A stretch of DNA of 53,631 nt from positions 1 through 53,631 of the forward strand of contig JAFVGI010000013.1 in the NCBI GenBank assembly GCA_017475005.1, written 5' to 3'. The notes below the pieces were generated by a model. That model was not told the origin of the DNA and did not search any database. It was given only the letters and a program-made list of their open reading frames with translations. The DNA is from Prevotella sp. Lineage in GTDB: Bacteria; Bacteroidota; Bacteroidia; Bacteroidales; Bacteroidaceae. The first letter of the stretch is position 1. Every line of letters starts with the position of its first letter. Shown here piece by piece: positions 1-53,631 of this stretch. Both the position numbers and the translations under genes were made by a program.

Positions 1-24
1 AAACGAAAACGAAAACGAAAACGA
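1..24. repeat. 4x AAACGA hexamer tandem repeat
   Basis: Four exact copies of the hexamer AAACGA run from the first base to position 24, then aata and the ATG of the GH97 gene at 29. The array may continue beyond the window. It occupies the place where a ribosome-binding region would lie, and no other recognisable signal is present there. Confidence 0.85.
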
Positions 25-28
25 AATA

Positions 29-1882
29 ATGTACAAGAGATTTCTTATTTTAAGTTGCATGCTGTGTGCGGCATTGTGGGCTGTTGCTGCCCCAAAGACA
101 GCATCGCCAAATGGGCTTATTGCCATACAGCCAAAGGGTGAAGGATGTGTTATATGCTATCAGAAGCAGCCTGTTGTGGAGATATCAGCCCTTGGATATG
201 AGGGAATGAAACAGGAACAGCTGCTCTTCACTCCTTCTGGCAAGATAAACAGCGATTATATCATGCTTTCCGGCAAGAAGAGGCATTGCATGAATGAGGC
301 AACAGAATATCGTGCAAACCTCGATAAAGGCGTCACTTTAGTGGTGAGATTGTATGATGATGGTGTAGCCTTCAGATACGAATGGCAGGATGTTCCTCCT
401 GTTTCGCAGACAAAGGAAGTGACAACATATAACATTCCTGAGGGCACAAAAAGATGGATGCAGCAATGGGCTGACTCTTATGAGGGATTCTTTCCTCTCA
501 CAACGACCTGTAAGGTGAAAGCCCTGCCTTCATACAGTGCTGTCACAAAGGATGCAGAGGGCAATAACCTCAGGTGGGGATATCCTGCCTTGCTGGAGCC
601 AAGAGACGGAGTGTTTGCACTTATCACAGAAGCAAATATCGAGAGAGGACAAAGTGCTTCATGCCTCTATAACGATGGGGAGAGATTCAAGGTGGTTCCT
701 GACAAAACCTTTGACGAGACAAAGGCAAAGCACTCACCCTGGAGGGTGGTGATAGTCGGAAAACTGGCTGATATAGTAGAGTCAACACTTGTTACTGATG
801 TCAGCGAACCTTGCCGATTGGAAGACACTTCATGGATTCAGCCAGGAGTGGTTTCGTGGATTTATTGGGCAAATAATCACGGTTCCAACGACTGTAATAT
901 AATAAAGGAGTATGTTGATTTGGCTGTCGCCCTGCATCTGCCTTATGTGCTGATAGATGCCGAATGGGACACTATGAAAGACGGAAAAACCATAGAGGAT
1001 GCTGTTGCCTATTCCCTTGAGAAGGGCATAAAGCCGATGATATGGTATAATTCGTCCGTAGGATGGGTTGATGGCGCTCCAACACCAAAGTATCGCCTCA
1101 ACAAGGCAGAAGACAGGGAAAAGGAGTTTGCCTGGTGTGAGAAGATTGGGGTGAAAGGAGTGAAGATAGACTTTTTCTCTGGCGACAACCAGAAGAATAT
1201 GGACTATTGCATCGACTTGCTCGAGAGTGCTGCAAAGCATCATCTGCTGGTGAACTTTCATGGCGCCACTATTCCGAGAGGATGGCAGAGGACATATCCT
1301 CACCTGCTCTCTACAGAAGGTGTCTATGGGGCTGAGTGGTATAATAATGTAGCTACCTTCACCAAGCAGGCAGCCAGCCATAATGCTACACTTCCTTTTA
1401 CTCGCAATGTGGTAGGTCCGATGGATTATACCCCTTGTGCCTTCAGCAATTCGCAGCATCCACATATCACCACCAATGCCCACGAACTGGCTCTGACAGT
1501 ACTCTTTGAGAGTGGCTTACAGCATCTGGCAGACAGGCCTGAGAGTTTCTTGGCACAACCAGAGGAGGTGAAGGATTTCCTTGGAGACTTGCCTGCAGCA
1601 TGGGATGAGACAAGACTTTTGGGAGGATATCCTGGCGAGAGTGTGGTGATAGCTCGCAGAAGCGGCAACACTTGGTATGTAGCAGGAATAAATGGCAGTG
1701 ATGAACCAATAGCGCTAAATTTAGCGATTCCATCGGAACTATCGAAGGCTGCTGCTATAACAGTTTTTGCTGACAAAGAGGACCAGAAGTGGGAAATCTC
1801 CACGCTAAAGAAACTGCCTAAAACAGTGAAACTGCTCCCAAGGGGAGGGATTGTAGTGAAGTTTATAGTTAAAAGTTTATAG
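29..1882 (+). CDS. Glycoside hydrolase family 97 (alpha-galactosidase/alpha-glucosidase)
   Basis: An exported GH97 glycosidase of 617 residues, a usual length for the family. A signal peptide covers about residues 1-20 (hydrophobic core, then AVAA). An N-terminal beta-sandwich is followed by a (beta/alpha)8 barrel carrying WIYWANNHGSND, LIDAEWD and GVKGVKIDFF, and by a small C-terminal beta domain. Asp381 in VKIDFF sits where retaining GH97 enzymes of the alpha-galactosidase type have their nucleophile; inverting SusB-type glucosidases lack it, so alpha-galactosidase is the better guess. Start is the ATG right after the hexamer repeat. A GH95 gene follows on the same strand, so the pair probably trims side chains from one glycan. 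The last residues (VKFIVKSL) are encoded by low-complexity repeat-like DNA. Family confidence is high; substrate is inferred. Confidence 0.93.
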   Translation: MYKRFLILSCMLCAALWAVAAPKTASPNGLIAIQPKGEGCVICYQKQPVVEISALGYEGMKQEQLLFTPSGKINSDYIMLSGKKRHCMNEATEYRANLDKGVTLVVRLYDDGVAFRYEWQDVPPVSQTKEVTTYNIPEGTKRWMQQWADSYEGFFPLTTTCKVKALPSYSAVTKDAEGNNLRWGYPALLEPRDGVFALITEANIERGQSASCLYNDGERFKVVPDKTFDETKAKHSPWRVVIVGKLADIVESTLVTDVSEPCRLEDTSWIQPGVVSWIYWANNHGSNDCNIIKEYVDLAVALHLPYVLIDAEWDTMKDGKTIEDAVAYSLEKGIKPMIWYNSSVGWVDGAPTPKYRLNKAEDREKEFAWCEKIGVKGVKIDFFSGDNQKNMDYCIDLLESAAKHHLLVNFHGATIPRGWQRTYPHLLSTEGVYGAEWYNNVATFTKQAASHNATLPFTRNVVGPMDYTPCAFSNSQHPHITTNAHELALTVLFESGLQHLADRPESFLAQPEEVKDFLGDLPAAWDETRLLGGYPGESVVIARRSGNTWYVAGINGSDEPIALNLAIPSELSKAAAITVFADKEDQKWEISTLKKLPKTVKLLPRGGIVVKFIVKSL

Positions 1883-1921
1883 TGAAGAGTGACCCCACCC
1901 CGACCCTCCCAAGGGGAGGGA
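1835..1921. repeat. 16-bp direct repeat with G/C hairpin, partly coding
   Basis: CTCCCAAGGGGAGGGA occurs at 1835-1850, inside the end of the GH97 gene, and again at 1906-1921 in the intergenic region. The second copy can fold as CCCTCCC-AA-(G)GGGAGGG. Between and after them lie low-complexity stretches such as agtttatagttaaaagttt and gtcaaaagtcaaaggtcaaa. This looks like a small dispersed-repeat patch rather than a terminator, since no T-run follows. Confidence 0.7.
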
Positions 1922-1991
1922 GGAGTTAGGAGTCAAAAGTCAAAGGTCAAAGGTTAAGTGCTTGCGGCTTTCAATGTTCAATATAATAAAT

Positions 1992-4505
1992 ATGGGAAAG
2001 AAGTTTCTTTTGAGTATTGTGTTGGTTGGTGTGGCTTTTGTGGCTGGGGCGCAGGAGCATCAGTTGTGGTATTCTCGTCCTGCCAGTCATTGGCTGGAGG
2101 CTCTCCCTGTTGGAAACAGCATCTTGGGAGCAATGGTTTATGGAGGAACCAATGATGAGGAGATACAGCTGAATGAGGAAACCTTCTGGAGTGGAGAGCC
2201 TCATAATAACAACAGCCACGAATCGCTGGCATACTTGCCGGAAGTGAGAAAACTGATTTTCGAAGGCAAGGAAGGTGAGGCTGCAAAGCTATTGGATAAA
2301 TACTTTGTAAAAGGTCCTCATGGAATGCGTTTTCTGCCTTTAGGAAGTCTGAAGCTGCATTTCGGACACAAGGATGTGACAGATTACAAGAGAACCCTGA
2401 ATCTTGCAAATGCCACAGCAACAACGAGTTACGTCTGCAAAGGGGTGAAGTATGAAAGAACAGTTTTCGCTTCACAGACAGATAGTGTTATCATCATTCA
2501 CCTGAAGGCAAACAAGAAGGATGCCATCAGTTTCACGATGTCGTTTGGCAGCCAGATGCCATATACTACAAAAACCCAGCATACCTGCCAATGTGCCTTG
2601 ACCAGTGGTTCAGGAAACTGTGGAGGACGACTCTTTGCAACAGTTCAGGGAGTAGAGCAGGAAGGTATCAAGGCCGGTTTGGCAGCACAATGTCATGCAA
2701 GCATGAGGGTAGAGGGCAAGAATGCTGGTGTCACTTATCCTGACAACAGCATAGTAGTGAAGGATGCTACAGAGGTGACAATATACATCTCTGCTGCCAC
2801 GAATTTCGTGAATTATCACGATATCAGCGGCAATGCGGAAGCAAAGAACAAAGCTCGCCTGAACCTGGCAGAGCAGAAACGATTCCCGGAACTCCTGAAG
2901 CGACATATCGCAAAGTATCAGGAGCAGTATAACAGGGTGAGTTTAAATCTGAGTAATCAGAATAATCTGAAAAATCTTCCTACTGACGAACGCCTTGCAA
3001 AATTTGATGGTTCGGACCTCGATATGGTATCTCTTATGATGCAGTATGGCAGATATCTCCTTATCTCTTCTTCACAGCCGGGAGGGCAGCCAGCCAACCT
3101 GCAGGGAGTGTGGAACGACAAGAAGAATGCCCCTTGGGATTCAAAATATACCATCAATATCAATGCCGAGATGAACTACTGGCCAGCGTTGGTAGGCAAT
3201 CTGGCAGAGACACAGCAGCCTTTATTCTCTATGGTGAAAGACCTCAGCCAGACAGGAGCAGAGACAGCAAAGACGATGTATGGCTGTGGTGGATGGATGG
3301 CACATCATAATACGGACATCTGGAGAATAGCAGGTCCTGTGGATGGTACTCCTTGGGGAATGTTCCCAACAGGTGGTGCCTGGCTGACAACACATATATG
3401 GCAGCATTATCTCTTTACTGGCGACAAGGATTTTCTTAGGGAATACTATCCTGTAATGAAGGGAGCAGCAGACTTCCTTGTTGACTATATGCAGGAATAT
3501 CCCAAGACAGGTGAGGTAAAGCAGGCTGCTGGCTGGGTGATGACTGTTCCGACAGTATCTCCGGAACATGGGCCTATGGGCAAGGGTACCAATGTGACTG
3601 CCGGCTCTACAATGGATAACCAGATAGCCTTCGATGTGCTTTCAGCAGTGACAGAAGCCGCCAAAATCTTGGGTAAAGAAGATTCTTCACTATTCAATAT
3701 TCACTATTCACTTCAGAATCTGCCACCAATGCAGGTAGGAAAATATGGCCAGCTGCAGGAGTGGATAATAGATGCTGACGATCCAAAGGACGAACATCGC
3801 CACATCTCACATCTCTATGGCTTGTATCCTTCTAACCAGATTTCTCCTTATTCTCATCCAGAGTTGTTTGCTGCGGCCCTGAACACCTTGAAGCAGCGTG
3901 GAGATATGGCAACAGGATGGAGCCTTGGATGGAAGACAAACTTCTGGGCAAGGATGCTGGATGGCAATCATGCTTTCCAGATAATAAAGAATATGCTTCA
4001 TATCTTGCCTTCTGACGCAGAGGCAAGAAATTATCCTGAAGGCAGGACATATCCTAATCTCTTTGATGCCCATCCACCATTCCAGATAGACGGAAACTTT
4101 GGTGTTTCGGCAGGCATCTGCGAGATGTTGCTGCAAAGTCATGATGGAGCCTTGCATCTGTTGCCTGCTCTTCCTGACAGTTGGCAGGAAGGAAAGGTTA
4201 GCGGATTGCGTGGACGAGGCGGTTTCATCGTAGAAGAAGAGTGGAAAAACGGCAATCTGAGTTCTGCAACAGTACAATCTACCATTGGTGGAGTGTTGAG
4301 GCTTCGCTCCTATGTGCCGCTGAAGGGTAAAGAACTGAAGGAGGCAAAAGGTGCTTGTCCTAATGCCCTGATGGCTCCTGCCGAGATACGCAAACCTTTA
4401 ACAGCTGCCCAGATTTCTCAGTCAGAAACACCAAAACTGAAGAAGGTTTATGAGTATGATATCACTACGGAAGCAGGAAAAACCTACAAATTCTCGGCTC
4501 AGTAG
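1992..4505 (+). CDS. Glycoside hydrolase family 95 alpha-L-fucosidase/galactosidase
   Basis: An exported GH95 enzyme, 837 residues from the ATG at 1992. An in-frame TTG at 1962 would put ten residues before a good signal peptide ([13 protein letters not shown]...AGAQ), so 1992 is preferred. The N-terminal beta domain begins with the family pattern [15 protein letters not shown], followed by an (alpha/alpha)6 barrel. Key motifs are NAEMNYWP (the Asn pair that activates water), TVSPEHGP with Glu525 as likely general acid, and QIDGNFG. Members remove terminal alpha-1,2-fucose or alpha-L-galactose from host or plant glycans by inversion. About residues 565-574 ([10 protein letters not shown]) are encoded by a repeat-like stretch at 3685-3713 that seems to replace normal family sequence. 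The gene follows the GH97 gene by 109 bp. Confidence 0.95.
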
Positions 4506-4538
4506 ATTGTAAAAAAAACATAAAAAAAGGGTGTATAA

Positions 4539-4570
4539 TTTGCATACCTCATATAAAATGATTAAATTTG
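4539..4570 (+). promoter_or_regulatory. Promoter of pnp (TTTG-N20-TAnnTTTG)
   Basis: TTTG at 4539-4542 and TAAATTTG at 4563-4570 are separated by exactly 20 bp, the Bacteroidetes -33/-7 arrangement. Transcription should begin near 4575, giving a leader of about 65 nt before pnp. Confidence 0.75.
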
Positions 4571-4588
4571 CGCAATTTAATGTATTTT

Positions 4589-4605
4589 TATGGGGGAAAC
4601 CCATA
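4589..4605 (+). promoter_or_regulatory. Hairpin in the pnp leader
   Basis: TATGGG (4589-4594), loop GGAAA, CCCATA (4600-4605) form a perfect 6-bp stem near the predicted 5' end of the pnp mRNA. In E. coli, pnp autocontrol works through a 5' leader stem-loop; whether this one acts similarly is a guess. Confidence 0.45.
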
Positions 4606-4639
4606 TTTGATGTTTCAGTAAAAACAATAAAGAAAACAG

Positions 4640-6901
4640 ATGAATGTAATTACAAAGACGGTCTCTCTGCCTGATGGTCGTACCATCACCATTGAGACAG
4701 GAAAGTTGGCGAAGCAGGCTGATGGTAGCTGTACCCTGAGAATGGGAAATACTGTGCTTCTCGCCACTGTCTGTGCAGCAAAGGACGCAGTGCCTGGCAC
4801 AGATTTCATGCCACTGCAGGTAGAATATCGTGAGCAGTATGCTGCTGCTGGACGTTTCCCTGGTGGTTTCACAAAACGTGAGGGAAAAGCTAATGATGAT
4901 GAGATTCTCACATGTCGTCTCGTGGACCGCGCTCTGCGCCCACTGTTCCCAAGCGATTTTCATGCAGAAGTATTCGTAAACGTTATTTTGTTCAGTGCCG
5001 ATGGTGTAGATCAGCCTGATGCTCTCGCTGGTTTCGCTGCTTCATGTGCTCTGGCTTGTTCAGATATCCCCTTCGAGTGTCCTATCTCTGAGGTACGAGT
5101 AGCTCGCATAGGTGGAGAGTTTGTCATCAATCCTACAAAGGCTCAGATGGCTGATGCTGATATGGACCTGATGGTGGGTGCCACAAAGGACAACATCATG
5201 ATGGTAGAAGGTGAGATGAACGAAGTGCAGGAGGTTGACTTGCTGAATGCCCTCAAGGCTGCTCACGAGGCTATCAAGCCAATGTGTGTTATGCAGGAGG
5301 AGCTGATGAAGGAACTCGGCACAGATGTTAAGCGTGAGTATTGCCACGAGGTAAATGACGACGAGCTGAAGGAGCAGGTTAAGACAGAGTGCTACCAGAA
5401 GGCTTATGACGTTGTGAAGCAGGCTCTTGAGAAGCATGAGCGTGCTGATGCTTTCGAGAAAATCAAGGAAGACTTCAAGGAGGCTTATGCTGCTGCTCAC
5501 ACAGACCTCACAGAGGACGAGCTGGAAGAGAAGAAGGCTCTTGTTGACAAGTACTATCATGATGTAGAGCGCGATGCTATGCGTCGTTGTATCCTCGATG
5601 AGGGTGTGCGTCTCGATGGACGTAAGACAACAGATATCCGCCCAATATGGTGTGAGGTATCTCCATTGCCAATGCCTCACGGAAGCTCTATCTTCACTCG
5701 TGGTGAAACACAGTCTCTGTCAACAGTAACACTCGGTACAAAGCTTGACGAGAAACTCGTTGACGATGTTCTGGAGCGTTCTTATCAGAAGTTCCTGTTG
5801 CACTATAACTTCCCTCCTTTCTGTACTGGCGAAGCAAAGGCACAGAGAGGTGTAGGACGTCGTGAGATAGGTCACGGACACCTTGCATGGAGAGGTTTGA
5901 AGGGTCAGATTCCTGCTGACTTCCCTTACACAGTTCGTGTAGTGAGCCAGATACTGGAGTCTAACGGTTCTTCTTCTATGGCTACCGTTTGTGCCGGCAC
6001 ACTCGCCCTGATGGATGCTGGTGTTCCAATGAAGAAGCCTGTTTCTGGTATCGCAATGGGTCTTATCAAGAACCCAGGGGAGGATAAGTATGCAGTACTT
6101 TCTGATATCCTTGGTGATGAGGATCACCTTGGCGATATGGACTTTAAGACTACTGGAACAAAGGATGGTCTTACTGCAACACAGATGGATATCAAGTGTG
6201 ACGGCTTGTCATACGAAATATTGGAGAAGGCTCTGGCACAGGCTAAGGCTGGTCGTGAGCACATCCTTGGATGTATCACAGATACTATTGCTGAGCCAAG
6301 AGCAGAACTCAAGCCACAGGTACCTCGCATCGAGCAGATAGAGATTCCTAAGGAGTTCATCGGTGCTGTGATTGGCCCTGGTGGTAAGATTATCCAGCAG
6401 ATGCAGGAAGATACTGGTGCTACTATCACTATCGATGAAGAAGATGGTGTAGGAAAGGTACAGGTAAGCGCTCCTAACAAGGATGCCATCAATGCTGCTC
6501 TTGCTAAGATTAAGGCTATCGTAGCAGTACCAGAAGTTGGTGAGGTATATGAGGGAACAGTTCGTTCTGTTATGCCTTACGGTTGCTTCGTAGAGATTCT
6601 GCCAGGAAATGATGGCTTGCTCCATATCTCAGAAATTGACTGGAAGCGCCTTGAGACAGTAGAAGAAGCTGGCATCAAGGAGGGCGACAAGATAACAGTT
6701 AAGCTGGTGGAGATTGACTCAAAGACTGGTAAGTATAAACTCTCAAGAAAGGTGCTCCTGCCAAAGCCAGAAGGTTATGTAGAGCCACAGCGCAGACCTG
6801 CACGTCCTGAACGAGGCGAAAGAAGAGACAGAAAGTCTCGTCCAACACGCTTCAATGAAGGACAGAAGCCAGCAGAAGAGGCTCCAAAGACTGAAGAATA
6901 A
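4640..6901 (+). CDS. pnp: Polyribonucleotide nucleotidyltransferase (PNPase)
   Basis: PNPase degrades RNA from the 3' end phosphorolytically, releasing nucleoside diphosphates, and acts as a trimer in the cytoplasm. All domains are present in 753 residues: first RNase PH-like domain ([19 protein letters not shown]), an alpha-helical linker rich in Glu/Lys (about 230-310), second RNase PH domain (RGETQSL, TSGT-like [14 protein letters not shown]), a KH domain with the GxxG loop in [10 protein letters not shown], and an S1 domain ([19 protein letters not shown]). The tail is basic, then acidic and proline-rich, and probably disordered. It has its own promoter and a leader hairpin. The flippase gene follows 35 bp later and may be cotranscribed. 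Confidence 0.98.
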
Positions 6902-6936
6902 TTGTTAAAAACGATTCCTAGAAAATTGAAGTGTTT

Positions 6937-8466
6937 ATGGCTTCAATGAAAAGTCTTGCTAAGGATACCGCTATATACGGACTTAGCAGCATAGTCGGAA
7001 GATTCCTAAACTACCTACTCGTACCGCTTTACACTCATGTGTTGGCGGTACAGAGTGGGGGTTATGGTATAGTGACCAACCTATATGCCTATGTGGCATT
7101 GATATTGGTGATACTGACCTTCGGAATGGAGACCACATTCTTCCGATTTTCTAATAAGGATGATGAAAACCCTCATACGGTTTTTTCAACATCTTTCGTG
7201 ATGGTCACGACATTATCGGTGATTTTCTTTGCTTTTGTTTTCTTGTTTATCGAAGGAATCGCTGATTTCATGGGTTATGTAGGGAGTGAGAACTATATAT
7301 TGATGATGACCTGTGTAGTATGTTTGGATGCTATTCAGGCAATACCTTTTTCCTACCTTAGATATAAAAAGAATGCTATAAAGTTTGCTTCGCTGAAGCT
7401 GCTTTTCATTATAATGAACATCTCTCTGAACCTGCTGTATTTCGTAGTATTGGGAAAGACAGATGTCTTTTATGTGTTCTCCCTGAACCTGGTTTGTACA
7501 GGAATTATCACATTCTTCTTCATTCCAGAGTTCCTGCATGAACACTTTGCTTCAAGACGCTATGCCATAGATCATGATGAACAGCTGAAGATAGTAGATT
7601 TTGCTCTGCTGAAGCGTATGTTCAGCTATTCATGGCCTATACTTGTGCTGGGAATAGCAGGAATACTGAACCAGACAATAGACAAGATGATATTTCCATT
7701 TGTCTATTCGCAGAGTCATCCTGTCGAAGTCGATGAAATGGGAGAAATAATAGCATCACCGGCAGCTGTACAGCTGGGAATATACGGAGCTTGTGCTAAG
7801 ATAGCTATGATTATGGCAATGATAACACAGGCTTTCAGGTATGCCTACGAACCTATTGTCTTTGCAAAGTCAAAGGACGCAGACAAGAAGGAATACTATG
7901 CTACTGCGATGAAGTTCTTCCTCATCTTCACACTCTTTGCCTTCCTGTGTGTAGTGGGCTATATGCCGATACTGCAGCATATCATCGGAGCAGAATATCG
8001 TGAAGGTCTTCGTGTGGTGCCAATAGTTATGGTGGCAGAGATAATGATGGGTGTATATTTCAACCTCTCTTTCTGGTACAAGCTTATAGACAAGACAATA
8101 TGGGGCGCATGGTTCTCGATGGCTGGCTGTATAATGTTGATAGCTGTGAATGTAATATTCATTCCGGAATATGGCTATATGGCCTGTGCATGGGGAGGTG
8201 TGGCAGGATATGGAACAGCAATGGTGCTGTCATATTTCGTAGGACAGAAGAAATATCCAATAGCATATGACCTCAAGGGTATAGGCAGATATGTAGCATT
8301 GACATTTGTCTTCTTCTGCATAATGAATTATACAGATTGGCCTAATACTGCCATTCAGCTTTTCGTAAATACTTGTCTCATACTGATTTATTTGTATGTG
8401 GTATTGAAAAAAGATATGCCCCATGATACGATTTCTCATATCCTTTCTATGCTTCATCTCCGTTAG
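6937..8466 (+). CDS. Polysaccharide (Wzx/MATE-like) flippase
   Basis: A polytopic inner-membrane protein of 509 residues with about 12-14 hydrophobic segments and the N-terminal pattern of the oligosaccharide flippase superfamily (DTAIYGLSSIVGRFLNYLLVPLY is compressed here to its core GLSSIVGRFLNYLLVPLY). Such proteins move lipid-linked glycan intermediates across the inner membrane. I place the start at ATG 6937; a GTG at 6931 is in frame and cannot be excluded. Its last 44 bases overlap the next gene, a heparinase II/III-like enzyme, implying translational coupling. The substrate is unknown; no glycosyltransferases lie nearby. Confidence 0.85.
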   Translation: MASMKSLAKDTAIYGLSSIVGRFLNYLLVPLYTHVLAVQSGGYGIVTNLYAYVALILVILTFGMETTFFRFSNKDDENPHTVFSTSFVMVTTLSVIFFAFVFLFIEGIADFMGYVGSENYILMMTCVVCLDAIQAIPFSYLRYKKNAIKFASLKLLFIIMNISLNLLYFVVLGKTDVFYVFSLNLVCTGIITFFFIPEFLHEHFASRRYAIDHDEQLKIVDFALLKRMFSYSWPILVLGIAGILNQTIDKMIFPFVYSQSHPVEVDEMGEIIASPAAVQLGIYGACAKIAMIMAMITQAFRYAYEPIVFAKSKDADKKEYYATAMKFFLIFTLFAFLCVVGYMPILQHIIGAEYREGLRVVPIVMVAEIMMGVYFNLSFWYKLIDKTIWGAWFSMAGCIMLIAVNVIFIPEYGYMACAWGGVAGYGTAMVLSYFVGQKKYPIAYDLKGIGRYVALTFVFFCIMNYTDWPNTAIQLFVNTCLILIYLYVVLKKDMPHDTISHILSMLHLR

Positions 8467-10225
8467 TGTAGGAGTTTCTGCTCAGCAAACACTCAACAGG
8501 CAGTCTTATGTGGAATATGGCGAAAGCTATCTTTCACAGCCTTGGCCTGCTTTGTCGCGCCAGTCGTTTGCTCGTTTCAAGACTGATGGCAACAGGGTGG
8601 AGTATGAAGGACAGGTGTTTGAACGCAGGCGCCATCTGGCAGCTCTTGCTATGGCAGAGATAATAGAGGGAAAGGGGCGTTTCATCAATGAGATAGTAGT
8701 GGGCATTGACTCTATGATGCGAGAGCCGTGGTGGGGTATTCCTGCTCACTACAGCAAGGCAGAACCGGATTATAATCAGCAGACAATAGACCTCTTTAAT
8801 GCAGAGTCAGCAGCATTGTTGGCTTGGACCTGTAGCAGGTTGGAGCGTCCATTGACAAAGGTGCGTCCTACATTGCCAGCAAAGGTTAGCAAGGAGATAC
8901 ACCACAGAATGCTGCAACCTGTTTTGGGAAGTAAAGACTGGTGGAAGACTGCCGGCATGAACTGGAATCCTTGGATTTGCTCCAACTGGTTGGCTTGCTT
9001 GTATCTTTATGAGAGCGATGAAGTGAGAATGCAGCAGGCAGTAAAGGAGATAGAAGGCTGCATGAAGGCCTTTATAGACAGTTATCCGGAGGATGGCGGT
9101 TGCGATGAGGGAACAGGCTATTGGGACAGGGCTGCTGCCAGTTATTACGAATGCCTTTATCTGCTTGACCTAATCAAGAACGATGAGATGGCAAAAGTCA
9201 CAATGCTAAACTACAAAAGGGACAAAGTGGCCAGGATGGGGGCCTATATATATAATATGTATATAGGAAATGACTATGTCGTAACATTTGCTGATGCACA
9301 TGATAACAAGAGTGCTGTACAGCTGAACATCCTCTTCCCTTTCTCAGAATTTATAAAAGACAAGAAAATGGCCGGTTTCTCCGCATTTATGGCAAAGAAA
9401 GAGAATTTCTGGAGCAATCCGGCTGCGTTATATGCTAAGAGCGGAAACTTCCCAACACTTGGAAGGGAACTTCTGTTGCTACAGAATATTGATAAGCTGA
9501 GCAGGATAAAGGCTGAAGAACCAAAATCGGAGGCTTTCTATCCAAATCTCAATGTAGCAACTATGCGTAGCAAAGGTGGCTTGTTTGTAGCATTCAAAGG
9601 TGGCAATAATGGAGAGAGCCATAATCATAACGACCTTGGAACAATGGAGATTTTTGCTGATGGCAAGCCTTTGCTTATCGATTGTGGAGTAGGGGAATAT
9701 ACAGCTAAGACTTTCTCAAAGGAACGCTACGATATATGGACTATGCAGAGTCAGTATCATAACTGTCCACAGGTAAATGGCTTTAACCAGAAAGAAGGAA
9801 AAGAATACGTTGCAGACTTAGTAATGATAGGTCATAAGCATGGTAAAGAGAAACTTAGCGACAACTATCTGCTGAATCTCACGAAAGCATATCCGGAAGA
9901 AGCAAAGATAGAGGACTACATGCGTGATGTAGAGCTAAAGGGGGAAGAGATAAAGATTACGGATGTCTATACCCTTCAAAAGTTTATTGAGCCCACACGA
10001 CTTTATTTCATGACAACCATAAAGCCTGAACTCAAGAAACAAAAGATAATTCTTGGTAACCACACTCTCTCTTATCAGGATAAGGTTGTTATCGCAAGTG
10101 TTGAAGACTGTTCAGAGCTTCTTGATGATCACTTGAAGGGTATGTGGGGAGAAAACCTATATCGTATCGTGCTGACGACCAAGAAGAAGGAAAAGAAGCG
10201 TGAGATAGTATTGACTATAAAATAA
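8423..10225 (+). CDS. Heparinase II/III-like exported protein
   Basis: A 600-residue exported protein. Signal peptide about residues 1-20 (ISVSVGVSAQ), then an all-helical (alpha/alpha) domain (for example WNPWICSNWLACLYLY, DGGCDEGTGYWDRAAASYY), then a beta-sandwich with the C-terminal heparinase II/III signature GESHNHNDLGTMEIF. Members include lyases for heparin, alginate and other uronic-acid polymers, which cut by beta-elimination. The start at 8423 overlaps the flippase gene by 44 bp. The convergent neighbour operon catabolises hexuronates, which fits a uronic-acid substrate, whereas the flippase link would fit turnover of an own exopolysaccharide. Substrate unresolved. Confidence 0.85.
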   Translation: MIRFLISFLCFISVSVGVSAQQTLNRQSYVEYGESYLSQPWPALSRQSFARFKTDGNRVEYEGQVFERRRHLAALAMAEIIEGKGRFINEIVVGIDSMMREPWWGIPAHYSKAEPDYNQQTIDLFNAESAALLAWTCSRLERPLTKVRPTLPAKVSKEIHHRMLQPVLGSKDWWKTAGMNWNPWICSNWLACLYLYESDEVRMQQAVKEIEGCMKAFIDSYPEDGGCDEGTGYWDRAAASYYECLYLLDLIKNDEMAKVTMLNYKRDKVARMGAYIYNMYIGNDYVVTFADAHDNKSAVQLNILFPFSEFIKDKKMAGFSAFMAKKENFWSNPAALYAKSGNFPTLGRELLLLQNIDKLSRIKAEEPKSEAFYPNLNVATMRSKGGLFVAFKGGNNGESHNHNDLGTMEIFADGKPLLIDCGVGEYTAKTFSKERYDIWTMQSQYHNCPQVNGFNQKEGKEYVADLVMIGHKHGKEKLSDNYLLNLTKAYPEEAKIEDYMRDVELKGEEIKITDVYTLQKFIEPTRLYFMTTIKPELKKQKIILGNHTLSYQDKVVIASVEDCSELLDDHLKGMWGENLYRIVLTTKKKEKKREIVLTIK

Positions 10226-10233
10226 TCAACACC

Positions 10234-11145
10234 TTACTGCCAAGCTAATGCAGATGCTCCTAATACGGCAGCATCGGCATCTTTCATTGTAGAAAGAAGT
10301 ATCTTCACCTTTCCTTTAAAGATAGGCATTATAGCCTCTTCCATTGCCTCTTTTGTATATTTCACGATGAAATCGCCGGCTTTGGCAAGTCCTCCAAAGA
10401 GAACAAATGCCTCAGGGCTTGAGAAGACAACCATATCTGCTAATGCTCTTCCAAGACGAGTGCCTGTCTCTTTAAAGATGTCAATAGCTGTTTCGTCACC
10501 CTTTACGGCAGCATCATAAATATCTTTTGAGGTAAGGAAAGGAGTGTTTCTCTCTTTTGCGGTCCTTACTATGCCTGTAGCAGAACAGTATGTTTCAAGG
10601 CATCCTCTTCTGCCACAGCCGCATAGACGACCATTACGTTCTATTATGACATGTCCCAATTCACCGGCAAAACCATCATGACCATATACTAGTTGTCCAT
10701 TGATGACAATACCTGAGCCAACACCTGTGCCAAGTGTTATCATGATGAAATTGTCCATGCCTTTTGCAACACCATACATCTTTTCGCCCAAAGCAGCAGC
10801 ATTGGCATCATTAGTAATGGTTACAGGAATGTTGAGTTCTTTGCGGAACATCTCTGCAAGGGGAACTTTGTCCTGCTTCCAAGGAAGGTTGGGGGCCTTC
10901 TCTATATTGCCGGTATAGTAGTTGGCATTGGGTGCTCCTATTCCTAAACCGACGATATCATCGATGGAAACATCGTTTTTAGCAATAAGGTCTTTCGCCA
11001 TCTTACTGACTGTCTTCACATATTCCTCCAAAACGGGAAGCGATTGTGTCTTTACAGAGTCAGTGCCGAGAACATTACCTTCTTTGTCAACCAACCCTAC
11101 AACAGTATTGGTTCCTCCAATGTCTATGCCAAGTGCGTACTTCAT
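10234..11145 (-). CDS. ROK-family sugar kinase
   Basis: A cytoplasmic sugar kinase of 303 residues. It has the N-terminal phosphate-binding motif DIGGTNTVVGLVD, the sugar-binding block ITNDANAAALGE, the second nucleotide motif TLGTGVGSGIVING, and the ROK zinc site GHVIIERNGRLCGCGRRGC. The family phosphorylates glucose, fructose, N-acetylmannosamine and similar hexoses. It is the last gene of a hexuronate operon behind uxuA (27 bp gap), so it may phosphorylate a pathway intermediate, but sequence alone fits glucokinase equally well. It converges on the heparinase-like gene with only 8 bp between stop codons. Confidence 0.92.
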   Translation of the reverse strand: MKYALGIDIGGTNTVVGLVDKEGNVLGTDSVKTQSLPVLEEYVKTVSKMAKDLIAKNDVSIDDIVGLGIGAPNANYYTGNIEKAPNLPWKQDKVPLAEMFRKELNIPVTITNDANAAALGEKMYGVAKGMDNFIMITLGTGVGSGIVINGQLVYGHDGFAGELGHVIIERNGRLCGCGRRGCLETYCSATGIVRTAKERNTPFLTSKDIYDAAVKGDETAIDIFKETGTRLGRALADMVVFSSPEAFVLFGGLAKAGDFIVKYTKEAMEEAIMPIFKGKVKILLSTMKDADAAVLGASALAWQ

Positions 11146-11172
11146 ACTTAAAATAATGTAGAGTGTGTCTTT

Positions 11173-12456
11173 TTAATCTTCAAAGAAACCTGGCTGTACG
11201 TATTTTATGCCTAATTCCTTGTCAACAGTCGCGAGAATACCTTCTACTTGAGCCAAGCCAAACATTCTGCCCAAGAAAGAGTAACCAGCATTATAGCCCT
11301 TGTCTTCGTCACCCAGCATAGTCATGCCATGATCTACGCGCATTGGGAGATCCTGTGTTGTAGGCTTGCGGATTTGCTTTCTGCGCTGCTCCTCCTTTTC
11401 AAAAATACGAGCCAGTTCTACGAGGTCTGCACGTCCTCCCAGGTGGCTTGCTTCTGTAAAGTCGCCGTTAGGGAAGATGTGGCAAGAGCGTAAATGTACA
11501 AAGTGTGTACGCTCGTGATATTTCTCTGCAAGATAGGTGATGTCATTGTGTCCACCTGCAGAGAGACTGCCAGCACAGAAGGTCAAGCCGTTATGTACGT
11601 TTGGAACGGCATCAAGGAATGTCTGTATGTCGCTGTCGCAGTTGAGAATACGAGGTAATCCGAGGATTGGGAAAGGAGGATCATCAGGATGTATGCACAT
11701 ATCGATGTCATATTCATCGCATATAGGCATAATAGCTTCCAACCAAGTCTTCATGTTCCTTTGCAGGTCTTCTTTTGTAACACCATCATATAGTGCCAGC
11801 AGTTCGCGGAATAGTTCTAGAGGTTTTTCGTCGCCCTCCTTGAAGTTTCCGGCTACGAAGCCTTGCGTCTTTATGACGATGTCGTCAACTAACTGGAAGT
11901 CTTTCTCTGGTGTCTGCTGTGCCTTGAAAGCCTCTATCTCTGCCATCAGGTCGCGGCCTGCTATAGCCTTTGAGGCATTGCTGCCGTTACCTTTTGCTAT
12001 TGCTTCCCATTCCTCCTTAGCACCTTTGCGCTGAAGGAGGTAGATGTCGAAATACGCAAACTTAGGCCATGAGAAATACAGATTTGTTGCTCCGTTAGGG
12101 TTCTCATGATAGATATCGGTACGAGCCCAGTCAAGTACAGGCATGAAGTTATAGCAAACACAATGTATGCCTTCCTTGCCCAGATTTGTCAGAGATTCCT
12201 TATAAACCTCTATCTGCTGGTCTCTGTCCTTACCACCATATTTTATTGTTTCTGTTACAGGAAGAGATTCTACGACACTCCACTTCATGCCGTAGCTCTC
12301 AATATATTCTTTGAGATCACGAATCTTTTCGCGTGACCATACTTGTCCCAGTGGTTCATCATAGAGAGCTGTTACTATACCCTCTACTCCCAGTTGTTTC
12401 AACATGGCAAGAGTAATCTTATCATTCTTGCCAAACCAACGCCATGTTTTTACCAT
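11173..12456 (-). CDS. uxuA: Mannonate dehydratase
   Basis: UxuA converts D-mannonate to 2-keto-3-deoxy-D-gluconate in hexuronate breakdown. The 427-residue protein has the full family pattern: N-terminal MVKTWRWFG, VVESLPVTETIK, CYNFMPVLDWARTD, the metal-binding region MCIHPDDPPFPILGLPRI, FCAGSLSAGGHND, and the C-terminal MRVDHGMTMLGD. It is a TIM-barrel metalloenzyme of the xylose isomerase-like group. It lies between the SDR oxidoreductase (14 bp upstream) and the ROK kinase, in pathway order. No glucuronate isomerase (uxaC) is in the window. Confidence 0.97.
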   Translation of the reverse strand: MVKTWRWFGKNDKITLAMLKQLGVEGIVTALYDEPLGQVWSREKIRDLKEYIESYGMKWSVVESLPVTETIKYGGKDRDQQIEVYKESLTNLGKEGIHCVCYNFMPVLDWARTDIYHENPNGATNLYFSWPKFAYFDIYLLQRKGAKEEWEAIAKGNGSNASKAIAGRDLMAEIEAFKAQQTPEKDFQLVDDIVIKTQGFVAGNFKEGDEKPLELFRELLALYDGVTKEDLQRNMKTWLEAIMPICDEYDIDMCIHPDDPPFPILGLPRILNCDSDIQTFLDAVPNVHNGLTFCAGSLSAGGHNDITYLAEKYHERTHFVHLRSCHIFPNGDFTEASHLGGRADLVELARIFEKEEQRRKQIRKPTTQDLPMRVDHGMTMLGDEDKGYNAGYSFLGRMFGLAQVEGILATVDKELGIKYVQPGFFED

Positions 12457-12470
12457 AGTTTGAATTTAAA

Positions 12471-13283
12471 TTACATTGCAAAAGTATTGAAACCACCATC
12501 AACGACTGCGACAGTACCTGTTACGAATTTTGCAGCGTCAGACATCAGATAGTGTATTGTACCACAGAGTTCTTCTGGTTCACCCATTCGGCCAAATGGT
12601 GTCTGGCGAACTACATCCTGACCTCTCTGTGTGTATGTGCCGTCAGGATTGGTGAGCAGAGCACGATTCTGTTCTGTAATGAAGAAACCTGGAGCAATAG
12701 CATTAACGCGTATTCCTTCACCAAATTTCTTAGCACATTCAGTAGCCATATATGCTGTGAAGTTAGAAATACCTGCCTTAGCAGCAGCATATCCGCAAAC
12801 GCGGGTCATAGGACGGAAAGCTGCCATAGAAGAGAAGTTGATGATGCTTCCCTTGCCAGCTTCTACCATAGGCTTGAGGAATATCTGTGTGGGAATGACA
12901 GTTCCTGTGAGGTTGAGATTCAATACAGTCTGGAAAGCCTCTGTCTGCAAATCGAAGAAATTCTGGTCTGGAGTGATTGTTGCACCAGCCATATTTCCTC
13001 CGGCAGCATTGAGCAGAGTATCTACCTTGCCGTATTTTCCTACGATATAATCGCATGCCTGCTGAATGTTTTCTTTGTTCATAACATCCATCTTGACAAA
13101 TTCGCAGACACCACCGGCTACTGTGATATCACCTACAATCTGTTTTCCAACGTCTTCTTTACGTCCTCCGATGATAACTTTTGCACCTTCAAGAGCGAGA
13201 TATTTTGCGATACTGCGGCCTAATACGCCAGTTCCACCTGTGATGACTACAACGTAGTCCTTGATGTTAAATAGATTGTTCAT
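12471..13283 (-). CDS. uxuB: SDR-family D-mannonate oxidoreductase (fructuronate reductase)
   Basis: A short-chain dehydrogenase/reductase of 270 residues. The cofactor site is VVVITGGTGVLGRSIAKYL, with NAAGG after it; the catalytic residues are Ser in INFSSMAAF and the YAAAK motif (Tyr, Lys). The SDR type of UxuB, as in Bacillus YjmF, interconverts D-fructuronate and D-mannonate with NAD(H). The position directly before uxuA supports that role over a generic SDR such as gluconate 5-dehydrogenase, which remains the main alternative. It is the first gene of the operon; a TATCTTTG -7 box lies 47 bp upstream on the minus strand. Confidence 0.87.
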   Translation of the reverse strand: MNNLFNIKDYVVVITGGTGVLGRSIAKYLALEGAKVIIGGRKEDVGKQIVGDITVAGGVCEFVKMDVMNKENIQQACDYIVGKYGKVDTLLNAAGGNMAGATITPDQNFFDLQTEAFQTVLNLNLTGTVIPTQIFLKPMVEAGKGSIINFSSMAAFRPMTRVCGYAAAKAGISNFTAYMATECAKKFGEGIRVNAIAPGFFITEQNRALLTNPDGTYTQRGQDVVRQTPFGRMGEPEELCGTIHYLMSDAAKFVTGTVAVVDGGFNTFAM

Positions 13284-13403
13284 AGTCTTTCTTTTAGGAA
13301 AATAAAATCGTTTTTTTGTTGTATGAATGCAAAGATACTTCTTTTTTTTCAGAAAACGATAGAATGGCTGAAAAATTAACAGAAATAAAAACTATTTGTA
13401 ATA
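13284..13403 (-). promoter_or_regulatory. Intergenic region with promoter of the uxuB-uxuA-ROK operon
   Basis: On the minus strand a TATCTTTG box (plus-strand caaagata at 13330-13337) precedes the SDR gene, with a leader of about 40 nt. No clear TTTG lies at the -33 position, so the operon may need an activator. The rest is AT-rich, with no other feature seen. Confidence 0.55.
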
Positions 13404-13976
13404 TTACAAGAATAATATGCTGTCAGGTCCTTCGTTGAAGAGCAAATCTAAGACAGAAAGGTGCGGAATGAAACCATGACGCTTTTGGAAAGTCTGGTAA
13501 TATTGTTTTGCCTCTGTATTGTCGGATGGTTTTTGAAAAGTCTTCTGCCTTAGGATATCATCCCCACCCAGTAGTTCTATCATTTTCTTTGTGATGGCAA
13601 GGTTATAATCTGCCAAAAGTTCCCATTTCTCCGAGAAGAACGGCTTTATATCATCAGCATAGTAGTCGAAAAACGGTGACATTCCGTAGGCAGAAGATAA
13701 AGCATTCCAATGAAGATGTCTCCAGTTTCCGTGGTCACTGATAAGGATGTCTCCCGTGGTGATGTTGTTATTTTCTTTTGTAGGAACAGAAACTGGAACG
13801 GTAAGCATCTGAGTGCCGTTGGCAGTAGCAATCATGCAGCGGTTGCGTTCTGTCTGTTTCTGCCATCGCTCACTATTGTCAATGATGTTTTCTAAAACTT
13901 CTGTCGTACCATAATCCTGCAAGGTCGCAAGAAGTTCACTATACCACTTTATATTTCCGAAATATGTGGTGTGCAT
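13404..13976 (-). CDS. WbqC-like family protein
   Basis: A 190-residue cytoplasmic protein of the WbqC-like family. Family features visible are the N-terminal YFGNIKWYSELL, the block WQKQTERNRCMIATANG followed by VPV, and WRHLHWNALSSAYGMSPFF near the middle. WbqC proteins occur in O-antigen clusters, but their reaction is not established. The start overlaps the end of the CPBP protease gene by 28 bp, so the gene is translated as the last member of a four-gene minus-strand operon. No catalytic residues can be assigned. Confidence 0.85.
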   Translation of the reverse strand: MHTTYFGNIKWYSELLATLQDYGTTEVLENIIDNSERWQKQTERNRCMIATANGTQMLTVPVSVPTKENNNITTGDILISDHGNWRHLHWNALSSAYGMSPFFDYYADDIKPFFSEKWELLADYNLAITKKMIELLGGDDILRQKTFQKPSDNTEAKQYYQTFQKRHGFIPHLSVLDLLFNEGPDSILFL

Positions 13977-14761
13977 CGTTTTGTCTTTATAAGTTGGTAT
14001 AATGAGGGAAGAGCGATGAAGAGTGATGCTATTATAGCTTGCGCAACAGCGAGTTGATTGCCGTGGAAATAATCTGCTATCTTAGCGTCAATAGGTATTG
14101 TGGGGAACAAATTCAGCATGACATATGCAAAACTGTTGTTTATCCAATGTACGATTGTTCCTGGAACAATGCTGCCAGTTTTTACGAAAATCCATCCTAA
14201 GAAGATTCCGAACGCAAGGGCTGCTGGTATCTGTGCTGGATTGGCATGAACGGCAGCAAAGAGTATTGAAGAGATGATAATAGCATACCATTCTGAGGAA
14301 ACATTACTCTTGCCTTTTTCTTTCCACCATTTTGCTATAGCCCTTATGATGGCACCTCTGAATATAATCTCTTCGGCAAGTGGTGCCAGCACGCAGATTA
14401 CAAAATATCCTTCTCTGCTCTTTAGCATTTCTGCAAGAGTTTCTCCGATGATGTCTTTACGCAATGTTTCGGGGATGAATTCCTGTGCCCATGTTATCGG
14501 TATGATGGCACCAATGGCAAAAAGTGCGGACCATATCAGGGTAGCCCATGGTTTTGTGCGTAAGTATGTCCGGTTTACGGGACACCATTTTAGGGTGGTG
14601 AAAAGGATTATGACAAAGATGGAACATGTTGCGGAACTGATGAGCAGTAACGTCGAAGAATCAGTACAGGGAAACCATAATTTTGATATTGTGTTGGCAG
14701 CATAACCTGTAAGTAGTTGTGCTGCAACGAAAACAAAAAGGTATAAAATGGTTTTTTTCAT
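13949..14761 (-). CDS. CPBP-family intramembrane glutamic endopeptidase
   Basis: A polytopic membrane protein of 270 residues with about seven or eight hydrophobic segments. The CPBP (ABI/CAAX-like) motifs are present: EEIIFRG with the paired glutamates, the following R, then FAAVHANPAQIPAAL and GSIVPGTIVHWINNSFA supplying the His and Asn residues. Homologues are intramembrane proteases; the substrate here is unknown. The ATG overlaps the stop of the HAD-RibF gene by 4 bp, and the 3' end overlaps the WbqC-like gene. Confidence 0.92.
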   Translation of the reverse strand: MKKTILYLFVFVAAQLLTGYAANTISKLWFPCTDSSTLLLISSATCSIFVIILFTTLKWCPVNRTYLRTKPWATLIWSALFAIGAIIPITWAQEFIPETLRKDIIGETLAEMLKSREGYFVICVLAPLAEEIIFRGAIIRAIAKWWKEKGKSNVSSEWYAIIISSILFAAVHANPAQIPAALAFGIFLGWIFVKTGSIVPGTIVHWINNSFAYVMLNLFPTIPIDAKIADYFHGNQLAVAQAIIASLFIALPSLYQLIKTKRCTPHISEI

Positions 14762-16230
14762 ATTCCTTCTATGTCCTTTTTTATTTGTTCCATAAGTTCC
14801 TGGGGCGATGAAAAAGGTCTCTCTTCCCTTATGTATCTCTCGAATTCTACGGTAATCTCTTTGTCATACAGGTCTTCGTTGAAATCGAGGATATGTGTCT
14901 CTATTGTCAGACGATGTCCGTCAAAAGTAGGGCGGGTGCCGATATTTGTCATTGCCTTGTGGTCTCCTACTCTGGTAGCATAAACCCCGTTGGGAGGCAG
15001 TAGCTGGTCTTCCTGGGGTATGATATTGGCAGTTGGAAAACCTATCTTCCTGCCATTCTGATGACCTTTGACAACGTTGCCTGTTATTGAGAATCTGCGT
15101 CCCAGACTTTCGTTTGCTGCCTCGATGTCTCCGCTGAGCAGCTGACGTCTTACTACGGAAGAGGAGACATGCTTGTTCGAATCCTCCCTCGGTGTGGCCT
15201 GAACTACCTCTATGCCAATCTCTTTTCCATATCTCTGGTAGTCTTCAAAGGTCTCTTCTTTTCCTTCTTGCTTTGCACCAAACCTGTTATCATATCCCAC
15301 AACAAGAACTTTTACAGCCATTACATCGTGAAGCATCTTCATAAAGTCGTATGCTGTGATTTTTGAGAAATTCTCGTTGAAAGGCATAATGGCAACGCAG
15401 TCAAGTCCTGTCTTCAGGAGTTGGCGTTCTTTCTCCTTCAGTGTGGTTATATACTTTGGTATAAACGAAGTGTTAAAGAGGGCTTTGGGGTGGCGGTCAA
15501 ACGTAATAGCCATCGTGGACAATGGGGTAGGGTTGCTTGACGCCACCTTTTTCAGTTGGTCGATGATGTGTTGATGCCCCAAGTGTATTCCGTCAAAGTT
15601 TCCTATTATGGCTGCCTTTGGCTGCGTCCAGGCATTTCCGCTGGGGTCATGAATAGTCTTAATGCCTAACGAGATGGCTCCGATGCTATTGGTCAGGCTG
15701 TCATCAACAAAGAAGATGTTGTCTGCTGACACGCCTGTCTTTTCAATGACTTCTTCATAAACTCTTCGGTCTGGCTTTATCATTCCAAGGTCGCATGAAA
15801 GGAAGATATTGTCGAAGTAATCTTCTGCTTTTCTGCCGTCGGCGCTGAAGAATTTCTTTGAATGCTCCCAGTGAATCCAATTGGTATTCGACAACAGGGC
15901 TGTCTTGTATCCTAATGTATCATGAAAATGCTGTATGAGGCGCAGCTTCTCCAGTGGAATGCCGGTAAGCAACTCATTCCATGCCCAGCATATCTCCTCA
16001 TCAGTAGCGTTGCTGCCGCTTTTCTCGCGTGCCTCCTGACAGAAATTCTTGTTGGAACCACCTAATTCTATCTCGTGAAAAAGGTCTTCGCTCCTGTGTT
16101 CGTCAACATAACTGGCAATCTCTCCACACCCTATCTTCCTCAGGGCACGGATGCAACGCTGTTTGTCGAGATTTACGATAACAGCTCCAAAGTCAAAGAG
16201 CAGGAGTTTACAAGAGTGATTGGATGGCAC
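14758..16230 (-). CDS. ribF: HAD phosphatase / riboflavin kinase-FAD synthetase fusion
   Basis: One open frame of 490 residues joins two enzymes. Residues 1 to about 203 are a HAD hydrolase of the YihX type: FDFGAVIVNLD (nucleophile Asp13, with Gly in place of the second Asp as in YihX), LLSNTNWIHW, LGMIKPDRRVYEEV and FFVDDSLTN. Residues 204-490 are complete RibF: IGNFDGIHLGH (adenylyltransferase HxGH), GRKIGFPTAN and NIGTRPTFDG, plus ETHILDF, the riboflavin kinase region. RibF makes FMN and FAD from riboflavin. The HAD part could hydrolyse a flavin or ribityl phosphate, by analogy with plant FMN hydrolase/riboflavin kinase, but this is inference. It overlaps the TlpA-like gene by 23 bp and the CPBP gene by 4 bp. 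RibF alone is usually about 310 residues. Confidence 0.93.
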   Translation of the reverse strand: MPSNHSCKLLLFDFGAVIVNLDKQRCIRALRKIGCGEIASYVDEHRSEDLFHEIELGGSNKNFCQEAREKSGSNATDEEICWAWNELLTGIPLEKLRLIQHFHDTLGYKTALLSNTNWIHWEHSKKFFSADGRKAEDYFDNIFLSCDLGMIKPDRRVYEEVIEKTGVSADNIFFVDDSLTNSIGAISLGIKTIHDPSGNAWTQPKAAIIGNFDGIHLGHQHIIDQLKKVASSNPTPLSTMAITFDRHPKALFNTSFIPKYITTLKEKERQLLKTGLDCVAIMPFNENFSKITAYDFMKMLHDVMAVKVLVVGYDNRFGAKQEGKEETFEDYQRYGKEIGIEVVQATPREDSNKHVSSSVVRRQLLSGDIEAANESLGRRFSITGNVVKGHQNGRKIGFPTANIIPQEDQLLPPNGVYATRVGDHKAMTNIGTRPTFDGHRLTIETHILDFNEDLYDKEITVEFERYIREERPFSSPQELMEQIKKDIEGI

Positions 16231-17395
16231 TGTTTAAATCTTTTATTTGGCTGTCGCGCTTATCAAGTGAATTATTTCTGTCAATAAGGAAGAAGGTCGG
16301 AATTTGCGACACATTGTACTTCTGTAAGTATTCGGATTCCACTCCCTCTGGGTCGTGAACACATACCCACGGCAAGGCTGCCGTCTGGGTCTTCCAGTAG
16401 TGTTCATTGTCATCGACGCTGACTTGGAAAATCTCTAATCCCTGATTATGGTATTTGTTATAGACATCACGCAGCATCATGATTCTCTGCATGGAGTTGG
16501 GCATAGAGAATGCATGGAAATCGAGCAATACCACCTTTCCTTTAAACTCTGTCAGAGAACGCCTCTTGCCTTTGTTGTCGATGAGTGGTATGTCAAAAAC
16601 AGATACTACCTGAATTTTGTCCAGGTCTATTGCCGGCCCATATTTCTTTGCTTGTTTTATGCGAAGAGCTTTCAATCCCTCAATAGCGATGTTATGCAGG
16701 TTCTCGGCTCTTTCTACCTTTTTCCCCTTTTCCTCATCATTGTAATAAGTATCCCATGCTGTTGCTACTGCCGCAAAGGTACGAATGTCCATCTCCGACT
16801 CCTGTGGCTGGAAGATATGCCTGTTGCCCAGCGTCTGGAAGAGTGCGAAATATGATGATGCAGCACTTGGGTTTTTGAAGATATAGTTGGTGCGGACATA
16901 GTCTTTGTACTGCTCTATGGTATTGTTGATGCTGTCTTCGGTCTCCTGAATGCTTATGCCATAGGCATTACTTATTGCGATGACCTTTGTCAGCAGTTGC
17001 TGCTGAAGCAAAGACAGTTCTTTTATTCTCTTACAGTCATCGCTGCCTTCGACTTCATATTTTGATGCCATAGTAGGGTAGGAGGCTGTGAATGTAACGG
17101 TTTCCGTTGAGTCGATGCTGACATTGATGATGTTGCCGGCAATGCGGAGACGATAGAATTCAGGAGCTTCGTTCCTGTCGCCGGAGAATTCAAAATCGCC
17201 GCTTTCATCGAGAACCACAGAATCCATCGTGACAGGACCTTCAAGACTCATGTGCTCAAAATAAAGTGTAGAGTCTTTGGCCTCAGTTATTGTTCCCTTA
17301 ACCTGAAACTTATTATTATTGCATGCACAAAGTACGAATACTAACAGGAAGCATAATGCTGCATGCAAAGTGTTGTGTGATTTTATATTCTTCAT
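16208..17395 (-). CDS. TlpA-like thioredoxin-fold lipoprotein lacking CxxC
   Basis: A predicted lipoprotein of 395 residues: hydrophobic signal, then lipobox LCAC with Cys25 as acylation site. Residues about 29-110 resemble the DUF4369 domain common in Bacteroidetes (FQVKGTITEAKDSTLYFE). The C-terminal part (about 262-390) is an AhpC/TlpA thioredoxin fold (KVVLLDFHAF, LEIFQVSVDD, YNVSQIPTFFLID with the cis-Pro). The active-site block reads FHAFSMPNSM, so both redox cysteines are replaced by Met298 and Ser301. It cannot be a normal disulfide reductase; a binding or structural role is more likely. It is the first gene of its operon, with a TACCTTTG box upstream. Confidence 0.88.
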   Translation of the reverse strand: MKNIKSHNTLHAALCFLLVFVLCACNNNKFQVKGTITEAKDSTLYFEHMSLEGPVTMDSVVLDESGDFEFSGDRNEAPEFYRLRIAGNIINVSIDSTETVTFTASYPTMASKYEVEGSDDCKRIKELSLLQQQLLTKVIAISNAYGISIQETEDSINNTIEQYKDYVRTNYIFKNPSAASSYFALFQTLGNRHIFQPQESEMDIRTFAAVATAWDTYYNDEEKGKKVERAENLHNIAIEGLKALRIKQAKKYGPAIDLDKIQVVSVFDIPLIDNKGKRRSLTEFKGKVVLLDFHAFSMPNSMQRIMMLRDVYNKYHNQGLEIFQVSVDDNEHYWKTQTAALPWVCVHDPEGVESEYLQKYNVSQIPTFFLIDRNNSLDKRDSQIKDLNSAIQSLL

Positions 17396-17420
17396 TACCT
17401 TATTAAGTATTTTGCGTGCG

Positions 17421-17452
17421 CAAAGGTACGATTAAGTCTTGAATAATGCAAG
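17421..17452 (-). promoter_or_regulatory. Promoter of the TlpA-RibF-CPBP-WbqC operon
   Basis: On the minus strand TACCTTTG (plus-strand caaaggta 17421-17428) lies 20 bp from CTTG (caag 17449-17452), close to the consensus. The -7 box overlaps a 14-bp palindrome, TTTGCG-TG-CGCAAA, at 17411-17424, a possible operator. Confidence 0.65.
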
Positions 17453-17498
17453 AAAAATAAGAATAATTTTTTTATTTTTCGGTATTATCGAGACGGTG

Positions 17499-17515
17499 TA
17501 CCTTCAACGAAGGTA
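17499..17515. promoter_or_regulatory. Palindrome between divergent TlpA and xerD promoters
   Basis: TACCTTC (17499-17505), AAC, GAAGGTA (17509-17515) is a perfect 7-bp inverted repeat with a 3-bp centre. It sits about 45 bp upstream of the xerD -33 box. It could be an operator or a small hairpin; no regulator can be named. Confidence 0.4.
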
Positions 17516-17559
17516 AAAGGTAATAATATTAATTCGATTATCCAAAAAAGATTGTCCGA

Positions 17560-17591
17560 TTTGGATTAAATAGGAAATTTTTATATCTTTG
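17560..17591 (+). promoter_or_regulatory. Promoter of xerD
   Basis: TTTG at 17560-17563, exactly 20 bp, then TATCTTTG at 17584-17591. Only 12 bases separate the box from the ATG at 17604, so the mRNA leader should be very short. Confidence 0.8.
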
Positions 17592-17603
17592 CAGGCAGAA
17601 AGA

Positions 17604-18518
17604 ATGAAAAATATCAAGGAAAAGTTTCGTCGCTACCTGCGTCTGCAGAAGGGTTTGTCGCCAAATACGTTGGAGGCATACCTGCATGATGTGTCGCTGC
17701 TCTTTTCGTGGGTAGCGGAGAAAGAAGGAGGGGATGCTTCTATTGATGACAAAATAAAACAGTTGAAACTTGCTGACCTTGAGGAATTCTCTGCCTCGCT
17801 GTTCGACTTGGGTATTGCTCCGTCGTCGCATGCCCGCATATTGTGCGGTGTGAGGGCTTTGTATAGGTTTCTCGAGATAGACGGTTTTATCGACCAGGAC
17901 CCTTCGGAACTGCTGGAGTCACCCATACAGGCAAAGCATCTGCCGGAAGTGCTCTCTACCGTGGAGGTCGATATGCTGAAGGCCGCCATAGACCTCAGCA
18001 AATGGGAGGGACACCGCAACCGCGCCATCATAGAGGTGCTCTTCTCGTGCGGCCTGCGTGTGTCGGAACTGGTAACCCTGAAGCTGTCGCAGGTCTATGA
18101 GGAGGAACGCTATGTGCGCGTCATGGGCAAGGGCTCCAAGGAGCGTCTCATCCCTATCTCCGAAGATGCCATCAAGGAACTGCATCTGTGGTATGACGAC
18201 CGCAATAAGATGGTAATAAAAAAAGGAGAGGAAGATTATGTCTTCCTCAACCGTCGTGGAGCCCACCTTACGCGCACCATGATACTCATTATGATAAAAC
18301 AGTATGCCAAGGATGCCGGCATAAAAAAGACCATTTCACCGCATACTTTGCGCCATTCCTTTGCCACCGCACTGCTTGAGGGCGGCTGCTCCCTGCGTGC
18401 CATTCAGGCCATGTTAGGGCACGAGAGCATCGGCACGACGGAGATATACACCCACATCGATATGACCACCCTCAGGGATGAGATAGAACATCATCATCCC
18501 AGAAATATCACGTCTTAA
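17604..18518 (+). CDS. xerD: Tyrosine recombinase XerD
   Basis: A site-specific tyrosine recombinase of 304 residues that resolves chromosome dimers at dif with XerC. The N-terminal core-binding domain (FRRYLRLQKGLSPNTLEAY) is followed by the catalytic domain with all active residues: Arg in FSCGLRVSELV, Lys in VMGKGSKERLIPI, HTLRHSFAT, and LGHESIGTTEIYTH ending in the Tyr nucleophile. The reading frame opens at a TTG (17589) inside the -7 box, so ATG 17604 must be the start. No phage, integron or transposon genes adjoin it, which argues for the housekeeping enzyme. The base composition is more GC-rich than most of the window. Confidence 0.95.
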   Translation: MKNIKEKFRRYLRLQKGLSPNTLEAYLHDVSLLFSWVAEKEGGDASIDDKIKQLKLADLEEFSASLFDLGIAPSSHARILCGVRALYRFLEIDGFIDQDPSELLESPIQAKHLPEVLSTVEVDMLKAAIDLSKWEGHRNRAIIEVLFSCGLRVSELVTLKLSQVYEEERYVRVMGKGSKERLIPISEDAIKELHLWYDDRNKMVIKKGEEDYVFLNRRGAHLTRTMILIMIKQYAKDAGIKKTISPHTLRHSFATALLEGGCSLRAIQAMLGHESIGTTEIYTHIDMTTLRDEIEHHHPRNITS

Positions 18519-18519
18519 T

Positions 18520-18613
18520 TCACTTTCCCTTCCTGAACTCCCTCGGATTCATGCCCTTCATTCTATTGAAGAATCGGGTGAAGGTTGTGGTTTCTCAGTT
18601 GCCAAAATTCCTT
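18520..18613 (-). pseudogene. Remnant of an AraC-family regulator (C-terminal HTH)
   Basis: Immediately after the xerD stop, the minus strand reads NFGN, a stop, then TTTFTRFFNRMKGMNPREF and RKGK before a TGA at 18520-18522. This matches the last helix-turn-helix of AraC-type activators (pattern TFTRxFKRxxGMTPxEYR). Further stops interrupt the frame upstream, and no start or ligand domain remains. It is therefore a decayed fragment of about 30 codons, probably left by a deletion. Confidence 0.8.
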
Positions 18614-18706
18614 CAAGTTATACATCGTCGCACAGATTCTGCTGCAAAGATAATATAAAAAAAATTGAATTTGTTTTGTTTTAGTCGGTTATTGTTTCGT
18701 TTAGAA

Positions 18707-18738
18707 TTTGGTTATATGAAAAAAAAATCGTATTTTTG
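18707..18738 (+). promoter_or_regulatory. Promoter of the small HTH-gpx-MBL unit
   Basis: TTTG at 18707-18710, exactly 20 bp, TATTTTTG at 18731-18738. The leader to the ATG at 18777 is about 33 nt. Confidence 0.8.
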
Positions 18739-18776
18739 CAACGATTTCTAAAACAACAGACTAAACAATTACAATT

Positions 18777-18947
18777 ATGAAAGAGAAGGTTTTACAGGCC
18801 ATGCGTGAGTTCGGTGCTCCCGTAAACGCTGGCAAGATTGCGGAAATCACAGGTATTGACCGCAAAGAAGTTGACAAGGCTTTTGCTGAGTTAAAGAAGG
18901 AAGGTTCCATCGTTTCACCCGTCCGTTGCAAGTGGCAGCCCGCTTGA
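18777..18947 (+). CDS. Small winged-helix-like protein (56 aa)
   Basis: A 56-residue reading frame, [19 protein letters not shown] through CKWQPA. The helical pattern [19 protein letters not shown], then [19 protein letters not shown] and IVSPVRCKW, is that of a minimal winged-helix domain: three helices with a recognition helix around [12 protein letters not shown], then a short beta wing. It has its own consensus promoter and ends 10 bp before the glutathione peroxidase gene, so it heads that transcript. It may be a DNA-binding regulator of the unit, though it has no sensing domain. Function is inferred from the fold pattern only. Confidence 0.8.
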
Positions 18948-18957
18948 GAATAGAAAG

Positions 18958-19596
18958 ATGAAGAGAAAAAATATCTATACTTTTTTATTAATTATGACGG
19001 TGACCATGACTTTACTGTCATTCAAAAGTAATATAAGCGATATGAATACAATTTATGATTTTACTGCCCTCTCAAATAAGGGTAAGAAAGTGAATTTTGC
19101 CGACTATAAGGGTAAAGTGCTATTGATAGTAAATACTGCCAGCAAATGTGGTTTTACCCCTCAGTATGATGGTCTGGAAGCCCTCTACCAGAAGTATAAG
19201 GACCAGGGACTTGTCATCATAGGTTTTCCCTGCGACCAGTTTGGTCATCAGGAGCCTGGTACTGACGAGCAAATAGAAGAGTTCTGCCGTTTGAACCACG
19301 GAGTAACATTCCCTCTGATGTCGAAGATTGAGGTCAATGGCGATGGTGCTCACCCCATCTACCAGTGGTTGAAAAGTCAGGCTGGCTTTGCTGGTTTCAA
19401 CCCAAAACATCCGCTAACGAAAATTCTTGACGATATGTTTACCAAGGCTGACCCTGACTACGCATCGAAGCCCGACATCAAGTGGAATTTCACAAAGTTC
19501 CTCATCAGCCGCGAAGGCAACGTTATCTGCCGCTTCGAGCCTACCACAGAGCCACAGGAAATGGAAGAGAGCATCGAGAAAGCATTAGCAAAATAA
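18958..19596 (+). CDS. Glutathione peroxidase family protein
   Basis: A 212-residue thiol peroxidase of the glutathione peroxidase family. The catalytic tetrad is visible: Cys in [11 protein letters not shown] (Cys, not Sec), Gln in [12 protein letters not shown], and Trp-Asn in KWNFTKFLI. Bacterial Cys forms reduce hydrogen and lipid peroxides, usually with thioredoxin. Residues 1-27 look like a membrane-targeting or signal segment ([14 protein letters not shown]) preceding the usual start MNTIYDF at 19042. Either the protein is exported or the true start is 19042; the 10-bp spacing from the small HTH gene favours 18958. Confidence 0.93.
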
Positions 19597-19631
19597 AAGA
19601 AGGTAAATATAATAATCACAAACGATTTATT

Positions 19632-20573
19632 ATGGAAATCAAAGCAGTAAAATTCCGCAGAGACGGATTCTATACCCAGCCTTTCGTGTTCGGAGGCGAA
19701 GAGGGACAAGAGAAGTTTGACAAGAACATACGCTATCGTGGAAGTCTGCAAAACTATCTTATTGACACGGGCAGCGAGGTGATACTGGTAGATACCGGCC
19801 TGCCTGCAGGATTCCCAGAGGAAGTGCCCAATGAAGATTCGCCAATCTTCATCGGCAAGGACATCAGTAGCTATATGGATGCTTTCAAGGCCCTCGGCTA
19901 CAAGCCTGAGCAGGTAACGAAGATATTGGTTACCCACAAACATGCTGACCATACCGGCGAGCTGAAGAGTTTCCCCAATGCGAAGATTTATGTGAACGAA
20001 GAGGAGACAGATGCCGCTGAGTTGCAGGGACTCACGAATATTGTTCCTGTCAGCTATACCGATGGTGCCTACTACAATTTTCCCGAAAGCCAGAAGATAG
20101 CCGACGGTGTATACTACATAATGGCCAAGGGCCACACTAAGGGCAACAGTATCATTATAGTGGAGATGGACGGACTGTTCTACATGATTCACGGCGACAT
20201 CACCTATGTGGACGAAGCACTCTACGAGGACAAGTTATCTATCGTCTTTGACGACCTGCCAGCAGCCCGTGAGACCCTCAACCGCGTGCGTGAGTTTATC
20301 CGCAAACATCCTACTGTTTATTGTGGTACCCACACTCCACAAGGCTATGAGAATCTTGAAGCTAAGCGTGTAATGGACCTCGACAATCCTGTGCCGACTG
20401 TTTTGGCCGAAGTCGATTTCTCCAAGCAGGAAGCCTCTGGCAAGTACGTCTGCTCTATTTGCGGCTATGTCTATGACCCCGCAGAGCACGATGGCGTTGC
20501 TTTCGAAGACCTGCCCGATGACTGGAAGTGTCCTCGTTGCAAGCAGCCAAAGTCTAAGTTCAATCCTGCATAG
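19632..20573 (+). CDS. Metallo-beta-lactamase fold hydrolase fused to rubredoxin
   Basis: A 313-residue protein joining two domains. Residues 1 to about 260 form an MBL fold with the metal motif THKHADH (His102, His104, Asp106, His107), a His in KGHTKGN, HGDITY and a final His in GTHTPQG. Residues 270-310 are a complete rubredoxin with the iron ligands Cys274, Cys277, Cys300 and Cys303 ([18 protein letters not shown]). The architecture recalls flavorubredoxin and rubrerythrin-like oxygen-detoxifying systems, but no flavodoxin domain is present. The frame is open from 19482; ATG 19632 is chosen because it opens the domain and lies 35 bp after the peroxidase gene. An electron-transfer or oxidative-stress function is inferred. 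Confidence 0.9.
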
Positions 20574-20602
20574 CACATCATCCGACAGAAAGCCAATAAA
20601 GA

Positions 20603-20640
20603 TTAATTCCCAAGGCGAAAATGCTTCGTTTTGGGAATTT
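20603..20640. terminator. Bidirectional terminator between MBL-rubredoxin and hydrolase genes
   Basis: AATTCCCAA (20605-20613) pairs with TTGGGAATT (20631-20639), extended by GCGAA/TTCGT inside, and is followed by T residues on the plus strand. It overlaps the last codons of the minus-strand hydrolase gene, so it can serve both convergent genes. Confidence 0.75.
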
Positions 20641-22228
20641 TTATTTGAAGTCCGGAAGCTATTACGACCTTCTTGCCTTGGTGGATATACACGCCCTTCT
20701 TAGTGGGCCTGCCTGTAAGTTTACGACCATTCAGATCATACCATACATCAGACATCATACTTCTTACATCAGACATCGTCTTGATTCCTGTGGGCTGTGC
20801 AGCGTCAATCCATTCGAAATAATCGATAAAATCAATGGCTAATTTTGTCATGAACGTGCTGCCAGATTTCAGATGGTCGCTAGTGCTGAAGGTATCGTCA
20901 ATGCGGTATATATCGTTTTCACCGTCGGGATGGGCATCGCGGAAGGCAAGGTAGTTGCCGTAAGGCACAACCGTATCACCTTTCGAGTGTGCAAACTGTA
21001 TGCGGTGCTGAGGCTGCCAGCCAGTGCAGACATTGTTGGACTCCAGGGCATAGCGCATATCCTCATAGGCATTGCCCGTCAACGCAGGCTCACTGTTGAA
21101 GTTGGCAGGATTCTTCATATAGTTGTAGAAATCTGGAGTAAAGATTTTGTCGAGTTTGGCCCACGCAACCGTCTGCGTTCCCCAAATCATACCTGGAACC
21201 TCTTGTTTGAAGAACATCTCGTTCATATTGTCAGGAGCAGGGTATGTCTTCTCTCCAATGGTGACAGAGCCATTGTCTATCTGGCTGAGCCAGGCATTGT
21301 TGATGTCGTCAGTGCTCATAGTCTTGCTATTCAACCAGTCCATGATGCCAGTATCGAGGAACGATTGTGCAAAATAGTCGCTAAGTTTATAGTTAGACAT
21401 GGTGGGGTTGCTGACAATCATACCATTCATAATCATAGGAAGTACAGCGGGTAAGGTAACCTGGTCCTCGCGATGGTCAGTGGTCACACCATAGCTGGTG
21501 CCGTTGTCATCCAAATAGTAACGCATAGTGGCGATGAGGTCGTAGGGACCGTCACCACAAAAGGTGCCACGGAAGTGCAGCTGGTCGCTGAGATTATTTT
21601 GTTCGATATAACGTTGCACAGCGAGGGCCACTGCACCACCCTGTGAATATCCAATGTTGAAACAACGCCAATCGTCTTTCAGTGGCAGGGTGTTATCGGC
21701 TCCGTCAAGTTTAGCATAAAGCTCCAGTCCGTAGGTTAATGCATCAACAACCTGCTGGGCCGTTACATCTTCAGCCAGATAGGGATGCGTCCTGTCACTC
21801 GACACGCCATAACCCTCATAGTCGGGCATAATGGCGATGCTACGCTTGACGACGGATCTGAAAGGAGTTTGCTCGTCATAGTCACCGCCTTCAAACAAGA
21901 TGGAGAGAACCACAAAGTCGGCAGTTTTCGTTGTAGCACTGGTGGGACATTGTGAATTAGCAGATACAGTATAGTGACTATACAGGTGGACGGACTCGAT
22001 AGCTGCATCTTCAGGTGGCGTAGCAGGTGCCCAGCAACATAGCAGCGACGAGAGCACAGCAGGCTCGCCCGTCACACTGGTCGATGGGTAGTTGAACTTA
22101 TAAATCATTCTGTTACTCATCGTGAAGTACGGTTCCAACTCGGTAGAAGGCGTCGGCGCCTGTGCCCATGCTCCCTGTACCACTGCACACAGCAGAACCA
22201 AAACGTAATATAAAGAAATCCTTTTCAT
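20603..22228 (-). CDS. Exported alpha/beta hydrolase (lipase/prolyl-peptidase-like)
   Basis: An exported serine hydrolase of 541 residues. The start is ATG 22228, giving the signal peptide MKRISLYYVLVLLCAVVQ ending GAWAQ; 27 upstream in-frame residues read like leader DNA. The nucleophile elbow is GYSQGG; a late His lies in DDTFSTSDHLKSGS, and an Asp in SKGDTVVPYGN. Such secreted proteins resemble the LIP-type lipases or dipeptidyl-peptidase-like hydrolases. The C-terminus carries a sorting-type tail (VWYDLNGRKL, GVYIHQGKKVVI). Just before it, MSDVRSMMSDVW is encoded by a 13-bp repeat. The promoter is consensus. Substrate unknown. Confidence 0.85.
   Translation of the reverse strand: MKRISLYYVLVLLCAVVQGAWAQAPTPSTELEPYFTMSNRMIYKFNYPSTSVTGEPAVLSSLLCCWAPATPPEDAAIESVHLYSHYTVSANSQCPTSATTKTADFVVLSILFEGGDYDEQTPFRSVVKRSIAIMPDYEGYGVSSDRTHPYLAEDVTAQQVVDALTYGLELYAKLDGADNTLPLKDDWRCFNIGYSQGGAVALAVQRYIEQNNLSDQLHFRGTFCGDGPYDLIATMRYYLDDNGTSYGVTTDHREDQVTLPAVLPMIMNGMIVSNPTMSNYKLSDYFAQSFLDTGIMDWLNSKTMSTDDINNAWLSQIDNGSVTIGEKTYPAPDNMNEMFFKQEVPGMIWGTQTVAWAKLDKIFTPDFYNYMKNPANFNSEPALTGNAYEDMRYALESNNVCTGWQPQHRIQFAHSKGDTVVPYGNYLAFRDAHPDGENDIYRIDDTFSTSDHLKSGSTFMTKLAIDFIDYFEWIDAAQPTGIKTMSDVRSMMSDVWYDLNGRKLTGRPTKKGVYIHQGKKVVIASGLQIKIPKTKHFRLGN
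20744..20777. repeat. 13-bp direct repeat inside the hydrolase gene
   Basis: TACATCAGACATC occurs at 20744-20756 and 20765-20777, 21 bp apart, with related sequence around it. It is translated in frame as MSDVRSMMSDV between the hydrolase domain and its C-terminal tail. Confidence 0.8.
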
Positions 22229-22291
22229 AATCTTGTGTTTGTTAGAAAATATATCTTGCTTCATCTGTCTGACATGATGGTTAAGACGATG

Positions 22292-22323
22292 CAAAAATAC
22301 ACTTTTCAAACAAAACGGCCAAA
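22292..22323 (-). promoter_or_regulatory. Promoter of the alpha/beta hydrolase
   Basis: Minus strand TTTG (plus caaa 22320-22323), 20 bp, TATTTTTG (plus caaaaata 22292-22299): a perfect consensus match. The leader is about 60 nt. The rest of 22229-22436 is AT-rich with no gene seen. Confidence 0.8.
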
Positions 22324-22436
22324 TAAATGCAGAAAATATTATGTTTTAGGTCAAAACAATGGCATTATCACACAACCTATGTCTTTTTTTTTGTAATAAT
22401 TGGCAGAAATGTTAAAATTGTCATATTAGAATAGAA

Positions 22437-22463
22437 AAGGTGCAACCTCGAAAGTTGCACCTT
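22437..22463. terminator. Terminator after the DUF6078-like gene
   Basis: AAGGTGCAAC (22437-22446), 7-nt loop, GTTGCACCTT (22454-22463) is a perfect 10-bp stem. T-rich sequence follows on both strands, so it can act in both directions; it lies 13 bp past the stop of the minus-strand gene. Confidence 0.85.
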
Positions 22464-22476
22464 AATTTTTGGTATA

Positions 22477-22916
22477 TCACTCAAAATCCCAACCTTTTTC
22501 GTAGTGGTCAAAGGTCAGGCCGTCTGTAGGGCCGTATTGAGCCAAGATATTCAGGATTTCTTGCTGCTGATGGGGCGTGAGTTTGTTCTCGCCATGATGG
22601 TAGCGATAATATGGTCCGCAGCCCCTGCTGAAGTAATTCTTTACACAACGGCGTGCCTCAGCCTTCAGATAGTGTGGCACATTATCATAAATATGTGTGA
22701 ATCCCCACCTTTCTTCGTCTGTTTTATTTCGCTGAACCGCTGACACTGACCATCTTTCCAGGCATTCGGATAGACGGCTGGCCCGCCAAGCCGGTATTCA
22801 GCCTTCAGCAACCAAGCCTGATAGTGCATACATCTGTCGCGCAGTTGGCATTCTTCGTTGAAACAAAGTTGATATCCATAAGGAATATCTTTGCTATTCA
22901 GTTCTTTTTCTTGCAT
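22477..22916 (-). pseudogene. DUF6078-like protein, frameshifted
   Basis: Two overlapping minus-strand frames make one protein. Residues from 22916 give MQEKELNSKDIPYGYQLCFN with a Cys-rich block (CFNEECQLRDRCMHY) and CQRFSEIK; the other frame continues DEERWGFTHIYDNVPHYL to the stop at 22477, including RGCGPYYRYHHGENKLT. Together they fit a small Bacteroidetes protein of about 146 residues that I believe corresponds to DUF6078; function unknown. The frames join at the T4 tract at 22722-22725 (A4 on the coding strand), where one A appears to be missing. It could be a real mutation or an assembly error. Confidence 0.75.
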
Positions 22917-22981
22917 TTTTCTGATATTTTATATATTTCTCAAAAAATCTCTCATCTCTCCCGTTGTGCTCCCCTTATCTT

Positions 22982-23043
22982 TTATTCCCACCCTGGGAAC
23001 AAAATATTCCCAGGGTGGGAATAAAACGTTCCCAGCGTGGGAA
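22982..23043. repeat. Array of three 15-bp palindromes, exact 22-bp period
   Basis: TTCCCA-NNN-TGGGAA occurs at 22985-22999 (centre CCC), 23007-23021 (GGG) and 23029-23043 (GCG); the starts are exactly 22 bp apart, with 7-bp AT-rich spacers. The first two units are also perfect reverse complements of each other over 18 bp (22982-22999 against 23007-23024), so they can form one long hairpin as well as separate small ones. The array lies between the end of dprA and the start of the frameshifted DUF6078-like gene. The 22-bp period is not a multiple of three, so it is not coding. Confidence 0.9.
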
Positions 23044-23061
23044 TAAATACTTGTCTTACCC

Positions 23062-24144
23062 TTATGGGTTTATAAGGTGGAATTGGTTTCCTGAAAGGGC
23101 TCTTATTACACCTTTCATCTCAAGGGTGAAGATAGCAGCTGAGAGGGTGCTGATAGGAAGTCCTGTCTCTACACAGAGGGCGTCTTTTGTTTGGTCACCT
23201 TTCTGGAGGGCTTCTACAACTTTTCTCTCATCGTCAGAAAAATCGGTAAAAATCTCTCTTTCAATACCTTTCTTGCGAGCCTGCTGTATTTCCTGTTCTG
23301 CGTGCCATCCAAGATTTTTTATAATATCTCCTGCGGACGTTACGAGTACAGCCTTGTTGTCTCGTATAAGGGCGTTTGGTCCTTCACTCATGGGAGAGGT
23401 AATAGAGCCAGGGATAGCGAAGAGTTCCCGATTATAATCTATAGTAAGGCGGGCAGTAACCATTCCGCCTCCATGTATGGCGCTTTCTGGTATGAGAGTA
23501 GCATCGCTCATGCCTGCTATGATGCGATTTCTTTGGAGGAAGTTACGGGCTTCAGGAAAGGTATCGTGAAAGAATTCTGTTATTACAGCACCATTGCCGA
23601 GCACCATCTTGTTGGCTTCATTACGATGGTGGGCAGGGTATAGGGTTCCTTGTCCGTGAGCTACAACACCTATTGTGGGGATACCATTTCTCAATGCTGC
23701 CCTGTGAGCTGTTATATCGATACCATAGGCAAGGCCGCTGACAATATGCACATCAGGGATTTTTTCTGTCATTTCATCGACAATCCTGTCAATACAATCC
23801 TTGCCATAGGTTGTACATTGTCGTGTGCCGACAATGGAGATAGCATGCTGCGCATTAAGATTGGCCTTTCCACGAACGAAAAGCACCATAGGGGCATCGC
23901 AGCAATGCTTCAGCCGCTGAGGATAATCAGGGTCGGAGATGGTGACTATGCGTACCTTATTATTATTACACCATTCTAATTCTTCCTTTGCCCTTTTCTC
24001 AAGAGAAGGGAAATCAGCAGAAATGTGGGATGAGAGGAATTCCAAAGCCTCTTCCGCCGAACCCTTCTCGTCAAATGCTTTCTTGGCATCGAGCAGGCTC
24101 AGTTTCCCAAATGTCAGTTGTGATATGATTAGTTCTGAGAGCAA
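23062..24144 (-). CDS. dprA: DNA processing protein DprA/Smf
   Basis: DprA binds incoming single-stranded DNA and loads RecA during transformation. The 360-residue protein has the Rossmann-like core: SIVGTRQCTTYG, VSGLAYGIDITAHRAAL, the phosphate-binding stretch with GGGMVTARL, then FAIPGSITSPMSEGPNALI, followed by a C-terminal winged-helix region (about 295-355). The start is a TTG at 24144 that overlaps the upstream gene by 16 bp; no ATG exists near the family's usual N-terminus. The TTG lies inside TACTTTTG, a sequence resembling a -7 box, though no -33 match is seen. It is the last intact gene of a seven-gene minus-strand cluster. Confidence 0.93.
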   Translation of the reverse strand: MLSELIISQLTFGKLSLLDAKKAFDEKGSAEEALEFLSSHISADFPSLEKRAKEELEWCNNNKVRIVTISDPDYPQRLKHCCDAPMVLFVRGKANLNAQHAISIVGTRQCTTYGKDCIDRIVDEMTEKIPDVHIVSGLAYGIDITAHRAALRNGIPTIGVVAHGQGTLYPAHHRNEANKMVLGNGAVITEFFHDTFPEARNFLQRNRIIAGMSDATLIPESAIHGGGMVTARLTIDYNRELFAIPGSITSPMSEGPNALIRDNKAVLVTSAGDIIKNLGWHAEQEIQQARKKGIEREIFTDFSDDERKVVEALQKGDQTKDALCVETGLPISTLSAAIFTLEMKGVIRALSGNQFHLINP

Positions 24145-25130
24145 AAGTATTGTATTAAGGTCTGTCCGACGGCTTTTAGAGTCGTTTTGTCGATATGCTG
24201 CATATCATCATTAACGGTGTGCCAGGTAGGTCCGAAACTGCTTTGCTCACAATCAGGATAGTATGGTATAATATCTATCGTAGGAATGCCAGCTTCATTG
24301 AGAGGTTTGTGATCATCTGTTATGGTGCCACTAATTTCATGTAAGAAGAGTGAACCATAACCAGCTTCATTGGCTGCCTGCCATACATCTGTTACTGTCT
24401 GGGGAGCATATCTCATGGAAAGTCCTTCTTGGTAGAAGTGGGCTCCTTGTCCTCCAACCATATCGAGGAGTATAGCACCTTGCCAAGGGCCTTTTATGGC
24501 AGAGGAGCCATTGGCATATTGCTGTGCAAAATATTGTGAGCCGAGAGCCCATGATTTCTCATCGTGGTTGTCTGACCATTGTGGAGAGCCATAGTCCTCC
24601 GCATCAAAGCAAACAAAGTCGATGCCGATGCTATCGCCGATTATACGTGCTATCTCGAGCATCACGGCAACACCGCTGGCACCATCATTGGCTGCCATAA
24701 CAGGGGTGTGATGGTTCTTCTCGTCGATGTCATTATCAGCCCAAGGGCGACTGTCCCAATGAGCACACAGCAGATAACGCTGCTTGATATCCGGATTGAT
24801 GCTCGCTATAATGTTGGTGGAGGAGAGCATCGTGCCATCCCATCCTTGCAGATTGGCCTTCTGAGTGACTACAGTACAGCCATAGTTCTTGAACTTGTTG
24901 ATAATCCATTCTGCACATTGCTCATGAGCCTCAGAGTTCATAGTGCGAGGACCAAACTGGCATTGTTCAGCACAAAAGACATAGGCGCTGTCCTCACAGA
25001 ACGTAGGGCCACAAAGGGAAGCCTCCTCCTCTGTCACAGGTTTATTGCTTTTGCATCCACAAAGAATGATGCATAGGAGAATAGGAGTGAAGAGTGAAGT
25101 GTGAAGAGTGAAGAATTGAGAATTAGACAT
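24129..25130 (-). CDS. Glutaminyl-peptide cyclotransferase-like M28 lipoprotein
   Basis: A predicted lipoprotein of 333 residues with lipobox LCGC (acylated Cys at about residue 26). The body is an M28-type zinc hydrolase fold with the bacterial glutaminyl cyclase pattern: AHWDSRPWADND, AANDGASGVAVMLE, CFDAEDYGSP, LDMVGGQGA, and a late His in TWHTVNDD. Type II glutaminyl cyclases of Bacteroidetes convert N-terminal Gln to pyroglutamate on exported proteins; aminopeptidase activity is the alternative. Many exported proteins in this window should expose Gln after signal cleavage, supporting the cyclase reading. The signal peptide (HTSLFTPILL) is partly encoded by gtgaagagtgaa-type repeats. It overlaps dprA by 16 bp. 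Confidence 0.88.
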   Translation of the reverse strand: MSNSQFFTLHTSLFTPILLCIILCGCKSNKPVTEEEASLCGPTFCEDSAYVFCAEQCQFGPRTMNSEAHEQCAEWIINKFKNYGCTVVTQKANLQGWDGTMLSSTNIIASINPDIKQRYLLCAHWDSRPWADNDIDEKNHHTPVMAANDGASGVAVMLEIARIIGDSIGIDFVCFDAEDYGSPQWSDNHDEKSWALGSQYFAQQYANGSSAIKGPWQGAILLDMVGGQGAHFYQEGLSMRYAPQTVTDVWQAANEAGYGSLFLHEISGTITDDHKPLNEAGIPTIDIIPYYPDCEQSSFGPTWHTVNDDMQHIDKTTLKAVGQTLIQYFCSQN

Positions 25131-25165
25131 TTAATTATGAATTATGAATTATGTATTATGCATTG
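25084..25165. repeat. Low-complexity repeats spanning two gene ends
   Basis: Plus-strand gtgaagagtgaagtgtgaag (25087 on) lies in the signal-peptide codons of the M28 gene; attatgaattatgaattatg (25134 on) lies across the stop of the C26-M19 gene. Both are of the short tandem-like type scattered in Bacteroidales intergenic DNA, here partly translated. Confidence 0.7.
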
Positions 25166-26806
25166 CGTTTGTTTCATCACTCTCAGCCAGTTTCCGCCCC
25201 AAATCTTCCTGATATCTTCCTCAGAGAAACGTTTGCGGAGCAAGTGCATGGTGAAATTAATGGCATCAGAAGAACAAGCCATTCCTGGCACACCACCATC
25301 GCCATCAAAGTCTGTACCGATACCTACATGGTCTATGCCCATTATCTTTATGGCATGCTCTAAATGAGCAATTCCATTGAGAATGCTTGCTTCTTCATCT
25401 TTGCGTAGGAATCCCGGATAGAAGGTAGTATGGGCAACGCCTCCAACCCTTGCGATGGCCCTTAGCTGGTCGTCTGTAAGGTTACGAGGATGGTCGCATA
25501 AGGCTTTACAGTTAGAGTGGGAGCAGACAATAGGGCTGCTACTTATTTTCAGAGCATCATAAAAAGACTTCTCGCCACCATGCGAAAGGTCAACCATGAT
25601 ACCAAGACGATTCATCTCATGTATTACTTTCTCACCAAATTTTGATACTCCACCATGAGTATTGTTACCTTTAGCAGAATCGCATATAAGGTTGTCGCCA
25701 TTATGACATAGGGTCATATACACAATGCCACGTTCAGCAAAGTGTTGCAGGTTCTCTATGTTATCTTCGATGGCAAGGCCGTTCTCGATACCTAGAAGGA
25801 TGCTCTTCTTGCCTGCTTCCTTGTTAAGGATTATATCCTCCTCTGTTCGAGCCAGGGCAAGGCGATTGGGGGCACTATTTACGATTTGTTCGATTTTATC
25901 GAAGATACTGTCGGCATATTCCTTTGGCGAACCCTCATCATATTTCTGGGGGATATAAGCTACCATAATGGTAGCATCCTGGTGTCCCTCTGTCATTTTA
26001 GGAAGGTCAACGAGAATATTTGGGTCACGTTTCAGGAAATCGATACCCTTAGGGAAGAACATTGGTGTATCACAATGGGTATCAAGAGTTATAATATGCT
26101 GATGCAAAGCCTTTGCCTGTTGAAAGGTGCGAGCTTCATTTACAAGCCATTGGAAAATAGGAAGTCCATCATCTCCAAGCCATTCAGGATGCCACTGAAC
26201 TCCCATTATCGGTTTGTGTTCAGTGCTTTCTATTGCCTCAATAATGCCATCAGGGGAGGTAGCAGTAGTTCTGAAACGCTTTCCTGGATTATCTACTGCC
26301 TGATGGTGGAAGGAGTTGACTTGTAATTTGAGTGAAGAATAAATGGTGGATAGGATAGAACTATCGGAAACTATTACCTTATGGGTGGTGACAGGCCTGT
26401 CTTCCTCTTGTGAGTGATTATGTGTTGTCCTGTCGCTGATATCCTGTGCTATGTGCCCGTCAAGAGCTATGGCAATAGTCTGTGCGCCCCTGCATATTCC
26501 CAACATTGGGATATTGCGGTTGTAGGCATGCTTCGCTGTAAGCAATTCTGCATGGTCTCTGACAGCATTTATAGTGCCAAGCTTTGGATGTGGAGCCTCA
26601 CCAAACCATTTAGGGTCAAAGTCGCCACCTCCTGTGAAGATAATACCATCCAAGCGCTCTAGAGTGTCAATAATAACCTGTTCATCATCAACGGGTGGTA
26701 TAATGACAGGCACACCGCCAGCTCTTACTATCTGTTTATGATAAGCATCGCGGAGGGTTACGTCAATGTCACTATGATTACCAGTTAAACCAATTAATGG
26801 ATTCAT
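25142..26806 (-). CDS. Class I glutamine amidotransferase (C26) fused to membrane dipeptidase (M19)
   Basis: One open frame of 554 residues. Residues 1 to about 230 are a PuuD-like gamma-glutamyl hydrolase of family C26, with FTGGGDFDP, nucleophile Cys105 in GICRGAQ, and His206/Glu208 in QWHPEW. Residues from about 237 are an M19 (renal-type) dipeptidase with zinc site THCDTP (His244, Asp246), GIENG, VDLSHGGE, SHSNCKALCDHPRN and GIGTDFDGDGG. The pair would cleave a gamma-glutamyl bond and then a dipeptide, as in glutathione or peptidoglycan-peptide salvage; this is inference. No signal peptide, so it acts in the cytoplasm. Its start shares one base with the Lrp gene. The final residues CIIHNS come from repeat DNA. 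Confidence 0.93.
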   Translation of the reverse strand: MNPLIGLTGNHSDIDVTLRDAYHKQIVRAGGVPVIIPPVDDEQVIIDTLERLDGIIFTGGGDFDPKWFGEAPHPKLGTINAVRDHAELLTAKHAYNRNIPMLGICRGAQTIAIALDGHIAQDISDRTTHNHSQEEDRPVTTHKVIVSDSSILSTIYSSLKLQVNSFHHQAVDNPGKRFRTTATSPDGIIEAIESTEHKPIMGVQWHPEWLGDDGLPIFQWLVNEARTFQQAKALHQHIITLDTHCDTPMFFPKGIDFLKRDPNILVDLPKMTEGHQDATIMVAYIPQKYDEGSPKEYADSIFDKIEQIVNSAPNRLALARTEEDIILNKEAGKKSILLGIENGLAIEDNIENLQHFAERGIVYMTLCHNGDNLICDSAKGNNTHGGVSKFGEKVIHEMNRLGIMVDLSHGGEKSFYDALKISSSPIVCSHSNCKALCDHPRNLTDDQLRAIARVGGVAHTTFYPGFLRKDEEASILNGIAHLEHAIKIMGIDHVGIGTDFDGDGGVPGMACSSDAINFTMHLLRKRFSEEDIRKIWGGNWLRVMKQTQCIIHNS

Positions 26807-27270
26807 TACTCTTCGGTATGAATAGGAACATCGCGTTTGATGGACTGGTCAAGAGAGATAAGTGTCTCAGTTGATACTACACCATCAATGGATTGCAATG
26901 TGTCATTGAGAAGTTTCATCAACTGTTCGTTGTCGCGTACATAGGCCTTTACCATCATGGTGTAAGGACCAGTAGTAAAGTGGCATTCAACAATTTCAGG
27001 AATGTTCTGAAGCTTTTTTACTACATTCTTGTACATAGAGCCACGTTCCAGGCTGATGCCGACATAGGTACATGTGCCATAGCCGATGCTTTTGGGATTG
27101 ATAGAAAATCCACTGCCAGTAATGACTCCGTCTTCTTTGAGTCTTTCTACTCTCTGATGTATTGCTGCACGTGAAACTCCGCATTGCTCTGCAACGTCCT
27201 TAAAAGCGATGCGGGCATTCTTTGATAGGATAGATAATATCTTCCTGTCCAGTTTATCTACTTTTTCCAT
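26806..27270 (-). CDS. Lrp/AsnC-family transcriptional regulator
   Basis: A 154-residue DNA-binding regulator. The N-terminal HTH is LDRKILSILSKNARIAFKDV and GVSRAAIHQRVERLKEDGVI; a RAM (ligand-sensing, oligomerising) domain follows, ending in LISLDQSIKRDVP. Family members respond to amino acids. It overlaps ybeY by 13 bp and abuts the C26-M19 peptidase gene, so control of peptide or amino-acid salvage is plausible. The ligand is not readable from sequence. Confidence 0.95.
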   Translation of the reverse strand: MEKVDKLDRKILSILSKNARIAFKDVAEQCGVSRAAIHQRVERLKEDGVITGSGFSINPKSIGYGTCTYVGISLERGSMYKNVVKKLQNIPEIVECHFTTGPYTMMVKAYVRDNEQLMKLLNDTLQSIDGVVSTETLISLDQSIKRDVPIHTEE

Positions 27271-27674
27271 AATTGTAGTGCTTTATTTTCTTCCTTTTCC
27301 ATTATTTCTCTTTCACCTGGTCCTTTGTCATTTATACCACAAAGGTGCAGAATTCCATGTATAATGACTCTATGGAGCTCCTCGTCATAGTCTTTCTTGT
27401 ATTTCTCGGCATTGCTCTTTACTGTGTCAAGGGAAATGACAATGTCACCATTTATTGTATTGCCTTCATCGTAGTCGAAGGTTATGATATCTGTATAGTA
27501 GTCATGTCCGAGGAATTCATTGTTCACCTCTAGTATTTTCGCATCATTACAGAATAGATATCCTATTTCGCCTACCTTATATCCATGAGATAGGGCAACC
27601 TCTTTTATCCATGCTGTCGTTTCACGACGTCGGATTTTAGGGAAGGGGATATTTTCGTTGCTATATGTAATCAT
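27258..27674 (-). CDS. ybeY: Endoribonuclease YbeY
   Basis: YbeY is a zinc endoribonuclease needed for 16S rRNA 3' maturation and ribosome quality control. The 138-residue protein carries the core motif HGILHLCGIND. In the E. coli form the motif ends HLxGYDH; here the third His is replaced by Lys (INDK), a variant I associate with Bacteroidetes. Upstream elements INGDIVISLDTVKSNA and FLGHDYYTDIITF are typical. It overlaps coaD by 4 bp and the Lrp gene by 13 bp. Confidence 0.93.
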   Translation of the reverse strand: MITYSNENIPFPKIRRRETTAWIKEVALSHGYKVGEIGYLFCNDAKILEVNNEFLGHDYYTDIITFDYDEGNTINGDIVISLDTVKSNAEKYKKDYDEELHRVIIHGILHLCGINDKGPGEREIMEKEENKALQLWKK

Positions 27675-28111
27675 GGCAGAAGGTCTGAAATGTCTTTTCC
27701 AAATGTTTTCAGCGTGCGGACAAGAGATGACGAAAGGCTGGCATACAGAGGATTGGCAAACAGAAATACTGTTTCAATACCATTGCTGAGCATCTTGTTG
27801 TATTCCGCCTGGGTACGTTCATACTCAAAATCCTGTACGCTTCGTACACCCTTTACGATAGCTGTTGCATTGTGTCGTTTTGCGAAGTCTATAGTAAGGT
27901 CGTTGTATGCTTCTACCTCCACTCTGGAGTCATTGCTATATAGAGCCTTTATCTGTTGAAGGCGTTCCTGCAAATCTTCGGGCTGTGGTTTGTCGGGGTT
28001 GTAACCGATGCCTATCACTATCTTGTCAAAAATAGTGAGTGCACGGCATACAATGTCGTGATGTCCTTTCGTAAAAGGATTGAATGATCCTGGGAATATT
28101 GCAATTTTCAT
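27671..28111 (-). CDS. coaD: Phosphopantetheine adenylyltransferase
   Basis: CoaD makes dephospho-CoA from 4'-phosphopantetheine and ATP, the penultimate step of CoA synthesis. The 146-residue protein has the nucleotidyltransferase motif GSFNPFTKGHHDIV at residues 8-21, VKGVRSVQDFEYE and the C-terminal SSSLVRTLKTFG (usual ISSSxVRE region). It begins on the base after the ruvB stop and overlaps ybeY by 4 bp, so the three are tightly coupled. Confidence 0.97.
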   Translation of the reverse strand: MKIAIFPGSFNPFTKGHHDIVCRALTIFDKIVIGIGYNPDKPQPEDLQERLQQIKALYSNDSRVEVEAYNDLTIDFAKRHNATAIVKGVRSVQDFEYERTQAEYNKMLSNGIETVFLFANPLYASLSSSLVRTLKTFGKDISDLLP

Positions 28112-29140
28112 TTAGTCGAATAATGAAGGGTTGTTTGAAGAATACATATTTCTTCCGAGATGCTGGTAAGCAAGGTCTGTAACTACTCTGCCCCTTGATG
28201 TGCGTTTTATGAATCCTTCCATTATGAGATAAGGTTCATAAACATCCTCTATGGTGCCGGCTTCCTCTCCAATGGCGGTAGCAATTGTACTGATGCCGAC
28301 AGGACCGCCACCAAACTTGTCGATAATGGTAAGCAGTATCTTGTTATCGATTTCGTCAAGTCCGTATCCGTCTATATTCAATGCCTCAAGGGCTAATTTT
28401 GCTATCTCCATATTGATGCTGCCATCACCTTTAACTTGGGCAAAATCGCGAACTCTCCTGAGCAAGCTATTAGCAATACGTGGTGTTCCTCGTGAACGGC
28501 GAGATATTTCTTCGCATGCAGCATCGCTGATAGGCATCTGCAGCAAGCCTGCAGAACGGCGTATTATCTTGGATAGCATACCGGGATGATAATATTCCAG
28601 ATGCATATTAATGCCGAAACGAGCTCGCAGAGGTGCTGTAAGGAGTCCGGAACGGGTAGTTGCTCCAATCAAAGTGAAGGGGTTGAGGTCTATTTGTATA
28701 GAGCGAGCTGACGGACCCTTGTCTATCATGATATCAATGCGATAATCCTCCATTGCAGAATACAAATATTCCTCCACAATGGGTGACAATCTGTGTATTT
28801 CATCAATGAATAGAACATCATTGGGTTCCAATGAGGTAAGGAGTCCTGCCAAATCTCCAGGTTTATCCAATACAGGTCCTGAAGTAATCTTAAAACCGAC
28901 TCCCAATTCGTTAGCTATGATATTTGACAATGTAGTCTTACCCAATCCGGGAGGACCATGTAGGAGGGTGTGGTCAAGCGGCTCACCACGATATTTTGCT
29001 GCCTCTACAAATATGCGGAGGTTATCTACCACCTTCTGTTGTCCGGCGAAATCGTCGAAACAGAGAGGGCGAAGGGCTTTCTCAAATTCTTTTTCAGAAC
29101 TGTCCTGCCGCTCAGCATGTATGTTAAAATCTTCTTGCAT
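28112..29140 (-). CDS. ruvB: Holliday junction helicase RuvB
   Basis: RuvB is the hexameric AAA+ motor that drives branch migration with RuvA. The 342-residue protein is complete: N-terminal [13 protein letters not shown], Walker [10 protein letters not shown], Walker [10 protein letters not shown], sensor [18 protein letters not shown], and the C-terminal winged helix ending FIKRTSRGR. It opens the seven-gene minus-strand cluster. A TAACTTTG box (29148-29155 on the plus strand as caaagtta) ends only 7 bp before the ATG, so the mRNA should be almost leaderless. No ruvA or ruvC is in the window. Confidence 0.98.
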
Positions 29141-29147
29141 TCTGCTG

Positions 29148-29155
29148 CAAAGTTA
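29148..29155 (-). promoter_or_regulatory. -7 box of ruvB
   Basis: TAACTTTG on the minus strand, 7 bp from the ruvB ATG. The -33 position reads CTTT, a weak match. Confidence 0.5.
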
Positions 29156-29195
29156 TAAAAAACGAGTGAAATAAAAAAGGAAATTGCTTTTTTTA

Positions 29196-29227
29196 TTTGT
29201 GTAATTTATGGAAAATGTGTACTTTTG
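29196..29227 (+). promoter_or_regulatory. Promoter of the PAP2-family gene
   Basis: TTTG at 29196-29199, exactly 20 bp, TACTTTTG at 29220-29227; the ATG is at 29246, so the leader is about 13 nt. Confidence 0.8.
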
Positions 29228-29245
29228 CATCCAAAATTGTTAGAA

Positions 29246-30193
29246 ATGTCGAAAAACAAAGGTAAAGTAGATAAAGGATTTCTGTCAGCAGAGATTGCGC
29301 AGTTTGTTTATGCTGCTTTTACGGTATTGCTGATATTGTTCACTTGGACAAACTTTCAGAATCCATCAGGATTGTTGTGGGAAAGAGTAACGATGGTATC
29401 TGGGACAGTTGCATTGTGGATTGTTTATAGGTTATGGCCCTCAAAGATAATTATGCTGTGTAGGATAGCGTATTTGTTGCTGATGTTAGGTAAGTGGTAT
29501 CCAGATACATATGAACTGAATAACCAATTTGGTAGTTTTGACAATATTTTTGCGCAGTATGAGCAGAATTTATTTGGCTTTCAACCTGCTTATGTGTTCT
29601 CTAAGACCTTCCCTTCAGCATTCTTTTCAGAAATGATGTATGCAGGATATGTGTCATATTACCTTTTCTTCGTTTTCACAATATTTATTGTCTTTTTCAG
29701 GGATTACAAGCAGTTGAGACCTGTCACATTCATGATCTTTACGGGCTTCTTCTTGTGTTATGTGATATATGTCTTTCTACCTGTAACAGGCCCTCAGTAT
29801 TATTTCTATGCTATAGGTGAAGAAAGTGTTGTAGCAGGAAATTTTCAGGATATAGGGAAATTCTTTTCGGATACACAAGCATGCCTTACAGCACCAGGAT
29901 GGAGGGAAGGTTTTTTCTATGGGCTTAACCAACTGGCACATCAGGCAGGAGAACGCCCGACGGCAGCATTTCCTTCTAGTCATGTAGCAATAGCAACGCT
30001 GGTAATGCTAATTGTTACAAGAATGAAGATGTGGAAATGGCTTATGATACTCGCAATTCCTTTTGTATTATTGTGTTTCTCAACAGTATACATACAGGCT
30101 CACTATGCCATAGATGTCATGGCAGGAATGATTTATGGAATACTGTTATTTTTTATTCTTGGAGGCCTAAAGCTGAGAAAATGTGGTGGATAA
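29246..30193 (+). CDS. PAP2 / Aur1-like membrane phosphatase or transferase
   Basis: A polytopic membrane protein of 315 residues with about seven hydrophobic segments. The C-terminal part has the PAP2 catalytic signature: AAFPSSHVAIATL (motif 2) and YIQAHYAIDVMAG (motif 3, His and Asp). The N-terminal region and spacing resemble the inositolphosphotransferase (Aur1/Ipt1) branch, which transfers phospho head groups to lipids. The frame is open from a TTG at 29225 inside the -7 box, so ATG 29246 is the start. The 3' end overlaps the convergent SpoU methyltransferase gene by 41 bp. The substrate is unknown. Confidence 0.87.
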   Translation: MSKNKGKVDKGFLSAEIAQFVYAAFTVLLILFTWTNFQNPSGLLWERVTMVSGTVALWIVYRLWPSKIIMLCRIAYLLLMLGKWYPDTYELNNQFGSFDNIFAQYEQNLFGFQPAYVFSKTFPSAFFSEMMYAGYVSYYLFFVFTIFIVFFRDYKQLRPVTFMIFTGFFLCYVIYVFLPVTGPQYYFYAIGEESVVAGNFQDIGKFFSDTQACLTAPGWREGFFYGLNQLAHQAGERPTAAFPSSHVAIATLVMLIVTRMKMWKWLMILAIPFVLLCFSTVYIQAHYAIDVMAGMIYGILLFFILGGLKLRKCGG

Positions 30194-30701
30194 TGATACC
30201 TGCGGTTACTGAGACATTCAAAGAATGTTTTGTTCCGTACTGTGGTATTTCTATGTGTCCGTCACAAATGTCAATAACAGTTTGAGAAACCCCCTTTACC
30301 TCATTCCCCAAGATAATAGCGGTCTTTTCTCTTCCAAAACAATAGTCATGCAACATTGTGGAGCCGTGACATTGTTCTATGGCAAGGACCTTGTATCCTT
30401 CTTTTTTTAGCGATTCCACCGCGTCTGTTGCATCTTTGAAATATTTCCAGGTAACGGTATCTTCTGCTCCCAATGCTGTTTTGTGGATTTCTTGAGAAGC
30501 TTTCAAAGAACTATCAGGTGTGGCAGTAATACCACAGAGGTATATAGCCTCAACTCTAAACGCATCAGAAGTGCGGAAGACACTGCCGACATTATATAGC
30601 GACCTCACATCGTCAAGAACAACGATGAGGGGTAGTTTTTCAGCATTGTGGTATTCCTCAATGCTGAGGCGATTCATCTCAAGGGCAGTGGTCTTTTTCA
30701 T
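30153..30701 (-). CDS. SpoU/TrmH-family RNA 2'-O-methyltransferase
   Basis: A SAM-dependent RNA ribose methyltransferase of 182 residues with the SPOUT knot. Motifs are VLDDVRSLYNVGSVFRTSDA, ILGNEVKGVSQ and the C-terminal IPQYGTKHSLNVSVTAGI. The target could be a tRNA or rRNA site and cannot be set from sequence. It starts on the last base of sufS and ends overlapping the PAP2 gene, so it is the terminal gene of the mtaD-suf operon. Confidence 0.93.
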   Translation of the reverse strand: MKKTTALEMNRLSIEEYHNAEKLPLIVVLDDVRSLYNVGSVFRTSDAFRVEAIYLCGITATPDSSLKASQEIHKTALGAEDTVTWKYFKDATDAVESLKKEGYKVLAIEQCHGSTMLHDYCFGREKTAIILGNEVKGVSQTVIDICDGHIEIPQYGTKHSLNVSVTAGIIIHHIFSALGLQE

Positions 30702-31930
30702 TAGAACATTTGGCTAACTCTCTTTATGCCATTCACAAGGATATCTATTTCTTCTTTGGTATTATATATGGCAAACGAAGCTCGTACTGTACCATTTATC
30801 CCTAAACGATGCATCAGTGGTTCTGCGCAATGGTGACCTGTACGTACAGCAATTCCTAACCTGTCTAACAGAGTTCCCATATCGAGGTGGTGGATATTTC
30901 CAACAAGGAAGGAAATGACGGCATCGTGCCGCTCTGCATCCAATGGACCGAAGATTCTCATCCCAGGAATTGTCTGCATCTGTGTTAATGCGTATGATGT
31001 CAATTCTCGTTCGTGGGTTTCTATATTACTCATGCCGATATCCTCCATAAAGTCTATTGCTGTTGCTAAACCATGTGTGGCAACATAGTCTGGTGTACCA
31101 GCCTCAAACTTAAAAGGTAAATCGGCAAAAGTGGTATTTTCAAAGGAAACAGTACCAATCATCTCACCGCCTCCCTGATATGGGGGCATCTCTTCAAGGT
31201 ACTTTTCTTTACCATAAAGAACTCCAATACCGGTGGGACCGTACATTTTATGACCAGAAAAAGCAAAGAAGTCGCAATCTAAATCCTGTACGTCGATTTT
31301 CATGTGTGGAGCGCTTTGAGCTCCGTCCACCATACATGGAATGTCGTGTTTATGGGCAATCGCAACAATTTCCTTTATAGGGTTAATCGTGCCTAGAACA
31401 TTACTGATATGAGTGACACTGATGAGTTTTGTACGCTCTGTAATGAGGTTTTCAATAGCTTTAATATCCAATATCCCGTCATTGGACATGGGTATTACTT
31501 TTATCACAATACCATTTTTCTTTGCTTGTAGTTGCCAAGGAACAATGTTGCTGTGATGTTCCATAGCAGATATAAGAACTTCATCCCCTTCTTTCATGTA
31601 TGCCTCTACAAAACTAGAGGCAACGAGATTGATAGACTCCGTTGTGCCACGAGTGAAGATAATTTCTGAAGTGTTGTTTGCATTGATGAAATGGCGTACC
31701 TTTTCCCTTGCACTCTCATGTAAGTCTGTAGCTTGTTGTGAAAGGTAGTGTACTCCGCGATGTACATTGGCATTAGCATTGAGATACTCCTCTCTCATAG
31801 CGTCCAGTACGCACAAGGGCTTTTGTGTGGTAGCACCATTATCAAGATATACAAGAGGATACTTATCATATATCTTTTTCGATAAAATGGGGAATTTTTC
31901 TCTTATTTGCATATCTGACATGTTCCGCAT
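30701..31930 (-). CDS. sufS: Cysteine desulfurase SufS
   Basis: SufS is a PLP enzyme that takes sulfur from cysteine as a persulfide for Fe-S cluster assembly. The 409-residue protein has LDNGATTQKP, the TRGTTESINLVA loop, MVDGAQSAPHM, the PLP lysine in FSGHKMYGPTG, and the active-site Cys in RTGHHCAEPL. The start at 31930 follows a purine-rich stretch (aagaagagaa) and overlaps sufD by 28 bp; a second ATG lies at 31921. No SufE or SufU partner is in the window. Confidence 0.97.
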   Translation of the reverse strand: MRNMSDMQIREKFPILSKKIYDKYPLVYLDNGATTQKPLCVLDAMREEYLNANANVHRGVHYLSQQATDLHESAREKVRHFINANNTSEIIFTRGTTESINLVASSFVEAYMKEGDEVLISAMEHHSNIVPWQLQAKKNGIVIKVIPMSNDGILDIKAIENLITERTKLISVTHISNVLGTINPIKEIVAIAHKHDIPCMVDGAQSAPHMKIDVQDLDCDFFAFSGHKMYGPTGIGVLYGKEKYLEEMPPYQGGGEMIGTVSFENTTFADLPFKFEAGTPDYVATHGLATAIDFMEDIGMSNIETHERELTSYALTQMQTIPGMRIFGPLDAERHDAVISFLVGNIHHLDMGTLLDRLGIAVRTGHHCAEPLMHRLGINGTVRASFAIYNTKEEIDILVNGIKRVSQMF

Positions 31931-33039
31931 TTCTCTTCTTTACTTAATCGTTTATCTACAAGGATATGTAGTCGGTCTCTAAAGGCACTCCAATGCATTT
32001 CGTCCAAAACCTGTGATATAAAGGCGTTTTTGAGCAAGGTCCGTGCTGTTTCTATGTCTATACCACGTTGTTGCATATAGAAAAGAGCTCCTTCATCCAT
32101 TACACCGACTGTAGAACCATGTGCACACTTTACATCATCAGCATAAATCTCCAGCATAGGTTGTGTAAAAACCCTTGCTGTATCAGCACAGCACATATTG
32201 TTGTTCGTCATTTGTGACGATGTCTGCTGTGCTCCCTCTTTTACTAGTATTCGGCCTGCAAAAGCAGCTACAGCATTATCGTCAGATACATACTTATATA
32301 GTTCTTTGGAAGTACATTTTGGTACTTCGTGTATGACGAGTGTGTTGTTGTCTATATGCTGATTACGGTCGGCTATTGCTGCTCCGTTAAGGTTCACTTC
32401 GGCATTCTCTCCACGTAGGAAAACATCAATGCCATTACGGGTAATACCATTGGAAAGGGTTATATTGTTGTGATTTACTACAACATCTCTTTCTGTACTG
32501 ATATATAAATTGGAGAAACGACTACATTGTTCGGTGGTTTCTTCCAGATCATACATATCAAGGTGTGAATTAGCTTTGCAGAAAATTTCTATCACCTGCG
32601 AGGTAAGGTATTTTTTTTCGCCTTTAGTATGATCTACAAGGAATATAGTTGCCTCAGCACTCTCTTCCATTATAACGAGAATACGTCGGACAACCATAGT
32701 GTCCTGTTCTCCAGAAAGGGTGTTCTCAATTCGGATAGGAGCCTTTACGATTTCGTTTTTGGGAATGTATATCACGAGTGGGGCAGCACAGAATTTAGTA
32801 TTCAGGAAGGTCATAGGGTCATTATTGTCCGCTATTTTGCCTAAATAAGGTGTTATGTCTGTAGGTGCTTCATCTGCAGGATATACGTATGGCACCCCTT
32901 TTATGGTATATGCTGCTGGTAATATTCCATAATTGGGTGCCAATGCCGCCATTATATCGGTATAGCGGTATCGTTCCACATATTTTTGCTCCTTGAGGAG
33001 GGGGGATATTATGTCGTATAGATTGAAATCGTTATTCAT
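31903..33039 (-). CDS. sufD: Fe-S assembly scaffold subunit SufD
   Basis: SufD pairs with SufB and SufC in the SufBC2D scaffold. The 378-residue protein has the beta-helix core and the family's C-terminal block CAHGSTVGVMDEGALFYMQQ then RGIDIETARTLL. The last residues, CGTCQICK, add three cysteines in a compact cluster beyond the usual end, which could bind metal. It follows sufC by 20 bp and overlaps sufS by 28 bp. Confidence 0.96.
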   Translation of the reverse strand: MNNDFNLYDIISPLLKEQKYVERYRYTDIMAALAPNYGILPAAYTIKGVPYVYPADEAPTDITPYLGKIADNNDPMTFLNTKFCAAPLVIYIPKNEIVKAPIRIENTLSGEQDTMVVRRILVIMEESAEATIFLVDHTKGEKKYLTSQVIEIFCKANSHLDMYDLEETTEQCSRFSNLYISTERDVVVNHNNITLSNGITRNGIDVFLRGENAEVNLNGAAIADRNQHIDNNTLVIHEVPKCTSKELYKYVSDDNAVAAFAGRILVKEGAQQTSSQMTNNNMCCADTARVFTQPMLEIYADDVKCAHGSTVGVMDEGALFYMQQRGIDIETARTLLKNAFISQVLDEMHWSAFRDRLHILVDKRLSKEEKCGTCQICK

Positions 33040-33059
33040 TTGCTTTAAAGAAGATTTCC

Positions 33060-33806
33060 TTATAGACTCTTGACAATGAAATCAAATCCTTCGTTTTCTA
33101 TCTTTTCGGCTAAATCAGCGTCTCCTGTCATTACTATCTTGCCGTCTATGAGAACATGTACGACATCGGGTTTTATATAATCCAGCAGGCGTTGATAGTG
33201 GGTTATTATCATTGCACTGGTTTCAGGTGTGCGCAAGGTATTGAATCCTGTCGCAACGATACGCAGAGCATCTACATCCAAACCTGAGTCTGTTTCGTCA
33301 AGAATGCAGAAGGTCGGTTCCAGCATTGCCATCTGAAAAATTTCATTACGTTTCTTCTCTCCTCCCGAAAAGCCTTCATTGACAGAGCGCTTCAGCAGTT
33401 TCTGGTCTATCTCTACCAACTGTCGCTTCTCCTTCATCAGTTTTATGAAGTCAGAGGCTTTCAACGGCTCTTTGCCCATTGCCTGACGGCGTGCATTGAC
33501 GGCTGCTTTCATAAAGTTTGTCATAGAAACACCTGGTATCTCAACAGGAGCCTGAAATGACATAAAAATACCAGCATTTGCACGTTGGTCTGCTGTCATC
33601 TCCAGTAAATTCTGACCATTGAAGATTATTTCTCCTTCTGTGACTTCGTATGCTGGATTACCTACGATAACGTTTGAAAGTGTTGATTTACCAGCACCAT
33701 TTGTACCCATGAGAGCATGTATCTCACCATCGCCGATGGTAAGATCTATGCCTTTGAGAATCTCCTTCTCACCAGCACGGGCATGCAAATTCTTAATTTC
33801 TAACAT
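33060..33806 (-). CDS. sufC: Fe-S assembly ATPase SufC
   Basis: The ABC-type ATPase of the SufBC2D complex, 248 residues. Walker A is GTNGAGKST, the signature FSGGEKKRNE and Walker B CILDETDSGLD, all diagnostic of SufC. It lies 16 bp after sufB and 20 bp before sufD. Confidence 0.98.
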   Translation of the reverse strand: MLEIKNLHARAGEKEILKGIDLTIGDGEIHALMGTNGAGKSTLSNVIVGNPAYEVTEGEIIFNGQNLLEMTADQRANAGIFMSFQAPVEIPGVSMTNFMKAAVNARRQAMGKEPLKASDFIKLMKEKRQLVEIDQKLLKRSVNEGFSGGEKKRNEIFQMAMLEPTFCILDETDSGLDVDALRIVATGFNTLRTPETSAMIITHYQRLLDYIKPDVVHVLIDGKIVMTGDADLAEKIENEGFDFIVKSL

Positions 33807-33822
33807 ATATTTATATTCTTCT

Positions 33823-35250
33823 TTATCCTACAGATCCTTCGAGTGATACACTTAGCAATTTCTGGGCTTCTACAGCAAATTCCATGGGGAGCTGTTGTAA
33901 TACTTCCTTTGCATATCCGTTGACTATCAGTCCTACTGCATCTTCCGTGCTTATACCACGCTGGTTGCAGTAAAGTAACTGTTCTTCTGAAATTTTCGAG
34001 GTTGTTGCCTCGTGCTCCATAATAGCACTGTTATTATGGACATCTATATAAGGAAAAGTATGTGCTCCGCAATGTGAACCTAATAAGAGGCTATCGCAAG
34101 AAGAGTAGTTACGGGCTCCAATAGCTTTTGGTGTCGCCCTTACCAAGCCCCGATAGCTGTTTTGTGAATGGCCTGCTGAAATACCTTTAGATATAATGGT
34201 AGATTTTGTGTTCTTTCCCATATGTATCATCTTAGTGCCAGTATCAGCCTCTTGGTAGTTATTGGTAACAGCAACAGAATAGAATTCTGCCTGAGAATTG
34301 TCACCACGCAATACGCATGAAGGATATTTCCATGTTATAGCAGAACCAGTTTCTACCTGTGTCCATGATAGTTTAGAACTTTCTCCACGTAAGTCTCCAC
34401 GCTTTGTAACTAGATTCAGAACACCCCCTTTGCCGTTTTCGTCTCCAGGATACCAGTTCTGTACTGTGGAGTATTTTACTTCTGCTCGATCCTTAACGAT
34501 AATCTCAACTATGGCAGCATGAAGTTGGTTTTCGTCTCTCATAGGGGCAGTACATCCTTCCAGGTACGACACATAAGAGTCATCATCGGCAATGATAAGA
34601 GTCCTCTCAAATTGGCCGGTTCCGGCGGCATTTATGCGGAAATATGAACTTAATTCCATAGGACATCTCACGCCTTTGGGTATATAGACGAAAGAGCCAT
34701 CAGAGAATACTGCAGAGTTAAGAGCAGCAAAAAAATTGTCACGATAAGGTACTACACTACCAAGATACTCCTTTACGAGGTCAGGATGTTCTTTTACAGC
34801 CTCTCCAATGGACATGAATATGATGCCGAGGTCTTTTAGTTTCTCTTTGTATGTAGTCTTTACGGAAACAGAGTCCATGATAGCATCTACGGCAACTCCG
34901 GAAAGTGCCAGACGCTCCTCAAGAGGAATTCCCAACTTGTCAAAGGTCTTTTCCAATTCAGGATCAATCTCCTTTTTCCCTTTTTTCTTTCCTGACATTG
35001 GATCTGCATAGTATGATATAGCCTGATAATCAATAGGTGGGATGTTGACGTGTCCCCATGTAGGCTGCTTCATCGTTTGCCAATGGCGGAAGGCTTTAAG
35101 ACGGAACTCCAGCATCCATTCAGGTTCTCCCTTCTTGGCAGAGATAAGTTTTATGATATCTTCTGTCAAACCTGCTGGGATTATCTCTGTTTGAACATCG
35201 GTGGTAAATCCGTGCTTATATGGTGTATATGCAAATAACTCTTTATCCAT
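33823..35250 (-). CDS. sufB: Fe-S assembly scaffold SufB
   Basis: SufB is the main scaffold on which the cluster forms. The 475-residue protein shows [44 protein letters not shown] and the C-terminal [20 protein letters not shown], all family blocks. Its start overlaps mtaD by 8 bp, so translation is coupled to a deaminase rather than to a suf regulator; no SufR or IscR is seen. Confidence 0.98.
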
Positions 35251-36523
35251 GTACTTCTCTACATAGTCGTGTTTTTATTTTTTCTACCTGTTGATATATC
35301 TTTTGGGCATCAGCATGCAGGAATCTTCCTTCCCAATACAGTATTTTCCCTTCTATCATTGTCATCTTTACGTTCTGTTTTGAGCCAGAATAGACAATGT
35401 TTTTCTCAATATTGTTTATTGGTTGCATATTGGGTTGCTGCAGGTCTATCATTATGATGTCGGCTTTTTGTCCTACCGACAAAGTTTCACATTCTGTCAG
35501 GTGCATAGCTCTTGCACCATTTACCGTTGCCATTTTCAGAACCTCTTTAGCATCAATGACAGCAGCATCATTTTCGCGTAGTTTTGCTAAACCGGTAACT
35601 AAAAACATCTCCCTGAAAAAGTCAAGGCAATTGTTGGAAGCAGGTCCGTCAGTTCCGATGGCAATAGGAATGCCGAGTTCCATGTATCTTTTTATAGGAG
35701 CAATGCCGCTGGCCAGTTTGGTGTTAGATCCTGGATTAGTTACGACAAAAAGTCCACGTTTCTTCATGATTTCAAAATCATCTTCACTCATGTGAACACC
35801 ATGATATATTCCACCACCATATTTAAACATCCCCAGACTGTCTAAGAACCTTACGGGTGTCATACCATATCGTTGCAAACATCCTTCCACTTCCTGCTGC
35901 GTTTCGCAGGCATGTACATAACAAGGGCTCTTCTTCTCTTCTATCTGTGCTGCTATTGCTTTAAGATTTTCTATATTTGTGGTGTATTCTGCGTGAAATC
36001 CGAGGATATAGGACTGTAGAGAATTCGGCAGATTGATTATATCATATAATCGGCTCATCTCTCGAATGTCCTTGGAGAAATCGTTGGCTCCGCTTGTCTG
36101 GACACAGCGGAATCCCATATCATCCATAGCTTTCGCAACAGATACTTGTTCCATATACATATCAAAACAAGCGGTAATACCGCTGGTAAGATATTCTAAC
36201 ACGGATAACTGTGACATCCAATATATGTCATCTGCCGTCATGAGTGCTTCTACAGGAAAAATACTTTTTGTAAGCCATTCATTAAGTGGTAAATCATCAG
36301 CAAGGGATCGAAGACCACTCATGCCAGAATGGGCATGAGCATTCTTAAATCCTGGCATCAGAAGGTTTGCTTGGCAATCTATTTCTTTGTCATACCGATC
36401 ATTGACAGAATCGGTGCCAACGGCAACAATTTTCCCGTCCTCAACAACAATCTCTCCCATGAAGATATTGTCATCTTTTGGGGACATCGTCAGAATGCGT
36501 GCATTATAGAGTCTTATTTTCAT
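35243..36523 (-). CDS. mtaD: Amidohydrolase, S-adenosylhomocysteine/methylthioadenosine deaminase type
   Basis: A metal-dependent amidohydrolase of 426 residues. The ligands are in [29 protein letters not shown] and [11 protein letters not shown]. The MtaD/TrzN-ATZ group deaminates SAH, MTA or adenosine; guanine deaminase-like and chlorohydrolase activities are alternatives. ATG 36523 is preferred to an in-frame TTG at 36544, which lies in the -7 box. It heads the suf operon and overlaps sufB by 8 bp. A link between SAM by-product recycling and cysteine sulfur use is plausible, and the last gene of the operon is a SAM-dependent methyltransferase. Confidence 0.88.
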
Positions 36524-36541
36524 AGGGCTTTTTATAGGGTG

Positions 36542-36573
36542 CAAAGGTACAATTAAGTTGTGGAAAATGCAAG
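36542..36573 (-). promoter_or_regulatory. Promoter of the mtaD-suf operon
   Basis: Minus strand CTTG (plus caag 36570-36573), 20 bp, TACCTTTG (plus caaaggta 36542-36549). The leader to ATG 36523 is about 14 nt. Confidence 0.75.
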
Positions 36574-36588
36574 AAAAAGGGAAAAAAA

Positions 36589-36620
36589 ATTGCGTGTTTA
36601 GAATAAATTTACTAATTTTG
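36589..36620 (+). promoter_or_regulatory. Promoter of the S41 protease gene
   Basis: ATTG at 36589-36592, 20 bp, TAATTTTG at 36613-36620. Only four bases (cggc) separate the box from the ATG at 36625, so the mRNA should be leaderless or nearly so. Confidence 0.75.
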
Positions 36621-36624
36621 CGGC

Positions 36625-38235
36625 ATGAAAAAATTTTTGTTATTAATTGGTTGTGCTATTGCAATCTCGTCTTTGGCACAAAAAACGACTACTCTTGGTG
36701 AAGATTCCCCATTGCGAAAATTAGCAATCGCGCAAATGGCGATCTCAAATCTTTATGTAGATAGTGTTGACAATAAGAAACTTACGGAGGATGCTATTCG
36801 TGGTATGTTGGAGAAGTTAGATCCGCATTCTACGTATTTCACGCCAAAGGAAGTAAAATCTTTTAATGAGCCCCTGCAAGGAGGATTTGAGGGCGTAGGT
36901 GTGCAATTCAATCTTCTTGAAGATACACTACTTGTGGTACAAACTATAAATGATGGTCCTTCGGAGAAGGTTGGAATTATTGCTGGTGATCGTTTCGTTA
37001 CTGTAAATGATACAGCCATTGCAGGTGTGAAAATGTCAAAAGAGGAGATTATGAGGAGGCTCCGCGGACCAAAAGGAACAAAGGTAAAGATTGGAGTTAA
37101 GCGTGCTGGCATTAAAGATTTACTTACTTTTGTGGTCGTTCGTGACAAAATACCTCTTAATACAGTAGAAGCTTCTTATATGATTCGACCAGGGGTAGGA
37201 TATATCCGTCTTTCTTCTTTCGGAGCAACTACTCCAACAGAGGTGACAGATGCAATGAAAAAGATGCAGGGTGCTGGTATGCAAAACCTTATACTTGATT
37301 TGCAAGATAATGGTGGTGGATACCTTCAGGCAGCAGTTCAGTTGCTCAATGAATTGCTGGAGCAGCATGATCTCCTTGTTTATACAGAAGGAAGAACTTC
37401 TAGGCGACAGGAATACAGAGCTCGTGGAAACGGAATTTTTCGTCAGGGAAAAGTAATTGTTCTTGTGAATGAATTTACTGCATCAGCTGCGGAAATCGTT
37501 TCTGGAGCTATACAGGATCAGGATAGAGGAATTATTATAGGACGTCGCACCTTTGGTAAGGGATTGGTACAGAGGCCAATAGATCTTCCTGATGGAAGTA
37601 TGATTCGCCTTACAGTAGCCCATTACTATACCCCTTCAGGACGTTGCATTCAGAAACCTTATGTGAAGGGAGACAAAAAGGACTACTATATGGATGTGGA
37701 AAAACGCTATCAGCATGGAGAATTAACAAATGCCGATTCTATTCATTTTGCTGATTCCCTGAAGTTTGAGACTTTAAAAAAACATCGTGTTGTGTATGGC
37801 GGCGGTGGTGTAATGCCTGATTATTTTGTGCCACTGGATACAACAATATATACAAAGTATCATCGTGAGTTGGCTGCAAAGTCTGTCATTATTAATACGA
37901 ATTTGCGTTTTGCTGAGAAAAATCGCAAGACTCTAATTAAAAAATATGGTAAGGAAGGTACTACGGAAAATGGAGGCAAGAGTGAGGGTTTTATAGCCTT
38001 TGAACAAAGTTATGAGGTTCCACAGTCTTTCATTGATGAAATTATTGCGGAAGGAGAAAAGAATGGAGTAAAAGCTAAGGATAACGCTGAAAAGGAGCAG
38101 ACAATAAAGACCTTGCGTAGAAACCTTAAAGCGCTCATAGCCCGAGACTTATGGTCTATCAATGAATATTTCCGCATATTTAACGAAGATAGTGAGATAG
38201 TAAAGTGCGCATTAAATAAAATTGACGAAAATTAA
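36625..38235 (+). CDS. S41-family C-terminal processing protease
   Basis: An exported serine protease of 536 residues, the size of Bacteroidetes CtpA-like proteins. A signal peptide covers residues 1-18 (LLIGCAIAISSLAQ). The N-terminal helical part contains DPHSTYFTPKE, then a PDZ domain (GGFEGVGVQFN through VNDTAIAGVKMSKEEI), then the protease core with Ser in EFTASAAEIVSGA and Lys in RRTFGKGLVQ. Such enzymes trim the C-termini of periplasmic proteins. A single-gene transcript is likely: acpP downstream has its own promoter. Confidence 0.95.
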   Translation: MKKFLLLIGCAIAISSLAQKTTTLGEDSPLRKLAIAQMAISNLYVDSVDNKKLTEDAIRGMLEKLDPHSTYFTPKEVKSFNEPLQGGFEGVGVQFNLLEDTLLVVQTINDGPSEKVGIIAGDRFVTVNDTAIAGVKMSKEEIMRRLRGPKGTKVKIGVKRAGIKDLLTFVVVRDKIPLNTVEASYMIRPGVGYIRLSSFGATTPTEVTDAMKKMQGAGMQNLILDLQDNGGGYLQAAVQLLNELLEQHDLLVYTEGRTSRRQEYRARGNGIFRQGKVIVLVNEFTASAAEIVSGAIQDQDRGIIIGRRTFGKGLVQRPIDLPDGSMIRLTVAHYYTPSGRCIQKPYVKGDKKDYYMDVEKRYQHGELTNADSIHFADSLKFETLKKHRVVYGGGGVMPDYFVPLDTTIYTKYHRELAAKSVIINTNLRFAEKNRKTLIKKYGKEGTTENGGKSEGFIAFEQSYEVPQSFIDEIIAEGEKNGVKAKDNAEKEQTIKTLRRNLKALIARDLWSINEYFRIFNEDSEIVKCALNKIDEN

Positions 38236-38292
38236 TTTAGTGCACAAAATATAGGGGTTTGTGCAGAGGAGGACGAAATTTTCTTAAAAATA

Positions 38293-38324
38293 TTTGTATA
38301 TGTCATAGAAAAGAAGTACCTTTG
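38293..38324 (+). promoter_or_regulatory. Promoter of acpP
   Basis: TTTG at 38293-38296, exactly 20 bp, TACCTTTG at 38317-38324. The leader is about 83 nt and ends in an AT-rich run before the ATG at 38412. Confidence 0.85.
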
Positions 38325-38411
38325 CACCCAAATAAATAAAAAATTGTCTCTTTGACAAAGAAGAGAATAATAAGATTAGACAATTCATTTATAAACTTAA
38401 AATTAAAAATT

Positions 38412-38648
38412 ATGTCTGAAATTGAATCTAAAGTAGTAAGCATTATCGTTGACAAACTTGGTGTTGACGCAGCTGAGGTAAAGCCAGAAGCAAGTTTTAC
38501 AAATGACTTGGGCGCTGACTCTCTTGACACTGTAGAACTCATCATGGAGCTTGAGAAAGAATTTGGTGTAACAATTCCTGATTCTGACGCAGAAAAGATC
38601 CAAACTGTAGGCGACGCTATTGCTTACATCGAGAACGCTGGCAAGTAA
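38412..38648 (+). CDS. acpP: Acyl carrier protein
   Basis: A 78-residue acidic acyl carrier protein. The phosphopantetheine site is the Ser in [17 protein letters not shown]. The frame is open from 38352, but that extension would be basic and unlike ACP; ATG 38412 gives the standard [17 protein letters not shown] start. It carries the growing fatty acid chain for FabF, encoded 89 bp downstream past a terminator-like hairpin. Confidence 0.98.
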
Positions 38649-38678
38649 AAACCTATTTGCTCAGCAAAATTATACACG

Positions 38679-38725
38679 GGTGATGGTAGGAGAGAGTACT
38701 CCAACCATCACCTTATTTTATTTTT
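38679..38725 (+). terminator. Terminator/attenuator between acpP and fabF
   Basis: GGTGATGGT (38679-38687) pairs with ACCATCACC (38704-38712), with an inner GGAG/CTCC extension, followed by ttattttattttt. No separate promoter is visible before fabF, so partial read-through probably sets a high acpP to fabF ratio. Confidence 0.85.
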
Positions 38726-38737
38726 AAAAGATAAAGT

Positions 38738-39997
38738 ATGGAATTAAAAAGAGTTGTTGTAACAGGTCTTGGTGCCGTTACTCCCCTTGGTCTTACAGCA
38801 GAAGAGACATGGAAAAACATGCTTGCAGGTGTTAGTGGTGCTGACACTATCAAACAGTTTGATGCTTCACGCTATAAGACAACATTTGCCTGTGAGGTGA
38901 AAGACTTTGACCCTTCCGTATGGATTGATAGAAAAGAGGTGCGTAAGATGGATAAGTTCTGCCAATTTGCGATGGCTTCAGCAGCAATGGCTATAGAGGA
39001 CTCTGCCATGAACCTTGATACTGTTGACAAAGACAGAATAGGTGTTATCTTCGGTGTAGGCATCGGTGGACTGCGTACCATGCAGGAAGAGTTGGAATAT
39101 TATACTGAGCATAGGGATACTCCAAAGTTCGGACCTTTCTTTATCCCTAAAATGATTGGTGACATCGCTCCTGGTCAGATTTCCATAAAATATGGTTTCC
39201 ATGGACCAAACTATGCAACTACAAGTGCCTGTGCTTCTTCTTCAAACGCATTGGCTGATGCATTCAACCTTATTCGTCTTGGTAAGGCAAATGTCATCGT
39301 AAGTGGTGGTGCAGAGGCTGTGATTACTGATCCAGGACTTGGTGGATTCTGCTCTATGCATGCTGTTTCTACAAGAAATGATGAGCCACAGAAAGCCAGT
39401 CGTCCATTCTCTGCAAGTCGTGATGGTTTCGTTATGGGTGAAGGCGCTTCTTGTCTTATCCTCGAAGAATTAGAACATGCAAAGGCACGTGGAGCAAAGA
39501 TTTATTGTGAGATGGTAGGTGCTGGATTGAGTGCTGACGCTTATCACATCACAGCTTCTCATCCAGAGGGACTTGGTGCTAAGTTGGTAATGTCTGAGGC
39601 ATTGAAAGATGCCGAGATGAAGCCAGAGGATATAGATTATATCAATGTTCATGGTACATCTACACCAGTAGGTGATATTTCTGAAGCAAAAGCCATCAAG
39701 GATCTCTTTGGTGAATGGGCATATAAACTGAATATCTCATCTACTAAGTCTATGACAGGACACCTGCTTGGTGCTGCTGGTGCTATTGAGGCAATGGCAT
39801 GTGTCAAGGCTGTTCAAGAGGATATAGTACCTCCTACAATTAACCATGAGGATGGTGATGAGGATCCAGAAATAGATTATAAGATGAACTTCACATTCAA
39901 TAAGGCACAGAAGCGTACAGTACGTGCTGCCCTCAGCAATACTTTCGGTTTTGGAGGACATAATGCCTGTGTGATATTCAAGAAATATGTTGGCTAA
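38738..39997 (+). CDS. fabF: Beta-ketoacyl-ACP synthase II
   Basis: FabF condenses malonyl-ACP with acyl-ACP to lengthen fatty acids. The 419-residue protein has the catalytic triad: Cys in TTSACASSSNALADAF, His in NVHGTSTPVGD and His in KSMTGHLLGAAG. The C-terminal NTFGFGGHNA is also typical. It sits between acpP and rnc, the arrangement often seen in Bacteroidetes, and overlaps rnc by 11 bp. Confidence 0.98.
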   Translation: MELKRVVVTGLGAVTPLGLTAEETWKNMLAGVSGADTIKQFDASRYKTTFACEVKDFDPSVWIDRKEVRKMDKFCQFAMASAAMAIEDSAMNLDTVDKDRIGVIFGVGIGGLRTMQEELEYYTEHRDTPKFGPFFIPKMIGDIAPGQISIKYGFHGPNYATTSACASSSNALADAFNLIRLGKANVIVSGGAEAVITDPGLGGFCSMHAVSTRNDEPQKASRPFSASRDGFVMGEGASCLILEELEHAKARGAKIYCEMVGAGLSADAYHITASHPEGLGAKLVMSEALKDAEMKPEDIDYINVHGTSTPVGDISEAKAIKDLFGEWAYKLNISSTKSMTGHLLGAAGAIEAMACVKAVQEDIVPPTINHEDGDEDPEIDYKMNFTFNKAQKRTVRAALSNTFGFGGHNACVIFKKYVG

Positions 39998-40961
39998 AAT
40001 CATTAATAGCATAAGGTTTCTTTTCTTGCCTCGCAAGGAAAAGGAACTTTATGCTGCTTTATATAAGATACTTGGCGTATGGCCAAGGAAGATACAATAT
40101 TATAAGGTAGCCTTGATGCACAAGAGTCTAGGCCATCGTGATTTCAATCCTAAGACAAAGCGTCTTGGTAAGCGAGTCAGTAATGAGCGATTGGAATTTT
40201 TGGGCGATGCAATACTTGATGCAGTAGTAGGAGACCTTGTGTATAGGCGTTATAAAGGAAAGCCAGAAGGTTTTCTTACCAATACGCGTTCGAAGCTAGT
40301 ACAGCGTGAAACTCTTGGACACTTGGCTCAGCAGATGGGAATTACAAGACTCATCATGGCAAGTGGACGCTCCATACAACATAATAGTTACATTGGTGGT
40401 AATGCCTTTGAGGCTCTTGTTGGAGCTCTTTATCTTGATCGAGGTTACGATGCCTGTATGACATTCTGGAATAAGCGTGTTATGGGGGAATATCTTAATG
40501 CTGACAAGATTGCTTACAAGGAGATGAATTTCAAGTCTAAGTTGCTTGAATGGTCCCAGAAAAATAAGGTGCAGTTAGAGTATAGAATGGTTTCTCAGTC
40601 GCAGGACGAGAATGGGTCGCCGATATTTGTTTATGCAGTAGTGCTTAATGGTGTTGTCTGTCTCGATGGTGAGGGATATTCCAAGAAGGAAGCTCAGCAG
40701 ATGGCAAGCGAAAAGACTATTAATAAACTGAGGACAGACAAGAATTTTGCTGATAAGATTATCGTCGTGCCGTCTGAACAACTAGAAGGAGAAACAGAGA
40801 AGGAAGTAGCAAAAGAGACAGAATTTTCTTTGAAGGTTACTGCTACAGAACAAGCAATTGACGAATTATCTCTTGATGATTTGTCAGCAAAAGAATTAAG
40901 TCGTGAAGAAATAATAGCAGCTGCTGAGGCGGCTGCATATTCTGAAAAAGAAGCAATATAA
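39987..40961 (+). CDS. rnc: Ribonuclease III
   Basis: RNase III cuts double-stranded RNA, including rRNA precursors. The catalytic domain carries NERLEFLGDAILDAV and GNAFEALVGALYLD; a double-stranded RNA-binding domain follows (about 180-250: FKSKLLEWSQKN through YSKKEAQQMASEKTI). At 324 residues it is longer than the E. coli enzyme (226) because of an N-terminal extension and an acidic, Glu/Ala-rich tail of about 65 residues that looks disordered. It overlaps fabF by 11 bp. Confidence 0.97.
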   Translation: MLAKIINSIRFLFLPRKEKELYAALYKILGVWPRKIQYYKVALMHKSLGHRDFNPKTKRLGKRVSNERLEFLGDAILDAVVGDLVYRRYKGKPEGFLTNTRSKLVQRETLGHLAQQMGITRLIMASGRSIQHNSYIGGNAFEALVGALYLDRGYDACMTFWNKRVMGEYLNADKIAYKEMNFKSKLLEWSQKNKVQLEYRMVSQSQDENGSPIFVYAVVLNGVVCLDGEGYSKKEAQQMASEKTINKLRTDKNFADKIIVVPSEQLEGETEKEVAKETEFSLKVTATEQAIDELSLDDLSAKELSREEIIAAAEAAAYSEKEAI

Positions 40962-40973
40962 ATTAAGTCAAAG

Positions 40974-41690
40974 ATGAAAATAGCGTTAATAGGATATGGT
41001 AAGATGGGCAAGATGATAGAGCAGATAGCTCTTTCTCGAGGCCATGAGATAGTTAGTATCATTGATATTGACAATCAACAGGATTTTGAAAGCCCTGCTT
41101 TCGCTTCTGCTGATGTTGCAATAGAGTTTACGAATCCTGCTGTTGCTTATGGTAATTATCTCAAAGCATGGGCCGCAGGTGTAAAGGTTGTAAGTGGAAC
41201 GACTGCGTGGCTTAAGGATCATGGTGACGATGTCCGAAAGGCATGTTCTGAAGGTGGAAAGACATTGTTTTGGGCAAGTAATTTCAGCGTCGGAGTTGCC
41301 ATCTTTTCTGCTGTAAACAAATATCTGGCTAAGATTATGAATGGTTTCCCTCAGTATGACGTAAATATGGTTGAGACACACCATGTTCATAAGTTGGATG
41401 CTCCTTCAGGAACTGCTATAACTCTTGCAGAACAGATTATAGAGCGCCTTGATCGCAAGAAGAGATGGGCGCTACATGAAACTGCTCAAGATGTTCTCCG
41501 CATTGACGATATACGACGTGGAGAGGTTCCTGGAATACATAGCATCAGTTACGACTCACCAGCCGATATAATTACCATAACACATGACGCACATTCCCGT
41601 CAGGGTTTTGCTCTCGGAGCTGTTCTTGCTGCAGAGTATACTGCAGAGCACCAAGGATTGCTTACTATTGATGACATGTTCAAATTTTAA
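40974..41690 (+). CDS. dapB: 4-hydroxy-tetrahydrodipicolinate reductase
   Basis: DapB catalyses the second step of the lysine/diaminopimelate branch. The 238-residue protein has the NAD(P) site IALIGYGKMGKMIE, VAIEFTNP, VSGTTAW, and the substrate-binding signature ETHHVHKLDAPSGTAITL. It lies 12 bp after rnc and 3 bp before lepB, so it is in the same operon. It supplies peptidoglycan precursor and lysine. Confidence 0.97.
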   Translation: MKIALIGYGKMGKMIEQIALSRGHEIVSIIDIDNQQDFESPAFASADVAIEFTNPAVAYGNYLKAWAAGVKVVSGTTAWLKDHGDDVRKACSEGGKTLFWASNFSVGVAIFSAVNKYLAKIMNGFPQYDVNMVETHHVHKLDAPSGTAITLAEQIIERLDRKKRWALHETAQDVLRIDDIRRGEVPGIHSISYDSPADIITITHDAHSRQGFALGAVLAAEYTAEHQGLLTIDDMFKF

Positions 41691-41693
41691 TCA

Positions 41694-43136
41694 ATGAAAG
41701 TAAAAACAAAAGTAAATATGAAGCTGCAATGGACGAAATTCGTAGTAGTCCTTGTGCTTTATCTCTTATTCCTGTGGTGGCTGAAGAGTCTTTTGGGACT
41801 CGTTGTTATACCATTTATATATGATGCATATATAAGCAAGAAAATCAGATGGGATTGGTGGAAAGACCTTGATAATCCCATGAGAATGATAATGTCATGG
41901 GTGGATGCTATCGTCTTTGCGCTTGTAGCTGTATATTTCATTAACCTGTTTTTCTTTCAGAACTATGTCATCCCTTCCAGTTCTCTTGAGAAATCGTTGT
42001 TGACAGGAGACTATCTGTTTGTATCAAAGGTTAGTTATGGTCCTCGTATTCCACAGACTCCATTGACAATGCCTTTGACACAACACACATTGCCTGTAGG
42101 TGAGATAAAAAGTTATGTAGAGTGGCCTCAATGGGACTATCGTCGTGCTCCTGGCTTCGGAAAGGTACAACTTAACGATATTGTAGTATTTAACTATCCA
42201 GCAGGAGATACCGTTGTTTCAGAACCACGTTGGCAGCCGAATGATTACTATCAGATGGTTTATGCCTATGGACAGCAGATTCTTCACGAGAGTGGGGTAG
42301 AGGCTAATCTGGATTCTCTGTCACCAATGCTTTTACGTCAGTACTATCGTATGGCATATGCTGCAGGAAGGCAATATATTCTGAATAATCCGAACGAATA
42401 TGGTAAACTTATAGCTCGTCCGGCAGATCGTCGTGAGAACTATGTAAAACGATGTGTAGGACTTCCAGGACAGACCCTTCAGATAAAGAATCGCATTGTA
42501 TATTTAGATGGTAAACCTAATAAGGAGCCAGATAATGTGCAATATACATATTATATAAAGTTGAAGGAGATGATACCAGAAGATCTTATAAAAGAACTTG
42601 GTATTTCTCAAGAAGACTTGGTGCAACTTAATCAACAGGGGTGCATGCCTTTGACACAAATGGCATACAAGAAGCTTAAGGCTCGAAAGGATATTGTTGC
42701 ATCAATACGTATCAATAACGATAGAATCGTTGGTGATATATATCCTCTTAATGCACGATACGGTTGGACTCGTGACAATTATGGACCAGTCTGGATACCT
42801 CAGAAGGGTAAATCTGTTGAGTTGACACTTGAGAATCTCCCTATCTATGAACGTCCTATTCGTGTTTATGAAGGCAATGATCTTCAGGTAACTGAGGATG
42901 GAAAGATTCTCATCAATGGCAATGAGGCGAAAGAATATACCTTCAAGATGGACTACTATTGGATGCAAGGCGATAATCGTCATAATTCTGCTGACTCTCG
43001 TTATTGGGGTTTCGTTCCTGAAGACCATATTGTAGGTAAGCCAATCCTTATCTGGTGGTCCAGTGATCCTGATAGAACAGGTTTTGAAGGAATTCGATGG
43101 AATCGTCTATTCCGTTTAGTTGACGATATAAAATAA
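41694..43136 (+). CDS. lepB: Signal peptidase I, long Bacteroidetes form
   Basis: Signal peptidase I removes signal peptides at the inner membrane. The 480-residue protein has two N-terminal hydrophobic segments (about 8-35 and 70-90), then the serine motif IPSSSLEKSLLTGD, with Ser97 as nucleophile and Leu98 in place of the usual Met, and the lysine in NYVKRCVGLPGQ. The late box GDNRHNSADSRYWGFVP is canonical. About 200 extra residues between boxes are usual for this phylum. It serves the many exported proteins encoded here. Confidence 0.96.
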   Translation: MKVKTKVNMKLQWTKFVVVLVLYLLFLWWLKSLLGLVVIPFIYDAYISKKIRWDWWKDLDNPMRMIMSWVDAIVFALVAVYFINLFFFQNYVIPSSSLEKSLLTGDYLFVSKVSYGPRIPQTPLTMPLTQHTLPVGEIKSYVEWPQWDYRRAPGFGKVQLNDIVVFNYPAGDTVVSEPRWQPNDYYQMVYAYGQQILHESGVEANLDSLSPMLLRQYYRMAYAAGRQYILNNPNEYGKLIARPADRRENYVKRCVGLPGQTLQIKNRIVYLDGKPNKEPDNVQYTYYIKLKEMIPEDLIKELGISQEDLVQLNQQGCMPLTQMAYKKLKARKDIVASIRINNDRIVGDIYPLNARYGWTRDNYGPVWIPQKGKSVELTLENLPIYERPIRVYEGNDLQVTEDGKILINGNEAKEYTFKMDYYWMQGDNRHNSADSRYWGFVPEDHIVGKPILIWWSSDPDRTGFEGIRWNRLFRLVDDIK

Positions 43137-43177
43137 GGTATAACGGCCTAATTATCTATTAAAGAAAACGAACAGTT

Positions 43178-46100
43178 ATGAAAAGATTACTATTAACTTT
43201 GTTCGCATTAGCATCAATGTTGACGTGGACAGTTGCGCAGACAGATGTAACAAAGTACTTTTTGACGAACTATGCCTTTGACAGCAATTACGATTATAAG
43301 GCTGGTCAAACAAAGTCTGTGGCACAGGAAATTCTTGAAATCCCTGGTTGGACTCAAGGTTTTACCATTGATTATACTATTACTGGTATCTATGAATTTG
43401 GTTTTGCTGGTACTTTTAATAATGGAACAGTTCCTTCTGTTGGCTATGATGGTGAAGCAGGTGGAGGTTTAGCTCTCTCTACTGGTTGGACACAGGATTT
43501 TTATTATACTCAAACAGTAACATTGCCTGCAGGAAGTTATACCCTTACAGTCCCAACATATAACGGCTTTACAGCATCTGCTGGTAAGTCAATGCTTGCC
43601 TGGATTCCTAATTCTGGAACGACAATAAGTTCTTCCGTTTCCAGTTATCCCAGCAAGGCTTGGACAGTAGATCAGATTTCGTTTACCCTCAATGCGAAGA
43701 CGACAGGCAATATTCGTATAGGATATAAGGCAGGAGATGGTGGTTCTGGAAATAGCGCAAACCTTGTTATTGATTACCTGAAATTGACAGCAACAGATAT
43801 TGACTTAATTGGCGAACTTAAAGCACAATTGTTAGATGTAATTTCTTCTGCAAATCAATACTATGGTGATGGTAGTGGTAATAATGCTTCTGTATTGAAA
43901 GCTGCTATTGATGTGGCTCAGCAGGTATATGATAATGCTTCAGCTACTCCTGATGAAGTCTATGAACAAAAAGGCATCCTGACTGAAGCGATAGCTCAAT
44001 ATCGTGAGGAGAATATCTCGCCTGAAAATCCCTACGAGGTATTTTATATTACAAACCCCAGCTTCGAGGATAATACCAATGGCTGGATAGTAAGCGATTT
44101 AAAGACTCAGGGCAATTCTGAATTCTCAAAGAAGAAAGGGAAGATTTATGTGGAAAAATGGGTTGAGAAGCCAGGTGCAGCTGGTGATGCTTCTGTTTCC
44201 CAACAGATAAGCCTTCCTAATGGTATATATCGTCTTACTGTTGGGGCTCAGAACTTGAGTCAGGCTTCCCTTTCAACCAAGAATACTGGTATGTATGTCT
44301 TTGCTGGTGATCAGCAGACTCCAATATATACTCCAGATGACTATAGTGTTGACTTTACTGTTATTACAGGTACAGCAAATATTGGTGTTAAAGCTGAAGG
44401 TGCAACAGGAAACTGGTTAGCACTTGACAACTTCCGTATCTATCAGATAGGATTTATTGATGAAGCAGCTCTCATAGAGGAATTGTCTCGTATTGTGACA
44501 AATGCAGAAAGTCTGCTGTCAAGCATGATGAGTGCTTCTGCCAAGAATGGTCTCAATAATGCTATCAGTTCTGCAAAGGAGATAACCTCTGGTTCGAAAC
44601 CATACGATGCAAATGTTACCATTCTATTGCAAAATGCGATTGAGGTTGCTGATGCTAGCATAACAGAATATCAGGCTCTGTCTGATAAGATAGCAAATTC
44701 TCAACAGATTTATGATGAAAGCAAGAATGGAGCAGCAGAATTTAAAGCCGTTATTGATGAGGCTATCCTTTTAAGCCAGAATGATCAGGCTTCTTCTGCA
44801 GAACTGGCAGCAGAAATCGTGAAACTGGATAATGCGGAATTGGCCTTCAATATTGCAAATGCAACAGAAGGAACAGGTGTGGCTCCTGCTGTAACCTATA
44901 CCAATCCAGATTTCGTTGGAGGTGCTACTAAGGCTATGCTGAGAGCTACTTTTGCTGGCAGCAATATTCTCGAAAGAGGTGTCTGCTGGAGTACAGATCG
45001 CAATCCTGTTGTTACTGATAACCGTTCTACAAAGACGTGGAGCCTTAATGGTTACATTCTCGTTGCAGAGGGACTTACTCCTGCTACAGTATATTACATG
45101 CGCCCGTACATTATGAATAAGACATATCAGGTGGCTTATGGTGATGAGGTTAAGGTTGTTACCCATCCTGCTGGTAATTGTACTTGGTCTTGGGATGAAG
45201 CAGGTCCTGATGATGCCACGAATGACAGATGTCGTACAGCTATAAAGCAGACAATTGACTATTTCAACGAATGGACAGGAATTATGGGATTCCATCTTAG
45301 TGGACACTATGTACCAGGAGCTGGCGCTGGTGGTGGAACTGCTGACTGTAGTTATGGAGGCTGGATGCGTATTTCCCAGAATGCTGCCAATCAGGCAATA
45401 GGAACTGTTCTCCATGAGACAGGACATGGAGTAGGTGTGGGTACTCAGCAGCGTTATTGGGATACTAATGTTCACTCTTGGTATTGGTATGGAAGAGAGG
45501 CAAACAAGATATACCATTTCCTTGAGAATGAATATACCAAGATAGATTTTGCTGATGGAAACAAGGTTTGGGTAGGCGACGGAACTCATGCCTGGGGACA
45601 GAATGCTACTTATGACTGGTTCATCAATGGTTCTGATAAGGACAAACATATTGAACTTCAGTATGCAGGTGGTTCTGCTCTGCTTTATGGAATGTTTATT
45701 GATGGTCTTGACCCAACCTCTTCCAGCTCTTCTGTCACACAGCATAATGGTATTGCTGGATACACCTTCAACTTCGATGACAACAAGAAGTACTATATTA
45801 TGTGTAAGGATGTAGAAGGCGGATTAGGTACCAGTTTGATGTGTATGTACAAGAACTCAATCTTCTACTCTCTTGGATGGAAGGATGTACTTTCTGCTGA
45901 TGCCACATGGGTGGGTGATTCTGCAGCATGGAACATAGAATATCTTCCAAAACAGGGATATTATCGCTTCAAGAATGTGAAGTATGAACGTTATCTTACT
46001 AATCAGTCAAGTAGTACATCAGCTTCTACGATGTCAACAGGTAATTCTCCATCATCAAAGCCCGATGACTATAATTTCCAGCTGATGCCTGATCGTCGAG

Positions 46101-46459
46101 ATGTTACTTATTCTACATCGAAGGGCGAGATTACGACTCATGGATATTGGTTTACCTGGACTCCTTCAGCAGGAAGTTTCAAGGCTATGAGCGTTGCTGT
46201 TCCTGCTGCTGGAAAGGAATATGGTACATTCCCGATTGCTACATTCGATTATGCTGATAGTGCCACAAAGCAGATGTTTATCATCATCAGCGAAGATGAA
46301 CTGCCTTTATGGAAGGAACTGAATAATGTTACTGGTATAAAGGAGACAAACGGTAATATTCAGGAGAAAACACAAAAGGGTAAGTTCCTTGAGGATGGTA
46401 AGATAGTTATCTATAAAGATGGAAAGAAGTATAGTTCTTCCGGACAGGAGATAAAGTAA
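43178..46459 (+). CDS. Exported multi-domain protein with HETGH metalloprotease motif
   Basis: A 1093-residue exported protein (signal peptide to about residue 20, LTWTVAQ). In order: a beta-sandwich resembling a carbohydrate-binding module (about 20-210), a helical linker of FIVAR type, a second module starting NPSFEDNTNGWIV (about 290-425), more helical repeats, an FN3-like domain (about 570-660), a central domain with HETGH at 746-750 (VLHETGHGVGVG), a ricin-like beta domain (about 900-990), and a C-terminal tail GKIVIYKDGKKY. HETGHGVG fits HEXXHxxG, but the usual third ligand position is Thr. I do not recognise the family. A glycan-targeted protease is inferred. Confidence 0.8.
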   Translation: MKRLLLTLFALASMLTWTVAQTDVTKYFLTNYAFDSNYDYKAGQTKSVAQEILEIPGWTQGFTIDYTITGIYEFGFAGTFNNGTVPSVGYDGEAGGGLALSTGWTQDFYYTQTVTLPAGSYTLTVPTYNGFTASAGKSMLAWIPNSGTTISSSVSSYPSKAWTVDQISFTLNAKTTGNIRIGYKAGDGGSGNSANLVIDYLKLTATDIDLIGELKAQLLDVISSANQYYGDGSGNNASVLKAAIDVAQQVYDNASATPDEVYEQKGILTEAIAQYREENISPENPYEVFYITNPSFEDNTNGWIVSDLKTQGNSEFSKKKGKIYVEKWVEKPGAAGDASVSQQISLPNGIYRLTVGAQNLSQASLSTKNTGMYVFAGDQQTPIYTPDDYSVDFTVITGTANIGVKAEGATGNWLALDNFRIYQIGFIDEAALIEELSRIVTNAESLLSSMMSASAKNGLNNAISSAKEITSGSKPYDANVTILLQNAIEVADASITEYQALSDKIANSQQIYDESKNGAAEFKAVIDEAILLSQNDQASSAELAAEIVKLDNAELAFNIANATEGTGVAPAVTYTNPDFVGGATKAMLRATFAGSNILERGVCWSTDRNPVVTDNRSTKTWSLNGYILVAEGLTPATVYYMRPYIMNKTYQVAYGDEVKVVTHPAGNCTWSWDEAGPDDATNDRCRTAIKQTIDYFNEWTGIMGFHLSGHYVPGAGAGGGTADCSYGGWMRISQNAANQAIGTVLHETGHGVGVGTQQRYWDTNVHSWYWYGREANKIYHFLENEYTKIDFADGNKVWVGDGTHAWGQNATYDWFINGSDKDKHIELQYAGGSALLYGMFIDGLDPTSSSSSVTQHNGIAGYTFNFDDNKKYYIMCKDVEGGLGTSLMCMYKNSIFYSLGWKDVLSADATWVGDSAAWNIEYLPKQGYYRFKNVKYERYLTNQSSSTSASTMSTGNSPSSKPDDYNFQLMPDRRDVTYSTSKGEITTHGYWFTWTPSAGSFKAMSVAVPAAGKEYGTFPIATFDYADSATKQMFIIISEDELPLWKELNNVTGIKETNGNIQEKTQKGKFLEDGKIVIYKDGKKYSSSGQEIK

Positions 46460-46478
46460 AAAATATAATAGGATATAA

Positions 46479-46510
46479 AATAAGGCGGCTCAGTTTTGGG
46501 CCGCCTTATT
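46479..46510. terminator. Bidirectional terminator between metalloprotease-like and GH43 genes
   Basis: AATAAGGCGGC (46479-46489), 10-nt loop, GCCGCCTTATT (46500-46510) is a perfect 11-bp stem with A/T flanks. It separates two convergent genes. Confidence 0.9.
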
Positions 46511-46532
46511 TGTTGTGCTTCCAAAGGATTTT

Positions 46533-49373
46533 TTAATCTATCCTCTGACCTTGTAGGTTATATCGTTTACCATTCTTGTAAATAACGATTTTTCCTTTCT
46601 CTACGAACTTGCCAGACTTCAGGTTGCTTTGTACCTCAGGAGCTTTGTATTCCTTGATACCTGTTGGATTCTCTGTCTTTGCTATCAGAGCCTGAATATC
46701 GCTGCTTCCCATAGCCTTGTTATATACTCTCAAGTCGCTGAGATAACAGGATGCAGAACCCCACCAAGCGCCAGTACCAAGATACATATATGGATAAGTA
46801 TTGATGTTTGCCATCATTCCAGCATAGTCAAAATCTTTTTCTGTGCCTCCTGTTCCCGACTTCCAAAGCTTTGGAGCGTGAGGATAACCATTTACATAGT
46901 ACTGTACTCCTGTTGATGAGGCAGTCATCGTAACCATAGACCATTCGTCCATAGGAATGTCGTAATATGTTACAGTATCAGGTTTGTTGATGTCAAACCA
47001 TCCTGCTGCACCATTGTAACCAACATATGCATTGTCAGTAAGATAGAATCTTCCTCCTTCAGCAGAAGGTTTTTCGCCCTCAAAGAATGAGAAGTATGCT
47101 CCCCAAGCGCTTCTTGATATCGGCTTAACCCAGAAACTTACGGTAAATCCGTCAGCAGAAGAGTTGTAGAGAGGGCTTGGCATGCGAACATAGCTGTTTG
47201 CTGTCGTTGTTGCACCATAGTTCTGCTTTATTACATTACCTCTTTCAGCATCGTTGTAAATGCTTGGTTTTGAAACACTTCCGCTATTGAGAGCAGTCAT
47301 CTTCTCTGCTGGGTTATATTCGTTAGTGTTGTCAAGAGCATTGAGTGCATAGTGTGCAACAGCTCCGCTTTCAGCATCTCCTGCCTTTACATTCAGGTAT
47401 TGAGCCATGAAGGTAGAGTATTTATAGTAGTAGTCTCCACAAGAGATAGTATAAGGAGTTATAGCAACCTTTGTATCTGTTGCCTGTGGAATAATCTTGC
47501 CATCATTGGTTACTACATCAGTATTCTTTGAGGTGAATGTCAGAGTTGCATTCTCCTTCATTTCAGGAGCGCTTTCCGTCACATCTACTGTTCCTCCTAC
47601 TTTTGTTCCTACATAAGCAGAAACATTTGTATAGTTAGATGCTATAGCACTTTGTGCCTCCTCTTTATACAACCATGCTGGAACACCTCCATTTGATACT
47701 GTTGTGATAGAAACAGCATTCTTGCAGCCGCCATTAATACCCTGTTGGCATACTACACCATAATAGGTTACACCTCCGATAACGAGTTTGATGTATGATG
47801 TTCCGTCTTGTGTATAAGCCCAGGTACCAGTTTTCTCGCCTGTTATCTTTCCGTCTGCTGTAAGTGTTACAGGCACTTGCAGAGCCTCGTTCATATTTGT
47901 GCTGTTCAGCCTGTAGGGGTGTATGATAAGGTGGTAGTCTCCTGCCAATTGCTCAGCATCGAAAGGTTGTGTTGTCTCTATCTCCTCTTGTTTTGTTGTG
48001 CTGATGCCGGCAACAGAATTCTCTGCTCCTGTATAGCGGAATGGGCTTGTTACGAGCCAACCTTTTTCGTTGATATACAGACGATGAATGCGTACCTGGT
48101 GGTCTGCAGTACCATTGTGGAACTTGGTGTGGAATACTACATAAGCCTCTCCGTCAGCACCTACTATCGCAGAATTGTGACCCTGAGCAGTTTCGCCTAC
48201 TGTCATGTTGCCCCATTCATTGTATGCACCAATGAGTTTCATGCCTCTGTTGTCAGTAGAAGAAGCTCCATAGTTTCTTGCTCCTCCTGTGTAGGTGGCC
48301 AGGTTACCGTTGCCATCCTTAAATGGTCCTGTAGGGCTGGTAGAGCGGAATATTCGCATTTCGTAACCACCATTAGGAGCAAACTCTCCATAACTCATGA
48401 AGAGGTAGTAATAGTCTCCGATATGTCTGATATATGGACCTTCGCCTGAAACATAATAGCCGCCTGCTATCTTCTTTCCGAAGTATGCATCATCGCCAGT
48501 ATTTGGAGATGTTCCTGTTCCATTGTATCTTACTGTATAGTCTCTGAGACCTGTGCTCTTGTCCAACTTCAGTGAGTAGATGCCTCCTGACCAAGAACCG
48601 TAGATAAGCCACAGTTCACCATCTTCGTCATAGAAGACATTTGGGTCAATACAGTTAGGGTAGTATGTTCCCCAAATGGTTGTATTATATCTTGCAGGCA
48701 GAGAGCTCAGTGTTCCCAATACCAGTTCCAGATCGGTATCCTTGTAGTTTACCTTCTTTCCGCTATATGACTGGTTGTTGAAGCCGCCAAAGACGATAGG
48801 AGCCTGATATGTGAAAGGTCCTACAGGGCTGTCGCCAGTCATAAGCACGATGACAGAAGCCCAGTGGTTGCCGTTCAGAGAAAGGTAGAAGCACCATTTC
48901 CCCATCTCCTTGTTGTAGATAACATCTGGTGCCCACATGTCGCCCTGTACCCATGATTTCTCATCTGCAGCATATATAGAGCAGTAAGCTGCTGCGTCAA
49001 AGCTACCCAAGGTCCCTGTACTGCCATTTGCCAACTTTACCTCATGAGTTGGGTTTGACTTAAAGGCCTCCCAGAAAACTTTGTTGAAGAGGTAGCTGCC
49101 ATCCTGCTCCCACCAATGTCCGTCAATCCATTTTCCGTTGTCAATGCCTTGCCAGTCAACAAGGTCCTTACTTTTGGCAAGTCCCATGTGCGAACCCACA
49201 ATATAGTAATACTGATCACTCTCATTATATACTATTGAAGGGTCATGAATGCTGACTTCCTGCTGACTCTTTGCAGCATTCAATGCCTCAAGGTCTGTTT
49301 TCTTCAAAGCTGTTGTTTGTGCTGATGCTCCCATAGAGCACAGGCACATCATAGCGATTAGGATTTTCTTCAT
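46533..49373 (-). CDS. GH43-family arabinanase/xylosidase with LamG-like domain
   Basis: A 946-residue exported enzyme (signal peptide MKKILIAMMCLCSMGASAQ). The five-bladed beta-propeller of GH43 has its three acidic residues: Asp44 in SIHDPSIVY, Asp243 in NCIDPNVFYD and Glu311 in VSGEGPYI. The blocks WAPDVIYN and QGHNSAIVG are also typical, most like endo-arabinanases. A beta domain follows (about 470-650), then a concanavalin-like LamG domain (about 690-910: FTVSFWVKP, YYVNGYPH, LSDLRVYNKAM). The C-terminal tail is GKIVIYKNGKRYNLQGQ, nearly that of the convergent metalloprotease-like gene. No SusC/SusD genes are adjacent. Confidence 0.92.
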   Translation of the reverse strand: MKKILIAMMCLCSMGASAQTTALKKTDLEALNAAKSQQEVSIHDPSIVYNESDQYYYIVGSHMGLAKSKDLVDWQGIDNGKWIDGHWWEQDGSYLFNKVFWEAFKSNPTHEVKLANGSTGTLGSFDAAAYCSIYAADEKSWVQGDMWAPDVIYNKEMGKWCFYLSLNGNHWASVIVLMTGDSPVGPFTYQAPIVFGGFNNQSYSGKKVNYKDTDLELVLGTLSSLPARYNTTIWGTYYPNCIDPNVFYDEDGELWLIYGSWSGGIYSLKLDKSTGLRDYTVRYNGTGTSPNTGDDAYFGKKIAGGYYVSGEGPYIRHIGDYYYLFMSYGEFAPNGGYEMRIFRSTSPTGPFKDGNGNLATYTGGARNYGASSTDNRGMKLIGAYNEWGNMTVGETAQGHNSAIVGADGEAYVVFHTKFHNGTADHQVRIHRLYINEKGWLVTSPFRYTGAENSVAGISTTKQEEIETTQPFDAEQLAGDYHLIIHPYRLNSTNMNEALQVPVTLTADGKITGEKTGTWAYTQDGTSYIKLVIGGVTYYGVVCQQGINGGCKNAVSITTVSNGGVPAWLYKEEAQSAIASNYTNVSAYVGTKVGGTVDVTESAPEMKENATLTFTSKNTDVVTNDGKIIPQATDTKVAITPYTISCGDYYYKYSTFMAQYLNVKAGDAESGAVAHYALNALDNTNEYNPAEKMTALNSGSVSKPSIYNDAERGNVIKQNYGATTTANSYVRMPSPLYNSSADGFTVSFWVKPISRSAWGAYFSFFEGEKPSAEGGRFYLTDNAYVGYNGAAGWFDINKPDTVTYYDIPMDEWSMVTMTASSTGVQYYVNGYPHAPKLWKSGTGGTEKDFDYAGMMANINTYPYMYLGTGAWWGSASCYLSDLRVYNKAMGSSDIQALIAKTENPTGIKEYKAPEVQSNLKSGKFVEKGKIVIYKNGKRYNLQGQRID

Positions 49374-49405
49374 TACTATTCTTTTTGCTTATAGTTAGTT
49401 TGGCG

Positions 49406-49437
49406 CAAAAGTACTTCTTTTTTCTAGAATACGCAAA
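49406..49437 (-). promoter_or_regulatory. Promoter of the GH43 gene
   Basis: Minus strand TTTG (plus caaa 49434-49437), 20 bp, TACTTTTG (plus caaaagta 49406-49413): a perfect match. The leader is about 28 nt. Confidence 0.8.
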
Positions 49438-49558
49438 TATACGCGCGAAAAAACCTTCTTTTTGAAAAATTTTAACGTTCTGACAAATTCCTTCTTTTGA
49501 AGGAAAAAAATTATTTCTATCGTGAGAAAAAAGAATTTACCCCTCGAGGAAAATTCCA

Positions 49559-49636
49559 TTCAAGGCCCTGAAACACCTGTCCAAGGTCTGTGTACAGTAG
49601 TTCAAGGGCCTTGAACATATGTTTTAGGCCCTTGAA
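49559..49636. repeat. Array of four 15-bp palindromic units, exact 21-bp period
   Basis: Units start at 49559, 49580, 49601 and 49622, exactly 21 bp apart. The third is a near-perfect palindrome, TTCAAGGGCCTTGAA. The first (TTCAAGGCCCTGAAA) and fourth (TTTTAGGCCCTTGAA) are close variants, and the second (TCCAAGGTCTGTGTA) keeps only the left half. Units 1 and 3, and units 3 and 4, can also pair with each other over 11-12 bp. The array lies in the 562-bp gap between the divergent GH43 and dockerin genes. The rest of that gap is AT-rich, with no gene seen. Confidence 0.85.
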
Positions 49637-49826
49637 CATAAAATCTCTCTCGGGGAAATAAAATTTTCTCCTGTGCGAAATTGGAAATGTATAGTAAAAA
49701 AAGGAACTCCCCCCTTAACTTCTGTTTCTATTATCCTTCAATACCATTATTTGCTATATAAAAATTGCAATTTTGGGGGTGAAATGTTAAAATTTAAGAT
49801 GAGAAATGAAATTTTTACATTTTTTT

Positions 49827-49858
49827 CTTGTGGATATATAAGGAAATAGGTATATTTG
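49827..49858 (+). promoter_or_regulatory. Promoter of the dockerin-protein gene
   Basis: CTTG at 49827-49830, 20 bp, TATATTTG at 49851-49858. The leader is about 73 nt and ends with TAACAATTAAAAAACA (49914-49929), shared with the next gene's leader. Confidence 0.75.
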
Positions 49859-49935
49859 TGTGCTGATTGAAAAGATCAACATTCCAAATTTTTTTATAAC
49901 TAACTTTATTTACTAACAATTAAAAAACAAAAGCT

Positions 49936-52900
49936 ATGAAGAAAAATCTATTTCTTTTAGTTGTAGGACTTCTGTCAAGTTTGATGTCCTTCGCGCAGCC
50001 GGAAGGTTGGAATGATCCGACAGGAACGCTGACCAAGACGACCACAATCATCGCAGATGGCTCTACAGTCTACTATCTCAAGAATGAGGCAGTAGAAAAT
50101 TGGTTCATCGCAAGTAACGAATGGGGGACACAGGCTTGTGTTTCAGCCAAAGATCTTGCTGGAACTGAAACTCCTTATGGTTATAAGATCCGTTTCAAGG
50201 ATACGACAACCCATGAGGGCTTCTATCAAATTGAGGACGCGAAGGAAAATTCGTTTAAGTATCTCTTCGACAATGCTGGAACAATCTATACCGATTACAA
50301 CAATCAGGGCATTGACAAGACTTATTGGAAGTTTACCTTTGATGGAGACAACAATTGTACATTCGTGTCTTACATGAATCAAAACAAGAATGTAGGCCTT
50401 GTATCTGGTGGTGATAATCCTGCAACTGGTTCTAAAGGTGACTACACTATTAACAATGCAGGTACAGAGGTCGCTACCACATGGTCTCTGTGGTCAATGG
50501 GTGCTCCTGAGGCTGTCGCAGAATGGAATGCTGCTAATGCTCTGATGACAAGAATGCAGGAGATTTATGAAGAGTCTCAAGAAAAGTTTGACGTAGCACC
50601 TTATGCTTCGCAGATTGGTGAGCAGTTAGGTACTGTTGAGAATGCTGAGCGTCTTAATGCGCTGATTGCTCAGATGAATGCTGATTATCTGATTTGGAAG
50701 TTTAACGAAGGTGGCAAAGTTGCAGTAGAGGTTGCTCTTGAAAACCCAGGCTTTGAGACTGGTAATATGAGTGGTTGGTCTGCACTTAGTGGAACTTCTC
50801 TCTATGGAGCTCAGGGAAACAAGTCTTTCGACAGAGTGGTCGGCAACTACTATGCAGAGTTCTGGCATAAGAATGGTGATTGGTCAGCTTCTCAGACTAT
50901 TAAGAGTTTGCCAGCAGGTATGTATAAACTTTCTGCTAATGTATATTCTTCTAATGGTAAGGCTAAATTATTCGTAAACGACAAAGAAACTGACTTTATT
51001 GAAGTTTCAAACAGATACTCTCTCATGTACGAAGCTACTAGTCTTGGAGATATAACAATTGGTATCAAGTCAAGCGATACTGGCAATGCTTGGAACTGCG
51101 TTGATGATTTCAGCTTTAAGTATTTAGGTTTTGGTGCAGATGGTTATGCAAATACTTTCGATGTAAACTATGAGGGAAAAGCTTCTCCACAGTATGTAAA
51201 GGGTCTGGCAGATAAGGTTGCTGCTATCAGAGTTGCTGAAGGTGACGAAGCTATCCAGGCTGCTTATAATACTGCCAAGGAGTATGAAGACTCTGTAGTA
51301 GCAAAGAATATCGCTGCATGGGCTAAGTATGAGGCTATTCTCGTTGACGCTCAGACTTTGGCAGAAGACCCACAGTTTGCTGATTACTCAGCTACACTGG
51401 CTGGTATGGTTCAGCAGAGGTATGTAATGGAGAATGATCCTACCACAGCAGAGCTGAATGCTGAATATGATGCAGTTGTAGCTGAAATGAATAATGTGAA
51501 GTCTCACATCCAGCCAGGTACAGATATCACAGATACATATCTTAAGAATGCTTACTTCACACAGGACATTGTCGGTATCAATACAGGTGACCCTACCAAG
51601 GGATGGCGTATCGATGGTACAAAAGGCGGTGGTAACTGGCGTATCAGCACAGGCGACAAGTGCGGTGAGTGCTGGAACGGTCATGATTTCGACTTCTACC
51701 AGATTGTTGAGAATGCTCCTGTAGGTGTATATCAGATTGAGGTACAGGGCTTCACACGTGCTAAGCGTGGTAATGACTCTTGGAATTGCTACTTTGACTC
51801 AACCACTGGTGAACTCCTTCCAACTCCTATATTCGGCGACTGGACACCTAACAAGGCTAACGTTTATCTGAACGATAATACAGGCGATTTGTCTATCTCT
51901 TATGCTTATCCGCATGCTGTAGAAGAAAAATTCTATGATGGTGTTACAACAGATCTTTATACAGATCCTCTTGGTAAATACGAGTATCCAAACACTATGG
52001 CACAGGGTGGCCGCGCATTTGGGGCTGGTGAATATAAAGTTTCTGCTTTCGGTCTTGTAGCAAAAGAAGGTGACCCATTGCGTATTGGTGTCAAGGGTAA
52101 CAACTATGGACTTGACAACTGGTGTATCTTCACTAACTTCAAACTGACATATCAGGGATTCCAGGCAGATATCATTGAGCCAGAATTCAATAAGGCAGTA
52201 GAAGCTCTTGCTACAGCTCACATCGGAACAGAGCTGCAGGCAGAGATGCTGGATCTTAAGGAGCGTGCTGATGCAGTTTCTCGTACACAGGGTAAGGCTA
52301 TGTTCGATATTCTGAGTGAGATCTACGCATTCAATACTAAGAAGGCTTCTTCTGAGGAAGTATTCGCAGATTTGAACAAGCAGACTAAGGACCTTGAGGA
52401 TGCAATACAGCAGTATAAGGAAACAGCTACAGAAGAAGCTCTTAAAGCTGCAAGAAAGTTGGATGGAACTGCTTCTGATGCATACGAAGATGAGGAAACT
52501 CTTCTGCCAACAGTAACAACTGATGAAGCAAAGGCTATCACTTCACAGATTGCTCAAGCTATCGAGGCTCTGAAGATTCCTAAGGAAGCAGGTTCTGACG
52601 ATGATCCTGTTGACTTCACAAGTGTAATCAAGAATGCCAACATGTCTTCAGCAACTGGTTGGACTGTAGAAGAAGGCAGTATGAGTATTGATGACTCAAA
52701 GGTTGCTGAATTCTACAATCAGGAGAACTACAATGTATATCAGAAACTCACTAATCTTCCAGCAGGTGTATATGAGTTGAAAGTTCAGGGCTTCTATCGT
52801 GCAGGTTCTGTAGCGAATGATTGGACTGTATTGGTTGATAGTGTTCCTTCTGCTGCCGTTCTCTACACGATTAATCAGTCAGAAGGATATGATCCGGAAG

Positions 52901-53487
52901 TGTTCGAGTGTCCTTTGCGTCACCTTACTGCTGAGGCAGTAAATGAAGATCCTGGCTTCGGTAATATGGTAACCTTCACTCCATTTGCTGAACTGGGTGA
53001 TGAGACAAAATGGTATGTTCCAAACATGCGTTCATCTGTTTCACAGTTCTTTGATGCTGGTGACTACTATGTAAATAGTATATACTTTGCTATTTATAGC
53101 CCAACTGATACAACTACTATAGGTATAAAGAAGCAGGGACCAGTTAATGACACAGACTGGTGTCCATTCGATAACTGGACGCTTACTGGTTATGGATTTG
53201 AAAGTGCAAAGTGGGATTACTTAGGTGCTCAGACAAACTCTTGTGACCCAGTAGCTCCAGTATTCGATCCATCTGCTGCTATTATCAAGGGTGATGCCAA
53301 CGGCGACAGAGAAGTCAACATCACTGACGTATCCTATGTGCTTGACGATATCAATGGTGTTGAAAACGAAGGTTTCAACAAGGAAGCTGCTGACGTAAAC
53401 GGTGATGGAGAAATCAACATCACAGACGTTTCATTGATTCTTGACATCATCAACGGTGTTGAGCCCAACGCTGAGCCTGAGAATTAA
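49936..53487 (+). CDS. Exported multi-module glycan-binding-like protein with dockerin
   Basis: An 1183-residue exported protein (signal peptide MKKNLFLLVVGLLSSLMSFAQ). After a ricin-like N-terminal region (about 25-190) come three related beta-sandwich modules: NPGFETGNMSGW (about 272-400), one beginning TDTYLKNAYF (about 530-740), and one beginning IKNANMSSATGW (about 895-1090). Each contains a version of LPAGVYELKVQGFYR. Helical spacers separate them. The C-terminus is a type I dockerin with two calcium loops, DANGDREVNITD (from 1120) and DVNGDGEINITD (from 1153). No catalytic domain is recognised, so it probably binds glycan and docks to a cohesin. Confidence 0.85.
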   Translation: MKKNLFLLVVGLLSSLMSFAQPEGWNDPTGTLTKTTTIIADGSTVYYLKNEAVENWFIASNEWGTQACVSAKDLAGTETPYGYKIRFKDTTTHEGFYQIEDAKENSFKYLFDNAGTIYTDYNNQGIDKTYWKFTFDGDNNCTFVSYMNQNKNVGLVSGGDNPATGSKGDYTINNAGTEVATTWSLWSMGAPEAVAEWNAANALMTRMQEIYEESQEKFDVAPYASQIGEQLGTVENAERLNALIAQMNADYLIWKFNEGGKVAVEVALENPGFETGNMSGWSALSGTSLYGAQGNKSFDRVVGNYYAEFWHKNGDWSASQTIKSLPAGMYKLSANVYSSNGKAKLFVNDKETDFIEVSNRYSLMYEATSLGDITIGIKSSDTGNAWNCVDDFSFKYLGFGADGYANTFDVNYEGKASPQYVKGLADKVAAIRVAEGDEAIQAAYNTAKEYEDSVVAKNIAAWAKYEAILVDAQTLAEDPQFADYSATLAGMVQQRYVMENDPTTAELNAEYDAVVAEMNNVKSHIQPGTDITDTYLKNAYFTQDIVGINTGDPTKGWRIDGTKGGGNWRISTGDKCGECWNGHDFDFYQIVENAPVGVYQIEVQGFTRAKRGNDSWNCYFDSTTGELLPTPIFGDWTPNKANVYLNDNTGDLSISYAYPHAVEEKFYDGVTTDLYTDPLGKYEYPNTMAQGGRAFGAGEYKVSAFGLVAKEGDPLRIGVKGNNYGLDNWCIFTNFKLTYQGFQADIIEPEFNKAVEALATAHIGTELQAEMLDLKERADAVSRTQGKAMFDILSEIYAFNTKKASSEEVFADLNKQTKDLEDAIQQYKETATEEALKAARKLDGTASDAYEDEETLLPTVTTDEAKAITSQIAQAIEALKIPKEAGSDDDPVDFTSVIKNANMSSATGWTVEEGSMSIDDSKVAEFYNQENYNVYQKLTNLPAGVYELKVQGFYRAGSVANDWTVLVDSVPSAAVLYTINQSEGYDPEVFECPLRHLTAEAVNEDPGFGNMVTFTPFAELGDETKWYVPNMRSSVSQFFDAGDYYVNSIYFAIYSPTDTTTIGIKKQGPVNDTDWCPFDNWTLTGYGFESAKWDYLGAQTNSCDPVAPVFDPSAAIIKGDANGDREVNITDVSYVLDDINGVENEGFNKEAADVNGDGEINITDVSLILDIINGVEPNAEPEN

Positions 53488-53504
53488 GTATGAGAATTAA
53501 GTAT
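53479..53504. repeat. 13-bp tandem duplication at the dockerin gene stop
   Basis: GAGAATTAAGTAT at 53479-53491 is repeated directly at 53492-53504. The first copy contains the stop codon of the dockerin gene. Confidence 0.9.
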
Positions 53505-53528
53505 TAACAATTAAAAAACATAGCAATT

Positions 53529-53631
53529 ATGAAAAAGTATATTTTGGCAATTGCATGCCTGCTGAGTGCTGTGACAGGTTTCGCACAGGATGCACTGACC
53601 ATTGAGAATGCATCCATAAAGGCAGGTGAGA
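53529..53631 (+). CDS. N-terminus of an exported protein (truncated by window end)
   Basis: Thirty-four codons are visible. MKKYILAIACLLSAVTGFAQ is a clear signal peptide, followed by DALTIENASIKAGE. This opening resembles beta-sandwich proteins of the cohesin-like type common near dockerin proteins in Prevotella, but too little is present to be sure. It lies 41 bp after the dockerin gene and shares its 16-nt leader motif, so the two are probably expressed together. Confidence 0.75.
   Translation, partial: MKKYILAIACLLSAVTGFAQDALTIENASIKAGE

Follow-up and report, generated by a model that had tools for sequence, protein, structure and literature searches.

Rickettsia palindromic elements (RPEs) are palindromic DNA inserted in frame in protein genes, and the iterons of R6K-type plasmids are direct repeats near 22 bp, helix-phased and located 5' of the initiator gene; plasmid iterons are not usually palindromic. 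REP elements, as described in PMC3733652, where Rickettsia palindromic elements are also named, are short, multi-copy palindromes tagged by GTAG or CGTC; they occupy the gaps of co-directional and convergent gene pairs, usually downstream of a gene, and some lie within genes. PARCELs are tandem 25-residue coding repeats with dyad symmetry (PMC2996958), and the BrickBuilt MITEs of Porphyromonas gingivalis are dispersed elements that contain a short tandem repeat with leader and tail sequences (PMC4596501). Palindromic structured-RNA candidates of Bacteroidetes are palindromic on both strands and have many predicted terminators, and one lies near D5-type domains (PMC8040213).

In this study, a phased palindromic array in a 53,631-nucleotide stretch of Prevotella DNA (hereafter the window) was analyzed together with its relatives in the genus. 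Like RPEs, the arrays occur in frame in genes for conserved proteins (19 of 126 arrays, several of them mutually orthologous), but they are phased, have three units, belong to another phylum and lie mainly outside genes. Arrays at loci with a VapE-like gene resemble R6K iterons in being phased and 5' of an initiator-like gene; they differ in that the units are palindromic and that, for most copies, no such gene was found nearby. Whereas a CRISPR array has long, unique spacers, those of the present arrays measure 7 bp and resemble one another within an array, and a CRISPR origin is not supported. Compared with REPs as presented in PMC3733652, the arrays also lie after genes, in convergent gaps and in some cases inside genes; however, the aligned flank columns (235 sides, judged from the columns) contain no GTAG or CGTC tag, a RAYT neighbor is not the rule, and the units stand on a 22-bp grid, mostly as triplets. 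Both PARCELs and the arrays are tandem units with dyad symmetry, but the arrays have 22-bp units and are mostly outside genes (PMC2996958). The arrays share with BrickBuilt elements that they are dispersed tandem repeats in Bacteroidota, but just about five letters are conserved outside them, without the leader and tail described in PMC4596501. With the structured-RNA candidates of Bacteroidetes the arrays have palindromic sequence and predicted terminators in common. No description of the 22-bp triplets was found in the main-text passages of PMC8040213 consulted, and none of such palindromes in Prevotella was found in the open-access literature searched. Judged from sequence, the arrays may best be read as a REP-like dispersed element.

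The array in the window

The initial annotation had described three TTCCCA-N3-TGGGAA palindromes at an exact 22-bp period upstream of a frameshifted gene, and both points were borne out. The array consists of three exact TTCCCANNNTGGGAA units starting at 22985, 23007 and 23029, with a period of exactly 22 bp (Table 1). It is located 18 bp 3' of a gene that, by its protein sequence, is presumably dprA (DNA-processing protein A), and 68 bp 5' of a DUF6078 gene (PF19555) that is split over two frames (window 22477-22916, minus strand) and is either a pseudogene or affected by an assembly error. The dprA gene had matches in 35 of 40 genomes, its own included. On the dprA strand, the two spacers read TATTTTG and CGTTTTA. 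A two-way intrinsic terminator-like hairpin was also seen at 22437-22463 of the window, between the DUF6078 gene and the next gene.

Table 1. Array units, spacers and neighboring genes in the window
Feature	Position	Strand	Details
Palindrome unit 1	22985..22999	.	Centre CCC; exact match
Spacer 1, 7 bp, A/T-rich	23000..23006	.	From sequence
Palindrome unit 2	23007..23021	.	Centre GGG; exact match; full-length partner of unit 1 in the fold
Spacer 2, 7 bp, A/T-rich	23022..23028	.	From sequence
Palindrome unit 3	23029..23043	.	Centre GCG; exact match
dprA (presumed)	23062..24144	-	ORF; stop codon 18 bp from the array
DUF6078 gene, first half	22665..22916	-	PF19555, E 2.1e-9, profile 1-70
DUF6078 gene, second half, other frame	22477..22746	-	PF19555, E 9.1e-15, profile 72-145

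On the plus strand, units 1 and 2 are predicted to form a 20-pair stem and unit 3 a separate hairpin (-42.1 kcal/mol, z -7.7), and none of 200 shuffles folded as well; on the minus strand, units 1 and 3 are predicted to pair around unit 2 (z -6.1). Rfam gave no match in the window at the gathering score. At the dprA site of relatives, 28 of the 29 other dprA loci contained no TTCCC-N5-GGGAA; the only exception, L266, had one lone unit at the edge of the stretch.

Dispersal, anatomy and conservation

The window's own genome contains 13 exact units in five arrays, with none for the reversed control; in a further array on contig C68, the sixth, each unit carries a single mismatch. Of 150 genomes of the genus, 29, the window's own included, had at least one exact two-unit array, with 1 to 54 exact pairs per carrier; the reversed two-unit control was found in none of the 150. 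Given these empty reversed controls, both in the own genome and across the genus, the array is not a product of chance. A search with two mismatches gave no excess (110 vs 134 for the control), which marks the TTCCCA family as discrete. A scan of one genome per species yielded at least 120 array stretches. Among the 80 matches listed, 79 were labelled Prevotella, Xylanibacter, Prevotellaceae, Bacteroidaceae or Bacteroidales, and the remaining one, labelled Clostridiales, may be a binning error. The carriers include the isolates X. ruminicola Ga6B6, P. ruminicola KHT3 and Prevotella sp. ne3005. Of the three possibilities raised in the initial annotation, a dispersed repeat family is thus supported by the arrays of the own genome, the 29 carriers and the scan; the genome-wide search that it called for found other phased arrays, six in this genome in all.

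Arrays also occur on five viral contigs, four of which have one array region in common, and the idea of a phage element as such was rejected. On four viral contigs (L171:2081-2332, and L167, L168 and L170), the array is in frame in a small ORF, the ORF list covering L171 only. In L171, a gene that by eye looks integrase-like is situated some 0.9 kb away from the array.

The arrays form a family with one period, conserved arms, and variable loops and spacers. In total, 258 of 261 unit steps measured 22 bp, and the 125 distinct arrays had three units in 84 cases, four in 21, two in 14, five in five and six in one. The arms are TTCCCA and TGGGAA. Between them, the centre letters shun pairing (65 Watson-Crick pairs vs 104 expected in 362 units); the outer letters favor A..C or G..T over true pairs, and the centres are not random, ACG/CGT accounting for 100 of the 362. 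Neighboring units were in the same orientation in 66 cases vs 10 and had equal centres in 34 vs 10 expected by shuffling (66 arrays), so the units are slightly directional and stand head to tail. The spacers were also more alike within arrays than after shuffling (4.35 vs 3.10 of 7 letters; 84 arrays). Outside the arrays (235 sides), a YAATT signal is clear over about 5 bp, followed by a weak signal of at most 0.16 bit near positions 10-19 that extends to about 20. Array counts here include orthologous copies, which are not independent.

The array sample required two exact units, so arm conservation in it is partly a matter of choice; two comparisons between species are mostly free of this selection. 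For the orthologous gap of L063, both anchors were present at 32 loci; L063, L099 and L155 were chosen for their array, L423 repeats L099, and the rest were found via flanking DNA. Here 12 of the 32 loci carried the array (that of L420 is cut by the anchor), and in 37 units only 3 of 444 arm letters were off the consensus, with loops in 11 forms. Among seven VapE-type orthologues (the query's own locus included, all genomes chosen as array carriers), the arms were 89.9% identical between species, the loops 37% and the spacers 47%; the flanks were 36% and 49% identical vs 40% for shuffled flanks. From both comparisons it follows that the arms and the grid last and the rest turns over, although repeated conversion among copies, not selection, could have kept the arms alike. 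As for the conservation in relatives on which the initial annotation had staked its reading, the palindromes were kept at the two loci examined; at the window's dprA site, 29 other loci had no such array. Array-less species of the L063 gap (L418-L441) often contained other short repeats of the TTTCGTTA, TTACCTTTT and GGGTCTAAT types.

Changes in the arms indicate what may be recognized. In 551 units and six pair positions, 132 cells were changed on one side only and 11 were double changes, 8 of them paired. Double changes exceeded the expectation of about 2.6, but one-sided changes prevail, and compensatory change was considered weak as proof of a stem. Because most changes within the TTCCC family hit one arm only, a reader of the sequence is favored over pairing alone.

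Placement and transcript ends

According to a simple gene caller, 43 of the 126 arrays were in co-directional gaps, 23 in convergent gaps, 13 in divergent gaps, 19 in reading frames of at least 250 aa, and 28 at stretch edges. Compared with random placement in the same gaps, convergent gaps were enriched (23 of 79 gap arrays vs 12.5 expected, p 0.003), divergent gaps were depleted (13 vs 21.8, p 0.03), and co-directional gaps were near expectation (43 vs 44.7). In co-directional gaps, the array was closer to the stop in 31 cases and closer to the start in 12 (p 0.005). The shortage of arrays in divergent gaps, where promoters lie, and their surplus in convergent gaps make ordinary operators unlikely. 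A cooperative operator array, as had been suggested for the window, thus agrees with the fixed period and with conserved half-sites around variable centres, but not with this placement.

The in-frame copies read IPxxGxxxSQxGNxxFPxWE or circular shifts of it, with small variations. Sixteen of the 19 had three units (66 bp) and none had four, compared with 21 of the 107 other arrays. Six of them belong to one acyltransferase orthologue group, three to GH106 and three to CobB-like proteins; the host families named were PF01757, PF17132 and PF07685. The arrays of L062 and L106, near an ORF start, may be extragenic. Among orthologues of the array hosts, the array at one loop was intact, decayed or absent, and some orthologues had 22-bp triplets of another core word. 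A clean empty site was not found in these orthologues, and the array-less ones differ in loop length.

T-runs (at least six T in nine) were found on the far side of arrays no more than 80 bp after a gene end in 17 of 49 cases vs 20 of 173 other sides (Fisher p 0.0004); the other 32 of the 49 had no T-run. No strand bias of an RNA was seen in the placement of the 126 arrays, nor in the spacers of co-directional gaps, where T-rich spacers on the coding strand numbered 23 vs 16 A-rich ones (p 0.34), and such a bias was dropped as a candidate. Terminator scans called two terminator-like sites on the dprA strand of the window array (four in the region vs a shuffle mean of 2.0) and three at the L112 array (shuffle mean of 1.0 for the region).

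Relatives of two loci were inspected for what stands at the array's place. For the convergent gap of L112, 30 loci were available: 13 without an anchor, five with 0.6-1.1 kb between the anchors, three with a few tens of bases, and nine with a short gap. Judged by eye, two of the nine had the triplet (the query's own genome and that of L153), and one had a lone TTCCC hairpin enclosed by the same A- and T-runs; in the other six, ordinary hairpins with A- and T-runs were seen. For L126, five relatives of the left gene were viewed by eye: in L472 and L484, ordinary terminator hairpins occupied the position of the L126 array, two relatives continued into a different gene or the start of one, and the fifth showed none. 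A role at transcript ends is plausible because T-runs occur at gene ends and terminator hairpins stand at the same spot in relatives. The switchable RNA structure proposed for the window gains little support, since arm changes are mostly one-sided and no strand bias was seen.

A probable wider 22-bp class, spread and interpretation

A VapE-like gene (PF05272, some with PF08800) was found 0.2-0.5 kb from the array in 13 of 120 loci, with the array on its 5' side in all 13. These genes are multi-copy, with up to 20 matches per genome and at least one in 25 of 29 genomes, and several are followed by DUF6078. In sequences at or 5' of VapE genes of array carriers, a palindrome pair at period 22, with several core words, was found in 26 of 43 (some of these 43 were already known as array loci); period 21 gave four and other periods at most two. 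Control loci gave a pair at period 22 in 6 of 49 and at most three at other periods. The idea that the core word tracks the VapE lineage held in one seven-member group only (24 proteins) and was rejected. By eye, iteron-like direct repeats of about 10-11 bp (for example AGACCTAACA) were seen either next to the array or in the interval from it to the VapE-like gene at L065, L072, L102, L116 and L157. At L102:3-2924 (minus strand), a Cas9-like ORF, named by eye, adjoins the DUF6078 and VapE-like genes of the array locus.

Palindrome pairs of any core were also counted in 13 stretches of 20 kb from non-carriers, defined as genomes without exact TTCCCA pairs; these stretches were hand-picked from long contigs regardless of arrays and are not random. 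They contained 17 pairs at period 22, 14 at 44, and at most three at other periods between 15 and 44. The 17 pairs came from seven of the 13 stretches, six from L382 and four from L379, and L380 and L381 are probably one orthologous site. Seven 20-kb stretches of array carriers had one any-core pair at period 22 and up to two at others. In 20 stretches (337 kb) from other families of the order, no pair was found at period 22 and at most three at any period; the shuffled set likewise had no palindrome pair at period 22. The TTCCC family thus seems to be one word of a wider class of 22-bp arrays. A second phased class with CTTATT/AATAAG arms and period 21 was observed at L054:6328, L070:2838, L072:541 and L158:2114, each within about 100 bp of a 22-bp array.

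Copies and candidate partners were compared with regard to how the arrays may spread. Y1 transposase matches were found in 87 of 150 genomes. Twenty stretches with a Y1 gene were fetched, 17 of them belonging to array carriers and some truncated where the contig stops; 19 of the 20 had no unit at up to one mismatch, and in the remaining one, L179, the array is 3.2 kb away; at the array locus L068, a Y1 gene lies 293 bp away. No PF01797 match was found in G094 (99% complete), the genome with the most arrays. A RAYT/Y1 partner was rejected: a Y1 class of about 280 aa looked enriched in carriers, yet its genes lack flanking arrays, and the class also occurs in near relatives without exact arrays (G090 and G099, by protein ranking), so the enrichment was counted as a clade effect. 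DUF6078 occurs in 10 of 120 array loci and, by coordinates, beside arrays in G018, G031, G097, G121 and G136; as a partner it was discarded as not specific, since 63 of 121 non-carriers have it as well as 25 of 29 carriers. No binding protein for the arrays was found in this analysis. In G031, three near-identical arrays have related flanks, and therefore the copies there appear to travel with longer duplicated DNA. In G136, two arrays are 95% alike with no flank match at E 1e-4, and a third pair has weak flank matches; for unrelated triplets, the median likeness is 78% and the 99th percentile 90%. These comparisons hint that an array may move on its own. A CCCCTAAGGG/CCCTTAGGGG inverted repeat immediately adjoins the array of contig C9 (L014, near 5785-5830).

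Our favored reading, held tentatively and with less than even confidence, is that the window array is one copy of a dispersed Prevotella family whose units are read by a symmetric protein and whose gene-end copies mark the transcript end. The arms of the TTCCCA arrays look like sites read by sequence on DNA, and the gene-end copies look like transcript ends. A symmetric DNA-binding protein probably reads the arrays: each TTCCCA-N3-TGGGAA would be a site for such a sequence-reading protein, and the 22-bp grid, about two helical turns, would set the bound dimers on one helix face. Just after a gene such as dprA, the element may act as a transcript boundary, through hairpins with T-runs, a protein roadblock, or both. 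The arrays within long reading frames count against this boundary role, because a terminator or roadblock should hurt there, as do the 32 of 49 gene-end arrays that lack a T-run and the co-directional spacers with no clear T-rich preference; the shared orientation of neighboring units counts against a purely symmetric reader, which needs no direction.

The same gene-end bias, T-runs, called terminator-like sites and, by eye, hairpins at the same site in some relatives would also fit tandem intrinsic terminators alone: a series of three RNA hairpins, each with a short A/T-rich spacer behind it, that work unaided by any reader protein. This is possible but somewhat unlikely: pairing alone should then matter, yet arm changes are mostly one-sided, in-gene copies exist, the spacers show no strand bias, and nothing evident in RNA would call for so strict a 22-bp period. 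It appears unlikely that the arrays are selfish palindromes of the REP or RPE kind that a transposase (HUH/RAYT or other) moves and that are tolerated at gene ends and in protein loops. Sporadic copy number, in-frame copies in conserved genes, a placement like that published for REPs (PMC3733652), the frequent Y1 matches and the alike arrays of G136 with unmatched flanks are what such elements would show; the Y1 stretches, with L068 as the exception, nevertheless lack nearby units, the array-richest genome lacks a PF01797 match, the G031 copies share related flanks, and no clean empty site was found. A RAYT partner is not supported.

It is improbable that the arrays are iteron-like control arrays of replication-initiator-like, VapE-type helicase loci, with the dispersed copies as escaped or decoy sites. 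The constant 5' position, the excess of period-22 pairs at VapE-locus sequences and the direct repeats noted by eye in several loci point to such a role, but some of those sequences were known array loci, the gene is missing from the clusters of the fetched stretch at 107 of 120 array loci, TTCCC recurs in distant VapE clades with other words between, and the window's own genome has no match to the VapE class at E 1e-20. A broader reading is doubtful: a genus-wide class set by geometry, with near-symmetric palindromes on a strict 22-bp grid and exchangeable core words (TTCCC, CGGACT, AAACT, GTTTCC, CAAAA and others), each word with its own protein, would have its home in VapE-type 5' regions, and the dispersed arrays would be bound by the same readers throughout the genome to delimit transcripts or chromosome regions. 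Least credible, indeed very improbable, is a functionless minisatellite, in which slippage and template switching would have multiplied a palindromic 22-bp unit and kept its copies similar. The likeness of adjacent centres and spacers within arrays agrees with it, but slippage explains neither one period across unrelated cores nor arms that outlast loops and flanks between species.

The conserved arms are a clear bait for a reader protein, and with the fixed 22-bp grid cooperative binding can be tested directly; arrays occur in named isolates, so the question is open to experiment. If the favored reading is true, a common gut and rumen genus bears phased DNA elements for which no name was found in the literature searched, and such elements would sit where transcripts end and could lie inside proteins with the frame unbroken.
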